This document shows, in pieces, positions 1 to 64,000 of a DNA stretch of 64,000 nt. The notes below the pieces were generated by a model that ran no database searches, was not told the origin of the DNA, and worked only from the letters and a program-made list of their open reading frames with translations. A program made the position numbers and the translations under genes. Origin of the DNA: Lunularia cruciata (taxonomy: Eukaryota; Streptophyta; Marchantiopsida; Lunulariales; Lunulariaceae); assembly GCA_948567375.1 (NCBI GenBank), contig OX419761.1:11818243-11882242 (forward strand), read 5' to 3'. The stretch's first letter is position 1. Each line of letters opens with the position of its first letter.

Positions 1-148
1 ATCGAATTCGCTTTTCTAAATTGTACTATCGCTCCGGAACAGACCCATGTAGTGTGTTTTACGGAAATAACTTCATGCTCTGCAACTCTAGGCATGAGTT
101 ACGTAGGCCAAAGTAATGTGTTAGTGCTGGAGCTACGGTTCGTTTGTG

Positions 149-156
149 TATATATT
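149..156 (+). promoter_or_regulatory. TATA box of the DUF247 gene
   Basis: The octamer TATATATT lies about 70 bp before the start codon. The downstream paralogue at 12,632 has TATATAG at the matching place, with conserved flanking bases (a shared ACCTCTTGTTG just downstream). Conservation of both the box and its surroundings in two diverged copies supports a real core promoter. Transcription would be expected to start about 30 bp downstream, giving a leader of roughly 40-50 bases. The exact start site is inferred. Confidence 0.6.
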
Positions 157-225
157 CACCTCTTGTTGTTCCCCACGAGATGTGTAGTACAAATACATCG
201 AGCCGGGATTGAGACCTGAATCAGT

Positions 226-2235
226 ATGGCAGATGCAAGTCGTGTAACCAACAGCCAGGATCAACAACCAGCGGATGGCTCAGGAGAAATGCTCGAGTTT
301 ACTGGTGAACTTGCAACATCACCAATCCTGCAGGATACGCCTCCTCCGGCCCGCGAATCACCATGCCAGGGACCTATGGGTAACGGAGTCCCCGAGATGG
401 TCAAGAAGGTCTCTCTGGAGAATTCCGCTCCCAAAATAAACGGCCATCATCAAGCCAGGATAACTTCTCCTGAGCCAGTATGTGGCTCAGGAGAAATGCT
501 CAAATTTAAGGGTGAACTTGAAGATTTATTACGGCGGCAGGATCCGCCTCCTCCACCCTCCGAACCAGCAAACAGGAAAAACAAGTGTAGAAGAGTGCCC
601 GAGATGCTCAAGAAGATGACTCCGGACGATTTCAATCCCAAAGTGTTCCATCTGGGTCTTCTTAACCCCCGCCCCTGGCTTGATGAGAGTGAAGCTTTGA
701 AGAGGGACCTTGTTATGGCTTATATTCGTGATATGAAGGCAAATACTGGAACAGAATCGGGCGATAGACTTTGGCAAAAATGCAAGTCTTCTATAGTCGT
801 CCCCGAATCCGGCGAACAAGCTCAGAATTCCGAAACCCAGGGAGGAGGTCATAAGTCCCAATCCGAGGGAGGAGATCCGAGTTCCGTACCCCAGGGAAGA
901 GTTAATCAGATTGATGATTCGCGTGATTTGAGACTTTTAGACGAAGAAGCAACTTCCCGGTCGGAACAAGAGGATTCATCTCTTCAAGATACTGAAATGG
1001 GAAAAGAACTCGACAATGATCGCTTAACCATCGATGCGTTAGCTTTGGTAGCAAGCTACGATGTACGTGCGGAGTCCTCACTCCGGGGTAAATTTTCGAC
1101 CAACTTCTACACAGATCATGGAAAGAAGATCGAGGAATTCCTCAATATGGATATCCTTTTGATAGAAAATCAATTTAGCTTGGAGTTGCTCAAAAATGTT
1201 TATAACCTGATCAAGAAAGAAAAAGTTGTCAGGTATGGGGAGAAGACCGGAGAGAAGCTCTTTAGTGATATGCTCGAGCTCTTGATTTGGCGTTTGCTTC
1301 CATTCCCATTCCTGGCCAAGAAAGGCTGTTTTGAATGGATTCTCAACTGGTTAGGCTGGATGAGGAATGATCATATCGTTGACGACAAGGACGATTGGTC
1401 TGAATGGTACCGGCGCAGAGAAAAACTCAATGACAGGCCACATTTGTTAGACTGCATGTATGAGGTCATTTGCAGCAAGCCAGATAATGTACTTTCGTTC
1501 TTGTCACGATGTTGCTCTGGCTGGGATCGAGTTTGCAGCTTGACGAATATCCTACGTTACTACACTCAACACAATGTAGGGCCTTCAAGTAAGCTCTCCT
1601 CCGAAGTACTACCTACAGACTCAGTGGTCCGGTATGGAATATTACAGCCGAGACTGCCTTCAGCAACGCGCTTGAAGAAAGTGGGAATAGTGGTGAAACC
1701 CGAAGCTAGGACATTGAGCGAAATCAGGTACAATTCCAGAAATTGGGTCACCATGTGGCTGTGGAAAGCCGAGCTGATTGTTCCAGTAATCTACATGTCC
1801 GAACCTACAGTGCGTTTGCTCCGAAACGTCGCTGTTTATGAGCAGCTAGAAAAGGGTAGTTCCGAGCATACGCTGATAACGTACTTACAGATGATGAGTG
1901 CGCTTGTGGAGTCTGATGAAGATGCGAGTTTGCTTTGTAAGACTGGCGTGATTCGTTACCGTGGAAGCGACAAGCAATTGGTAGAAGCTTGGAGAGTAAT
2001 AGTGAGTGGACTGGAGATACAACCACTACATGCCCGTTACCGTGAAGTTTACAACCAGGTTAATGCTCGCTATTACACAAAGTGGCCAGGCTTTTGGTTC
2101 CAGTACCGACATGACACTTGCTCCAATCCTTGCGTCTTGTGGGGTTTCATAATTTTCACTCTAATCACTCTATGTATTTTTCTGCAGTCTCATCTCGCCC
2201 TTGTAAGAGCAAGTGATGAGCATCAACTCTGGTAG
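226..2235 (+). CDS. DUF247 family plasma-membrane-type protein, intact
   Basis: A 669-residue open frame with no intron, as is usual for plant DUF247 genes. The ATG has A at -3 and G at +4, and a TATA box lies upstream. The DUF247 region runs from about residue 121 to the C-terminus. Family landmarks are RVPEMLKK..F.PKVFHLG near 123-144, MDILLIENQ near 308-315, HLLDCMYEVI, SATRLKKVGI, LRNVAVYEQL, and a C-terminal hydrophobic segment at about 636-655 (LWGFIIFTLITLCIF) followed by a short tail. The N-terminus is proline-rich and contains a partial duplication (residues 18-71 and 87-140). Molecular function of the family is mostly unknown; in grasses, DUF247 genes at the S and Z loci determine pollen self-incompatibility. 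A self-incompatibility role here would be speculation. The sequence shows a probable tail-anchored membrane protein with no breaks. Confidence 0.9.
   Translation: MADASRVTNSQDQQPADGSGEMLEFTGELATSPILQDTPPPARESPCQGPMGNGVPEMVKKVSLENSAPKINGHHQARITSPEPVCGSGEMLKFKGELEDLLRRQDPPPPPSEPANRKNKCRRVPEMLKKMTPDDFNPKVFHLGLLNPRPWLDESEALKRDLVMAYIRDMKANTGTESGDRLWQKCKSSIVVPESGEQAQNSETQGGGHKSQSEGGDPSSVPQGRVNQIDDSRDLRLLDEEATSRSEQEDSSLQDTEMGKELDNDRLTIDALALVASYDVRAESSLRGKFSTNFYTDHGKKIEEFLNMDILLIENQFSLELLKNVYNLIKKEKVVRYGEKTGEKLFSDMLELLIWRLLPFPFLAKKGCFEWILNWLGWMRNDHIVDDKDDWSEWYRRREKLNDRPHLLDCMYEVICSKPDNVLSFLSRCCSGWDRVCSLTNILRYYTQHNVGPSSKLSSEVLPTDSVVRYGILQPRLPSATRLKKVGIVVKPEARTLSEIRYNSRNWVTMWLWKAELIVPVIYMSEPTVRLLRNVAVYEQLEKGSSEHTLITYLQMMSALVESDEDASLLCKTGVIRYRGSDKQLVEAWRVIVSGLEIQPLHARYREVYNQVNARYYTKWPGFWFQYRHDTCSNPCVLWGFIIFTLITLCIFLQSHLALVRASDEHQLW
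254..645 (+). repeat. In-frame 207-bp duplication inside the DUF247 gene
   Basis: Residues 18-71 and 87-140 repeat with an offset of 69 residues. Both start GSGEML.F.GEL, pass through QD.PPP, and continue to VPEM.KK followed by PK. At the DNA level GGCTCAGGAGAAATGCTC recurs 207 bp apart (near 277 and 484), and GCCAGGA precedes both (254 and 454). Only the second copy runs on into the canonical DUF247 start, so the first looks like a partial extra copy. The downstream pseudogene has only one such segment, so the gain (or the other copy's loss) happened after the two genes separated. Confidence 0.8.
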
Positions 2236-2835
2236 TCTTAGTCAATCGCAGTATCTGGGTTCTACTACTTTCAGCTTAGATTGTCCCTTGTGTGTTCCCA
2301 TATATATGGTCTCCAGAAGTCCTCCATTCAACTAGAACCTTCAGGGTATAGATATGTTCCATTACGTAGAATTAAGTTCAATCTACGAGTACCAGTGGTT
2401 ACTGAACAATCACCAGAATGTATGTCTTGTCCAGAGATCAGAGAATGATGTATCCCTTGCACATGCAGGTTAATGATGGGGCTACCTGTAGTTATTTGAC
2501 AAAATCATAATTCTTGTGACAGGTAAAAGCATTCAAGAAATGATGTGAGCACATGAAGGGAAACGATAAAAGTTTTGATCCTTTATCCACTGTCACTTCC
2601 CGTCAAGTAACAGCCAAACTTCCATGGTTAAGGTTATATTGGATTCAAAGGGTTGTCCATCCTCAGAAACTGATGCAGAGACACACGGATAACCAGAAGA
2701 TACTAAATCAAACAATGAATGAACCTCCAGGTGCATTTAGTCTTGATGATTTGAAAGTATATTTCAGATGTCAATATATAGCATGTACCTATATTACAAT
2801 TGTTAAGGCTTGTCCATAGCAGTAAGTTAAGTTAA
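2236..2835 (+). other. 3' flank of the DUF247 gene, no gene seen
   Basis: This should contain the 3' untranslated region. No clear AATAAA signal is visible close to the stop codon. A short open frame at 2,553-2,819 has no recognisable feature and I do not treat it as a gene. Confidence 0.5.
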
Positions 2836-3340
2836 GTATTTAGGTCTTACCTTTGAGAGGAAGGTAGTTCATTCCATTGAGAGAGGGGGCATAGTCAAGA
2901 AGCTTGAGTAGCATGACTTGTGAGACTCGGTTTGGCAAGGCTCTGCAACACGACACCATTTTTCATTAGCTTAGAACTTGTATATTAGCATGTAAGTATT
3001 CAGTTCTTCACTTCATATTTAGATTGAACCTTTGAGGGAGAGAAGGGACTTCAGTAAAGGCCATCGGGGTACTGATACTACCGGCATAGAAATGTTGCAC
3101 TTAAGAAGCTTGTGCAACGTGTAGTGTCAGCAGCAATAGGAACGGTATGGAAAAGCAAAGCCAGACTTAGAATTTGCATACTTGCTTGCAAGCATTCTAT
3201 TCTTCACGTCATATTTAGGTCTACATTCAAGAGAGAAAGCAGTTCACTTATCAAGATATTGGCCACATAGTCAAGAAACTTGTGCAACATGTCTAAAAAT
3301 TAGTTCGTGAAACCATGGCAAGCAACAAGATTAAACTTTT
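2836..3340 (+). repeat. Degenerate tandem repeat, three units of about 180-196 bp
   Basis: Units begin with TATTTAG at about 2,837, 3,016 and 3,212. Each carries, in order, a GAGAGG/GAGGGAGAG segment, AGTTCA or TTCAGT, the sequence AAGAARCTTG..CAACRTG, then CTTAGAA.TTG.ATA and TTCTTCACNTCATATTTAG leading into the next unit. The third unit is incomplete. Divergence between units is substantial, so the array is not recent. No coding potential is seen. It lies directly downstream of the DUF247 gene. Confidence 0.65.
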
Positions 3341-3489
3341 CATTATTTAGAATTAATATATTGATCTATAGATTTTCTACTTTTTCAATTTTTTTATTGT
3401 ACTTATAATTAATTTGTAAATATTTTCTAAAAAATATTTATTTTAATTACATAAATATTATTTAAAATGATATCAATATTTACTAAGAT
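3341..3489. other. AT-rich spacer
   Basis: Strongly AT-rich sequence between the tandem repeat and the first LINE fragment. No feature is seen. Confidence 0.5.
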
Positions 3490-4025
3490 TTCCTGCAAGT
3501 CTAACTCTCGGACCCTATGCGGGATACCGTTTCGGAGGGAGTGATTACCCATCCCCCTGGATGTGCGGCGAGTGCAGCAGCAGGTCGCAAGGTCTCCAAG
3601 TATAGGGACATGCAGCGAGGTCACCTCTTTGTTCCTCTAGCCTTGGAGTTATATGGAGCGATGTACACTGCATTTGACACATTTGTCAGGGAGTGCACGA
3701 GAGCTTATCATGTTAGGCGTCAAGGGGTACCACTCTCACTCTCATACTTTCTAGTTTACTTTAGACAGCATGTGTCCATTGCTCTACAGAGGGAAGTGGC
3801 CAGTGCAATCCATAGGAGAGCAATCACATTAGGTGATGTTTCTTCGGATGCTCCTGTTGTGTGTAGACCGTACGACTTCCATAGCTCAGATATCTTAGGT
3901 GCGATAGGGCAAATTTCTCATACAGACTCTATTGGGGCTTAGCCCCATGTTACCTTTTTTTTCCCCCTTGTACGGCTTGATGGGATCTTCCCATCCTTCA
4001 TTTTTCCTATGCGGTCGCCTCTTTT
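3490..4025 (+). mobile_element. 5'-truncated LINE (non-LTR retrotransposon), 3' end, copy 1
   Basis: The frame 3,517-3,942 encodes the C-terminus of a non-LTR retrotransposon polyprotein: EGVITHPPG, a K.SKYRDM motif, LFVPLALELYGAM, and HVSIALQREVASAIHRR. This resembles the region after the reverse transcriptase in LINEs of algae, mosses and other plants. The minus-strand copy at 4,820-5,200 is clearly homologous (HPPG, KVSKYR.MQ, HLFV.LAL.FYGAM, AFDTF.+ECTRAY). The stop codon falls in the loop of a small hairpin and is followed by a second hairpin. Homology among three copies ends near 4,020 at a TATG.GGT.GC motif, taken as the element's 3' end. No long poly(A) tail is visible. The 5' limit is approximate. 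Confidence 0.75.
3933..3995 (+). other. Paired 3'-end hairpins of the LINE
   Basis: Hairpin 1 is TGGGGC (3,933-3,938), loop TTA, GCCCCA (3,942-3,947). Hairpin 2 is GATGGGA (3,979-3,985), loop TCT, TCCCATC (3,989-3,995). Hairpin 2 is preserved in all three LINE copies with differing loops. LINE reverse transcriptases often recognise a 3' stem-loop in their own RNA; assigning that role here is inference. Confidence 0.65.
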
Positions 4026-4625
4026 CACTCTATATCACATGCAGGTATGGAGTACATGTAGAGCATCTTGTGGAGGTTATTTGATTTTTACTATTGCGAC
4101 CCCTCACGAGTCAAAGTCAGACAATGATTAGCATATTCTTTTCAATTGGTATATTTTTAAATTGTACAGTGCAGGTTTCATGGAACGTACAGATACAGAA
4201 GGACATATTCTACTGTTCAAGGTTGACATTGAAGCTCCTTGTGCAAGTCTTTCTCCAGTTTGGTATACATTAATACAGTGCATTACTATATCTAGCATAC
4301 ATCTAGCATATATATATCATACATATATACTAACATCTCCAAGTTGAGAAGATCGTGTAAGTCTACTTATTATGCGGGAAACATATTTACTCCCCCATGC
4401 TATCGTAGCATGATCATAAATGACAAGAAAGTGGATTGGACATCAAATTTTGCTCTACAATTACTCATGTGCTTCGTGCACACGAAGAAATTAAATGTAT
4501 TCAAATGGTGGAGCCGTGCGTTGCTGGCAGATCAACCTTGGTGCCAATCTGAATTGCCTCTGAAATTGGTCCCACAAGATGGCTTGTAGGCAGCTGAATA
4601 TATAAGAAATTACATTTTCAGAAAA
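4026..4625. other. Spacer between two convergent LINE copies
   Basis: AT-rich DNA with short AT-type simple repeats near 4,290-4,335. An 81-residue frame (4,344-4,589) has no recognisable motif and is not annotated as a gene. The 3' ends of two LINE copies face each other across this 600-bp gap. Confidence 0.45.
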
Positions 4626-7503
4626 AGAAAATGCAACCACATAGAACACATGAAGGATGGGAATACCCCATCAAGTTGTACAAGGGAGAGACAAAAGAGG
4701 TAAAATAGGACTAGGCTCCAATAGTTTAGATCGGAGAAATTTTCCCTACCGCACTAAGATATCAGAGCTATGCAAGTTGTATGGTCTACAAACTATTGGA
4801 GTATATGAAGAAACATCACCTAGTAGGATTGCTCTTTGATGGATTGTACCAACCAATGCTTTTTGTAAAGCAATGGACACACATTATCTAAAGCATGAAA
4901 GTGAGATGGTACTCCCTGATGTATAATATAATAAGCTCTTGTACACTCCTTGAGAAATGTATCAAATGCCATGTCCATTGCTCCGTAGAAATCCAAGGCT
5001 AGAAGAACAAACAAGTGAACTTGCTGCATACTCCTATACTTAGAAACCTTGCGTGTTGTTGCTCTACTTGCCGGCCATCCAGGTGGATGAGTAATCACTC
5101 CCTCCAAAATTTCATCCCATGTATGATTTGTAATCACAACATTTGCCACTATCACCTGATCATTTGGGACCAAGTATAAGTCTTCTCTAACACCTATCAT
5201 TTACAAAGCATACGAACACTCCCTCCAAGCAAGGTATCCACTCTCTTGTGCCATTGAAAGAACTATATCCCTGATGGCATCATGGATAGCTATTCTCTAT
5301 CATCCAGAAGGACACCATGTCATATGGACCGTTGCTTCATCTAGTGTAGAACCACACTAACAAGTAAATAACAAAGATGCAGATGAGTGGACCAAACCTA
5401 GGGGAAATCTCATTGCCATAGAGAAGGTCACTATTCCAAGTAGGAATGCCCTAATGCACTATTGAGTTGAGATCCAAGAGCTTGCACCCTTGCTAGAGCA
5501 AGAGCAAAGACTTGCTCTAGTGGCTTAAGGAATGGATGAGTCAATTAAGAGAGAATGTAGTGTATGTTGACACTATCTCTCCATCAAAGAAGACTACAAA
5601 CCTATGGTCCAATCTTACAATAGTGAAGCAAAGGATGGAAGGTTCTGATATGCCTGTGAGGATAGACCATCTCTTGTCTACCACAATAACACCCAAAGAC
5701 AAAAGGATCTCTTCTTCACCTTGGCCACATATGTCTCCAAAACTGGCCTATTGGCAACCACAAAATGGGAAGAAAGTAAGGGTGCCGAGAGAGCCCAATG
5801 ACACAAAAATGCTATAGGTGATGTCTCTTCCCTTGATGATAGGCCTGGCCCCTTATACGAGATTGGTAGAGATGTCTATCTATGTGCCAAATCCCCCATC
5901 ACACATTCCAATGTCCTTGGTCGGATGATATCACCAAAGACTCCCATAATCCTCCTATCAAAAGCTCTAAAACATAATAAGAAAATCAAGGTAGGGGGAA
6001 CCGTGTGGAGAAGGTAAGTTAGTTGATGGGCAATACAAGAGGAGAGTATAACAAATACCACTTGCAAATCTCCTACTAGAGGAAGGTCATCCATATGGAG
6101 AATGTCTTTTACAAGGGTAGCGTCTAAGAAGCATGTGATAAAATCCTCTTATCCTATTGGCACTCCAAGAACAAGTAATCCATATGTAGATGTGACACAC
6201 TCCTCTTGAACCTCAAGGTGTGGAAGAATATCTGAAGCGGACCATGCTTTGCACTTTGACACCTTGACTCTCAAGCCTACAAGATGTATCTTGGTAGGCA
6301 AGTGACCAAAGGCCTGCCTAATCTGATCTATGGGATCCACAATGTGTATATCATCTACCAAGGATTGAAATACACAACCTTGCATTGCCAAACTAATAGA
6401 TAGGAGAGCTCTAAAGTGAGCTATGGCAAACAAAGGTCCCCCTAAAGGATGTCCTTCTCATGTGATGACAATTGACTCCAAGACCAACCATGTCGGTTGT
6501 AAAAGAGAAGTAAGAGAAAAAATGAATGAGATGTTATTAAAACATTCCCAACATCCACCTATAGGACTACCCACTCTAGATGGATATCTAAGAGTGAGTT
6601 GATGCCGAGAAATATAACCTCACAACCTCCAAGTGTAGCTACTCCAAACTTATATGGACCAAGGTGCTCTTAGAAGTGAGATCAAGGCCAAAGGATAATG
6701 GTGTGGCTAATCAAGCACAAAAAGATCTCTCCATTAGCAATTAGTCTAATGCCCCTTGTGTCCTTCTCCATCACAAGAAGTTGACTAGCACCTAACACCC
6801 AACTGATTAACACAAGAATATTTCTCCTTGCTATAGCTGTAGCCATTTGATATAACTCGGTAGATCCACTAGAAGGATTATATTTCTAAAAGTAATATCT
6901 AAGATGCTCATATACCATCCTTGACAAGCCTCTTGAGGAGACGCAAGGTGTAGTGCACAACACCTATGCAAAAAGTGACCTATCAAGACATAAACGTTGC
7001 TCAAGTTGATAATCTAAAACCTCTAATGGTACTCTCTCTCCTGCCATAGGATGTAGTGAGTGTAAGGAAGAGATAGTCTCATTAGTGGGACTAGCCATAA
7101 ACAAAGCTTGTGCTTGTGTAGTGCTTGTGCTGCTCTACTAAACTCTCCCGCCTGACCCAATGTTCTACATCATCAAAATCAAGTGGACTCTATGGTATCT
7201 TATGGCAGAACTGGTCTCCTAAACATGTAGCCCTAAGAGACTCCTCTTGGAGTGTAGCCGAATCTCCCTTTGAAATTGATGAAATCTAGCAGCCAACTCT
7301 CTATGCCTCACACATCCCCCTCTAGCATAACAAAGGCACCATCTAGCAAATAAGAGGAATGAGAACCATGCTAACTCATCCAAATGATCATGTAATAGAT
7401 GAAAAGCATATCTAACTTCATCATGGAGTTTATTGTCTAACATCATCATGGAGTGTACAAGGTAATCTATGGAATAGATATAGACATGAAAAACTAATCT
7501 CAA
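4626..7503 (-). mobile_element. LINE (non-LTR retrotransposon) with reverse transcriptase, copy 3, degraded
   Basis: Read on the minus strand. The 7,503-7,219 segment holds WFSFLLFARWCLC.ARGG, like the start of this RT type. The RT core at 6,433-6,149 reads PLFAIAHFRALL, VFQSLVDDIHIVDP (with the catalytic DD pair), VSKCKAW and LLVLGVPIG. Segment 6,094-5,876 has MDDLPLVGDLQVVFVILSSC and RTVPP. The C-terminal part at 5,200-4,820 has HPPG, KVSKYR and LLALDFYGAMD. The 3' end with the conserved hairpin is near 4,656-4,672. The frame is interrupted several times, so the copy is dead. The QGDPLGGPLF-type box is partly recognisable just before the core. The family resembles LINEs of algae, bryophytes and other plants; I do not assign a clade. 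Confidence 0.75.
4656..4672 (-). other. 3' hairpin of LINE copy 3
   Basis: On the minus strand the stem GATGGG pairs with CCCATC around a 5-base loop. It sits in the same place relative to the flanking CTTGTAC.ACTT and TATGTGGTTGC motifs as in the other two copies. Confidence 0.6.
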
Positions 7504-7683
7504 ATAAACCTAAGATATAACGTGCTTGAGATACCAACCACTCCCATGACTCAATTGGTATCATCTAGATGATCAACAAAGGGACATAAAAAGTGTGCAT
7601 AATCCAAGTATTAATATGGTAGTTGTGATCGCTTGTCTCACGTGAACATCCCAAGTGATCCACTCATAATCCTTGTGCATCCT

Positions 7684-7975
7684 TCACATATATGTCTTTA
7701 CTCTTTACTAGACGAAGTGTCGATGATACAATGAGCATGGTGTATCACGAGCCACTCTACAATGAGCATGGTGTATCACAAGCCACTCTACAATGAGCAT
7801 GGTGTATCACGAGCAACTCTGGATAACACACATGGAGAAAAAAAATTCACATATAGGTCTTTACTCGTTACTAGATAAAGTGTCAATGATTCGCTGAACA
7901 TGATGTATCTCGATTAGATGATACAATGAGCATGGTGTATCCCGTGCCATTTTGGATAACCCACATGGAGAAAGA
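7684..7975 (+). repeat. 31-bp tandem repeat within a larger duplicated unit
   Basis: Three head-to-tail 31-bp units begin with ACAATGAGCATGGTGTATCA at 7,728, 7,759 and 7,790. A single further copy is at about 7,923. Around these, a longer unit (TCTTTACTC.TTACTAGA..AAGTGTC.ATGAT to GGATAAC.CACATGGAGAAA) appears twice, at about 7,694-7,842 and 7,858-7,975. Only the first large unit has the internal triplication. The array lies just beyond the 5' side of the minus-strand LINE. Confidence 0.75.
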
Positions 7976-8440
7976 AAATCATGGTTAGCACATGAATAAC
8001 TATCATAACACAAGATACTCCTCCCCATATTTCATCATATTTGCAAAATCACACCCCCTCATCTCCGTATTCATATAAATAAATATTATCTTTCTAAATA
8101 TAAATTTTTTTTTTTCTAAATTTATGTTTCAAATTATTTTTACTAAATTCACATTGTATTCAAATATAAAAAATTTAATTTATGAATAAAAATCCCAGCT
8201 GATCTCAACCTCTAAACTCTTAAAAACCAAACCGATCTCAACCTCTAAACTCTCAAAAAACAAAAAATCTAAAAGTGATTATAACTTTATGCGCTATTTT
8301 CTATAAACGTAAATCTAGATACCATTATAATCGAAATTAAAAAAACAAACAAAATCTACACTTCACTCCGGTGATGTAAAGCAAACTCTCCAAAATGGGA
8401 TAATCTCATTTCTCACTTTCTCTTTTTGCCCCCCTCTCCC
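7976..8440. other. AT-rich intergenic DNA with a small tandem duplication
   Basis: At 8,200-8,265 a 33-bp unit (GATCTCAACCTCTAAACTCT plus A-rich sequence) is present twice. The rest is AT-rich with no coding signal. Confidence 0.55.
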
Positions 8441-10080
8441 GAACTAGTGTCTCTCTCTTGAATAGGGAACAACATCCGGTACCCATCACACTCATAGCTT
8501 CCATTGGAGTTGTATGTTTGCGCAGTCTCTTCAGAGAAGGGATATTAAGATCTCGTAGAGTAAGCTTTTCTGTTGAGAGTATAAAGTTACTCTCTATTAA
8601 AAAAATCCTACGAGAAAGCAGTTTGAGGCTGTTTCTATATGTAACTCATTGTAATAGCTCGCTTATTGCTGCATGGATATCCCGTGCCGCATGTGGCCAT
8701 TTCCATATTGATGCTGAGCCTGCAAATCCTGTTATATTGCAGATTGATACAATGAGAAATGATGGGGTTATACTTTTGCTTCTGGTGCTGCCTTTGATGG
8801 TGGTGAGAGCACAGCTCTGTGAAACGGAACCAGAAGTAGCGATTGAAATCGGATGAGACAAACCGCTGCGAATTCGGACAATCTATCGGTTCTGTGGTCG
8901 CCCAGAGTTTTAAGGTCCTTGAGGATGACTTCACCCTTGATCAAATGAAGGTGGCAATTGGGCTCCATTCCTCCGAGGAAACATTGTCCAATATGGAGAT
9001 TGCGGAGGGCGAGGGACCCGAAGGTCCCACGATCACAAATCCGTTAACCAGGTAGCTGTCAGAACAAACAGGGGGCCAGAGGAGACTACTACAGCTTCAA
9101 CTTCCGTCTTGGACTAAACCAGACCGTTTCGGTTTTGAACCAATCTTACAACTGTAAGCTCGTGCCACTCTCACGGAATTCCGGGCAATTCTCCTCTGCT
9201 CGATGAAGCAGCGCTGGTATCCTTTACGGATAAGGATTTAAGCCAAGCCATTTCCATCTTCTAGTGGGCATTGTCCATCTTCGCTTGGCCCCGCAAACTA
9301 AGACCAGGCAGAATAAGCTGTACACACAACAACTTTGTCTCTATCAGAAGTAACGCTATCAGGGTGCTGCAAGCAGACAACATCTACCTGGGAGAGATAT
9401 ATGGTGATCTATTCTCGTTTTGGTACCGTTGACCTTCGAGCATTTGGCAAAAATCGTTTTGTGTCTGCAGACATTACTTCCTCTTAAAATGGTAAGCTCG
9501 TGGCAAATCCGATTGCAGTTGGTCCGTGCGGGAAGGTCTACGAGATAACTGCAGGATGTGGAAAAATAGCCCTCCTTGCACATGCTAACTTTCGGATTGT
9601 TCCAACGAGTGCAAGTTTGCCAAATCCCCTCGCTGCACCTGTCTTCGGGATTGGTCCAAGGGAGAAGTTCAGAGTATACTACCACTACTACTATACTGCT
9701 ATACTCCTTTCTCTACTCGCCAATTTTAAAAGAATGAGTTCCAGTTTGGTCGTACCAATTCTTCCAAGAGCTCAATCCTGAGGCCCAGTCTAGTGGTCGG
9801 CACTCTTTCCAGCGCTCAATACATCCTGGCTGTAGTCGAAGGTCCTTGGCCTTGACAAATAAAACCTTCAGGTCTGAAGAGCATAATCTCTGTGCGCATG
9901 AATGGTATAATAAGTTTTTATAACAGGAATCGCTTGCCGAAGTCCGGCAGTCCTACTCTTGATTTGCCGTTTAAATTCGTATTTGAAATCGACCGGGTCA
10001 CTAAGGATTACAGTTCATTCAATTCATCTGCCTCGTGCTTCAAAGCGAGTTCAATAAAGTTTTTCCTCGAGCGCGAAACG
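8440..10080 (+). other. Gene-like low-copy region, unidentified, probably a decayed or unrecognised secreted-protein gene
   Basis: Base composition here is closer to the DUF247 gene than to surrounding repeats. A plausible 5' leader intron runs from a GTAAGC donor near 8,559 to a TTATATTGCAG acceptor ending near 8,743. The ATG at 8,752 then opens a frame beginning RNDGVILLLLVLPLMVVRA, a good secretory signal peptide with likely cleavage after VRA. That frame stops at 8,856, only 35 codons on. The overlapping frame 8,845-9,055 continues with Cys- and acid-rich sequence (NRCEFGQSIG, VLEDDFTLDQMKVAIG), which suggests a one-base shift or an unrecognised intron. A second open stretch at 9,500-9,781 contains ANPIAVGPCGKVYEITAGCG. 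An AATAAA lies at 10,053. I do not recognise the family, and the gene model is inference. Confidence 0.35.
8752..8856 (+). CDS. Short frame with secretory signal peptide (possible first coding exon)
   Basis: The predicted product has 34 residues. It has a short polar start, a 13-residue leucine/valine core and a small-residue cleavage site (VRA then QLCETEPEV). It may be the true N-terminus of a longer, broken or spliced protein. On its own it is too short to name. Confidence 0.3.
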   Translation: MRNDGVILLLLVLPLMVVRAQLCETEPEVAIEIG

Positions 10081-12430
10081 TAGACTAATTAATATTTATG
10101 TAATAGCACGTTATCTGCTTGAGGTTCCGCAAAGTGGAGTGTCGTCTGTTTTACATCAGAAAGTTGAGAAGTAAGCTTTTGGGGGAGATGTAGACATTTG
10201 CCCTGAGTTGTCTCTTCCTTGAATTAATCAGTTGAATCTCTTTGCTGTTTCTCTAAAACATCACCCAAAGCAACTTTCAGAGAAAAATCTCATTCTATCA
10301 GTGACGGTCCCGATCATTCGAAAAAATCTCAATCCAATTTTTAATCTCCAATATACAAGTTGCATGGATTATGTGCTAGAATCTACTGTTCAAAGTTGAC
10401 ATGCTGTCCTTTCAAATGACGTCCTGGATGCAGTTCAAATTTCACTAAATTTTACACCTGAAGTAACTCTGTCTATCGTAGCCCGACCTCTCTTAGACTT
10501 TAGAAGATCCTGCACGTAGTACAAGGTTGATAATTACCCTTGAACATGCAGAAGAACACCATACGACCTGATATTGTTTTCTGGTCTTCTGGAATTCCAC
10601 TAAACTTCGATGGAACAGGGAGATCATTCAAATGAAAGGAGTTGAATCATGCCCTGTAACTCCAACTGGCTATGACTCAGACTCGTCAGACCCCATGGCA
10701 ATCAATTTGTTGTAGCCTTGAAGGGAATTGAATGACAAGTTGATGAATACGAAGAACCGAAGGGAATCGCCTTGCCGTCTGGTGGTATGGCATGATCATA
10801 TTGAAGAGAGGTAAAATTATGGTCTTTTCACCCACGTGTACAACCGGTGTGCTTCGTGAAGACGAAGGGTCGTGGATAAGTCGGCGGCTATAGTTTGATG
10901 GCAGATCACATCTACCGGTAGTGTCAATCAGAGATTTGTCCCCATATAACCATACTGGGAGACCACATGGGTGGATGGGTAAGTTAAACTCCGAATACAT
11001 TAAACAACCAATATAGACACCAGCAAACAGAAGTTCTAAAATAAACGAGGCTTAGTGCAGTAACTTCAGGGAAGATAAAAGACAACATGCGAACATGTTT
11101 CCGAGAACCCAAATTTCTGCAGACAGTTAAGAACTTTAGTGCAAGGTAACCGTACTGTTCCGAGCAATTCGTGTGGACCTTCTATACGGCCTTCATGTTT
11201 TTGGTAAGAACCTATAGGGGAACAGCGAAAAAATCAATTAAAAGCTGAAACATATTGAATTAATCAAAAACATGTTGACATTTTGGGAAGGGGTTGTCTA
11301 TAAGACTTTGTGAGTCTCCCTAAGTCATATGGGCGTCAATCTGTCTTTGTAAAATTTGTCGTAAAAATATTTGAATACTATAGAAGTGTATGTAGCTTTA
11401 GATACTCTCTAATTCGAAACGTTGGAAAGCTCAGGTCTTTAGACTATAATATTTTCAGAAAGTTAAATCTTTGCTTCGTATAATTTCGTCAATTGAATAG
11501 GGCTAAAGCGAAGGAATGAGGTCAATGTGCTTCAAGAGCAGAAATTCAATTGTAGAGAGTGAGGAATTTGAGACGATACTTTATCTTCGGAATGTTGATT
11601 GACTTTAAAGACAAGGAAATGATTACTACTAATAAATATAGGATCTAAGGACACAAGTGAAGGTGGATTCCAGGTCCATTCTATATCGCAATGAATGGAG
11701 GTATGATTTGAGAAAATGCACGAGAATAAAAAATTTTGAATAACGTAAAAATGATTAAAAATTTTAAAATCCAATTTGAACGTGTATAGAATCCCCTCAT
11801 CTATTTACTTAAATAACATAATTCTTTATGAATGACGTAATCACTCAAAAGAATACATAACGTTTAATAAAAATATTATCATAAGATAAGAACTTCAATA
11901 TATCTACTGAATCCAAAGCAAAACACAGGAGATTGTTTTACCCCTTACCGAGACTGACGTTCTTAGAGGGAACTAAAAACTTGATGCTATATCAAATGAT
12001 AGAAATCTTCGGACTCAATAGTTGTGGTGTATTCGATAAACAAACTAGACGGTATATCGAATGTCTTTAGTCATATTCAAGTTTGTTGTTTGAACCTATT
12101 CACTAGATGAAGAAAAAAATCTTGTGCTCCATCGAATGTCGTCTAGGGTATTTATCCAATCGTGACCTATTGATCGTACGTATTTACTACGCAGTGGAAA
12201 TGGCAATAGTGGCAATAAAGAAGGCGAAATCACAAAGTTGTTACCGTTCACCGGGAGGTAACTGCTGAATTCTCGTTATTGATTTCCTTGTGATTATCAC
12301 TTCGACCCAAATTTGAAATGATGTTCTGATAAGTTTTTGATATATCTTTATTTAATCCCTCCAATTTTATTTAGTAAATTTTCTTAACTCAATAATCCAT
12401 AAACTCAATCGCTTTTTTCTGGCTCATGAA
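10081..12430. other. Intergenic DNA, no supported gene
   Basis: Moderate to low GC DNA between the gene-like region and the second DUF247 copy. A minus-strand frame at 11,000-10,686 (104 codons, with LPVWLYGDKSLIDTTG) is the only notable open stretch, and I cannot tie it to a family. From about 11,230 the sequence becomes AT-rich. No tandem repeat or mobile-element signature is evident. Confidence 0.45.
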
Positions 12431-12439
12431 CTAATTCTT

Positions 12440-12720
12440 GTTTCTTTCTAAATTGTACTATCCATTTGGGACAAGATTCTCTCTGAAGAAATTCTCTCTC
12501 TGCCGACAGCTGACCCATGCATTGGGTCAGCTGTCGGCAATACTCTCATGCTCTAGGCATGAGGTACGTAGGCCAAATCATGTGCTGGTGCTGAAGCTAC
12601 CCATTACTTCTATTCGGTTCTTTTTGCGGTGTATATAGAGACCTCTTGTTGGCTGTCCCTTCGGGGTGTGTAGTAGTACCAATGCATACGAGCAGGGATA
12701 GGGACCTGGAACATTGTAGC
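12440..12720 (+). promoter_or_regulatory. Duplicated promoter region of the DUF247 pseudogene
   Basis: This stretch aligns with positions 1-225. Shared blocks include CTAAATTGTACTATC, GACCCATG, CTCTAGGCATGAG.TACGTAGG, GTGCTGG.GCTAC, the TATA box (TATATAG, 12,632-12,638), ACCTCTTGTTG and GTGTGTAGTA. The homology starts at the left edge of the window, so the original duplication was probably longer. The copy contains a hairpin absent from the functional gene. Confidence 0.75.
12501..12539 (+). repeat. Perfect 17-bp inverted repeat (hairpin) in the pseudogene promoter
   Basis: TGCCGACAGCTGACCCA (12,501-12,517), a 5-base loop TGCAT, then the exact reverse complement (12,523-12,539). In the functional gene only GACCCATG is present at the matching place. 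It therefore looks like a templated or inverted duplication specific to this copy. Confidence 0.85.
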
Positions 12721-13505
12721 AGGAGCAAGTCGCGTAATCACCAGCCAGGATGCATAAGTCTCATCAGGAATGCTCGAGTTTCAGGGTAAACTTGCAACGT
12801 TTTTGACAGCTGCCGCAATCCCATCCTCCGGCCCGCGAACTATCAGGCCAGAGACCCGTGCGTAGAGTGCCCGAGATGCTCAAGAAGGCGACCCCGGATT
12901 ATTTCGCTCACAAAGTGTTCCATCTGGGTCTTCTTAATCTCCGCGACGATGAAGATGACACTTTGAAGAGGGCCCTTGTTATAGCTTTTATTCGTGATAT
13001 GAATACAGATACTCGTACTGAATCGAGCGATGAACTTTGGCTAAAATGTAAGTCCTCTGTAATCGTACCCAAACCCGCCGAACCAGCTCAGAACTCCAAA
13101 ACGCAGGGAGGAGCTCATAATTCTCAATCCGAGGAAGGAGTTCGGAACTCCCCACCCCAAGGAGGAGTTAATCCGACTGATGATTGGCATGATTGGCATG
13201 ATTGGAGAAGGTTATACGATGAAGCAAGGACCCAGTAACATGAATCAGGGCCGAGGACTTCTAGTGAACCAGAGTTTTTATTTCTTCAAGTAACTGAAAT
13301 GGAAGAAGAACTCGTAGAGGATCGCTTGACCATGGATGCTTTAGCTTTGGTAACGAGCTACAGCGTGCGGAGTCCTCACCCCGAGCTCAATTTTCGACCA
13401 ACTTCTACGCAGACCATGCAGAGGAAATTGAAAATTTCCTCAATATGGATATTCTTTTGGTAGAAAATCAAGTTCCCTTGGACTTGCTCAAACGCGTCAA
13501 ATGCG
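12710..13505 (+). pseudogene. DUF247 pseudogene, 3'-truncated paralogue of the 226-2235 gene
   Basis: It is homologous to the first half of the intact gene. The start codon is lost: the bases matching ATGGCAGATG read TTGTAGCAGG. The open part 12,858-13,238 encodes RVPEMLKKATPDYF, KVFHLGLLN and LKRALVIAFIRDM, then ends at TAA (13,236). Beyond the stop, homology continues (DRLTMDALALV) to a 4-bp deletion near 13,366, then in another frame through FSTNFYADHAEEIENFLNMDILLVENQ to about 13,505, where it ends. The second half, including the membrane segment, is missing. There is one copy of the N-terminal repeat instead of two. At least three independent lesions show it is dead, although its TATA box is preserved. 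Confidence 0.9.
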
Positions 13506-14480
13506 TCTATGACGATGATATTTTCTTCTTAGTAGTACGGGAAGTAATGACTAAGATGCACTATTTCATTGGATTCATGCGTGTCGAATTATGTCGAATA
13601 TGTCGAATTTTATATCGAGTGCATTCTATTTTACCTTAATATTCCGTCATCCAACCCGTTAAGAGATTATTTATTTGAAAGCCTTTTCTGTTACATCGAA
13701 ATGTCTTCGATCTTATTGCGATATTTTTAGTCAATCCACAATACCCGGTAACTTAACTTTTGGCGAGGCGGGAGCACGATGCGTTATTATGGCTTTCCTC
13801 CACATGCAAATACAAACTGTGATATTCTTGTAACCCGCTAGTTGTTGTTTAAATGATAACATCACTTAGGGTTACATGACTTGAAATAATAAATATAATA
13901 TGGTTTTACGAAATAGATTCCGTAAATTAATATGCTGTTAGGCAGCCTTCCGTCAACATCGTGAAAGCAATTACATAGGACAACAATACTTCGTTTGCAT
14001 AGTATTCTTGATTCATGCTGCTGATAAGGGTCGAGTTGTTCATCTGGAATAGAACTTTCACTTCTCGGTTGGCCGTCGTGCATGGAAGAGAGGAATACTT
14101 CACTCTCTCATATGGATCTATAGGTGAGCTGAGCTTGTTCGGTTGATCTCCGTACTTCATGAAGATTTCATAAATCTTATCTTCATTCCTCATAATCTTT
14201 CTTCTCCAGCTTCACATCCCATGACCTTGCAATTCTTTTTACAACGATGAGAAATTCTTTTTCCTTCCATGATATTTTTCTTTTTTTAAATAAGATATTA
14301 ATCATTTAGCGAGACAGATTAGGGTCATGAGAAGTTTTACTGATGGTAGATTTCAATGCAAAACAATTCTTAAGATTTTCTCTCATGTGAAACTAGTTTC
14401 TCCAACTAATTTTTAGATTCTATATCAATTATGTTTTCTATAAATATATTTAAATGCTAGAAATTTCTTATTACTAAAAC
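13506..14480. other. AT-rich flank, no supported gene
   Basis: This includes a short direct repeat of ATGTCGAAT at about 13,576-13,607. A minus-strand ATG frame of 88 codons (14,193-13,927) has no recognisable motif and could be chance. Nothing else is seen. Confidence 0.4.
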
Positions 14481-14625
14481 ATTGAAAGTTTTGAAATTGT
14501 TGGGATGGATTGATGGACAGGCAAGGGCGACCCCGAACAGATTTTTATTAGTGCAGGGAAAAGTATTAATTCAGTTTCTATGCCCATCTAATGACATTGT
14601 TGAGGTCCCCGGCAATGCCATCTCA

Positions 14626-15069
14626 ATGCCATCTGGACTCTCTTGTATTCCATTTCTATCAAAAGCAACGTTGAAGGCAGATTCGGGAATTGATGCTGCA
14701 CTACGGTGGACTGTCCGAGCTGCAGACGCGACCAGGCCGGATCGTTGCCTGCCGGCTAACGGCACGCATCAGGGCTCAGTATTTAATAACTTTAGACTTG
14801 GAATTTATAAAGGAGGCCCCGAATATCCCAAAGGGAAAGTAAGGGCTTCGAAAGCCTGGGGTCGAATCATACGTCTTTCATGCGAATTTAAATTAATGAT
14901 TCGATCGCGACCCAAGGGAAGCCGTCCGGGCTGTTTTGGGATTGGCTTAACCTTAAACTCACAGGCCCGCTACAACAATGTGTACGAAGGGCCGAGTCAA
15001 GTTACCACTGTCGTCCTGCAGCGAAGACCGGAGTATCCAAGTGGTGTAAAAGAATGGTCGAACTGGTGA
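14626..15069 (+). CDS. Unidentified open reading frame in a GC-richer island
   Basis: From the first ATG the frame is 147 codons. It is open further upstream to about 14,482, for 195 codons in total, which is long for this base composition. The product is basic and contains two similar segments, GPEYPKGKV and RPEYPSGVK, about 70 residues apart. The surrounding DNA is AT-rich while this block is clearly GC-richer, ending sharply near 15,075. That pattern would fit an organelle-derived insertion or a retained gene fragment. I recognise no domain. It could equally be a chance frame in a transferred fragment. Confidence 0.3.
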   Translation: MPSGLSCIPFLSKATLKADSGIDAALRWTVRAADATRPDRCLPANGTHQGSVFNNFRLGIYKGGPEYPKGKVRASKAWGRIIRLSCEFKLMIRSRPKGSRPGCFGIGLTLNSQARYNNVYEGPSQVTTVVLQRRPEYPSGVKEWSNW

Positions 15070-15075
15070 AGGGTG

Positions 15076-16079
15076 TAAAATGTCTCGGGTTTTCCAAGGC
15101 CAGTGAATGGTCAATTTAGAATTAGTTCGGACAAGTGGAATTGAACGCAGAACTGGTACAAGGAAATTTGAATTCTTAATTTAAAAATTAAATTTAATGG
15201 TCTTTATATATTGTCGGAATTAATTTAATCACTGTTCTGAATGTCAAAGGGAAAAAGTCAATCAATTTTGCCCCGTGCTAGGAATATCAAAGAGAAAAAT
15301 TCAACCAAGTGAAGAAAGTCAACTCATTCTCATAATGTGGTTTTTGCCTCGAGCCCTGAATGTCACAGGGAAGAAAATCAAAGAAAAAGTCAAATCAACT
15401 ATCAAAACTTAAATTTTATCTAATACTCTAAATGAAAAAAAAATTGCACCAAATTCCAAATTGCACCAAATTGCATCAAAATTGCACCAAATTCCAAATT
15501 GTGGAGTGCATTGCAGCATGGCCCCTAGCATTGAGTTGGCTTCCTTGGGGTGAATATACCACATATGCCAAAGGGTTCACAAGGGTGATAGACTTGCAAG
15601 CCATTTTCAAGGTTAAGTGTCCAAGGGTGAACCCCCTTCCTTGGTAGAGGTAAGATCTCAACAAGAATCACAAGGGCTGTCTTGTCATTCCTTCTCTCCC
15701 ATATCATCCTGTACCCTCCACTATGGGACTAGGCCAACCCGCCAGCATTTTTGGTGTTGCTTCCGATGTCATCGGGAAATTAATCTAAGTGTTACATTAG
15801 TGCTATTTGGTGGTGATAGATAAACCAGGAGAATTGGATGTTGATGTATTTAAAAAGAAGTGCTAGTTGCAAGCAGTATAAACCTTCTAGGTAGGAACTT
15901 GATAATTGCCAAAATAGTGGGGGTTACTATATGTTGTAGGTGGCCGCTTCTGTTTGGACTGTAATAGGAATTTTGAGAGTTGACAAAAGAGCAGCGGATT
16001 TGGGTTGAAGCTTGGAGAGAATCCAATGCAAGAGCTGTAATGTTTCTTTAAACTTGGGAGTTTGTTATGTTCTTGTAAG
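15076..16079. other. Retroelement-like repeat DNA
   Basis: AT-rich start, then a short array of GCACCAAATT units (15,443-15,500). From about 15,545 there is a repeat also found near 19,610 and 49,235. No coding signal is seen. The purine-rich tract follows. Confidence 0.4.
15545..15720 (+). repeat. Dispersed repeat R1, copy 1
   Basis: It shares CAAGGGTGATAGACTTG.AAGCCAT and CAAGGTTAAGTGTCC with 19,610-19,770, and more weakly with 49,235-49,395. Copies 2 and 3 also share a downstream segment (GGAATCCT then CTCCCCAAGC). The length and setting suggest pieces of one old LTR family; this is inference. Confidence 0.5.
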
Positions 16080-17860
16080 AGAGGAGAAAGAAAAAGATCT
16101 CGAGAAAGGAGAAGAAGAAGGGAAACAAGGAACCAGAAGTTTAGCAGCTACAGGAACAAGGTCTTCTAGAGGTTGATGTTGGCAGTTGGGACAGGCCAAT
16201 ATGGGTCAGCTGCAGTCGGGAAAATGAAGGGGAGTTGGCATAATTTTGAGTTCTGTTTTGGGGACAGGGAAAGTGACAGGAGAGGAAGTTATCAAGAAAG
16301 AAGGGGTTTTCTTAGTTGTAGGGGAGATTTCTCGAGGGGTAGTAGTTTGTGTCGGGATAAGGGAGACAGGACAGAAGGGGAAGAACATCAAAGAAAGAAG
16401 GGGTTCAAAGGGGACAGAAGGGGGGAAGATCTCAAAGAAAAGAGGAGAGAGGTGTGTGTATGGGAGACAAGGGAAAAATCTCAAAGAAAAGAGAGGGGAT
16501 TTTGTGTAGGAGGTGACAAGCAAGAGGAAAGAGACTTCAAAAGGAAGTCTGGGCAGGAGAACTCTCAAAGGGAAGGTTTGGACAGAACAAGAAGGTCTGC
16601 AAGAGAAGGACTTGAAGGAAAATTAGGTTCCGATAGGGGATTTTTCTCAAAGGGGTTTGGGGTTTTGGACTGGGTAAGGGGATTATCGAGAAAAGAGGGT
16701 GTGTGCTTGTGACAAGAGAACTCTCAAAGGTTGGTCTGGAGAACAAGAAATTCTCAAGGAGAAGGCTGTGTGTGAGGTGATAGAAAACAAAGAAGGGCTT
16801 GGGCCAGAGAGACAGGGAAAATCTCAAAGGAAAGAAAGGGGATTTTGTGTAGGAGGTGACTGGCAATAGGAAAGAGACCTCAAAGGGAAGTATGGGCAAG
16901 AGAACTCTCAAAGGGAAGGTCTAGACAGAACAGGAAGGTCTGTTGGAAGAGGAATTGAAGGAAAATTAGGTCTGGATAGGAGATATTTCTCGAAGGGTTT
17001 TGGGGTTTTGGACTGGGAAAGGGAACTATTGAGGGAAGAGAGTGTGTGCTTGTGACAGGAGAAATCTCGAAGGTTGGTCTGGAGGACAGGAAATTCTCAA
17101 GGAGAAGGCTGTGTGCTTAGGCAATAGAAAATGCAGAGAGAGAGGATCAAAGAAGGGTTTGGGCCAAAGGGGCAAAGAACATTTGAAGGAAGGAGAAGGT
17201 TGTGTGCTTTGTGACAGGAGAACTTTAAAAATGAAGGCCTGGATAGGAAGGAAAAAATATCGAAGGTTGGTTGGTCAGGAATGAGGTCTTGAGAAAATAA
17301 GCTGAGCAATAAGGGAGTAAAATATCAAAGAAGGCTTGACTTGTAGCAGGACAGAAGAGAGTTACCAAGCCCAGAAAGGAAACCCTTAAGGAGAGAAGTT
17401 TAAGGGTTTTGCAAGAAGGGAACCCTCAAAGGGAAGTCTGGACATGAAAGAAAAAGTATCAAATGGACAGTACAAAGGAGTCAAAGGGGAAAGGTTTGTC
17501 AGGAGAAAATCTCTAGAGGAGGTTGTGACAGAGGGAAGAGAGATTTTGAAGGTCTTGACAAGAGTGAAGTCTTGGAGAAAGGTCAAGTGAGGAAGGGTTT
17601 TTGAAGCAGGTTTGTAGCGGACAGAAGAGAGGAATTGACAAGGGTTTGATAGGACTAAAACAAGGAGAAGAACCTTGAACAAAGAAGGAGTGCTCGGGAC
17701 TGAAGGAGGACAGCGGAATCTTGAGAAGAGAAGGTTTGCCCAAGACTGAAGGGGAGGAGTTAATTCTTAAAGGAGAGTTTGCTGGACAGAGAAGTCCTCG
17801 AGAAAATCTCAAAGGGAGCTGTGGCAGAACAGAGAGATGAAGAGTTGTGAGGAATAGGGA
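16080..17860 (+). repeat. Purine-rich tract built from TCTCAAAGG-type motifs, with a 343-bp tandem duplication
   Basis: The plus strand is overwhelmingly A and G across about 1.8 kb. The motif TCTCAAAGG, with small variants, recurs at least twelve times. A 343-bp unit is tandemly duplicated between about 16,460 and 17,140: TTTGTGTAGGAGGTGAC occurs at 16,501 and 16,844, and GTGTGCTTGTGAC at 16,701 and 17,044. Long open frames on both strands here are by-products of low complexity. Such strand-asymmetric DNA can adopt triplex structures. A retroelement origin is possible but not shown. Confidence 0.75.
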
Positions 17861-18880
17861 TGGAACTTGGCTGTACCTGGTTTATTTCTTTTCATACTTG
17901 AGCAGTTGTAGGAACTTAGGTGAGGTCATTGTTATGGTCTGGAGCTATTTGACTTCCTCAAGTGGGTTTATAAATTGCAAGGCTTGATATTGAGGTGAAT
18001 GCCATGAGGTTCTTTGTGAGTTGAATGTGTTCATTTTATTTTCGTGAAGAGTGTCACAGAAAAGGAACTCCATTGTCAGTACTTCTAGTCAAATTTATGC
18101 AGACAGATCATGTCACTGATCTAGTTGCACTATTTTGAATCTGGCCGTATAGTTTATGACCTGTTAGACAAACCCTACCAATCCAAAAAATAAAAAACCC
18201 AATATTAACAAAACGTGAATATTAGCTAGTGATACATGGAGGTCAACATTAGTCCAAGAAAACTCAACCTAAAGAACCATTAAGAAAGACCTACAGCCAG
18301 GAGCAATTGCAGACAAGTTGCTCCAACAAAAAGGAAATTACCATCAAGACAAAGAACAAAGACCGCATCAGACTAAAGGTAAGCTTTTGAGTCACTGACA
18401 AATAGAGCAATCTAAGTGTAGGAAGCAAGGTGCCCAGTGCATTCTTTAGACCATATGATTCTTGCAATACCGGTTGACGGATATGTCTTCTCCACTACTT
18501 TCTACAACTTTCTTGGGATGTGCTTATTCTACTCCATACTGCATGATGTGATTTTTTTAAGCCCAAGGAAAGCATTACCTTCCACATCTATAAGGACTTT
18601 TGCTTATCTTTGGATTCAACCACTATTGCAAGAAGTACCTTTTCATGGCAAGCAATTTTGCACCAACAATAATAGCGTGTAGCCATACAGGTTTCCCTTG
18701 TGGCAATGACATCTATCTCAACTCTTGTGAATATTGCAGCTACCACTGCAATGGCATTGAATTCAAGACAAGATAAATGCATACCTTCCAGAACAGTAGT
18801 GTTCACCTGGCAAGAAAACTTTGAAATCAATATTATAAATGTTTGAGAATGTCTGCATAGCATCAAATATGTTGGACCAT
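17861..18880. other. Non-coding intergenic or retroelement DNA
   Basis: Short open frames only, none recognisable. Purine asymmetry ends near 17,860. Confidence 0.4.
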
Positions 18881-19244
18881 ATTACCATGGCACAATTGTC
18901 CTCCAGGAAAAATGAGTACTAGAGGCATTATAGGCTATGGGCAAATTGGTGCTGCATGATATGTATGATGGGATTTCAGATACGGGAAACTGCTACAAGA
19001 CATTAACTATGGGGATCTCCCTACAGGACAAACAAGAGAACGGCCTAGAACACTCTGGCATGAAGAATAGTAGGTAGGCCATTAATGAAAAGGTGGCATG
19101 CTGATGCACTTAGGTAGACTAGTCTATATTAAAATCAAGGATTAGGAGCCAAATGGCATTAATGGGGTGGCATTGGAAGGAGATGGCCACTGCAAATGAA
19201 GGATTGGAAGAATAGAAATTATTCTTTTAGGGTTCGGCACTAGA

Positions 19245-19253
19245 TATAAAAGG
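19245..19253 (+). promoter_or_regulatory. TATA box of a likely LTR
   Basis: TATAAAAGG lies upstream of the plus-strand Ty3/gypsy gag fragment (20,040 onward) and of an R1 repeat copy, in the position expected of an LTR promoter. The LTR ends could not be fixed. Confidence 0.4.
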
Positions 19254-19609
19254 GACCTCAGTCCACTATATGGAGGTTGGGTGATTGATGAAGGTGTTGC
19301 CGTTAGTCCAGAGTCAACTAATATAGTTGCTACTACAAAATAGGGAGTAGGACTTGGGTCAGCAGAGGATGAGCCTAAAGCAATAAGGGCACTCCTTGCC
19401 AGGCAGAGATAGGAATGCTCATTTGATGTAAAGTGACAGCCTGCACCAAGGGTTATGAAGCTGAAATGCCTTGCCTAATGTGGTTCTCAATGCATGAATG
19501 CACCCTTGTATGACTTTATGTTTTGGTTGATCTCCACTAACTTGTAATCACATTATGGAATGTCTTGTGGTCTTCTGGTTAGCATAAGGATTGGTGAAGT
19601 AGAGAGTGA

Positions 19610-19770
19610 CAACCAAGGAGGCAAATGCGCTGTCAAGGATGACAGACTTGTGAGCCATCTCCAAGGTTATGTGTCCTAATGTAGACCTAGTCACATAAGA
19701 TGGCTACAAGCACTACTGGAATCCTGCTCACAGTTCCTCCCCAAGCTTGGAGAAAGGCTGTCTGAAACTC
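19610..19770 (+). repeat. Dispersed repeat R1, copy 2
   Basis: This is the best match to copy 1 (AGACTTG.GAGCCAT.TCCAAGGTTA.GTGTCC) and is also similar to copy 3 at 49,235 in its downstream half. It lies between the TATA box at 19,245 and the gag fragment, so R1 may be part of this element's LTR or leader. Confidence 0.5.
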
Positions 19771-20039
19771 CTTTGTCCCACACTGCCCCATAGACAAACT
19801 ATGTGTCAAGTCCCACCTGCAGACAATGAAAAATTAGCCAATATTTCATTAGAGACATGCAACACTGGTTCAGTGGCCAAACCCAAGACACAAAATCAGG
19901 TTATGTGTTGATACAAAATGAAAGAATATGAGAATACATATTGCTAATGCAATAGCAACAACTCAATGACAAGATAAATAGACTTTGCAAAGGACATAGT
20001 GAAACACATGCAAATATTTATTCAAAGGTTCCAGTCCAT

Positions 20040-22250
20040 ATCATCAATGATCACACCAGCACCAGATCCTACTTTGGTTCCTAATTGGTTTATGGATGCA
20101 TTACCTAAGGATATTCAAAAATTTCTCATCTACAACAAAGCTACTACATAAGCTCAAGCATTCAAAGAAGCACAATGTTGGGCTCAAGCTAACAAATAAG
20201 ACATGGCCTTGCTTGATTCGTGCTCTAAAATATTGGGATTCAAAGGGAATGTAATACATAATCCCTATGTTGCTAAACAAGGACTCCAACAGCCCAATTA
20301 CTTCTATGGAGGAGTTTCTGCAACTATGTTGGTCCAATACATAGTACCCCAACCAGTACCCATATGTGATCATATGTCTACAACCTTACCAGTTCCTATA
20401 GCTCTTCTTACTCAATGGGGACTTTCAATTCCCATAGCTACCGATGTTCCCATAGAAAACATCAAGATGGAGGACATCCAAGCAAACCTAGAACAAATTG
20501 AGAATCTTCACCAAGCACAACAACCTCAAGAGAGGAATCTAGTGAACATTGTTGCTAGGGGAGAGATCCCTTACAGATATTGTCTTGGATGGGAACACAC
20601 TAGTTCTCAATGTTCTACTCTCAAACATTTGAAATTACCATGTATATTGTGGAAGGCACCAAGAGCCATGAGAAAGAGCACATGCAGTGGATACTATAGT
20701 GCATCAACATAACGTTTACTAGCACTTATAGGATCCACCTTTCCAAGGAGGAAGAGGAAATCATCAAGACAAAGGACCTTCTAGACCCAATATATGCTAT
20801 CACATAAATACAATGATATGCTAACCAATGTCGCAACCCATTATGTGCTATCACATAAAGACAATCATATGCAAACCAATGTCCCAACAAGCTTACTTGT
20901 TACACGTTCTACTCCAAAGCACATACCATGGCTCTATGCCCAAATTTCCACAACTTTATAACTTAAGCATGGGGAACACCTTTGCAGAACAACCCATAGA
21001 ATAACACTAGTCCTAATGGGAATGTTCATTTCATTGAGATTAAGGAAAATTCTCCCATGGGAAAAATTGTGCCAACCAAAAAAGGTGTTATTATAGAGGT
21101 GCGTGTGTCCTTTGCAACATGTTCTTGCACTTATTTAGCACTTGGTCCAAGAAGAAGGTCTAATTTTGAGAGAGATTCCTTTGGGAGTTCAGATGAACTA
21201 ACTGAATGGAATAAAGTCCATCAACCAGCATTAGAAATATATAGGATTGTAGTCCTTATGTTTGACACTCTAGCAAAGCAGGCACCACTTTTGTCATACA
21301 TGACTATGACATTATTGCTGACCTTGCTAACAGAAAAGCCAATATCACTATTAAATAGCTTTGTAGATTATCCATTATAAAGCACAAGAAAATATACAAG
21401 AAAATATAGAACTTCCTAACAAAGGAGTAGCACATAGTATGCTTCAAGGATCCATCCACTGACTAGGAACATTTTCCCGTCAGGACCTAATCCTATAGAT
21501 GTGCAACAGATTTCAAGTACGGTAATCCTGCAGACTGCCTCTATTGATACCATTCCAATGGATCACCATCTGTTCTACACAAAATTCCATCACCCAAACA
21601 TTCCCATAACATTTCAAGGAAATGTTATTCTAAACTGTCATATCTACTCTCTATACTCAGTGAATATAATGACAAAGGGTGTAATGGGAACCCTAGGGTT
21701 GAAGCTAATGGCCAAGACTTCCACTCTCCTCCGAATGGCCAATGGGAGAAGACATTGCACTCTTGGAGTGTTGTGCAAAGTCCCTATACTAATTGGTAAG
21801 AAGACCTTCTTGCTTCACTATTTGATAACTGATATGCTTGCTTGAGTGCTTTTCCACTTTTATTGGGAGCTCCATGGCTGGTGGATGCTAATGCTGTCAC
21901 CTTCTAGCAGATTGGTAAGTTGAACTTTGGAAAAAAATCAAATCACACTATACTCTTGATCTACCCAACTAAGCCTATTTTGAGCTTAGATCATGAAGGA
22001 GTATCAAGTTTTAACATTGATGCATGGAACCCCACTCATGTTGATAATCATGAGGGAATCACAGATGCCATTGCTAATTGCTTGTTGATATAACTAAGGA
22101 AGAGATGAGCAGTCATACCACACTTTGAGGCGGCAAGAGGTAGAAAATCACACAACCCTAGTCCCATACTTCCACCATGTTTGCAAAATGCTCTTTGCAT
22201 GCTCACTCCCATGACCCCAAGTGACACCTCTTCAAAGTAAGAGGATAGCA
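20040..22250 (+). mobile_element. Ty3/gypsy-type element fragment (gag and protease region), broken
   Basis: A fossil fragment. The region 20,040-20,700 has a gag-like segment with PNWFMDALPKDIQ and, near 20,580, a zinc-knuckle-like YCLGWEHTSSQC. The part around 21,500-21,900 resembles an aspartic-protease region ending in LLGAPWLVDA. No reverse transcriptase follows in this orientation. A two-unit repeat of about 50 bp lies at 20,790-20,890. The fragment carries several breaks and is old. Its LTR may begin near 18,900, but the boundaries are unclear. Confidence 0.6.
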
Positions 22251-22449
22251 CTCTTAGGAGTGATGATGGAGCTTTTTGCTAAACAATGTTTCCACCACCT
22301 TACACAAAGAGAACATAATTCTGAAGCTACAATTACCTCCTATACCTTGTGGCATATTCCTTCCATATCATCTTCCACTTGAAGGTGTATTTTCCATCAC
22401 GGTGGAATGGAATTGATCATCTGCCCCCTGTCTTATTTATTGAATGACT

Positions 22450-23185
22450 ATTTATACACTCTTCATGTTCAAGTTCTACAAAACAAGAAAAAGGTGTGCT
22501 TTGGAAAGAGATGAGGCATCACATACCACCCTCCTCAAAATGTAAGCATCCCCACAAAATCAGGGAATCTCCTTCTCTTTCTCTAAGTTGTAGTATTTTT
22601 GGATGTGCCATTCATTAACTCAAGTGCCAAGTAGATTTCCCTCCAGGTCATCAAGTTGCAATGATCTATTTTCATACAACCTCTCCATGCAATATGGCCC
22701 CATCCACCAAAAATGTAACTTCCTAGTGAAGAACTTGTCTCTACTGTCATACAACAACACCAACTACACTTCTGCAATCTAGACAGGCCATACCTTACAA
22801 TCATGAACTTCCTTCCTCTTCTCTTGAACTTCATGCATGCAATTGAGGGAATCATTTCTCCTTTCTTCCAAAAACATCAGCTGCTGCATCTGAAGATCCT
22901 GATTAACTTCCTCAATCATTCATTCCTCTAATAGGATCCTATGGTGGGTACCTCAAGTTAAATTTGCAAAAAGGGATGGAAACCATATGTGAGAAAGAAA
23001 GGTGTTTGCTTTAAGGTGATTTTCTCAGTAGTTTGATGTGCCCACAAGGCTACTGGCAAATTGTATCCCAATTGCATGTGTGATTCATTATTACCTTGTC
23101 CAAGATTTTGCACAACAATATGTTGGCTCTCTTGGTCAATCTATTTTTATTTGTGTGGTACCCATGTTTTTTATCGTCTCTTAAA
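22450..23185 (-). mobile_element. Ty3/gypsy integrase C-terminal fragment, opposite strand, broken
   Basis: Read on the minus strand, the fragment shows late integrase-core features followed by the post-core region typical of Ty3/gypsy integrases, where a bound-strand segment precedes a GPY-like motif. It has several breaks. It abuts a plus-strand gag fragment on one side and a LINE 3' end on the other, so this is a junction of at least three insertions. Confidence 0.55.
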
Positions 23186-23189
23186 GAAG

Positions 23190-23440
23190 TGCATAGTTGA
23201 AATTGAATTGGAACCAAATGGCCAAAGAAAGGAGAATTATGTCTTCAGATCAGACCTTGATGCCCTGGTGGTTTGTAGACCTTAGGACTTGCATAGCCCG
23301 GCTATCTTAGGTGGGAGAGTGTAGATTTCTCATATCTAAACTACTGGGGAATAGGGCCCCATTCTATCTCTTTTGTCTCTTCCTTGTGCGGCTTGATGGG
23401 GTTCTTCCCATCCTTCTTGCATTCAATGTGGTCCCTTCTT
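23190..23440 (+). mobile_element. LINE 3' end, copy 2 (short 5'-truncated fragment)
   Basis: It aligns with 3,820-4,025: GTTTGTAGACC, then CTATCTTAGGTG, TTTCTCATA, the TGGGG/CCCCA hairpin (23,345-23,361), CTTGTGCGGCTTGATGGGG, and the second hairpin GATGGG (23,395-23,400) with CCCATC (23,407-23,412). It ends at the same TGTGGTCCC-like motif. Only the last few dozen codons of the polyprotein remain, with stop codons. The truncation pattern is typical of LINE insertions. Confidence 0.75.
23395..23412 (+). other. 3' hairpin of LINE copy 2
   Basis: Stem GATGGG/CCCATC with a 6-base loop. The stem is identical to the other two copies while the loop differs. Confidence 0.6.
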
Positions 23441-24229
23441 GCGATTTGACTTCAAATCCATCCCATCCTATTTTAAACTACCCCTCAAAGAAGAAAATAA
23501 TAAAGGCTCTAAAGTCCCTCCGGCTAGGGAAAATAGAAACATTAGTCTGGCAATAATACACCTTACAATTACAATACGTACAAGGGCTTGTTCATGAATA
23601 TGATGGAGTCTCAATTACGTGATGATCCTGCAGATATGTCAGGATTGACTTTGCAAGTGACTGAGCCGTTAGTACAAGTAGATTATGCATATCTGTATTG
23701 AATGATTACCCAAAGGAACAACAATTGTGAAGATGAACTGGAGAATGTGGTAACTGACAACACTGCCATTGGCATGGGGTTGTCAAGTGCTTATGCGCTT
23801 TAGAACAAACTTAATTGTACATGTACTGTACCTTGCAATTTTCCGCATGACCACGAGTGAAAATTGTACAATAATGAGCCCGCATGACAAGATCAGGACA
23901 CTCCTCTATTGCACATGATACATGATTATGAAAACAAAATCAGCTTACTTTGTGGTAGGAGGAGGACTTAGATTGGAAGTGTCAGGTGTTAAACCCAAAG
24001 TATGGAAACTTTGCCTCGGGGTGATCAACTTGATGCAAAGACATAGTAACAAATTTCCTTTAGGTGTGCCAATTAAGGATGTACAATCAAGAAAATTGCT
24101 AAGTTGTGAGTGGGATAAAATTTATAGTGATAGGAGGAATGCAAGCAAAAGGTGTGATTATCAGGTGAAGAGTGGTTGAGGAATGACCGCACATTGTAAC
24201 ACTATAAGGTTAATAATTTATCAAGGAAT
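23441..24229. other. Non-coding flank between LINE fragment and retroelement copy A
   Basis: No recognisable coding or repeat feature. The end of this stretch probably includes the unresolved 5' part of copy A. Confidence 0.4.
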
Positions 24230-27200
24230 ATTTTAAATGTCATGCAAGTATCTTGTGCCACTAAGTAGTTGTCTAGAGGGAATGCATATCATGAAACCAG
24301 CCAAGAGTTCAATTTTCAAGAATCTTGAGGGAAAGAGCATTTTCCATCCATGCAAGGGAATAATTTTCCAATGCTCTAGAGTTCTAGATTGCATGATGCC
24401 AATGAGGGGTGGGAAGAAAAGTCCTTCACTTGCAGTGAGGAATCTTGCAGTTTGAAGATTAGACATTGTAGCAAGGATCAAAGTCTTGAATAGGCTTTGG
24501 ATCACCTTTCTGGCCTGGAACTGGAACTTGAGTTTTCCAAGTTTCATGGCAAAAATAGCTATGAGTAATTGTGAGGATGGTCTTGAGGAAGTGGGAAAGA
24601 GAGGCAATCTGGCTTGATGGACAGAGTTGAATTGGATATTAATACTAGGGAAGGAGACTGCAAAAGAGACTATAGAAGTGCGCGATTTCTTCAACACTCT
24701 GCATACAAAGAATGGCTACAAGGTGAAGTATTGTTGAGGCAATGATAGTGATTTTCAAGCTTGAGAGAACCACTTATGTAATGAAGCACCAGGCGGTGGT
24801 CTTTCATCAAATGTTTGCACGAGAACAGGTGAATTGGGCAAAGTGTTTTCATCAGCAAATAAGGCAAATGGAAGGACAAATTGCCGCCCCATTATTTTGT
24901 GCTATTTGCAAGGCATTTCTACCTCAAGCTGAAATTGCTTAGTGTGGCAGAGAGACAAAAGATGGTTTTTCATTTTCATCCAGATTTCTAGAGAGAAGTA
25001 AATGCAAAAGGGCAGTAGTACCTCCGGCAGATCAGAGGTAGCAATGACCACTTTGCCAAGATGGGACCGTAGAAGAAAGTGGTAGTGGCCATTCTGAAGA
25101 TGAATAAGTGGAACCAACCCAAAGAAATGGTGTCACCAGTGCAGCCATAGAAGACAAGAAGAATAGACCTAAGGCACAAGGTGGTAGTGCAGGACTTGTC
25201 TTTGGGAGAAGAGTCAAAAGGAGAAGTCAAGTACAAGCCAAAAACTTGGAGGATGAAGAAGAAGCAGAACTCATGTTGTTGAGTGGAGAATCCAGCAGCA
25301 GAAGTGATGGAGAACTTGAAGTTGAGCAGGTGATAGAGAAAAAGGTTGGGGAAGAACATTGGGAACTCCATGTGATGATTGATCATATAGAAGATGGAGA
25401 CATTACCTGTTTGGAATTACCTACAATTGAGATAGAAGAACACTAAGAAGAAGAGTCGAGGTTGGTATTCCAGTGAGGGATGAGATCAAAGAGAAGTCTA
25501 TAGCTTGCACCCACAGGACTAACCAAAGTGAATAAAGCTGATGAAGATGAAGAAAGCTCGGAAGAAGTTACTCAAAAGGTGAGAAGATCAAGACTTTGGA
25601 TAAGGCACTAGTAGAAGAAAAGCCTATTGAAGTTGAGTACAAAGACAATGATGAAGTGGAGGGTTGTTGGTGGAATAACGTACTTTTCAAAGATTGTATG
25701 TCCGTGGCTATTGTAGTTGTAGAGCCAAAAGGTGAGGCTGAATAAAGATCATCCAAAAGTGAAGGGTGAGCTGGAATTGGTGAGATATTGGAGTGAATAG
25801 ATCTTGGAGTTGAAGAAGAATTTAACCAAGGAGAAGAGCAAGCCAAAATACTTTGGTTGGGTGAAGTACTTTAGAGGAAGAGTTTCAATAATCTACATGA
25901 AGAGTTTGTGGAGCAATAAAGTGAGCTTGAAAGCCAAGCTGAAGAAATGAGGAAGTAGAAGACTCTGACTGAGAAATTGCAGGTGGAAATCAATGAAGCC
26001 CAATTTGAAGTCATACATTCAAAGGCCATAGCAGCAGTAATGGAACAGGAGTTGGAAAGCTTAAAGTCAAAGGCGACAAAGAAGGATCAAGCAGAGTGAA
26101 TTGATAGTACAAAGTCAATAAAAAGAAAGTTTGAGAGGATTGATCAAAAGCATGGAAGCTCAACTTGTTCAATATGCAAAGGAGAAGGAAGTACTGAAAG
26201 TGGAGTTTGAAGTTGAATTACATATGTATTGGAGGAGTTGAAGGTAGAAATGGTACAAGAAACAAAGAGTATGCCAAAGATAGAAACTGAAATGATAGTG
26301 AGAGCAAGGGCAATGCTTAGTTTTGTGGCTGAAGTTTAGTTGGAGGAAGCTAGACTGCACAAGTTGAAGTTGTTGGCGCAAGAGCCATAGAAGAGAAAGG
26401 CAAAGGATGTTGAGATGAAAAAATTGTTGATTCACTTAAGAGACCGTGTAGATAGGAAAATATTGGAGATAGAGAGACAATGTGTGCCTAAGACTTGATC
26501 TAGTTAGATCAGAGTTAGATGCACTTTGAAGTGATTTGAAGGTAAGAGTCAGATGTGAGGTAAAAGAGGCAGGAGTGCAGGTGTCTTTGGGTAACATATC
26601 TGAAGCATTTAAAGAAGTTAAAGTAGAGAAGGAGGAAGTAATTAGTAGACCTATGATTTCAATTTTAGTTTAGGCTAAAGATAGAATAGAAATTAAAGAA
26701 GAAGAAGAAGAAGAAGAAGTTGAAGTTGAGCATGAAGTAGAAAAAGAGATTGAAATTACATCAGGTTTAGAGGCCAAAGTCAAGGTAGGCATTGGATTGG
26801 ATTAGTAATAAATTCAAGATATGAAGAGGTAGATATGAAGAGGTGGTTTATCATTTTGGATCTGCAAATTGGTAAAGTTGTTATAGAATGGTATTTAGTT
26901 AGATAATTGTCAAAGTGCTCTACCTATTTAAAGGAAGCATTTGCAGTGTTGTTATTATTTAGTTTAGTTTAGTTTAGTTTAGTATTCATATTTTTGAAGT
27001 TGAGTAAAGTGAATTGCAATAACTTAGTGCTCATTGCTTTAGCTTAATTTTGAGTATCCATCTTGTGTGTGTGTATGTAAGTGTTTGGATAAATTCAAAG
27101 TGCAAGCAAGTGAGCTTTCTGGATGTTGAATTCTGTAGTGTTAATTTCATTCTATGTATTTGATTCTGAGTAAATAGTAGTAGAAGCAATGCCTCAAGGA

Positions 27201-27590
27201 ATTTATGAGGAATTGATTGTTGGTAGTATTCTGGATTTGTAAGTGCAACAATTTTGATTGAGGAAATTGTGCCTTTAGTGGAAGGGTGGAACACAATTCC
27301 AATGCAAATTTTCATAGTGAAGTAGCTTTCTTTGGGAGAACCAAATCATCACAATTAAGATTTTTTATGGAAAGAACTGGATGAACTGTGATTATGGGTG
27401 TTGTGATTTGTGATAAGGCTGCAATCTAGTGCTTGTTACTCTCTTAGGTGTGGTTTCTACTCGAGAGACTAAAGAAAAACTCAAGAAGAAATGATTGTAT
27501 TTGACCATTCTTGGCTAATATCTTTTTGAGAAAAAACTATTACTTGTTGATTACCACAAAAGTGATACTTGCTAGGTTGTTACACTTTGA
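24230..27590 (+). mobile_element. Coiled-coil retroelement family, copy A, broken
   Basis: A plus-strand fossil copy of a family seen four times here. Near 24,480 it encodes a tryptophan-rich block (WITFLAWNWNLSFPSFM). A segment with KNGYKVK comes next, followed by a long glutamate/lysine-rich coiled-coil region up to about 26,800, which contains a GAA triplet run (26,696-26,719). The 3' end, up to about 27,590, shares with copy B a terminal motif, GATTACC.CAAAAGTGATA followed by GGTTGT.ACA. No reverse transcriptase or integrase is seen, so it may be non-autonomous. Many breaks; old. The family is not one I recognise. Confidence 0.6.
26958..26982 (+). repeat. Short TTTAG tandem run
   Basis: Five TTTAG units in the 3' part of copy A. 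They lack the GGG of the plant telomere repeat. Confidence 0.7.
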
Positions 27591-27916
27591 TTTGCAAAGG
27601 GTATTTTTCATGTATTTGGTTTGAAAGTGTTAGCTGAGGGAATCTATTGCTTTGTTAAGGAAATGAACTCCCCTATCACTTACCAATTTAAGAGGAAATC
27701 CATATCAAGAAATGACATTATGAAAGAGTAAGGCTATGGCTATATCTGCATCATCCTTCTTTGGATCTTCCAATTCCACCATTTTCATAGCATTATTAGC
27801 ACAAACTAGAATGTATCTCTTCCATGAGGTTTTTGTTGCAAGTTCTATTGGGCCTACAAAACTATTCCCCCATTTTTGAATGGAGCAAGACGTAAAATGG
27901 ATCTAAGTGACCATTG
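27591..27916. other. Spacer at the centre of a 3.4-kb-arm inverted pair
   Basis: About 325 bp between the 3' ends of copies A and B. No gene or repeat is seen. Confidence 0.55.
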
Positions 27917-30900
27917 TGACAACCCGTCAAATATCACTTTTGCGGTAATCAGGTAAGTAAAGTTCATTCCCGTAGAGATACAATTCAGAATTGGTCAAAT
28001 ATAAAGTCAAATAATAACATGTAGTTCTTCTTGGTTGCATCTTTAGTCTCTCAGGTAGAAACCACACCCAAAAGAGAGTAATAAGCACTGATTTGCAATC
28101 TTGTCACAAAAATTTGTCACCCATAATCACAAATCCTTCAATTCTTTCCAAACAATCTTGATTGTGATGATACAATCTCTCCTGAAAATTGCACTTTACT
28201 AGAAAACAACTTTGCCTCAAAATTGTGTTCCACTCCTGCACTGAAGGCACAACTTCCTTGATCAAATTTGCTTCACATCAACACTACGCTACATTCACAA
28301 ATGTAGAATACTACCAGCACTACAATTCCCCTCAGATCTGTCAAGGCATTGCTTTGATTGCACTTCACTCAAGATCAAACATATAGAATGAAGATCAAGG
28401 CTACGGAATCCAACATCCAACAAGCACATTGACTTGCACTTCAAAATTCTCCAAACACTCACAAACACACACATAGAGTTGAAACTCAGAATCAAGCTCA
28501 AGCAATGAGCACTAAAATCAACACTTCGCTTTATCTTTTATCATAAATAATGAGCACTGAACAGCATTTCACTACAAATGTCACCTTTGAATAGGCACAG
28601 CTCTTTGGTAGTTATCTAACAACTATACCATTCTATAACAACTCTTCCTACCTACAGATCCAAATTGACAAACCACCTCTTCAAATCTCAAAATTATTAC
28701 TACTCCGATCTGATGTCTACTTCTCCCTTGGCTTCCAATCCCGCAGTAACTTTATTCACTACTCTGTCCTCGGGTTTCACAACTACTAATTCCTCTGCCA
28801 ATTCTAACTTTTCTCCTTCCTGATCTACAATTCCACTAGTAGGTAATCCTTCTAAATCTCTATCTCCCAACCCACTCTTCTCTAATATCTCCAATGGTAA
28901 TTCCAAAGGTATCTATACTCCTATGTCATCTACTTTGGGTTTTGCTCCCACATCCTTCCAAAGTTTATCTTTCTCCAGCTTCACTGAATCCAATCTAATT
29001 GTGATATTATCTTTTACTTCTAATATCTTCCTATCTACTTGAGTTTTGGGACTGATAAGCAAGGCATTCAAATCTTTATCCTTCACATTTCTCCTCCTCG
29101 TCTCTTGCACTAGCAACTTCAACTCATGCATTCTTGTCTCTTCGATTCACACGTTAGCTTCGGTACTCATGATTGCATTCATCTTTGTGACAATCTCGTT
29201 CAATGGCTCAAGTCTCATTCTTCTTTCTTGTTCTCGATCTGCAAGCCAATCTTCTCTATACATTGCTAGTTCTACTTCAAACTTAGCTTTCATTGTCTCC
29301 TTCTCCTTCTCCTTCTATACAATCTTCTCCTCCAGATTACTGAGTAACTCTCTCTGTCTATCTTCTTCTCTATATCTTACCATCAACTCCCTTTGCCAGA
29401 GCTGCTTCTTCTCCTCCACAATTTCCATCATCCTATCAAGCTCTTGCTCCTTCTTGGCTACTCTCGCCATACCATGAATAATCTCAAATTGCAAATCAGC
29501 AATTGTTGTTTCAAGGTCTCATTCTCCGCTTCTTGTCCTTCTCTTGCAAGGTCATTTTGCTCTATGATTCTCTCTCCACTCCCCACTTCTCTCTTCAAGT
29601 TCTCAATTACTTGATTTTGTACTACTGCATCTACTTGTAGTACTTCCCTTTCCTCCTCACCTTGGATTATACTCTTCTTCAACTCCAAGTTCATTTCTTC
29701 TAATTGCACTAACACTTGCAGTACAGTCTTCACCTCTGGCCACTTTGATTGCATTTCCTTCTTCTTGTGCTCTAACTTTACTAACAATGGGCACACAATC
29801 TCCTTCAGATACTCCACTCCTTCACTTGAGGTTACCTTGACATGTGGACTTGTCTCCTTCTTTGCCTCTTCTTCTCTTGATACTCATCTTCTCAGCCGCA
29901 ATCACCTTATGGGAATGGATTCTTCACTCCCTGAACTTCCACTCTCCACTTCTCTTACCTTAATTGGCACAGTTTCATTCTTCACCTTTTTTCTGGAATG
30001 GACTCCCCTCTAAATAGTCACCCTCTTCTCTTCTTGCTCTGGAACTTTATCTTCAGGTCTCGGGTTACCTTTTCCCCCGTCTCCATCCTTACTTCCTCCT
30101 CTTTGGGTACCGTCTGCATCTCCACTCCATTCTCATTGTCGCTGCTTGTGTCCCCACTCTACAGTGTGAACTCGGGTTCTTCCTCCTTCTCCGAGTCTTC
30201 GGACTTGCACTCGGCTTCCCCATCTGGCTCTTCACCCAGTGATGCAATTACCACCAAATCTCTCCTTGGGTTCACCTTTCTAGCTTTCCAAGGTCGCACC
30301 ATTGCTACTTCTTCTTCTTCTCCTTGTTGACTCCTCTTCATTGACTTGGGAGTACTCCCCTTCAACTGCACACTCTGCCCCGTCTATGCATAGTTCTCAT
30401 CGCTGCTCCTGATTTGCAAGATGTACTACTGCTCCTCCGCATCAACCTCTCTTCTCAAATTGGGATGGAAGTGTGACACCATCTTGTGTCTCTCCGCCGC
30501 GTTCAGCAAGTTCAACCCCATATAGAAATGGGCTGCAAACGGCAACAATATAGTGTGGAGGCAATTTGTCTCACAAATTCCACACCATCTGTCTCATCCT
30601 CTGATGGAAACACTTTGCCCAATTGATTGGCTCTCTTGCAAACATCTTGTGGAAAAACACCGCTTGATGTTTCATCACATAGGTCATTCTCTCTAGCTTC
30701 AAGATCACCATTAGTGCACTCACAATACCTCTCCTCACAAGATCTTTATAGCTCTTTACTTTGTAGCCATCCTTTGTGCGCTTTGAAGAGAAGGCATCTC
30801 TCACTTCTTGGGTCTCTTCCGCTACTTCTCCCTTCCCCAAGAACATGGCACCATGCTCTACACTTGCCTCTCTTCTGAGCACTAATCTCCAATCAGACGC

Positions 30901-31312
30901 TATCCATCGAGCCGGATTTCCTCTCTTCCCTTCTTCCTTGGGGCCATCAAGACACTTACTCTTGATGATCTCAATCATGAAACATGGAAAGCTAACGTTC
31001 CAGGTCCATGCCAAGAATGTGATCCAAAGCCTACTCAAGACTTAGATTCTCACAATCACATCTAACCTCCAAATCGCATGATTTCTCACTGCAAATTCAG
31101 AATTCTTCTTCTCACCTCCCATCTTTCTCTCTTCCATGTTGGGTTGGGAGCTATTCTCCCTACTGATTCTCAGACTAACTCTCTTGACTTCCTCTCGGCA
31201 CACCAGCACGTCTTTGACTACACTTCCCTTCCCACAATCTCCCATAGGATGACTTCTTGACAGCGATGGAAAATTACTTATCATTGCTTTGTCTTTAGCC
31301 CGACTTTTATAG
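27917..31312 (-). mobile_element. Coiled-coil retroelement family, copy B, broken
   Basis: The mirror partner of copy A. Read on the minus strand from a TATA box (31,304-31,312), the best-kept frame (31,038-30,571) starts with LWITFLAWTWNVSFPCFM. It passes through KRTKDGYKVKSYKDLV and ends in NWAKCFHQRM. A basic/acidic linker near 30,370-30,160 follows, then glutamate/lysine-rich coiled-coil frames to about 28,700. The terminal region (28,290-27,917) ends in GGGTTGTCACA and includes a CCACACCCAAAAGAGAGTA motif (plus strand, near 28,061) shared with the LTR-like repeats of copy C. No pol genes are seen. Several breaks; old. Confidence 0.6.
31304..31312 (-). promoter_or_regulatory. TATA box of retroelement copy B
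   Basis: On the minus strand CTATAAAAG lies about 270 bp before the conserved tryptophan-rich frame, consistent with an LTR promoter driving it. The LTR outline itself could not be fixed. Confidence 0.45.
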
Positions 31313-32199
31313 TGGCACGCCTTCCCTATCTTTCTTCACTTTGATTTTCTACCAAGAAATCAAACCTCCTGCATGCTCCTATCACAATCAATTTTCTCTC
31401 ACGCATATGACTACTATTTTTGTGAGCGATACCTTCTTGAATGTATCACCCTGAAGGAAAGTTGTTACACTATCCTCACCTTGGGTTGAGCACCCCCGGG
31501 CCAAAGTCTCCTTACTTTGGATTGTATGCTGACAAGGCAATTCCAAGTACCTCACCTTCTGACACAAGGTCACTTTACCTTGGATTACAACCCAAGTACA
31601 CCTTTCTTTGCCTTCTTCTGCCATATAGGCGCAATTTGACTTCTTCTATACACTTCTTCTTCCAAATAAGCAAAAACAAAAATGTGGGTACCACAACCAG
31701 TAGAGAGAAGATGTTCTCCTGTCCATTGACACATGTCACATCATTTGATGAATTTCTGCACAGCCTTGTACATGATTGGCCACCACTATCCCATTGCAAA
31801 AAATTTCTTCACTATGTTTTCAGGGCAAAGTGCACTCTTGGAGCTTCCTTGTGCAAGGTATGTATCACTCCTCCTTCTTCAAAAGATTCTAGACAATGCC
31901 AAAGAACTTCATTGGCCCCTTATTTGAAGAAGATAGTTCCCTTCTACTAGTATAGACCCATTTTGTGGAGGAAGACTGCCCTCTATTCTAGATCCAGTCC
32001 TTTGGGACATTGTAATGCACAAAGGTATCATAACTCAAAAGAGTAATGTGTTATCTTTGTTGTTAAAATTTGGAAGATCTCTTCATACTGATTACTAGTT
32101 TTCAGCTTGGATAGAAAATCAGCATTTTTGTGTTGTGATCCCTTCTTGACTTGCACGGTGTTGGAAAATTCCTAATGGTCAACATGGAAAAAGTTTTTA
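31313..32199. other. Probable upstream LTR or flank of copy B
   Basis: No coding signal. It contains a GGGGGTGC-type G-run on the minus strand near 31,490. It is likely the 5' LTR of copy B, but no matching 3' repeat could be confirmed by eye. Confidence 0.35.
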
Positions 32200-35050
32200 T
32201 CCTAAAAATTAGTGATTGAACTTCTTACATGCATACACCATCCAAAGTGCTTCTTGCTTTGTGGTGCTGTAGTTCTTTTCTATTGTAGAAAATTGTAGAT
32301 TGGCATAGTACACAAGGTAATCTTTATTTTCTTGTTCTTTTGGCTGAGGAATACTCCAACTACTATAGAGGAAGTGTTGACATACATGTGGAAGGTGTTT
32401 TCCCAACTGGGAGCTTGCATCACCAAAGCCTCTACCAACTTGTTCATTAGTACAACAAAAGCATCCTCTTGCACCTTAATCTAGATATAATCATTGGCCT
32501 CCTTCAACAACTTTGTTAGGGGGACCACTTGTTTTGCACAGTTAGGGAAAACCCTCCTATAATACCCTATATGGACTAGGAAAGCTCTTAGCTTTTGAAA
32601 AAGTTGGGCAATTCAAGGGATTGGATTACTTATACCTTTTGCACGTCCAGCTAAATTCCTTGTCTTGAAACTCAATATCCCACACAATGCCTTCTATCAT
32701 GAAAAAAAAGCACTTCTTGTAATGTCATGACAATTCAAAGGACCAGTACCTTTCAAATAATTGGTGTAGAAGAGAGATGATCACTTCTTTTGCTAGAAAA
32801 AAGAAATTGTTGATGAAGATCTCTAGGAATTTTTGTAGGTAATCCTTGAAAATGGCAGTCATCATCTGCTGAAATATTGCAGGCATGTTGCACAACCCAA
32901 ATGTCATCCAATTGTAACTGTAAGTTCCTCAATTGGTTTTGAATGGGAATCTTGTCCTTATCTTTTTCTTGAATGGACACTTAGTTATATCCTAAAAAGC
33001 TGTCTAGAAAACCATAGCACTTGTGCCCTACGACCTAGTCTAAAATAGCATCCAAGAAAGTTAGAAGGTGATGGTCTTTTCTTGAGGCACCATTCAGCTT
33101 GAAAAAATCCTGGCACATTCTTATCTTTCATGTATTCTTCTTGGGTACTACAACAATTAGAGACACCCACTCTCTACTAAGTACTGGAAAATGATGCCAG
33201 CCTTGAGATACTTATTTGTTTCATCCTTGAACAACAATGAGTTTTGGGATTGAGCCAATATTGGTGTTGTCAGATAGGGATCACTCCTTTGAAGTTGATA
33301 TGATGAGGAACCGTCTTCCAACACACTATGACATACTTGGCTTCAATGGAGTTGGTATTGGAGAAATGCTATCTGTGTTGGTACCATTTGATTGAGGACC
33401 TTGCTCCATATAGCCAAGGTCTTCCTATCAGCATAGGGTAACCTCTTTTGGTTATAGAGCAAAGGACAACATAATCTAGTCAAAATGTAACTCTGCCTAT
33501 GATAGTAGGAACGTTAGACAAGATTTCTAAAGGTCTTCTTTGGGTTTGATTTGCAAACAAAGGATATGGTGGGTGGACTCAAAAGTTGTGTACCCTAGTT
33601 TGAGTGTCATTTCCTCTATCATGCCATGCCCTTCAGAGCTTGAATTTATAGGTACTGACTAGATCATGCACCTATTAATTTTTGTCTCCACCACAAAGGA
33701 TTATGAATCCCAAAGCCTCTAACTCTATTTGATAGATTGCAAGGAGGTCATATTACTTCCTTTCTTGTACTTGTCAAAGTGCTAGAGTTAGTTGCTTCTT
33801 GTATAAATTATTATCCTCCAGAGGTCAGATTACTTCCTTGCTTGTACTTGTCAAAGTGCTAGAGTTAGTTGCTTCTTGCATAACTTATTATCCTCCCATG
33901 ATTGCATGAACTTGACATCTTCTTAGGAGATCCTAGATCAGCAAGAATGTTGTACTAAGACACTCCCAAAAGAGCATTGTCTCTTCTTCTTTGCTCATTC
34001 TTTGGTTCATCTTTTGGAGCTAGCACTTCCTTTGGTGGTGGAAATTTTGGGACAAAGGTCTGGGGACCAGGACTTTTGGCCTGAATCTTCCCTACCATAG
34101 CATTCTTGAAAATGAGGGTTCCACTCCTATGTCCTAACCTTCTTTATCAATCTTCTGTAGTTCCCCCTCCAAGAGTTTCTAGACTAACTTCCAAATATAT
34201 GTATGATACTTAGAGTTAGCACTTGGATTAGTATCTTTTGTGGGAAGAAGTGTCTCATGGGAATCTATCTTTGTCTTGGTAGTGGATCCATCTTGTTCTG
34301 CATTAGTCTTGACCTTGATTAGTAGCCTTGCTTTCTTGTTGGAGAGAATTTTCTTAAGTCAAGCATAGCACTTTTCCATGTCTTTTGGTGCTTCTGAGAT
34401 ATTAGAGGAGGAAATGCTATGGGCTTGCCTCTTGGTTAAATCCATTGTTACCTACTTGGTCCATCCTCATTTGGTAGTATTGGGTCATCTACCTTTTCTT
34501 ATTCTAGGCTCATGTAATGAACATTTGTATCTCTTTTAGCAGGAAGAGAATAAGGTACAAATCTTATAGGTGGTCTTAAGATAGGAGGATGAGTACAAGC
34601 GGACCTCATATGACCTTGAGCTTGATAGTTACCACACAACAAGTTATATTGGAGAGTGATCTTTTGGGTTTGGGGCAAATTGATGCATAATGACCAATTG
34701 TTCCACAAGGGTAGCACACGCCTCCAATTCAATTCTGCTCGGGAGGTTTAGCCCTCCTTGGTGGTTTCTTAGTACCTCGTTCTGGAGATGTATAATGAGT
34801 CACAATTGTAGGAGATGGTTAAGGTAAGACAAGAGGTACATCTTGAGTTGCAAAGACTTGGTAATCTTCTTGCACATAGAATTTTGGCTTCTCCCATTCT
34901 TGCACCCATTCCATTTGATGTATTAAGGAAGAAGGTTGGTTAGAAAAACATTGTGTGTTGGCATATTCTGTCTTTTTGTAGGTAGTGCATGATATGTTGG
35001 GTTGTGTATATGAGGGAATTTTTGTCCTTTCCTTTGCACCTACCATATGT
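32200..35050 (-). mobile_element. Ty3/gypsy element, minus strand, gag to RNase H, broken
   Basis: Read from 35,050 downward. A zinc-knuckle region lies near 34,680 (LLCGNYQAQGHMRSAC). Reverse transcriptase follows at about 33,200-32,700, with the family segment GLCNMPAIFQQMMTAIF. An RNase H segment is at about 32,450-32,200 (KNYSTTKQEALWMVYA). Gene order gag, RT, RNase H fits Ty3/gypsy. No integrase is seen beyond 32,200, so the copy appears truncated there. The flanking LTRs are not identified. Several breaks; old. Confidence 0.7.
33744..33897 (+). repeat. 77-bp tandem duplication
   Basis: Two adjacent units start with GAGGTCA at 33,744 and 33,821 and share CTTGTACTTGTCAAAGTGCT and TTAGTTGCTTCTTG. 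They are nearly identical, so this duplication is younger than the element around it. Confidence 0.85.
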
Positions 35051-35134
35051 ACTTTGAAGTATGCAAACTCCTTGATGAGTCTAACTTCAAACCCATTTGA
35101 GAGGGTGAATTTGGAATTGTGTCTACCTTTGGTC

Positions 35135-35816
35135 TATAACACCCATTTGTGCATGTATATATTATTGTGATATTTAGTTTGGTAATATAAGTATTTGTAG
35201 ATATTATTATCAATATATAGAGATAAATGATGGTTCTACATGAGTCATGATTAGCTAAATTTGGTCATAGCTAAGATAGAGAGGATCTTACTTTAGAGGA
35301 AGTGGAAAAGATGAGTATCACTATTTTGGATTCTAGTGTATTGACTTGGTATTATTTCTAGGTGTTTGGCTTTGAGGAAAGAGTTGAGAACACTTGGATC
35401 CACAAGTCTTTTTGTTTTAGATTCGTCTATAATCCAAGGAAAGCCCATGTGAAGGAATCCTTGACTTAATCATTGGGTCAAGATAAGACCATATGCTTAG
35501 GAGAATATTCACATGAGTGTGGATATTCCTTTAGGCTTTAGATTTTATTTGAATTTTAGTATAGTAATTTGAGTTACTCAAGTAATTATTAACTTTGATG
35601 CATAACTATTTTACAAGTATGTAAACTAGGAGATACCCATCATCCTCTTGTTTGCAACTTTTTCTCTCTCATTGAGTTCTCTAATGAGCAATGGTTTGAG
35701 TCTGGAGGACTATGATGGAATTGAGGTTCTTTATCATCTTTGTCTTCTTTGTCCATGGTGCACTAACTTAATTTCCATTAGAGATTCATCTTGAGTGAGA
35801 GATAGGCCATCTCACA
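35135..35816 (+). repeat. 5' LTR of the Ty3/gypsy element
   Basis: It aligns over its full length with 41,833-42,525. Shared blocks include GCATGTATAT, ATTGTGATATTT, GAAGTGGAAAAGATGAG, GTATTGACTTGGTATTATT, TGAAGGAATCCTTGACTTA and TTCATCTTGAGTGA. The exact ends are approximate. Confidence 0.8.
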
Positions 35817-38800
35817 TTTTTTAGGACCTCTTCAAGAGGCAAGTTAATGTTTTGCGTACAATTATATATTGGACAAAAGGAGGTTATGAGAGCTCACATA
35901 GAGAGAATATTGGGGGAGGAGAGAGCAGAACTTATATTAGAGAACCAAGACCCATTTTTGTATCATGTAGTTCATTATAATGTCTTTGAGGTGATCTTAT
36001 ACATCTTATACACATGAGAGGATTTGGAGAGATTATATGAGGTGGACTGCATATTTTGGAGATTATAGTGCTTTTGGGCAAAACTTCAAGTTTAAGATCT
36101 AAACATGAGATTTTCACAAAGAATAGCTTGCATTATGTGTTATTTGAGACACTCAAAATTATTGTAAGAGCTGCTACATGCATTTTGCTAGATTTTTTGG
36201 AAGGTGGTAGGGTAAATTGTTCATGCAAATTGTATGCTCTTTGGAATTTTGTATAGAGTCTGCTGTATCTTTCATTTTTTTGGATTTCTTTAAAACTCTC
36301 CAAGAAAATTTAGTGAATAGAATTCTACCTTTTGGCCTAAGAATTAAGAAGAAATCATTCTTGCATAGCAAGTTTATAGTTTTTAAAGTGAGTTGTGTGG
36401 TTTTCAAACCAAATCTGAAATATGAATATTGAATAGAAAGGTGCCTAGGCCAAATGGTTCAATTAAAAAATCTAAATTTTTTCAGCAGAAGACGCCATAG
36501 GTTCCTAACTAGGTGTGAAAAAATTCAGAGTAATTTGATATAGCAATTGAGAGAATTTAATAACATTGTGAAGAGTGGTTCTAGAGAGTTGAGATCTCAT
36601 GCATGAGGAGTGTGAGAGCAACCAAAAGCATATTTGAATGTTTAGACTCATCTTGGGAACATGGAGGGTGGGCACCAAGAGAGGAAGTTGAGGTGATTGT
36701 AGGGGTAGATTTGAGGACAAAAGAGTTTAAAATAAATTTTGAAGAGAGTGTTGAGAGGATCCAAAATTATACACTACTTAATGGGAAGAGTGAGCCTAAG
36801 TGCTTTGTATGTGGAGAGAAGAGACATAAGGCAATTTCATGTCCATTGACATTTGAGAGTAAGAGATTAAGGGAAAGGAGAGGCTTACTTGACTTGGGTT
36901 TGCATATTATACCTTCTTCAACAAGATTGGGAGGGAGGAGATCTAAGACCAAAGAGTTGTGTGAAGTTTGTGGAGTGGAAGGACTTTCAAAAGGACATTA
37001 TTGTAATGGAGTAATAAAACTTTTGGAGACTTTGGTGAAGGATCTTGCAGAGAGTCTTAGTACAACTACAAAAAATATTATCACCTTCATCAGCTAGTGT
37101 TCAAGATTAGTGATGGATATAATCTTTCAACTTATTGATAAACTATCCATAAAATTTCAATTAATATGCATTTTAGGATTTTATGTTGCTATAGAAATCT
37201 TTGTAAAAGACTTCATAAGAGCTTGCATACAAAACAATGAGAGGAGGAAGAATGAGTGGGCTTCATTATTACTAGATTTCTTTGAGGATGCAACACTTGC
37301 ATGGTATGAGTCAAAAATACCAAAAGAGAGAAGAGAGAAAGGCAATGAGGATGATGTGGAGACTACTATGATTGATATAGGAGCCATACTCACCAAGAAT
37401 TTTTTGGGAAGATTGAGACCTCAAATTAGAAGTAAGATGAAATATGAGAAACCTTCTTATAAGGTTGAAGCTATCAAGATTGCAATTTGTATGGAGGAGA
37501 ATTTGGAAGAGGATGAGAATGATGTGGTGGTGAAAGAAGTTGTATATACTCCTTAAAGCTACAAGTATGGTAGAACTTCTGATACTTTGGTTGTAAAGGT
37601 TGTATCACAAGTAGTAGTTTAACTAGTTCTTGCATTTCTACCAAGAGATCCACTACAAACTATCATAGAACAACTTGCCAATCTTAAGATTAATGTAGTG
37701 CAACTATGGGAGAAGAGAGAGCTGGATCAAAATGTGAGGAGAGGGCCTATGAGTTATGGAAGCTATCTGTATAGAGGAGGCCAATCAACCAACAATTTCA
37801 ATGATAGAAATTATTTTTTTTGTGGAGGAAGAGGTCACATCCAAAAGAATTACCCAAATTCTACTTACCATGGAGGAAGGAGTTATGAGGGAGCCAATAG
37901 AGGGAAACAAGGAGTAAGTGAAACCCAAGTGGCTCTTAATGCAACCAAAGGTAAAGGGATATCATCCATAGACATGGTTGAGAGCAAGTATGAGAAGGGA
38001 GAGTCCTTAAACTCCAAAGGTCTCAATTTGGAGCTTTTGGCACAAGAGAAAAATAGAGCTTGTTTTGTAGATGATCTACACTCTTCTCAAGGTTTCACTC
38101 CTTGCAAGGATACTCCTATGACTACAAAGAACACTTGCTCTAGCACTTTAACATCATCAAAAACAAATACTCTAAGGAAGAAGTTGAGGATGGAGGACTT
38201 CTTGATCTCAAAGTAACAATGTAACTACAATATGTTGGAGGATGCTTGTAGTCACAAGGCTAACATCATAGTGAGTCAACTAATCACTTTGAATCCTTCC
38301 TTGAGAAAGGGGCTTAGAGGTGGTTTGAGTTCTACAAGGAGCAAGAGGAAGAAGAAAGAAAAAGCTACAATGTCAATGGGGGTGATGGATGCCAAATTAA
38401 CACTATGGGAGGCTTGTGAATATACCTCCAAGATTGATGTGAGAGTGAATGGTCATATCATCAAGGATGTACTTGTTCATGGAAGATCTGCAATGAATGC
38501 CATGTTAGAGAGGTTGATGAAGAATTTGGGTATGATACCCTCTAGACCTTCAACATTTATGGTGAGCATGGAAAACAAGAAATTTTTTTGACCAGTATGG
38601 ATGATAGTTTTAATTATGGTAATTCAAAGGGTTTAGGGTTTAGGGTTCAAAATCTCATGACTTGTCAAGTCTTTAAAGATTCAAACTATGATTTCCTTCT
38701 TGGGAGGCCATGGTTGAGGGCAACTAATAGATGGCACAAAGGGTACTTAAGGATTTGGCTATCAAACCATAGAGCTATAGTTGCTATGACTAACTCCACC

Positions 38801-41800
38801 AACACTTCACATTCAAGTACACTATCTTCTGATTGTTGAAAATCAGATTCAAAAGAAGGAGCTTCAAGTGTGAACATAAGCATGGAGGAGTAGAATTCCA
38901 TGCAAGAGTATGAATTTGAATCTGATTCAAATGTGTATCCCTTGTGTATTAAGGATTTTTCACCTAAACCAGAGGTCTTGAAGGATCTTAATAAATCACC
39001 GCTAACACTTGAGGAGATAGAGAGGAGGTTATCTACCCTCAAGTATGGTCCAAATATTACCAAGGAGTAGAAGGTGAGATTTGAGGAGATTTTCTACAAG
39101 TTCATCCATGTGTTTGCTTTCAATTACAAGGATATGAAGGAATTCACCTTGGAAGAGCACAAGATAGAGATGGAGTCACATGCAAGACCAGCCCGCCAAA
39201 AGTAACATTGCATGAGCCCACCAATAGCTTTGGGTGTGATGAAGGACATTGATAAACTCAAGGAGGCCAGATTTATCTTTGAGTAGAGAATTTAGAATAA
39301 GTGTCTCTAATTATGATTGTGAAGAAAAAGAATGGTAAGCTTTTGGTATGTGTAGATTACAAGAAGCTCAACATTGTTACTAAGGAAGACTATTACCCTT
39401 TGCCATTCATTGATGAGATCTTGGAGGTGGTTGTAGGTCATGAGTGGTACAATTTTGGAGATGGTTATAATAGGTATTATCAAATCAAGATTACACTAAA
39501 CCATCAACAACTCACCACATTCATCACACCTTGGGGGACTTATGCTTTCAAGGTCATGCCTTTTGAACTTTGTGATGCTCCAACCACATTCCACCAATTT
39601 ATGAACAAGGTGTTTGAAACTTTCATTAGGAAATATGTGAGAGACTTCATTGATGACTTTTGTGTCAATGGGAGCAAGGAAGAGCATTATGAGCACTTGA
39701 TCAAGGTCTTGCAACACTTGGATGAAGCAAATGCACCACTCAACCTTAAGATGTGCATTTTTGGTAGTGAAGAATGTCTACTTTTGGGGTACATTATCTC
39801 CAAAGATGGAAAAGTAGTTGATCTTGAGAAAGTGAGGAAAATCTCATACCTTCTATTCCCTTCAAGCTTGACAAAGTTGTGCCAATTCTTTGGGATGGTT
39901 GGGTACTACAGAAGGTTCATCCTATCATTTTCCAACAAGGCTTATGCATTGACCATCCACATGAATAAGGGTGTAAAATACATGGTGATTTTGGAGGACA
40001 ACAAGGCTCTAAAATCTTTTGAGGAACTGAATTAATTCTTTGTTATAGCTCCAATTATTGATAAACTTGATTAGAGTATGTATATACCCCACTAATGCTT
40101 CAAATGTAGCTTAGGATTCACTCTTAGTCAATAGGACCAAGATGAGCATGATAATCAAATAGCTTATGCTAGTAGATAGATGGTTTCAGCAAAAAAGAAC
40201 CACTCAATCACACAAGGAAAAGGGTTGGCAATGATCTTTGGCCTCAAGAAGTTTAGACACTATTTGATTGGAGAGAAATCTATCATTGTCATAGACCACA
40301 AGGCTTTGAAGTACATCTTCAACAAGCCTAATGTGGAAGAGAGGCTAGTAGGGTGGATGATACTTTTTTTGAGTATGGCTACACCATTGAGGATATGCCA
40401 AGGGAGAAATATGCAAATGCTTATTTGTTATCTGGGGCCTATGATCATGATGGAGTTGAATGAGTGGATGATTCCTTCTTGGATGAGAAGCTCATGGTAA
40501 TCTCAATCACTCAAGAGGTTACAAGGAGATTGCGGACTTTGTTACAAGAGGTAACTATCCAAAAGGGATGCATGTGAGGGAGAAGAAGGCTCTTGCATCA
40601 AGATCTAGACCTAACACAATGGTGGAGGATATTATTTTTCAACAAGGAGCAAATGGTCTACTTCAAAGAGCAACAGATAAGGAAAATTCTATCCTACTCC
40701 TAAAGGAGTTTCATGAGGGTTTAGTGTATGAGAGACACTTTGCAGTAAAGATGACTACTTTCAAGATTCAAGATGAAAGTTACCATTGGAGAGGGATTTT
40801 CAAGAAATTTTTTTTTTATTGTAAAACTTGTCATGTTTATCAAACTTTTGCTAGAAAGTCTACTTCCACTCCTCTCTTAGATCAATTCCATTACTATGAC
40901 CTTTTGAGAAGTGGAGAATTGACTTTGTAGGTCCTCTTAATAGACCCCAAGGAACAATTGGTACATTATGGTATTTATTGATTACCTTACCAAGTAGGTT
41001 GAGGTTAAACTAGTGACGGAAAAGAATGAAGATGAAGTTGGTAGATTTCTTTATGAATACATTAATCACAAGGTTTGGATGCCCTTTGGAGTTGTTTTTT
41101 GATAGAGGATGAGAGTTTACAAAGAGCTTCACTACACCAATGCTATGACATTTCTCTATCACACATAGAGTAATTGCATCCTATAAGCCAAATTATAATG
41201 GCTTGGCAGAGAGAACCAATCAGACCTTGTGCATGATGTTGACCAAAGATGAAAAAATAGGAAGGAGCTAAACATCATTGGGACAAGAGGATTCATGTAG
41301 TTTTGTGAGAGTATATGACAACCATGAAGACTTCCACCGGATATTCTCCATTTCATTTAGTATATGGTATTGAGCCTACCTTACCTATTCACTTTGATCT
41401 TTCTACCTTTCCAAAGCATTCATAGGATATTGAAGAAAGCACAAAGAAGTGATATAGAGAAGTCAAGGAAGGATCAACTCATGGAATTGGAGGAGGTAAG
41501 AGCAGTTGTTGTGGTTCAAGTGAAGAAAGCCCAAAGGAAACAAAAGGAGAGCTATGAAAGAGGCAAGGCAAGAATAAGGTGGAGCTCTTCAAAGAGTTGA
41601 TTGGGTAGTGTTGTTTGATTCCATTTGATTCAAAAGAATGCAAAAGAAGTTTTTGCTTAAGTACTTTAGACTTTGCATAGTGGAGAAGGTGTGAGACAAT
41701 TATACTTATGATCTCAAGGACTTGGGAGGAAGACACTTTGATATGATTAACCGTGATAAGTTGAAGATGTATCATAGAAGGTAGAGAGACCTTCACTTTG

Positions 41801-41832
41801 AGGATAAATTGAAATCTTAGTCCGGGGGTAAA

Positions 41833-42525
41833 CATAACACCTATTTCTGCATGTATATGTTATTGTGATATTTTGTTTGGTATTATAAGCACTTGAGAGA
41901 TATTATTTATATAGAGATGAAAGATGGTTTTATATTAGTCATGGTTAGCTAAAGTTAGTTGTAGCTAAGATAAAGGGGATCTTACTTTAAAAGAAGTGGA
42001 AAAGATGAGCACCACTATTTTAGATTCTGGTGTATTGACTTGGTATTATTCCTAAGTATTTGGCTTTCATGAAAGAGTTGAGAGTTTTTGGACCAACAAG
42101 CCTTTTTGTTTTGGATTCTTCTATAGTCCAAGGAAAACCTATGTGAAGGAATCCTTGACTTAGTGGTTGGGTCAAGATAAGACCACATGCTTAAGAGAAG
42201 AATATTCCCATGAATATGGATATTCTTTTATATTTTTGCCTTTATTTGACTTTTAGCCTAATAACTTGAGTTACTCCAGCAATTAGTAACTTTGATGTAG
42301 AACTATTTCACAAGCATATAACTAGGGGTGAGTAGGTACTCATCATCCTTTTATTTGTAACTATCTCTCTCTCATTGAGTTCTTTAGTGAGCAATGGTTT
42401 GAGTCTTGGAGTGTTAGCCTTAGAGGAGTATGATGGAGTTGGGGTTCTTTGCCTTCTTAGTCCATGGTGCACTACCTTAATAGCCATTACAGGTTCATCT
42501 TGAGTGAAAGACAAGCCGGCTCACA
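41833..42525 (+). repeat. 3' LTR of the Ty3/gypsy element
   Basis: Partner of 35,135-35,816. It is preceded by the G-rich run GTCCGGGGGT near 41,820, suited to a polypurine tract. The last shared bases are CTCACA. No clear target duplication could be read. Confidence 0.8.
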
Positions 42526-43278
42526 GGCCTACAAGCAGCTTTTTGTTTCTTCCTTTGTTCTTTTCTCATCGTCAAAACAGGACAATAAAGAAGTGTCAAT
42601 GTTGGTTGTGTTAGATGATGATGAAGGTGACCTTAGTCTTGATCTCTTTGTTGGCTTCTTTATGATGATGTGTCCTACAGAAGATTTCCTTCCTGGAGTC
42701 CTCCTTGTTTACTCACATTGCTCTACAGGATTGATGACTCTTCCCAAAGTATCATGGTCTTGCTCCTTTGCAAAGACTTCTTTGCAAGTAGTCCTCCCAA
42801 GAACCATGCCATTGCTTGAGCATTTGAGTAACCAAAGGTTGCTCCTCTCCTAGGAACTTGACTAAAAAGGCCTTAGAACCTTTCCTTGTAATCCCCTACT
42901 TTTCAGTTTTCTACCATTCAAGACTATTGAGAGTAGCAAAGACATTGGCCTCATAATCAAGTTCTTTGGAAAATTCCAAAAACAATCTTTTTATGGTTGG
43001 CCAATCTTCCACCTTCTTTAAGATGCTAACATATATATATGTATACCAGTTCCTTGCCTTCTTCCATAGCAAAATAGGAAATATTTGAACCCTATCCACT
43101 TCTATGTCTTCACAATTGGCCATAGAAATAGCTTCACACTCCTTCAAGAGGGTATCTTGGTCCTCTTCCTCATCTTTCCCTTTAAGCTTCTAGTAAGTCT
43201 GCATCATGAAAGGAGCATGATTTGCCACTGGTTTCTAGACAAGGGCCTCCCTTGGAATCTGATAGTATCAACTTAGTT
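42526..43278 (-). other. Ty3/gypsy gag-like fragment and flank
   Basis: A minus-strand segment (43,147-42,911) reads FPILLWKKARNWYTYI and WPTIKRLFLEFSKE, which resembles the capsid region of plant Ty3/gypsy gag. It is an isolated fragment lying between a complete gypsy element and the coiled-coil copy C. Confidence 0.5.
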
Positions 43279-43475
43279 TTGATGTACTATTAGTATAATT
43301 GTTAAAAACAGGTTGTTCTTACAAGGATACGGTTTGCAAATAGCTAAACATGAAGGGAACAATGTCACTTTCTCACAAGTCATCTATTGTTGCATACTTA
43401 CTCTCCTGGGCAGGACAATTCCACTCAAGGATACTGCACCCTTGAGTGGCACCATACAGAAAAGAAAATCAAACA
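43279..43475 (+). repeat. LTR-like direct repeat, left copy (copy C)
   Basis: It aligns with 48,156-48,340: TTGATGTA, TATAATTG, ACAAGGATAC, CAATGTCAC/CAATATCAC, CCACTC and AGTGGCA followed by AGAAAAGA. Same orientation, about 4.9 kb apart. Confidence 0.55.
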
Positions 43476-46400
43476 CTCAAATCATATTCACAAAAGACAT
43501 CATGTCAACTTCGCTCTTGAAGATGATGGTTTAGTCTATATTGAAGGTCATTAGCTCCTAGGGTTTGAACCCTTGAAATTACCTATATTGTGCATACTAC
43601 AGTGCCAATGAGAATGTTCTACCCTTTGCAAAAGGCATTCCTCACCGCTATACTACAGGTTTGTGACTAGAGGGGCTTTTAGTTACCTGTGGTACTTCAC
43701 AACACTCACAGCCATCATGGTCTGTAAATTTATTGCCTCAATGCTTTAGAACACCTAGGGATACAACACCTTGGTCAAGCCTAATTTCCTTCCCACACCT
43801 TAGCACTTGCATTCTTTCTTTGAGTGCTTCACCACCACTCCATCCAACAATCACAAAACATACACAATACTCACATTGACATATTAAGGATCATAGAGGT
43901 CCTTATTGACTTGTCCCCAATACTAAATCCAATTCATGCATACACAAACAATCAAAAATTGACCACACACACAAATGTGGATAACAAAATGATGAAACTT
44001 AGAATTTTGCACAGGCTTGAGTTGAACTGAACTCATATAATGTTAGGGCTATCTTCCTCATACATTTTACTCCAAGATGATGGGGTGCATTCACAACTTT
44101 GTGATGCCATTATCCCCATATTAAACTCTCATTATGACTAACCCTAATGTGCCTACGTTATCATACCAAATTAATGGTGCAATAGTGCCACCTACAAAGG
44201 GCATCCACTATACACTCTACTAGTCACAATCCTCCAACTAGACATAGGAAGAATGGTCTTGATGACATAGCACTGGAAAAATTATCCTATTGGACATGAC
44301 TAGTGTCCTACCCAACATTATTTACATGTCATTACACTACATTGGTGCTTCCCCCGCTGACATATCCTTGTTGGCAGGCCATCATGGTGATGCTTGACTA
44401 CAATGGTCTCCCACTATGATGAGGTTTAGCTCCAATGGCATGATGACTCTAGTGTTTGGGAGACTCTGATGGTAGTGTATAACTATTGTACCCCAAGGGT
44501 GTAACTTATTTTACATGTGTACACGTGTATTGATACAACCAACCCTACTTCCTTGACCGCTTGGCTTTCCTGATGTATCTCCTCCCTTGCATCGTTGGAT
44601 CAGTTCATCAACATGCTCTCCATATTCTTCTAGGTCCTGGCTGACATTGGTTAAGACATTGTCAAATTTTTTGCTAATATGTTTCCATATCTTGTCCAAT
44701 TTAGGCAATTAATCAATTTAATAATTCTTTGTTTCCAAAGCATGTATCTTGGACTTAAGCTCTCAAAGCTTTGCATGATGAACTTGGGTCAACACCACCA
44801 CTCCTACTTGAGTGTTCAGCTGGTTTTCCGTAACCCTCCCTATTATGATGATTTGTGTCTGCTCCTTGTCCAAAGTATCTTTGATGGATTATATTTCTTT
44901 ATCCACCTCTTTCTTGATTTGCACATGGAGGATTTCCTCATGGTCCTTGTGGCCACTCACAATCATGGTCAGTTCCTCAATGCACACTTGGCTCTTTTGC
45001 AACTTTTACTTTGAGAGCTTGCTTGTCCTTGGCACTCTAGTTTGCATAGAACCTGAGTTCTTGCTTGAGAGATGCCACCTGCCCATCTCTAGTACTCAAC
45101 TTCTCCTCACGTCTCTTCTTCATATCCTCCCCATGATGCTCAGTCCTCCCTTTAGGGGTTAGAAAATTGGAATACAATAGAGGGATTTGCTATTGTGCTC
45201 CTTAATATCTCCTTCTTCATCAGGTCTATCTCCTAGTCCTTCTCCTTCAACTTCTCTTCTTGGACCACCGTGTAGTCCTTAAATGCTTGTTTTCATTGGG
45301 TAATACCAACCTTCATTACTATGAGCTTTGCTTTCACTAGGTGCAGGTCCACTTGGTATTGTTCCAGCACGGTGTTATTATCTTTCTTCCACACCTTGTG
45401 GTTTGTGGACAAGGCATCAGCTCCTCTATTGGTTGTTAGAGCTCCACATCCTTACCTAAGAGAGCAGCCTCTAATTCCTACACTCATTGCAAGTGTGAGA
45501 CACTTGGGACCATTTCTCTTTCTTTGGACCAACTTGCTAGAGTTTGATCATGGTGAAAATCTGTTTCTCTCACAACCACATACCACAACCTCCCCCCCCC
45601 CCAACAGCACAAGTTCACAAGCCTCCAACTGATCTAGCTAGCACTCTTGGTATTAGCAGTGCCCTAGAGCTTAGTAAGGTGAGCCTTCAAGCTTGCAATG
45701 CTAGTGTGAGCCTTGGTTGACTCTTTCTTTACTCCCAACTTCTCCTAGATAGCCTTCTGAATTTGATAGTGTAAAAATTCTCCCAAGCATTTTTAATCTG
45801 TCATGATTGGGTTGATATCCTTATATGCAGGCAGCAGGTCCTCCTTAGCTTTTAACCTCGGCCCCAACATGTGAACAACCCAATGCTGGGGCCACTTCTT
45901 GTTCTTGTGGGTGATCACAAACAAGTGTCATAACCGCCAAGGTGTGGTCTTCATGGGGTCTTGTTGGAGAACTTGATGTTCCTTTCTCCTTGACCAATTT
46001 CCACTACCCAACACTTCAATAACTTCTACAACTTTAGCAATAGCAACTAAAGCCGCACTTTTTTTGTCCAAGTCTAAGGAGAGTTGTTCATTAAAGCTTT
46101 CCCCTTTTTTGCACTTGAAAACCTTCTCTCATGTGATTGTGTGGTTTGGATGTCCTTGAGTACAGGTCCTCCAGGTAGAGTCACCATCCATTGCACATTT
46201 GAAGGCAATGCAAGAAAACTCTTCATTGTCTCCATTCCCGGTATTGGAGGAAGGGTCTTCTTTATTTGCAACTAGGATATTAGAATATCCTCCACCATTT
46301 TCTATTCTTATTTTTGGTGTTGGGCTGATCCATACTTCCAACACCACCATGGCCATGGGGTGAATTATACCTCCACACCCCACTCTAAATTGCCTCCCTC

Positions 46401-48155
46401 AGCTTTGGAGGAAATTTTGATTTAGGAGAAGGAAGTCAACGTTCTTTAGGTGCTTACCCCTTTACCAATGAAAACTGCTCCTCCACACTCACTTTTTGAT
46501 TTTCTACTTGGGGAGTTCCTTGTGAGTTGCGGTCACTCCCACCTTCACATTCTGACCATGACTCACCCGCAGATTGGGTATTCTCGTCATCTGAATACTT
46601 CACAACGTGAGAATGAGGCTGATCTCTTCCCTTACTAGGCTGGCGTAGAGGTTGCCTTTCATTTGAAAGCAGCTTGCTTCTGCAACCTTATCAATTGGTG
46701 CCCATTTCTCTATATTGCGTCATTATACTTCTTGTCTCTTCTATATGCTCAGGCTGGGCTTGATGGTAGCCTGCTGGGTAGTAATGTGATGGGAAGAGCA
46801 ACCTTTCTTCTTTCTTCAATAGTCTCATCCCAATGTAAAATTGTAAGACAAATGGAGAGAAAGGTGTTTCCTCCATGTATTGGTAGTTGCTATGTCATCT
46901 CACAAGCATGATGATAAAACATCTTTGCCCAATCCATGGGTTACCCTTCATGCAACAGCTAGAAGAAGGTGGCCTGCCCACTGTTAATGAAATTTTTCCT
47001 CATTGATTTGAAGATCTTCATGAGCAAGATCACCACAATGTGATGGGTAGGATTGTTATACCCATTTACCTTCTGGCCATTTCCCATCTTTGCATATTTG
47101 AACAAGGCCTTGAATTTCCTCATCATGTCCTCTAACTGTTGGGGCCACTCTTGGTTGAGTAACATTGCTCTAGGCATAGATTCTGACCCAAGAACCTTTG
47201 CCAGTGCACCTCTGTCCAGGCAAAAAAATTATCATACAGGTTAGTGAAGTTTGGGTTCTTCTTCTCCTTTATCTCTAGCACCATTGTGAGATAAGAAAAG
47301 TTCCAAATCCACATCAAGAACCATAGATTTTTTGAGTTGAGTAACTCCACATAACAATAATGTGCACATCTTTCCACTCCCAAAGAACGTAGAGAAATTA
47401 TGGCTAGAGTGTGCTTCTTCTTAGGTGACATCATGTTACCCAGCCAAATGCTGACATAGCATCCCATACCCATGATTGTGTTGGTGCTCTTGGGACCATC
47501 ATCACTATTGTGATCTTAGGACTGTCATCATTATTGTGGTTTTGGGACCATCCTCATCTCTATAGGGTGGCTTCACTTTGATGATATATCTTGAGTGCAT
47601 GTTTTAGTATATTTCTCTAGTGGTCAGGATATAAGCCCTAAATCCTAATTGCTACCATTATTTTACCCTAAGTAGTCAACTAATTGCATAAAAAACAAAA
47701 GAATCTTGTTAAGAGGTATAGAGTGGGCTTTCACATTGAACCCATTCAGGATGAAGAAAAATCAAGGAAGTCCTAGTCAGAGTAGATAGAGATTTCCTTT
47801 TGGTTGATCAATGATGGCAATGATCTTGGATAAGTTTCTTTGGAAAAATCAGTTGTTGCCTCAATTGTGAGTCTGACTTCTAGAGAAATCTCACCTTCTT
47901 TGATGAAGAGTTCTTGTGGAATAGATTGCAATTGTTCTCCTCTTATAGCATACAACATATCTTCTTTGTCTAGCAAGAGTTGAGGGGTTAGTTCATAGTC
48001 AGGCTCTCAACTCATGACTAGTATGAATGTCCTTAGTACTTGAGTGCTTGGTAACATTCATTCCCCTACCTAATTTGGCTTAATCTTACTTCTAGCCACT
48101 CCAAGGAGTGTATCCTTGGCAAAAGTGCCAAAAATCATGTGATAAAAACACAATG

Positions 48156-48340
48156 TTGATGTAATAATAATATAATTGCAGGTCATTCACACAAGGATAC
48201 AAGTTGGCAATGACTAGAAACAAAGATAAAGTTTCACAATATCACTAGTTGCCTATTCTTGCCTATTTAATCTCTTGGGGAAAACCACTCCCAAAAGAGG
48301 GTAGAGATACCTATAGTGGCAATCTATAGAAAAGAGAAAC
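48156..48340 (+). repeat. LTR-like direct repeat, right copy (copy C)
   Basis: Partner of 43,279-43,475. It also contains ACCACTCCCAAAAGAGGGTA, a motif found at the end of copy B (near 28,061), which links the copies to one family. Confidence 0.55.
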
Positions 48341-50459
48341 TGAAAACCACTCAAAAACAAGATCTAATGTAATAAGATAGTGGTGGTACACTTCATGCCA
48401 AAAGCTTCTTCCTCTTGAACGTTGAGTGGGCAAAGGTACGAAGTCAAAAGGGCAAGAAACCATCTACAAGATGGTACACCGGTATGGGATAGTGAATGAT
48501 TGTAGGATCCTATGTGCAGCACTATGGTATAGAATCTCTATGGGCCAACTAAGTCCAAGTGGTGCAGAAGTAGAGAAGTGTTATGAGACCTTTTGTGGGT
48601 TGACTAAGTAAAGGAGTATGCATGAACTAAGTTACAAGATTTTGTATTATAGCAAAAGTGGTAGGTAGTAATTAAGAATTAAGCAACACTCTGATGGTAT
48701 TTAGAGTAGGTAAATCTAGGTTAGGAACATCTTAGGGTGGGGAGCCAATTGGCAATCTTGGTGCAAGCATGTCAGAAGGCAGTAGCTATAGAAAGAGAAA
48801 TGATTATGCTAGAAATCAAAATTTTCAAGGGTAAGAATAGTTTTCTAAGTGGATGGTTTTTGCCTTTTTGGGTAATCTTAAAAACCCAAAGTCTATGACT
48901 AGGGGTTCTTGTCAAAGCCACTCATCTGTCCCAACCATGTGTTCCCCTATAGGCTTGAAGCAATGGGTATGAGTGTGACTATGGGAATCAAAGGTTGACA
49001 TGTAAGGAGGTATTATTGATGTTGGCCCTATGATCTACATATCTAATGATAATAAACAAGCCATGACTCTATTCTGATTTCCATGAATTGTAAGTTGAAA
49101 GTGTAAATCCTTTGAGTCATATCCACTATGTTAGGGAGTAATGTCACTCATGTAGTTGTCACCTTTTCTGATTAAGCAGAAGGGTGCATGAGAGACGTTT
49201 TCAACAAGACTATGAAGGAAACACCTCAAAGACCATACAAGGAGGCCAAAGAGCTCACAAGGGTGACATACTTGTGGGATAACTAGAAGGGTAAGTGTTT
49301 TTGGGGCATTCCATACTTGAATGGAGTTACAAACCACTATGGGAATCCTATCTACACCTCCTCCCCAAGCCAAGTAAATGGCTGGCCATGCAAGGACTAT
49401 ACTAACTTCTGATTCTCTTGAGCATCCCATATCCCCTACTCCAGGATGAGACAACCTTGATAAAATTGAAGAGCCTCTTTTACCTTAATGGCTAGTCTTT
49501 CCCACCGGTATATTTCACCCCAATGGTCAGATTTTAGGGCAAAGGTTCTTTGACCCTAATGTTATCGCTGATTGCATGCTTCTCTTCCCAGAAACTGCAA
49601 TCCCAAGAAAATCTTGATCAATTGTCTGTCTACTTGGCTTTTCTATTCTGTGGTACTTGGCTGTTCCTAGAACCCTTCCTCATATTGACTTTGTTATTCA
49701 AAATTTCAAGGGTAACTTCCTTGATAGTATGCAAACTTTGTATATATACACTTAAGCACTCATTCCCATTGAACATCAAGGGTAAATTCCTGAATTTCAA
49801 TGAGAATTTCCTAAGTAAATATTCAAACATACACTCATATTTCAAGATTCCTTACCTCTACTTGACCAAGTACACAATCAAAGATGTAAGGAAAATTCAT
49901 TCAACACAAAAGAAATTTGTGAGCTGAAATGCCTTGATTATGATAGAAATGGAGAATTCTCCTTTGGGTTGCAACCCACATATACAATTTCCTACTCTTT
50001 AAGGAAGATGATCAATGGTTAACAATACTGCAAATTTTCTAACTACACCTATTTTGTTGGTCAGTAATCTTACCTACTGATCTTATCCTAAGTGCAATTA
50101 AGAAGTGACTGCACAACTGCCACCAATCACAACTAATTCTTGTTGATTACTTTACAAGTAATTACACTCCTGCAATCATCAGCTACAAAACTGGTCCTAA
50201 GTCAAAATTATTTTTGGGCAAAGGTGCATACCAGGAAAATGGTAGTGTTTGAGGCCAAAGGTAGGTTTGGACCAAGAGTTCATTCTACAATTAATGGATT
50301 TTTACTTATTGTCCCACCGGCTAAAAATCATCTTCTTCCTAAAATCTAATGCAAGGAACTACTTTGCATGTACAAATCTTAATCAATCAGTCTACTCTAT
50401 CCAAGGACCATGCAATTTCCACCAACATTGCTTTCATGGCATCCTCAAATTTCTATGAG
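48341..50459. other. Repeat-derived DNA between copies C and D
   Basis: It includes dispersed repeat R1 copy 3 at 49,235-49,395. Short frames only. A 125-codon plus-strand frame at 49,550-49,927 has no recognisable motif. Confidence 0.4.
49235..49395 (+). repeat. Dispersed repeat R1, copy 3
   Basis: It shares CTCACAAGGGTGA..ACTTG with copy 1 and GGAATCCT with CTCCCCAAGC with copy 2. This is the most diverged of the three. Confidence 0.45.
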
Positions 50460-52242
50460 GTGTGTTAAATAAATTTGTCAACTAATAACTGCAAGCACGT
50501 ATCTGAGAAGGGCTTTGTTGTCAGTGCATGCACTTGGGATCTAAAGTACCAAGCCTTCAATCTCTCCAAGGGGGCTTCCACTACCACCTTTGTGATCTGC
50601 TCTAGATGGTCCCATGCCATCTCCATCCTCACCAAAATTGTAGTCTTCTCCAGGTTGAATTGGGTTGAATATTCCTCCATCTCAACCACAATTTCCCCTC
50701 AATTGGCTACTCTATCCTTCTCCCCTTTGTCCTCCTTCTTTCTTCAGGTTCTCTGCAAGTTTCTTGACCTAGATATTAGCAATTTGTAGCTCCTCTTGAT
50801 AACAAATTTCTGCTGCTACAAGGGACACCTCCACTCCTTTACTTTTTTCTTAAGTGTGTCAATTTTTGCTTCTTGGGCTTTTACCTATTCTTCAAGCTCT
50901 AGTCATTTATGTGTTTCTTCCTTCAAGTTGGACACCTTCTGCCTTGTCATCATTTCTTCCACAATCTTCTTCTCTAAGGCCTTGCTTTCTTCCTTGAGCT
51001 TGGCTGCCTCTTGTGCCAAGTTGTTGCTTCATTTCCTCATCTCCAAATGCTAGGCACAAACTTCTTTCAGTTCTTGCCTTGCGTCCATCTTCTCTTTGGT
51101 TACTCCTTGCCCAACTTGGTGAAGATGCTTGATGAGGGTTGCGTTATCTTTGACTCCCCTATGAGATGCCATGTATGTGGGGAGGAGTTGTTCCATTAAT
51201 TCCAACGGTAGACCAACCTTGTACACCACTAATTGTGAATGTGGCACTACCACAACCAATGTAGTCTCCTTCTTGCTTGAGCTCTCCCATCTTCCCATTT
51301 TGAATGAAGCCAAGGGTCCACTCTCCTCTCTCTTGATCTCCACAAAGATAGTTGGCTCCTATAGCTTGGATCTCAAATTTGTTAGAGCTAGTGCCTCCGT
51401 CTTGGATGACCCTTTGTTCTACTTCTTGTCTTCTTTTGGAAGTCCACCTTTGGCCTGAAGACCTTCCTCATCCTGATAGAAACCCACATCCTCCACCTTG
51501 AGAACCTCTTCAGCACAAAGGACTCCTTGGCCCCTTAGCTCCACTTCTCCTATGGGTGGGCACAAAGGGGATTTTGTCATCCCCAAACCATCCACCATAC
51601 TTTTCTTTGGGCTAGAAGGCCCAACTTCTTGATATAGGGGCAGATGTTTGGTGTCCAAAGGTGGGTTTTCTTTCTTCCTTTGGTAAGTTGGTCATCTGGA
51701 GTTGGACAAGGTGGATTGTACTTCTTCACCTTCATGATCTTCAATAGCTGCCTTGTTTGACAACATTACTATCCTTGTGAAGGATTGCTCATTGGCTGTT
51801 GGGTACAATCTGGCTATGGTCTCCCACCACCTTCTTCTTCTTTGTCCTCCTCTTCTTCCTCCATCAGGATCCTCCTCATCCTCTTTGTAGCTTTTGCCTT
51901 TGGCCTAGAAGGAGTAATGGGTTGTTTCCAAAGTATTGGCTTTGTGGAAATCTCCTCTTGCCTTTGCTTCTCAAAGCCCAAGGTGTTGTAGGCTTTTTCA
52001 CCCTGACAAACTTCCCTATGTGGCAAAACTCCCCATCTACCTACAAATATTTTCATACTATGAGCACTCTTTCATTAGGCTCATCAAAATGTCCCATGGG
52101 GAAGAAGTGGTCCAGGTGCTTCTTCTCTTTTGGGGTCAGCAAATCCATCTCCAAGTAGAAATGGATGACAAAAGAGGATATCAAAGTTACCATTTTTTTG
52201 TTCATAGTCTGTGCAAGTTCTCTTGTCCTTACCTAGAACATT
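50460..52242 (-). mobile_element. Coiled-coil retroelement family, copy D, downstream part
   Basis: Minus strand. Charged and coiled-coil frames include AAKLKEESKALEKKIVEEMM and a glutamate run (EEEEEDKEEE) near 51,840. It ends exactly at the target-site duplication of the PIF/Harbinger transposon. The upstream part of the same copy lies beyond that transposon, at 61,146-61,580. Several breaks; old, and older than the transposon. Confidence 0.5.
52240..52242. other. Target-site duplication (ATT), left
   Basis: ATT directly precedes the left terminal inverted repeat, and ATT directly follows the right one (61,146-61,148). Three-base duplications are typical of PIF/Harbinger insertions, which usually prefer TTA or TAA. 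Confidence 0.65.
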
Positions 52243-52260
52243 AGGGGGTTTCAGAAATAG
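52243..52260 (+). repeat. Left terminal inverted repeat of the PIF/Harbinger element
   Basis: AGGGGGTTTCAGAAATAG. It matches the reverse complement of 61,127-61,145 (AGGGGGTTTTCAGAAATAG) except for one T. Confidence 0.8.
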
Positions 52261-52951
52261 ATTTGACGGATGTCAATGGGATAATAACAAACTTCATAAT
52301 AATTTTAAGTGAACTCTATAATGAGATGAGATTGTAATAACTGAATGCTCTTTAATTTCAGTTAAGGGATATTTTATGCAAATTGCATTCATTTATAAAA
52401 ATCAAGCCATATGTTTAGGAATGCTGTAACTAAATAAATGACTGTCAGACAGAGTGACATGTTTTCTGAAGAGGGTGGCTATGTGGCTAGTTGAGTCACA
52501 TGATTTATGATTTGATTTATGTATTCAAGATTCAAAATGCCCCCGCCCAACAATTCAAATTTTTAAACTCAAATTCACCACCCTCCTGAGCAAATGTGAG
52601 AGTAGTGAGGCAACTAACAACGGTTTTGTAGTTTCACATTGGTGTGGGAAATGATCAGCATTGCACTACAGAAATCAAGAAATTGATTAGGGGTCAAGGA
52701 ATTTTATGCTAGCAATGCAACACAATTTTTGCAATGGGAGATCAAGAACCTTGTTTTAGTGCAGGAACTCACTTTTTGATGCTGATCTAGGACCTATAGA
52801 GTCATCTTTGATTTGCAACCTCAACAACCATTAGGGAATTTGGAGACCTGTTGAGGATGACTTCTTCTGTGCCAAGCAAAACAAAGGAGGATGAGAAATT
52901 TTGCATGGAAACCATTATAGCCAAATACTAGATTATTTGGAGAACCCCGAG
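52261..52951. other. Left subterminal region of the PIF/Harbinger element
   Basis: Non-coding, AT-rich up to ORF1. No further inverted repetition with the right end beyond the terminal repeat is visible. Confidence 0.5.
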
Positions 52952-53053
52952 CATGGTGGGAATTACAAAAAGCCCATACATGGCGCAACCTTTGATTCCC
53001 ACCATGAATCTATGGTTGCGAATCATTCATGGTGGGAATTACAAAAAGCCCAT
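52952..53053 (+). repeat. 26-bp perfect direct repeat with an internal inverted copy, at the start of ORF1
   Basis: A 26-bp sequence starting CATGGTGGGAATTACAAAAA occurs at 52,952 and 53,028. Between them ATTCCCACCATG (52,995-53,006) is the reverse complement of its first 12 bases. The 76-bp offset adds codons near the N-terminus of ORF1 in another frame, so the true start of ORF1 may be slightly different. Confidence 0.85.
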
Positions 53054-54113
53054 TCAGAAATTGACCGCATTTAGTTTCATGGCAACCTTTTTGATTAGTG
53101 ATGGACAAGGACTTCCTACTTCTATGATAGGTGATAAACTTTACAAGAAATGGTTGCGGTACATGAAACAATACAAAGAAACTCGAGAGCTTAAGAACAA
53201 TTCTACTGGAGAAGGTCTCACGGAGAAGGAATATGACAAAGGGTGGAGAACTATAGAAGATAAATTGAATGGAATGTACCTACATTTTGCAAGAATGGAA
53301 ACCATGTTTGGGACCAAGGCAAACATAAGTCCACCTGCAATGGTAAGTTTAGGAGATTTTAATCCCAATACAAGTGAGATTTGTGAGGCAGGCGAGGAGG
53401 AGGTCCATGAAGGTGTGAAGGAAAGCTCACAATTCTCATCTCCTCCAGAGGTGGTGCTCCCTGACTTGGGCTCCCAGTTGGTTGCAAACACCCAAGGGGT
53501 GGAAAGTATACCAAGTGGTATGGACAATGGAATCCTCTCACCCGAGGATGAGTCTCCATTTGTTCCACCGACCGAGGACTCACATTTCACTACACCACCA
53601 CCTTTAACTTCTACAAGGGATGGATCCGAGTGTGCTTTTGCCAACCAAGAAGGGGAACATGACCCAAAGAGGAGAAAAGGTGGAATATCAGCAACTAAGG
53701 TACCCAAGTTGTCACCTATTATGTCATTGTCTCATGATTTAGCAAAAATTACCATGTTGAAGGCAAATACTATAGAATCTAGGGAGAGGTTATGACTAGC
53801 TGAACTAGAAGCCACCAACATGAGGAAAAGCAAGAAAAAAATGATGAGAATGGAAGCAGAGCGTGTTAGATTAGAGACAAAGAAGATGAAAATTGAAATT
53901 GAGAAAAAAATGAGCGCAGATAAAAGGAAAGCTAGGGCAAACAAACACAAATTTAAGGATAAGAGTTTGGAATCAAAGTGCACTCTTGAAATCAAAATGA
54001 GTCTAATACAAGCAAGGAAAACTCCCAAGGATATAAGTTACTATTTTAAAGTGCTCACTCAAGTTCAACGTCCATTGTACTCTATTGATAGCAAATATTA
54101 TACCAACATGTAA
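52953..54113 (+). pseudogene. PIF/Harbinger ORF1, Myb/SANT-like DNA-binding protein, one in-frame stop
   Basis: The frame opens at ATG 52,953 and runs 280 codons to TGA at 53,793-53,795, then continues in the same frame to 54,113. The core near residues 60-135 (KLYKKWLRYMKQYKE, N.STGEGL, ME.MFGTKA) fits the Myb/SANT-like domain of PIF/Harbinger ORF1. It is followed by an acidic, proline-rich middle, a basic PKRRKGG patch that could be a nuclear signal, and a lysine/glutamate coiled coil after the stop. The TGA lies between RERL and LAELEA and looks like a single point change. The start codon may lie inside a local duplication. As an unplaced gene it could be mistaken for a host Myb factor, but the terminal repeats place it in the transposon. 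Confidence 0.7.
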
Positions 54114-54149
54114 CCTTTATTATGATTATAATAAAGATGAGTTATGGAG

Positions 54150-54545
54150 ATTTGATAAATGCTGCTAGTATCTGCCAGATGCTGCTCATTACCGCTCCTT
54201 ACGTCTCAGTTCCTCTTATGTTTTTCCTTGGCTGCACATAGTCAGCCCAAGATGCCACAAGTTGCCGCTCATAGCCGCCCATAAACTCTTTTCTGCCGCT
54301 GCTAGTTGCCACTCAATGTCGCCACTCAATGTTGCACTTCATTGAATAAAGACCAGCTAGTGCTTGTAGGCACTCATAGGTACTTGCAGACACTCAAAAT
54401 CACTCTCACATGCTTGTAAATAGTGGTAGGTGCTTGTAGGCATCCATAGGTGCTTGTTTATACTTGTTGGTGCAAGTCATGGCTTGTTTGCACTCGTTGA
54501 TGCTTGTTGGTGCTGAGGGATGCCCATGATGGGTTAAGTGTGGTG
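54150..54545 (+). repeat. GGTGCTTG / TGCCGCT-rich short repeats
   Basis: Many imperfect short motifs: GCCGCTCAT, TGCCACTCAATG, then GGTGCTTGTAGGCA (54,431) and relatives at 54,361-54,520. They resemble the GGTGCC-rich stretches at 57,240-57,600 and 58,500-58,720, and so bracket the relic-gene region of the transposon. Confidence 0.55.
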
Positions 54546-54759
54546 ACTCTCAATATGGATGGCGCATATAGGTGCAAAGTGATGACCCGTTTGATACACA
54601 AAGCACAATTGAGTATATAGCACATGAAAATATGAGAGTTAGACAAAAATATGAGAGTTTCACAAGTATAAACTAAAAGTTAAATTATACATGGGGATAA
54701 ATGAACAAAAGATGTTTTTAAATAAGGAGCCAATAAAACCTAAACTTGTGACTATGGTG

Positions 54760-57140
54760 GTCAAAGAGGTGAAGAAGAAGAGGGAGATGCACCGTGGTGT
54801 CTAAGTGCTTCTATTGCGTCCTCAAGTCTACGATGGTATACATGATGTTGAATCCTAAATGCACTCAATGACCACCATAGGGGCCACTTGCTCTCATCCA
54901 AGTCTTGATGCCTGATACCACTAGCAAGAAGATAATATGGGTCACAAATATAAGAACCCAGTCCACTCCTCTTCTGCCCAACTAACAACAGGCCTATCAT
55001 CATGGACAAATCTATCCAAAGCACTCATCAAAGGGCCAAATGACCAAGTGTATGATGCTCTCTAAACCCTATAAGGACAGAAGTGTGTAGGGTAGATAGC
55101 ACCATTTGGATGGTTCCTATAATAAGATAATGCATAACTATCTATGATCAAAAGATCATGAAGAGGTAAACCTAATGAAGTAAGATGCTCATATGATCTA
55201 ACTCTAAGTCCTTTGAACTCAGAATCTCACTAGATATCTATAGAACACAGAAAGGCCACGAGGTGAGACCCAGTGTGAACTCCTTCCATGATTTTGGACC
55301 ACTGCCACATGCTCCATAGCAACCACTCCACTCCACTCCATCTCGAGTAAGATCTATCCACAAGATAACCTCAAAGTGTAGCAGACAAAATTGGATGAAA
55401 TGGCTAACACTAGGATGGGCTACCCACCCTATAAGCCCAGATTGTGTGTGAGGGCACCAACCATGCCTAGTCATCCCGCTCTCCCATGCATGGAAACCGA
55501 TAGCACCACAAATCCACAATGATGTCAAAGAAGTAACATCCACAATAATAATCTTCTTCCGAGGGAAGCCTGGGAAGAGGATACGTGGAATATACTCTCT
55601 TGATAGACGAATCCTCTCTTTAAACTAAGTCTAAGTGCCCCAAGTCTCCACACTATAAGGTAACACATGGGTGGCATCAGTTTGGATTTGCATCTCATGA
55701 CGAGTATGGGTCTGGCGAGCAACCATATGATGTCTTGGTCCAAGATAAGCCACATGAGCCCTCATATGAGCTAAAATACTCTCGCTCTCCTCTAACTACA
55801 CATGTGCACTCTTGCACCTCTCTATAGCATATGCTAATTCATGTGCTTGATTTTGTAACTGGACCCTATAATGCTCCGCTATGGCAGTGACACCTAGTAT
55901 ATCCAAGTCCAAGTCAGCTAATCTCTACTCTCTCTCCATCTCAGAAGTAAGCAACGCCAGATGCCTCTCTTCCTTTGCATCAAGTAAATCCTCTCACTCA
56001 CAAAGGAGTCTCTCTTGCTCTAGCACTAATTTCTCTCCTCTACACTATCCAATCCACTCTCATGCTCAAGCACTAATCTCTCTCTCCTCTACACTCTCCA
56101 GTCTACTCTTATGCTCAAGGAGATTTCTCTCTCTACACTAAGTCACTCAAACACAATCATCTAAAATGAGAGTGATGTCAAAAGAACAAGAAGGAGGTGA
56201 AGGTACTCTGAAATGCATGGGGCCACCAACCCCTTTCACAGACAGAGAAAATGGTGAAGGGAAAGAAGAGGGAAAAGGAGCTATCTCAACAAAGGGAAAG
56301 GGTTGTATCTCAACACAAATCTATTGAACACCTATTCACAAGTGGTACATTTAGTTATCCATCAAGTACAAGTTCATATTTGAATTTCAAAAATACACAA
56401 GTTCATTAATTCAAGCTTCTTAACTTACCTCATTTATTAAATCCGGTAATGGTATATACAAAAGAACTTTGTATGTTTTCTAACATACAAATATATGAAA
56501 ATAAAATTATATATATATATATATATATATGAATATGAAAAAACTCAAACGTAATCAATCAATCAATCACTCACCATCCTCATCCTCCCCATCATCAATA
56601 GTCTTGTCCTCATCTGAGCTATCTGTATCCTCATGATCATTATCATGCTCTCCCTCTTGTATAATCTCCTTGTCTCCATCACTCAGTACATCACGTCCTC
56701 CTTTGGAACTAAACCTCTCTCCACAAAGAGATGAGTGAGTATCTACCCAAGGAGGGCGACCCTGAACCTATGCCCCTTAGGACTCTTCAATTGGCTTTGC
56801 AAACTCCACACCTCTGCAATGATAGTTCTAAATGGTAACTATCCCCAATCATAATAGTCCACACCAAATCTCCTCAACCTAGTCTTGGTGTTGAGTACCA
56901 AATGCCTATGTACAATCTTGGGCCTAATAGTGGGTGTAACAAGTGCACCCATCAACTGGAAGAAAGCTTAGAATGCAAGATGCACACATTGCTTTGCAAG
57001 ATATCATTTTGCAACCTTGTCCCTTTGTGGGAACCAATCTAAGATAGTTGTGTAAGGAACTATCCTCCGTCTTGGTGTTCTCCCCTTTGGCATGGTAAAT
57101 GCATCTCTAACTATATCTAAAATCAATTGAAACTTCTTCC
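54760..57140 (-). pseudogene. Unidentified gene relics inside the PIF/Harbinger element
   Basis: On the minus strand, gene-like but broken frames run from about 57,140. The first part has TPRRRIVPYTTILDWFPQRD and a segment with RFGVDYYDWG. It ends in a strongly acidic tail near 56,690-56,570 (HEDTDSSDEDKTIDDGEDED, then a stop). A second part from about 55,755 to 54,760 includes SLWICGAIGFHAWESGMTRH, SFGPLMSALDRFVHDDRPVV and SGIRHQDLDESKWPLWWSLS. I recognise neither. They may be a captured host gene, the remains of another element, or an extra gene of the transposon. Several stops and shifts are present. Confidence 0.4.
56508..56530 (+). repeat. AT microsatellite
   Basis: About eleven TA units in a row between the two relic segments. 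Confidence 0.9.
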
Positions 57141-57239
57141 CTCTTACCAAACCTGTGCAAGAGATCTTGTCCCATGAACTCACAAACTTTGTACATGGAA
57201 GGACCTACAAAAACCCACCAAGAAAATTAGCTCAAGCTT

Positions 57240-57600
57240 CCATAATAAGGACTCAAGCCAAGGGGTGCCACTCGCAACTGCTCGAAGATGCCCCTGGATA
57301 GGAGAAATGCAACAAGCACCATTGGGTGCCCAAGGATGCTCCCAAACTTGGTGCCCCTTGCATGGCACCAGAGGGATAGCCAATGCCACGCATAGGCGCC
57401 TGATGACGCTGCCCGCAAGTGCATTGTTGGAAACCATTGCGGGACAGGCAAGCACACCCAGATGACATTGGGTGACGTGGAGACGCTAGGTGCCACACGG
57501 AGATGCTAGAAGGTGCTTGCATGAATGGTTTAGGGTGTAGGGTCAGTGCAGGGTAGCACTAGGGGACACAGGTAGATGTTGGGAGTCGTTGCATGACAGG
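57240..57600 (+). repeat. GC-rich GGTGCC-motif region
   Basis: Much GC-richer than its surroundings, with GGTGCC or GGCACC occurring repeatedly (for example near 57,256, 57,319, 57,350, 57,365). Open frames in several registers here are by-products of composition. It resembles 58,500-58,720. Confidence 0.5.
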
Positions 57601-58104
57601 CTAGGAGGTGCTGATAATTTGGAAGGCTAAATGTGCATAAATCAAAATCTTGAGGTGCTTGAATGTTTGAAAGTAGAGAGAAATGAAGGAGGTTTGAATA
57701 ATACCTCTGGCCATGGATAGTGAAGTCTAACTGTAATTTTTAGGCAGATTACATCTAGATCGATCTCCTAAATTCTATAAATAACGGTTCAAATCTGATG
57801 TTTGTCCAACCAGCACCATTTGATGAAATTTGCTAGGTGTTGAATGGTATGAAATGCTATGAGAAAATCTCCTTCTTGAGTATTTCTCATGTCGGGCCCA
57901 TCAACTATCTTTTCATACCCCTAGATTTCTGCCATGGTTCAAATTGAGTCTACTCTTCCTATGTGTCTCTCTTCTCAATCTCTCAAATGTTCTCCTTCTG
58001 TTTCTCTTGAATCTCCAAAGCACTCCTTCAATTCAAATTCTGAATGGAGCTCTTTCTCTCAAAATTCCAATTCTCTTAGGCCCCATAGAGAGTTGGCTTC
58101 CTAA

Positions 58105-58320
58105 CAGTTTGCCTCCTTCAGCTTCAGCAAGCTTGCCTCCTTCAACAGCAAGTTTGCCTCCTTTGAGTTTGCTTCCTTCAAACACCCCACTCGCAAAATG
58201 ACTCTTTCTCTTTTGAACACCCCACACACTCCCAAAATGAGTCTTTCAAATACCCCACACACCCACACACTTGCAAAATGACTCTTTCAAACACCCCACA
58301 TACCCACGAAATGACATCAA
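58105..58320 (+). repeat. Two adjoining minisatellites
   Basis: First a 12-15-bp array of TTGCCTCCTTCA-like units (58,109-58,175). Then three to four longer units built from ACACCCCACACAC and AAAATGACTCTTTC (58,177-58,315). The Cs are concentrated on the plus strand. Confidence 0.75.
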
Positions 58321-58988
58321 CTCAAAAGAGGAAGGTTTATATAACCCCATGCTGGAAAGGAAATTTGAATACCCAAACATCCAAAATGTACACATCCATA
58401 GAAAAAAATCAATATTTCAGACAAAAGAACTTAAATCTTGAGTGGCAACATGTGGCACTCCACATCATCAACCAGTGCAAGCAAGCATTATATATTTCAT
58501 GCAGCACCTACCAGTCCCATCTCTCGGCGCCGATGGGTGCAATTATTTTTTTTGAACTTGGAATGTTGTCCTAGTGTCCTCCAGCATCTACAAGTGCCAT
58601 TGAGTGGCGCCTGATGGTGCCATGCGGTGGTGACAGGCACAAGCCACTTTTTGGTAAGTTAGTGGGCTGCCCCCAATGTGTACGAGTGCCATCGCACGGC
58701 ATCTATAATAGTCATTGGCCCACTTTAACTTTTTCCCAACAACATGTGTCTAGCGACTTTGAAGTGTAAACTTGCCCAACACCACACCGTGTAAGTGTAA
58801 GCTCAAGCCTTACTTATGTATAGATGAAGCTCCAAAGAATTCCTTTTGCATCCTGCAAATTCTTATTCCAATATTACATCAAGATACACTCATAGTCCAA
58901 GCTAAAGACTCTTGGTCTAAGTTCCCAGACTATGAGATATGAGATGAATAATTGAATAATATACATAATTTATTATATGGAAACTCAC
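58321..58988. other. Non-coding region 3' of the transposase gene
   Basis: It contains a GGTGCC-rich stretch at 58,500-58,720 and otherwise no feature. Confidence 0.45.
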
Positions 58989-60215
58989 TCAATTGAGTAT
59001 ATCATCATTGTGATAATCAAGGAAAATTTGCATCACCCTTGATCTACTTTCTTCTCTACCAAGTTCTATACCATGAAAAGACATTTCCAAATATATTTGA
59101 GTTTCCTTTGTAAATCCGCCATCATCATCTGACCAAAAGTCAGACCTATTGATTTCAAAATTATGTAAAATAATACACACTGATACACACTTTAAAAAAT
59201 AAGCATTTCTACTACTGTCTTTGAGTTGCACTCTTAGCTCACAAAGAGAATTCCATCTAGCTTTTAATACTCCTATACAATGCTTACTTATCACTCTTGC
59301 CTCTGCTAAATATTTATTAAACTTCTGCTTGTCCTCTGTCAGGCCTGCTTGAAAGCGAGGACTAGGTGATGCATGGGTACATAACCCGAATCACCTAAAA
59401 GGTAATCCTTTGCCTCAAAAGTGAGACAACTCCCTCTTTGGTTCAAATCATTCCATAGTGAGGATTTTTTCAAACAAGTCATGTCATGACATGACCTTGG
59501 CATTCTTGCAAATAAACAAATCAAATTATACTTTTAGTAAACTATACAAAAAGGATCACCAATGCATTGCAAAAAAACCTAGCAAAACAACACATAACAT
59601 AAAACATACCTCCAGAAAATGTATAATTCTCCTTTTAACATCACACATCACTTGGCCATTTATAGAATATGAACCCTTGCAGCTGAAATATATTTCCCCG
59701 TCCACTATTGGTTGAGCTGCAAGAGGAAAACATGTTCCATCTACCAAACCAACACAACCAGGAAAACCTTTCTGTGCAAAAATAGTGGATATCCTTCTCC
59801 TCTCCTCGAGTTCAGGCCACGTAACTTGACTCCTCATCACATCTAATATGGTTGTCATAACTCTATCAGTAAAAGCAATTGTTGAACCAACACTAATGCC
59901 CCAAATATTTAAACCTCACGCCACACAAGCTCCATTGCCATGATGCCCAAATCTATCCAAGGCTAGGGCAACTTGGATCCACACGGGTGTTTGCTCTCTT
60001 GGGTAGCTTTTCTCAAAAATCAGGTGAATCTTAATCAAATCCACTAATATTGAAAAAGAATAACCATCCATTCTAGTAAGCTGGCAAAAGACCTTAGTAT
60101 TGAGATTTCTAAAATATTCCATCACAAACTCTCTACTACGAGGGTAAGTAACACGGGGTTCCAAGTATCAATGAGTATGTGCATACTCCCATCCACTAAT
60201 AAAAAATTCTACCAT
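58989..60215 (-). pseudogene. PIF/Harbinger DDE transposase, inactivated
   Basis: Minus strand from an ATG at 60,215. Family landmarks: TRMDGYSFSILVDLI, a region with IQVALALDRFGHHGN, then GCVGLVDGT holding the first catalytic Asp (codon 59,741-59,739). RSCHDMT follows, then YLLGDSGYVP with the second Asp (59,392-59,390), ISKHCIGVLKARW, and CIILHNF near the end. In the family an acidic Glu sits just before the HCIG-like motif; here the codon at 59,285-59,283 is AAG (Lys) where GAG is expected. TGA codons lie at 60,170-60,168 and 59,918-59,916, and a frameshift lies near 59,345. A 105-bp GT-to-AG segment (59,609-59,505) may be an intron, though splicing there alone would not keep the frame. 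The gene is dead. Confidence 0.8.
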
Positions 60216-61126
60216 ATCTAAATCTCCTCCTAATTCTTTGTCTTAGTCTTTATCTTCTAATCCTTGTAGTGATATCTTCAAGTCTAACCAAATCATCCAT
60301 CGAATACCTTTTCTAATATTTCTAGTTAGTTCTACATGAGTGCTCACTCTTGGCGTGACTTGACTCAATTTTTAATCACCACAGATAACTCCTTATTGGC
60401 AAAGGGGCATCTTTATTCTCTATGCACAGATCAAAAAAACAATCTCATAAATTTCATTCCGTAACAAGAAAATAAGTTCATGAATTTCATTTCATCACTC
60501 AAAGAGGAACAAGAGCATAAAGTTCATACTTTTACCAAGAGATAATGATCATAAATTAAACTTTTGTAAATAATGAAATCAAGGATTTGGGAGAGTAACA
60601 CTTCAAAAAAAATCACTCCTCCCTCTAACATTCCCACAACCCGCACTCAAATCTTCCCACTCCAAATGAATTCACTCCCCCTTCCAACTCTAGCTATGGC
60701 TCTCTCAAATCTTCATCATTGGTCAATTTTTGCATGCCCTCAAATCTTTCCACTCATGCTCCCTCCAATCTTCCTCTGTGGTAAAAGATCCCATTCCCAG
60801 TCGTCTAGTGCATAAATTTGTCAACTTTTGATTACCATGGGTGTTCTCAAACATCATGGATGCTCCCTTTGGTGGCCACCACTTTCACTCTAACCCTAAA
60901 TGATAAACTTTATTAACCCTTATACGTAATCAATGCACTACGGAGTGATAACAAAACATTCCTTATCCCTTATTTTCTACAAACCACCTCATATGGAGTG
61001 TGCAAATAATAAGGAACTTGGCCCAAACTCCGTAACTATACCCTTTTTACCTCCCATTCACACCCTGTACCCCTTTAGTCAATGCTTTGTAACTATCTAT
61101 ATGAAAATCTATGAAACTTTGTATAA
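60216..61126. other. Right subterminal region of the PIF/Harbinger element
   Basis: AT-rich, with short frames that show no recognisable motif. It ends at the right terminal inverted repeat. Confidence 0.5.
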
Positions 61127-61145
61127 CTATTTCTGAAAACCCCCT
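61127..61145 (-). repeat. Right terminal inverted repeat of the PIF/Harbinger element
   Basis: On the minus strand AGGGGGTTTTCAGAAATAG, matching the left repeat with one extra T. ATT follows at 61,146-61,148. Confidence 0.8.
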
Positions 61146-61580
61146 ATTGTTGCCCATTCTACAAATTTCCCTTGGTATAAATGCTCTAAGAAAATTGCCT
61201 AGCTATTTTTCAAGTAAGTTATTTGTTTGGATTTGAACAGCTTCATGATTGACTCAACTAGGGTTCTCCTCACATGATCTTCAAAACCATGAACAAACCA
61301 ACCCATTGTTGGTATTCCTATCTCTAAAAGTGGCCTTGAACTTGGCCTTGATGGTCAAGTTTGGTCAAGACCATATGCTATCAAGAGCCATGTAGTTTGA
61401 GCATGAGTTGATAAGCCTAGCAGTCTCTACCAATGCTTCTTGGTCTAGGAAAAGAGGCTCCCTCTCAAATTCACTCGTTTTGGATCTTCATTATCTCTAA
61501 TTTCATGCAACATTGCATGATTCCTCAATTTCCAATTCCATGGCAAGAATTTGAGCTTCTTGCTACGATTGTCTATAATA
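61146..61580 (-). mobile_element. Coiled-coil retroelement family, copy D, upstream part
   Basis: Minus strand. The tryptophan-rich block (FLPWNWKLRNHAMLHEI, near 61,550) and the following region up to the transposon edge match copy B in order. The homology to copy B stops at the transposon and resumes at 52,242, so the transposon inserted within this copy's coding region. Fossil, with several breaks. Confidence 0.5.
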
Positions 61581-62029
61581 CAGGCCCCACTTGACTAATC
61601 CTCAGGATCTGATGTTGAATGTTGGTACCCTTTGCATCCTCCTTGGCACATTTGGGGTAGCTACTTCCTTCCCCTTTGTACTCTCATCATTCCACTTTTA
61701 TTCCTTGCTTCTTCTCTCTCCTCACATAGACACACTGTCTCAAATATTCAAAGGTCTAAGTGAAACTTCTTGCCAACGGTGCAACTAATCTTGCTTAGAT
61801 TCTGCAAAAAGTGAAAAGGTTCCAACATCCCAATGGATATTTAAAGTGTTGGCCCAACCATTACAAACTTGGGTAAGCACAACCATTACTACTATTGGAC
61901 AACTTGTAGATTTTTCCTTGAACTTGGACCCTGTAGACTTCAATCTCCTTAATATATAGGAAATCATGACAAAAACAATCATCCTATATGGTACAAATAA
62001 AGCACTACCTTATCTTCAAGAAGCGTGCC
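61581..62029. other. Non-coding flank
   Basis: Probably the upstream part of copy D and a junction with the next Ty3/gypsy fragment. No clear feature is seen. Confidence 0.35.
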
Positions 62030-63280
62030 TTGTGATTTACCAAAAGAGTCTCCATATGTCTGCACTTCCCTTCACCATCTTGCAAGGAGACTTATACCAA
62101 ATGGGTGCGGATAGAGTACTATGGCACTGCATTAGTTGAGAGGAAGTCCTCATTGTGCTGAAGGCATGCCACTCAAAGGAATCAGGAGGGCACTTTCTTA
62201 GTGAAATTTCTGCATGCAAGGTCTACCTTGTAGGGGATTGGTAGTTATCTATCTCTAAAATGCCAACCAATATGCTCACATGTGTGATGCCTGTCAAAAA
62301 ATTGCTAAATCCTTATTATGGTACCAAATGTACCTCCACCAAGTATTGGCAGCCCAATTGTTCTAGAAATGGGGAATAGACTTTGTGGGACCTGTTAATA
62401 CTGCAACATAATGAAGTAGGCACCTTTAGACCATTATCATTATCAACTACACATTGAACTGGGCCGAGGCTGAATCTTTTGTCAACAACTCCACTATGAT
62501 CACCATACATACAATTTATGCAAAAAAAATGATTTCCAAGTTTGGTGTTCCCTTATCCCTTGTCATGGACAATGGGTCCCAAATTATCCATGAAGGAGTA
62601 GAAGACTTGATTAATGCTTATGGGATTCAACACAACCATTCTAGCCCATACCAACTGCAGGCCAATGGTCAAGTAGAATACGTGAATGGAACTTTGTTAA
62701 CCATTCTTTAGAAGATGGCAAGTCTAAACTCCATAGATTGTGATCATAAACTCTTGGGCGCTCTGTGGCTTACTGCACTATGGTAGAACTTACTAAAGGA
62801 TACACTACATTCCAACTTGTTTACATGCAAGAAGTTATCTTGCCAATTGAATTTCTAATTCCATCACTAAGAGTTCCTACAGGAAATATGACAAGAATGT
62901 CTTAGTGTGAGGAGGAGGAGGAGACAACTAAAGAGAGGGTTGTTTGCACTACATTATCTGACCAAAAAATGTTTGAGTACTAACATGCAGTACATGAATT
63001 AAGCTAAGTGGAAAAACTATTTTTATATTAAAACCAAAGAGGTCCTTCTTTAGGAAAGGGACCTGGTATTGAATTTTAATGATAGAGTTGGCCAATTTCT
63101 AGTAAATTTGCTAAAAGATGGCTAGGTACTTCTCAAGTATGGGAAATATTTGACAATGGATCTATCCAATTGGAGATCTAGGATGGAGAAATCCTAAAAT
63201 CCTATACTAATGGTGTAAAGTTCAGACCATACAACCTGCACTAGAGTCCTTTATGGGCCAAGAAGAGAATATACCATGAG
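62030..63280 (+). mobile_element. Ty3/gypsy integrase fragment, broken
   Basis: An H2C2 zinc-binding segment at about 62,030-62,320 is followed by the integrase core (62,340-62,710), with FGVPLSLVMDNGSQI, HNHSSPYQLQANGQVE and N-terminal acidic residues typical of the fold. A post-core region follows to about 63,280. The upstream reverse transcriptase is absent. Several breaks; old. Confidence 0.7.
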
Positions 63281-64000
63281 AAAATTGATATTTTTTCATT
63301 ACTGATAAAGAGGGTATGGGAATATTGTTATAGGAACTGCTACCTCTAGGATTTGAGGGACTTCTTGGACAATTATGGGATTGATTTTTGGGCCCCTTCC
63401 TATTGTCAGATATTCTTTCCCAGACCTAAAATCATGGGAGATAATTTCAAAAGAAAGCTAAAATGAAGAAACAACAAAAATTCTTTCAAGAATCCTCTAT
63501 TTCATGGAGCATCTAACACTCATGCTATTTCAAATTCAATGGAAAAATGGCACCACATGCATAAATTTTCATGAATACAATACGATACAAAACCACACAC
63601 ATGATGTTTCCAATTCAAGTGCAAGATCATGCCACATGTGTGACAATGTTTTCAATTCAAATGAAAAGAAATCCCTCAAGCATAAAAGATTAAAGGTGAA
63701 TCAAGAAAGTGCAACATTCCAAGGAGGTGACTCAACCCTAAAAACCTCTCATGGAATTATTTCTCCACTTCCTTATGCAACTTTGATAACAAAATAGTGT
63801 GTCATTGTGAACTTGTGCAAAGAGGAATTCTATCAATTCATGATATACGTGCATCACATCACTAGATTTCTGTCCTGGATAGCAAGAACCAACAAGCAAT
63901 TGAAGGTTCCATGTATAGGGAACATAAAATCATAGCAGAATCAATCACCATAGCACTCTTGGCTTGGTTAGATCTAAATGAGAAGAGAATCCCTTGTTTT
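63281..64000. other. Intergenic DNA with a short degenerate repeat
   Basis: Between about 63,520 and 63,680 a degenerate unit with TTTCAATTCAA.TG.AA and ATG.CACATG recurs two to three times at spacings of 45-80 bp. No gene is supported to the end of the window. Confidence 0.4.

Follow-up and report, generated by a model that had tools for sequence, protein, structure and literature searches.

Transposons of the PIF/Harbinger-ISL2EU-Spy (PHIS) superfamily mostly carry one or two proteins. One of its groups, Pangu (Han et al. 2015, PMC4482050), corresponds to Harbinger2 of Repbase (PMC12730594). Elements of this group duplicate an ANT target and have terminal repeats of 11-40 bp that usually start with AG or GG (PMC4482050, PMC12730594), and their transposases form a clade adjoining IS5 (PMC4482050). 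The autonomous candidates have a mean length of approximately 3.5 kb and mostly two ORFs, the second of which is described as having no known motif in the Results of that paper and as Myb/SANT in its Discussion (PMC4482050). Pangu elements were reported from 15 genomes of animals, fungi, a heterokont and two algae, with no land plant among them; the abstract says "plants", and the list in section 6 names the two algae (PMC4482050). No land-plant Pangu appears in that list or in the portions of PMC12730594 considered here. Canonical PIF/Harbinger elements have a mean length of approximately 4.1 kb (PMC4482050), those of grapevine measure 5-7.2 kb (PMC2528002), and PIF-like elements of Medicago vary in the arrangement of their orf1 and transposase genes (PMC2213677). 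A selected third gene in canonical PIF/Harbinger is not described in the portions of PMC4482050, PMC2528002 and PMC2213677 considered here, nor a convergent orf1/transposase pair in those of PMC2213677.

We analyzed a window of 64,000 nucleotides from Lunularia cruciata, which contains an element of 8,903 bp at positions 52243-61145. The left terminal inverted repeat, AGGGGGTTTCAGAAATAG, begins with AG and covers 18 bp on the plus strand (52243-52260), and the right one, CTATTTCTGAAAACCCCCT, covers 19 bp on the minus strand (61127-61145). The triplet ATT is found on both sides, at 52240-52242 and 61146-61148. A first-pass annotation of this DNA had proposed both the 18/19-bp inverted ends and the 3-bp ATT duplication, and both are present. 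The length of the ends and their AGGGGG start fall within the range described for Pangu/Harbinger2 (11-40 bp, usually starting with AG or GG). The perfect 18-bp end occurs 454 times in the 566-Mb host genome, as compared to once for the reversed control, and the end pair is thus not a chance match. The window element is a dead, decayed transposon copy and belongs to a large, high-copy family with a consensus length of 8913 bp. Units with paired matching duplications were seen at many other sites, the full-size ones measuring 8-10 kb, and short derivatives with the same ends, including 1.2-kb copies, occur in the same genome. At locus L015, two left ends were observed 38 bp apart.

The target duplications, which the first-pass annotation had proposed to tabulate, were read at both ends of 20 copies, consisting of the window copy, nine fetched loci and ten pairs picked for having two perfect ends. 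Identical 3-bp flanks were found in 15 of these (the window copy, 6/9 fetched loci and 8/10 pairs), all of the form ANT, and the triplets were non-identical in the remaining 5/20. Across the genome, ANT precedes 399 of the 454 perfect ends, and CAWT precedes 229 of them. Thus, the duplication has the ANT form of Pangu/Harbinger2 and not the TWA form of canonical PIF/Harbinger. A search with the joined flanks gave 40 scored matches, two of which are the window's own flanks; the other 38 cross the junction uninterrupted, as expected of an empty site. Six of these empty-site repeats were read and contain one ATT (five repeats) or GTT (one repeat); the match L071 agrees exactly with AACATT followed directly by GTTG.

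The element carries ORF1 on the plus strand and the transposase on the minus strand, converging on approximately 4.9 kb of other DNA. This layout was claimed as unusual in the first-pass annotation; the convergence is real, but it is less telling than was thought, as gene order is already variable in Medicago (PMC2213677). We found that the middle block is an intron-containing gene, ORF3, located on the same strand as the transposase. It had also been suggested to examine whether the three blocks travel together, and they do: the genes are colinear in 14/20 fetched 10-kb loci, and in each of the other six, one gene is missing from the stretch that was fetched. Lists of the best matches to ORF1, ORF3 and the transposase were drawn up independently. 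Among the matches listed, 90 of the 134 for ORF3 have ORF1 and/or the transposase at the place and on the strand expected (56 the transposase, 62 ORF1 and 28 both), and 44 have neither; no neighbour was found in any of four control arrangements of the same listed matches. Conversely, ORF3 adjoins 62 of the 109 listed ORF1 matches and 56 of the 150 listed transposase matches. Nowhere among the matches listed and the 20 loci did ORF1 and the transposase occupy separate elements.

ORF1 is located at approximately 52734-54113, with its start codon set by eye, and has an open frame of 443 codons in the consensus. An in-frame TGA (53793-53795) and a local duplication (approximately 52950-53055) break it in the window copy. 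The earlier description of ORF1 as Myb/SANT-like was not supported by hmmscan, which detected no such family in ORF1 of the window, in the consensus of the copies or in 12 stop-free segments of ORF1 from copies. A PDB profile search likewise returned no Myb/SANT protein, only four weak matches (best E 0.75). ORF1 may still be a divergent trihelix protein, and it is probably the usual DNA-binding partner of the transposase.

The transposase, placed by the first-pass annotation at the opposite end from ORF1, was confirmed on the minus strand at approximately 60371-58989. Exon 1 (59610-60371) contains the first D, in VGLVDGT, and two TGA and one TAA in the window copy; exon 2 (58989-59504) contains the second D, in LLGDSGY, and is frameshifted here. 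The third acidic position is K in the window copy and E in the consensus. The Pfam domain DDE_Tnp_4 (PF13359) matched the consensus exon 2 with an E value of 6.4e-21 and a window ORF with an E value of 2.9e-9. This domain is also found in canonical PIF transposases, and the protein is consistent with both the PHIS-type transposases of Pangu/Harbinger2 and those of canonical PIF/Harbinger. It shares 23-29% identity with seven further DDE_Tnp_4 sequences from this genome, and a PDB search returned only two weak, unrelated matches (E 0.3 and 0.49). Between the transposase and ORF3 is a fast-changing region without a recognised gene (57205-58988), in which parts of 57.3-57.6 kb gave no alignment between copies.

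In ORF3, on the minus strand and with the boundaries of exon A, of the intron and of the 5' side of exon B set by eye, exon A (56575-57204, 210 codons) is followed by an intron (56333-56574) with a GTGAGT donor and an internal AT microsatellite, and by exon B (54755-56332), which has its 5' boundary at the acceptor and is interrupted in the window copy. Exon A begins at a splice acceptor, so a further exon is expected upstream, and the first exon may be located within 57205-58988. Exon A contains an acidic C-terminal stretch; exon B consists of a Pro/Ser-rich start, a heptad-rich, coiled-coil-like part and a conserved C-terminal part. The open frames of the consensus measure 223 and 468 codons, and a native open exon frame of 545 codons was found at locus L041. 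Searches with the ORF3 exons gave nothing past the cut-off in Pfam (only MCCA_BT at E 0.21) or in the PDB, and SET and TET domains were absent from the Pfam scans of exons A and B. AlphaFold2 models were of low confidence (pLDDT 56 for exon A and 36 for the C-terminal part of exon B), and Foldseek with the exon A model against the PDB gave a best E of 2.7. For a putative likeness of exon A to plant mobile domains or to those labelled "putative plant transposon", we obtained no HMM support.

Selection on ORF3 was analyzed from the ratio of nonsynonymous to synonymous transversions on internal and terminal branches, comparing the true frame with frame controls and leaving out three partly aligned copies (L034, L037 and L040). 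For exon A, the true frame gave 56:43 on internal versus 293:38 on terminal branches (p 2.8e-11), and for the C-terminal part of exon B 59:37 versus 304:51 (p 7.9e-7). The coiled-coil part was borderline (p 0.066). Among the controls, p was 0.005 in one of the three frames of the intron, and one shifted frame of exon B deviated the other way (p 0.048). With the partly aligned copies removed and set against the frame controls, the synonymous excess appears in exon A and in the C-terminal part of exon B only when these are read in the true frame. Across subfamilies, ORF3 shows frame-specific purifying selection; when the 21 mid-block copies were used by themselves, the test did not reach significance (p 0.25 and 0.57). 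Before the removal of the three copies, the intron control had also given p 0.007. Low change density was not kept as evidence of constraint, since the intron of ORF3 shows a density just as low and the copies were picked by their middle block.

The first-pass annotation had named capture of extra DNA as one of two possibilities. Host DNA that was transduplicated and travels along as a passenger, as reported for grapevine Pifvine-3, would be in keeping with the lack of a TE-related Pfam match in ORF3, and long grapevine PIF elements often hold transduplicated gene pieces (PMC2528002). Against this, the block constitutes a gene, is subject to frame-specific selection and keeps the same place and orientation beside the ORF1 and transposase matches counted above. 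Because this selection extends across subfamilies, ORF3 is unlikely to be passenger DNA. The 134 ORF3 places that were scored (of 2752 candidates) are all at least 74% identical, look like family copies and include no distinct parent gene, although a more distant one may lie among the unscored candidates. We consider the passenger explanation unlikely.

The ends raise two other alternatives. A canonical PIF/Harbinger element with a TTA/TAA duplication mis-read by one base is suggested by the window copy, in which the left flank reads TTA next to GGGGG, and by the DDE_Tnp_4 domain common to canonical PIF; with the one-base shift, however, the right flank becomes TAT, not TTA. Copies with ACT and AAT do not fit TWA, ANT fits 399/454 ends, and the empty sites hold a single triplet, making a mis-reading very improbable. 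Two nested or adjacent elements, with outer ends mimicking one unit, would be in line with clusters such as that at L015, but units with paired matching duplications, full-size ones of 8-10 kb among them, recur elsewhere, and the 25 longest of the 42 inverted-repeat pairs in the window copy include no second pair of these ends. We regard this as the least probable explanation of all, with hardly any weight.

We conclude, with a probability of roughly 0.8, that the window contains a decayed member of a cut-and-paste transposon family with three genes and a high copy number, of Pangu (Harbinger2) type within the PHIS superfamily, and that ORF3 is the element's own protein. The earlier assignment to PIF/Harbinger was thus right in the wide superfamily sense, and the unusual lineage suspected from the ATT target would be Pangu/Harbinger2 (PMC4482050, PMC12730594), a placement based on the ANT duplications and the AG-starting ends. 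The kind of element is known and its gene content is new; the host range is probably new for a Pangu-type family.

We propose that the two-exon DDE transposase would cut at the AGGGGG...CCCCCT ends and that insertion into CANTG-like sites would duplicate ANT, with ORF1 supplying DNA binding as the partner of the transposase. ORF3 would be a third transposon protein, kept by selection in the source lineages. In the view we prefer, it would act as an accessory or anti-silencing protein, most likely as a factor that aids escape from silencing or assembly of the transposition complex. More tentatively, and at less than even odds, a land-plant branch of Pangu/Harbinger2 may have gained an essential third protein that belongs to a new family and serves in anti-silencing or complex assembly; it would be a plant counterpart to the SET/TET genes found in PHIS elements of oomycetes and fungi. 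With a third protein under selection, a successful family in plants would enlarge the toolkit for transposition or silencing escape by one factor, and the ANT-duplicating (IS5-like) Pangu group would extend to land plants. The presence of full-size and 1.2-kb derivative copies in one genome makes the role of ORF3 testable.

Among known systems, the anti-silencing genes of plant Vandal (MuDR) elements offer a functional model only, namely an extra protein acting on the element's own silencing (PMC12730594); they belong to another superfamily, and the likeness is one of function, with no sequence similarity claimed. HarbingerS of oomycetes (SET) and PHISTA of rust fungi (TET/JBP) are likewise Harbinger-type elements with an extra protein, there an epigenetic enzyme (PMC12730594), unlike ORF3, in which Pfam detected neither SET nor TET in exons A and B. 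PHISTA also duplicates TA (PMC12730594), and the family here ANT. With canonical PIF/Harbinger elements (PIF, Pong, MtMaster and Pifvine), the family shares DDE_Tnp_4, a separate ORF1 and short non-autonomous derivatives, but those elements have a TWA duplication and a smaller size, and their ORF1 is of the Myb/SANT type, which hmmscan did not detect here. The likeness to Pangu/Harbinger2 covers the ANT duplication, the AG start, ends of 11-40 bp, a PHIS-type DDE transposase and a second ORF in which no known motif was detected. Two ORFs and a length of approximately 3.5 kb are typical, not defining, of that group, and the family described here differs in having three genes, the third of them conserved, in a consensus of 8913 bp (approximately 9 kb) and in residing in a land plant.

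The element occupies window positions 52243-61145 (8,903 bp) and is bounded on the left by an 18-bp end (AGGGGGTTTCAGAAATAG) and on the right by one of 19 bp, with ATT on both flanks. This bears out the terminal repeats and the ATT duplication described in the first-pass annotation, whose span of 52240-61148 had taken in the target duplication. The genome searched comprises 565.8 Mb in 74 contigs, and eight contigs in which matches fell measure 60-85 Mb each. The perfect 18-mer end was found 454 times, as compared to once for the reversed control. First-look candidates across the genome numbered 1060 for the left 401 bp, 1020 for the right 411 bp and 705 for a 1-kb query from the middle block, and 40 were scored for each. 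The element family is large, and we conclude that it is a real, well bounded, multi-copy transposon family.

Co-travel of ORF1, the middle block and the transposase, the check that had been proposed for the element, was confirmed in two ways. The three blocks were colinear in 14 of 20 loci of 10 kb fetched around middle-block matches. The transposase was missing from the fetched stretch in three loci (L020, L022 and L024), and ORF1 was absent from it or present as a tail alone in another three (L025, L031 and L032). Since these loci had been picked by the middle block, the match lists of the three proteins were compared independently; they hold the best-scored matches, so that absence from them means little. 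Among these matches, 56 of the 134 to ORF3, the gene of the middle block, had the transposase 3-12 kb upstream in the same orientation and 62 had a convergent ORF1 0.5-4 kb downstream, with both neighbours present for 28 and either for 90, as compared to none in each of four control arrangements on the wrong strand or side. Likewise, among best-scored matches, ORF3 or the transposase was in the expected place for 80 of 109 ORF1 matches, and ORF3 or ORF1 for 74 of 150 transposase matches.

The target site was analyzed in two sets of copies. The first consisted of ten copies with both ends, of which seven had identical flanking triplets: ATT in the window copy, L014, L016 and L026, AAT in L015 and L021, and ACT in L030. 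The triplets did not match in L023, L028 and L029. L015 was scored from the outer of its two left ends, which lie in the same orientation 38 bp apart (positions 57 and 95 of the minus strand), an arrangement suggestive of one copy inserting at the end of another. The second set consisted of ten head-to-head pairs of perfect ends at most 15.4 kb apart among the approximately 100 of 454 ends listed, with one 17-kb pair left out and two shortened copies (1.2 and 3.5 kb) included. Eight pairs matched (ATT in five, AAT in two, ACT in one) and the other two differed by one base, giving identical triplets in 15 of 20 copies for both sets summed. Genome-wide, ANT preceded 399 and CAWT 229 of the 454 perfect ends, and all nine head-to-head pairs with a spacing below 16 kb among the CAWT-preceded ends listed, four of them shared with the second set, had complementary triplets. 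When joined, the flanks of the window copy matched a repeat, with 38 of 40 scored matches crossing the junction and the other two representing the window's own flanks. All six junction-crossing copies that were read lacked an element at the site and had one triplet, which was GTT in L069 and ATT in the other five; L071 has the exact empty site AACATT|GTTG. Thus, the matching triplets, the ANT-preceded ends and the single-triplet empty sites show that the duplication is ANT inside a CANTG-like site and that the element starts with A. Together with the empty site and the transposase domain, this duplication suggests that the transposase and the ends would perform standard PHIS cut-and-paste transposition into ANT.

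Relative to a majority consensus of 21 copies, the window copy shows 90.5% identity (K2P 0.10). In the consensus, ORF1 is open for 443 codons on the plus strand and the transposase has two exons on the minus strand. Pfam identified DDE_Tnp_4 in the transposase, both in the window ORF (E 2.9e-9) and in consensus exon 2 (E 6.4e-21). An intron interrupts the DDE domain, which shares 23-29% identity with seven further DDE_Tnp_4 sequences from this genome; in L077-L083, which are such sequences, the domain is uninterrupted. For a further transposase copy (G000:C8:46130414-46131376), an open frame of 404 codons is reported by the match to either exon, and its intron position seems stop-free. The ORF1 product had been described as Myb/SANT-like, a description not upheld by Pfam scans of the window ORF1, the consensus and the copy segments; the sole recurrent weak match was DUF5787, below its cut-off. 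From its superfamily, ORF1 is a probable DNA-binding partner. The window ORF1 is interrupted by an in-frame TGA and also carries a local duplication, and transposase exon 1 contains three stops. The third acidic position, in what we take to be the catalytic residues from the family motif, is K in the window copy and E in the consensus. Judged by its sequence, self-mobilisation of the window copy cannot be expected.

Two non-autonomous derivatives of approximately 1.2 kb, L075 (G000:C1:5235000-5236240) and L076 (G000:C6:34361560-34362850), are about 86% alike and share approximately 350-430 bp with the element at each end (left approximately 72.5%, right 86-91% identical to the consensus). They carry matching duplications, ACT and ATT, respectively; the retained end regions and these duplications suggest that the ends suffice in cis. 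Their middles weakly match the consensus at a repetitive region (window ~54320-54540, between ORF1 and ORF3), in which GCTTGT/GGTGC-like units are visible by eye. Elsewhere in the window, a 671-codon open frame at 220-2235 (+) contains DUF247 (PF03140, E 1.9e-35), whose entry describes a plant protein with no known function. Across the genome, the NAM domain (PF02365) gave 14 candidates and 15 exon-level matches, equivalent to about ten genes; NAM is a family of land plants with few members in bryophytes, and the likely reading is a bryophyte host, perhaps a liverwort in view of the eight large contigs. A retrotransposon relic at 36585-40035 (+) has RVT_1 at 39301-40035 (E 3.1e-13), preceded by ORFs with CCHC-like motifs recognized by eye and without a Pfam match.

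ORF3 is a further minus-strand gene, whose two consensus frames are open for 223 and 468 codons, the second being open for 545 codons without correction in L041. With boundaries set by eye, exon A ends at a GTGAGT donor and is joined in frame to exon B. Because an acceptor marks its start, this description lacks a first exon. Of 37 aligned ORF3 regions, 34 were placed in a tree (L034, L037 and L040, partly aligned, were dropped), and nonsynonymous:synonymous transversions were compared between internal and terminal branches. In the true frame, internal-branch transversions were far more often synonymous: 56:43 versus 293:38 in exon A (p 2.8e-11), 59:37 versus 304:51 in the C-terminal part of exon B (p 7.9e-7) and 65:20 versus 210:36 in the coiled-coil part (p 0.066). 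No such excess was seen in the shifted exon frames, one of which differed in the opposite direction (p 0.048). Of the three frames of the intron control, two were without signal and the third gave p 0.005. When restricted to the 21 middle-block copies, the test was significant neither for ORF3 (p 0.25 and 0.57) nor for transposase exon 2 (p 0.61), with p 0.004 for ORF1 and p 0.037 for transposase exon 1. Six copies form a younger subgroup with 92.5-96.4% identity across the ORF3 region. Low change density was discarded as a sign of constraint, being equally low in the intron. We read the branch comparison as pointing to a protein maintained by selection in source copies, with the inserted copies decaying.

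ORF3 would then be an accessory protein, and proposals for its role come from analogy with extra genes: among Harbinger-type elements, SET in HarbingerS and TET in PHISTA, and a protein of plant Vandal elements that regulates their own silencing, as described in the available sections of PMC12730594. On this analogy, ORF3 may serve escape from silencing (probability about 0.4); a role in complex assembly or multimerisation, to which the coiled coil would be suited, is an only slightly less likely candidate.

The layout of the genes had been taken as a mark of oddity. The convergent arrangement stands, but an order other than that of Ping/Pong is not in itself unusual, since the order of the two ORFs varies in Medicago PIF elements; the available part of that account describes no convergent arrangement (PMC2213677). 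The family lacks the TWA duplication that defines canonical PIF/Harbinger elements. It resembles Pangu, the Harbinger2 of Repbase (PMC12730594, in part), which the available text of PMC4482050 defines by ANT and by ends of 11-40 bp usually starting with AG or GG; the ANT duplication, the AG-starting ends and their 18/19-bp size all agree. The second Pangu ORF is given there as without known motif in the Results and as Myb/SANT in the Discussion. The element differs from Pangu in its size, 8,903 bp against a mean near 3.5 kb, and in its three genes. The 34 Pangu families in that text come from 15 genomes, including two algae, with land plants absent from the list. The interest of the Lunularia family thus lies in its conserved third gene and in a probable new host range.
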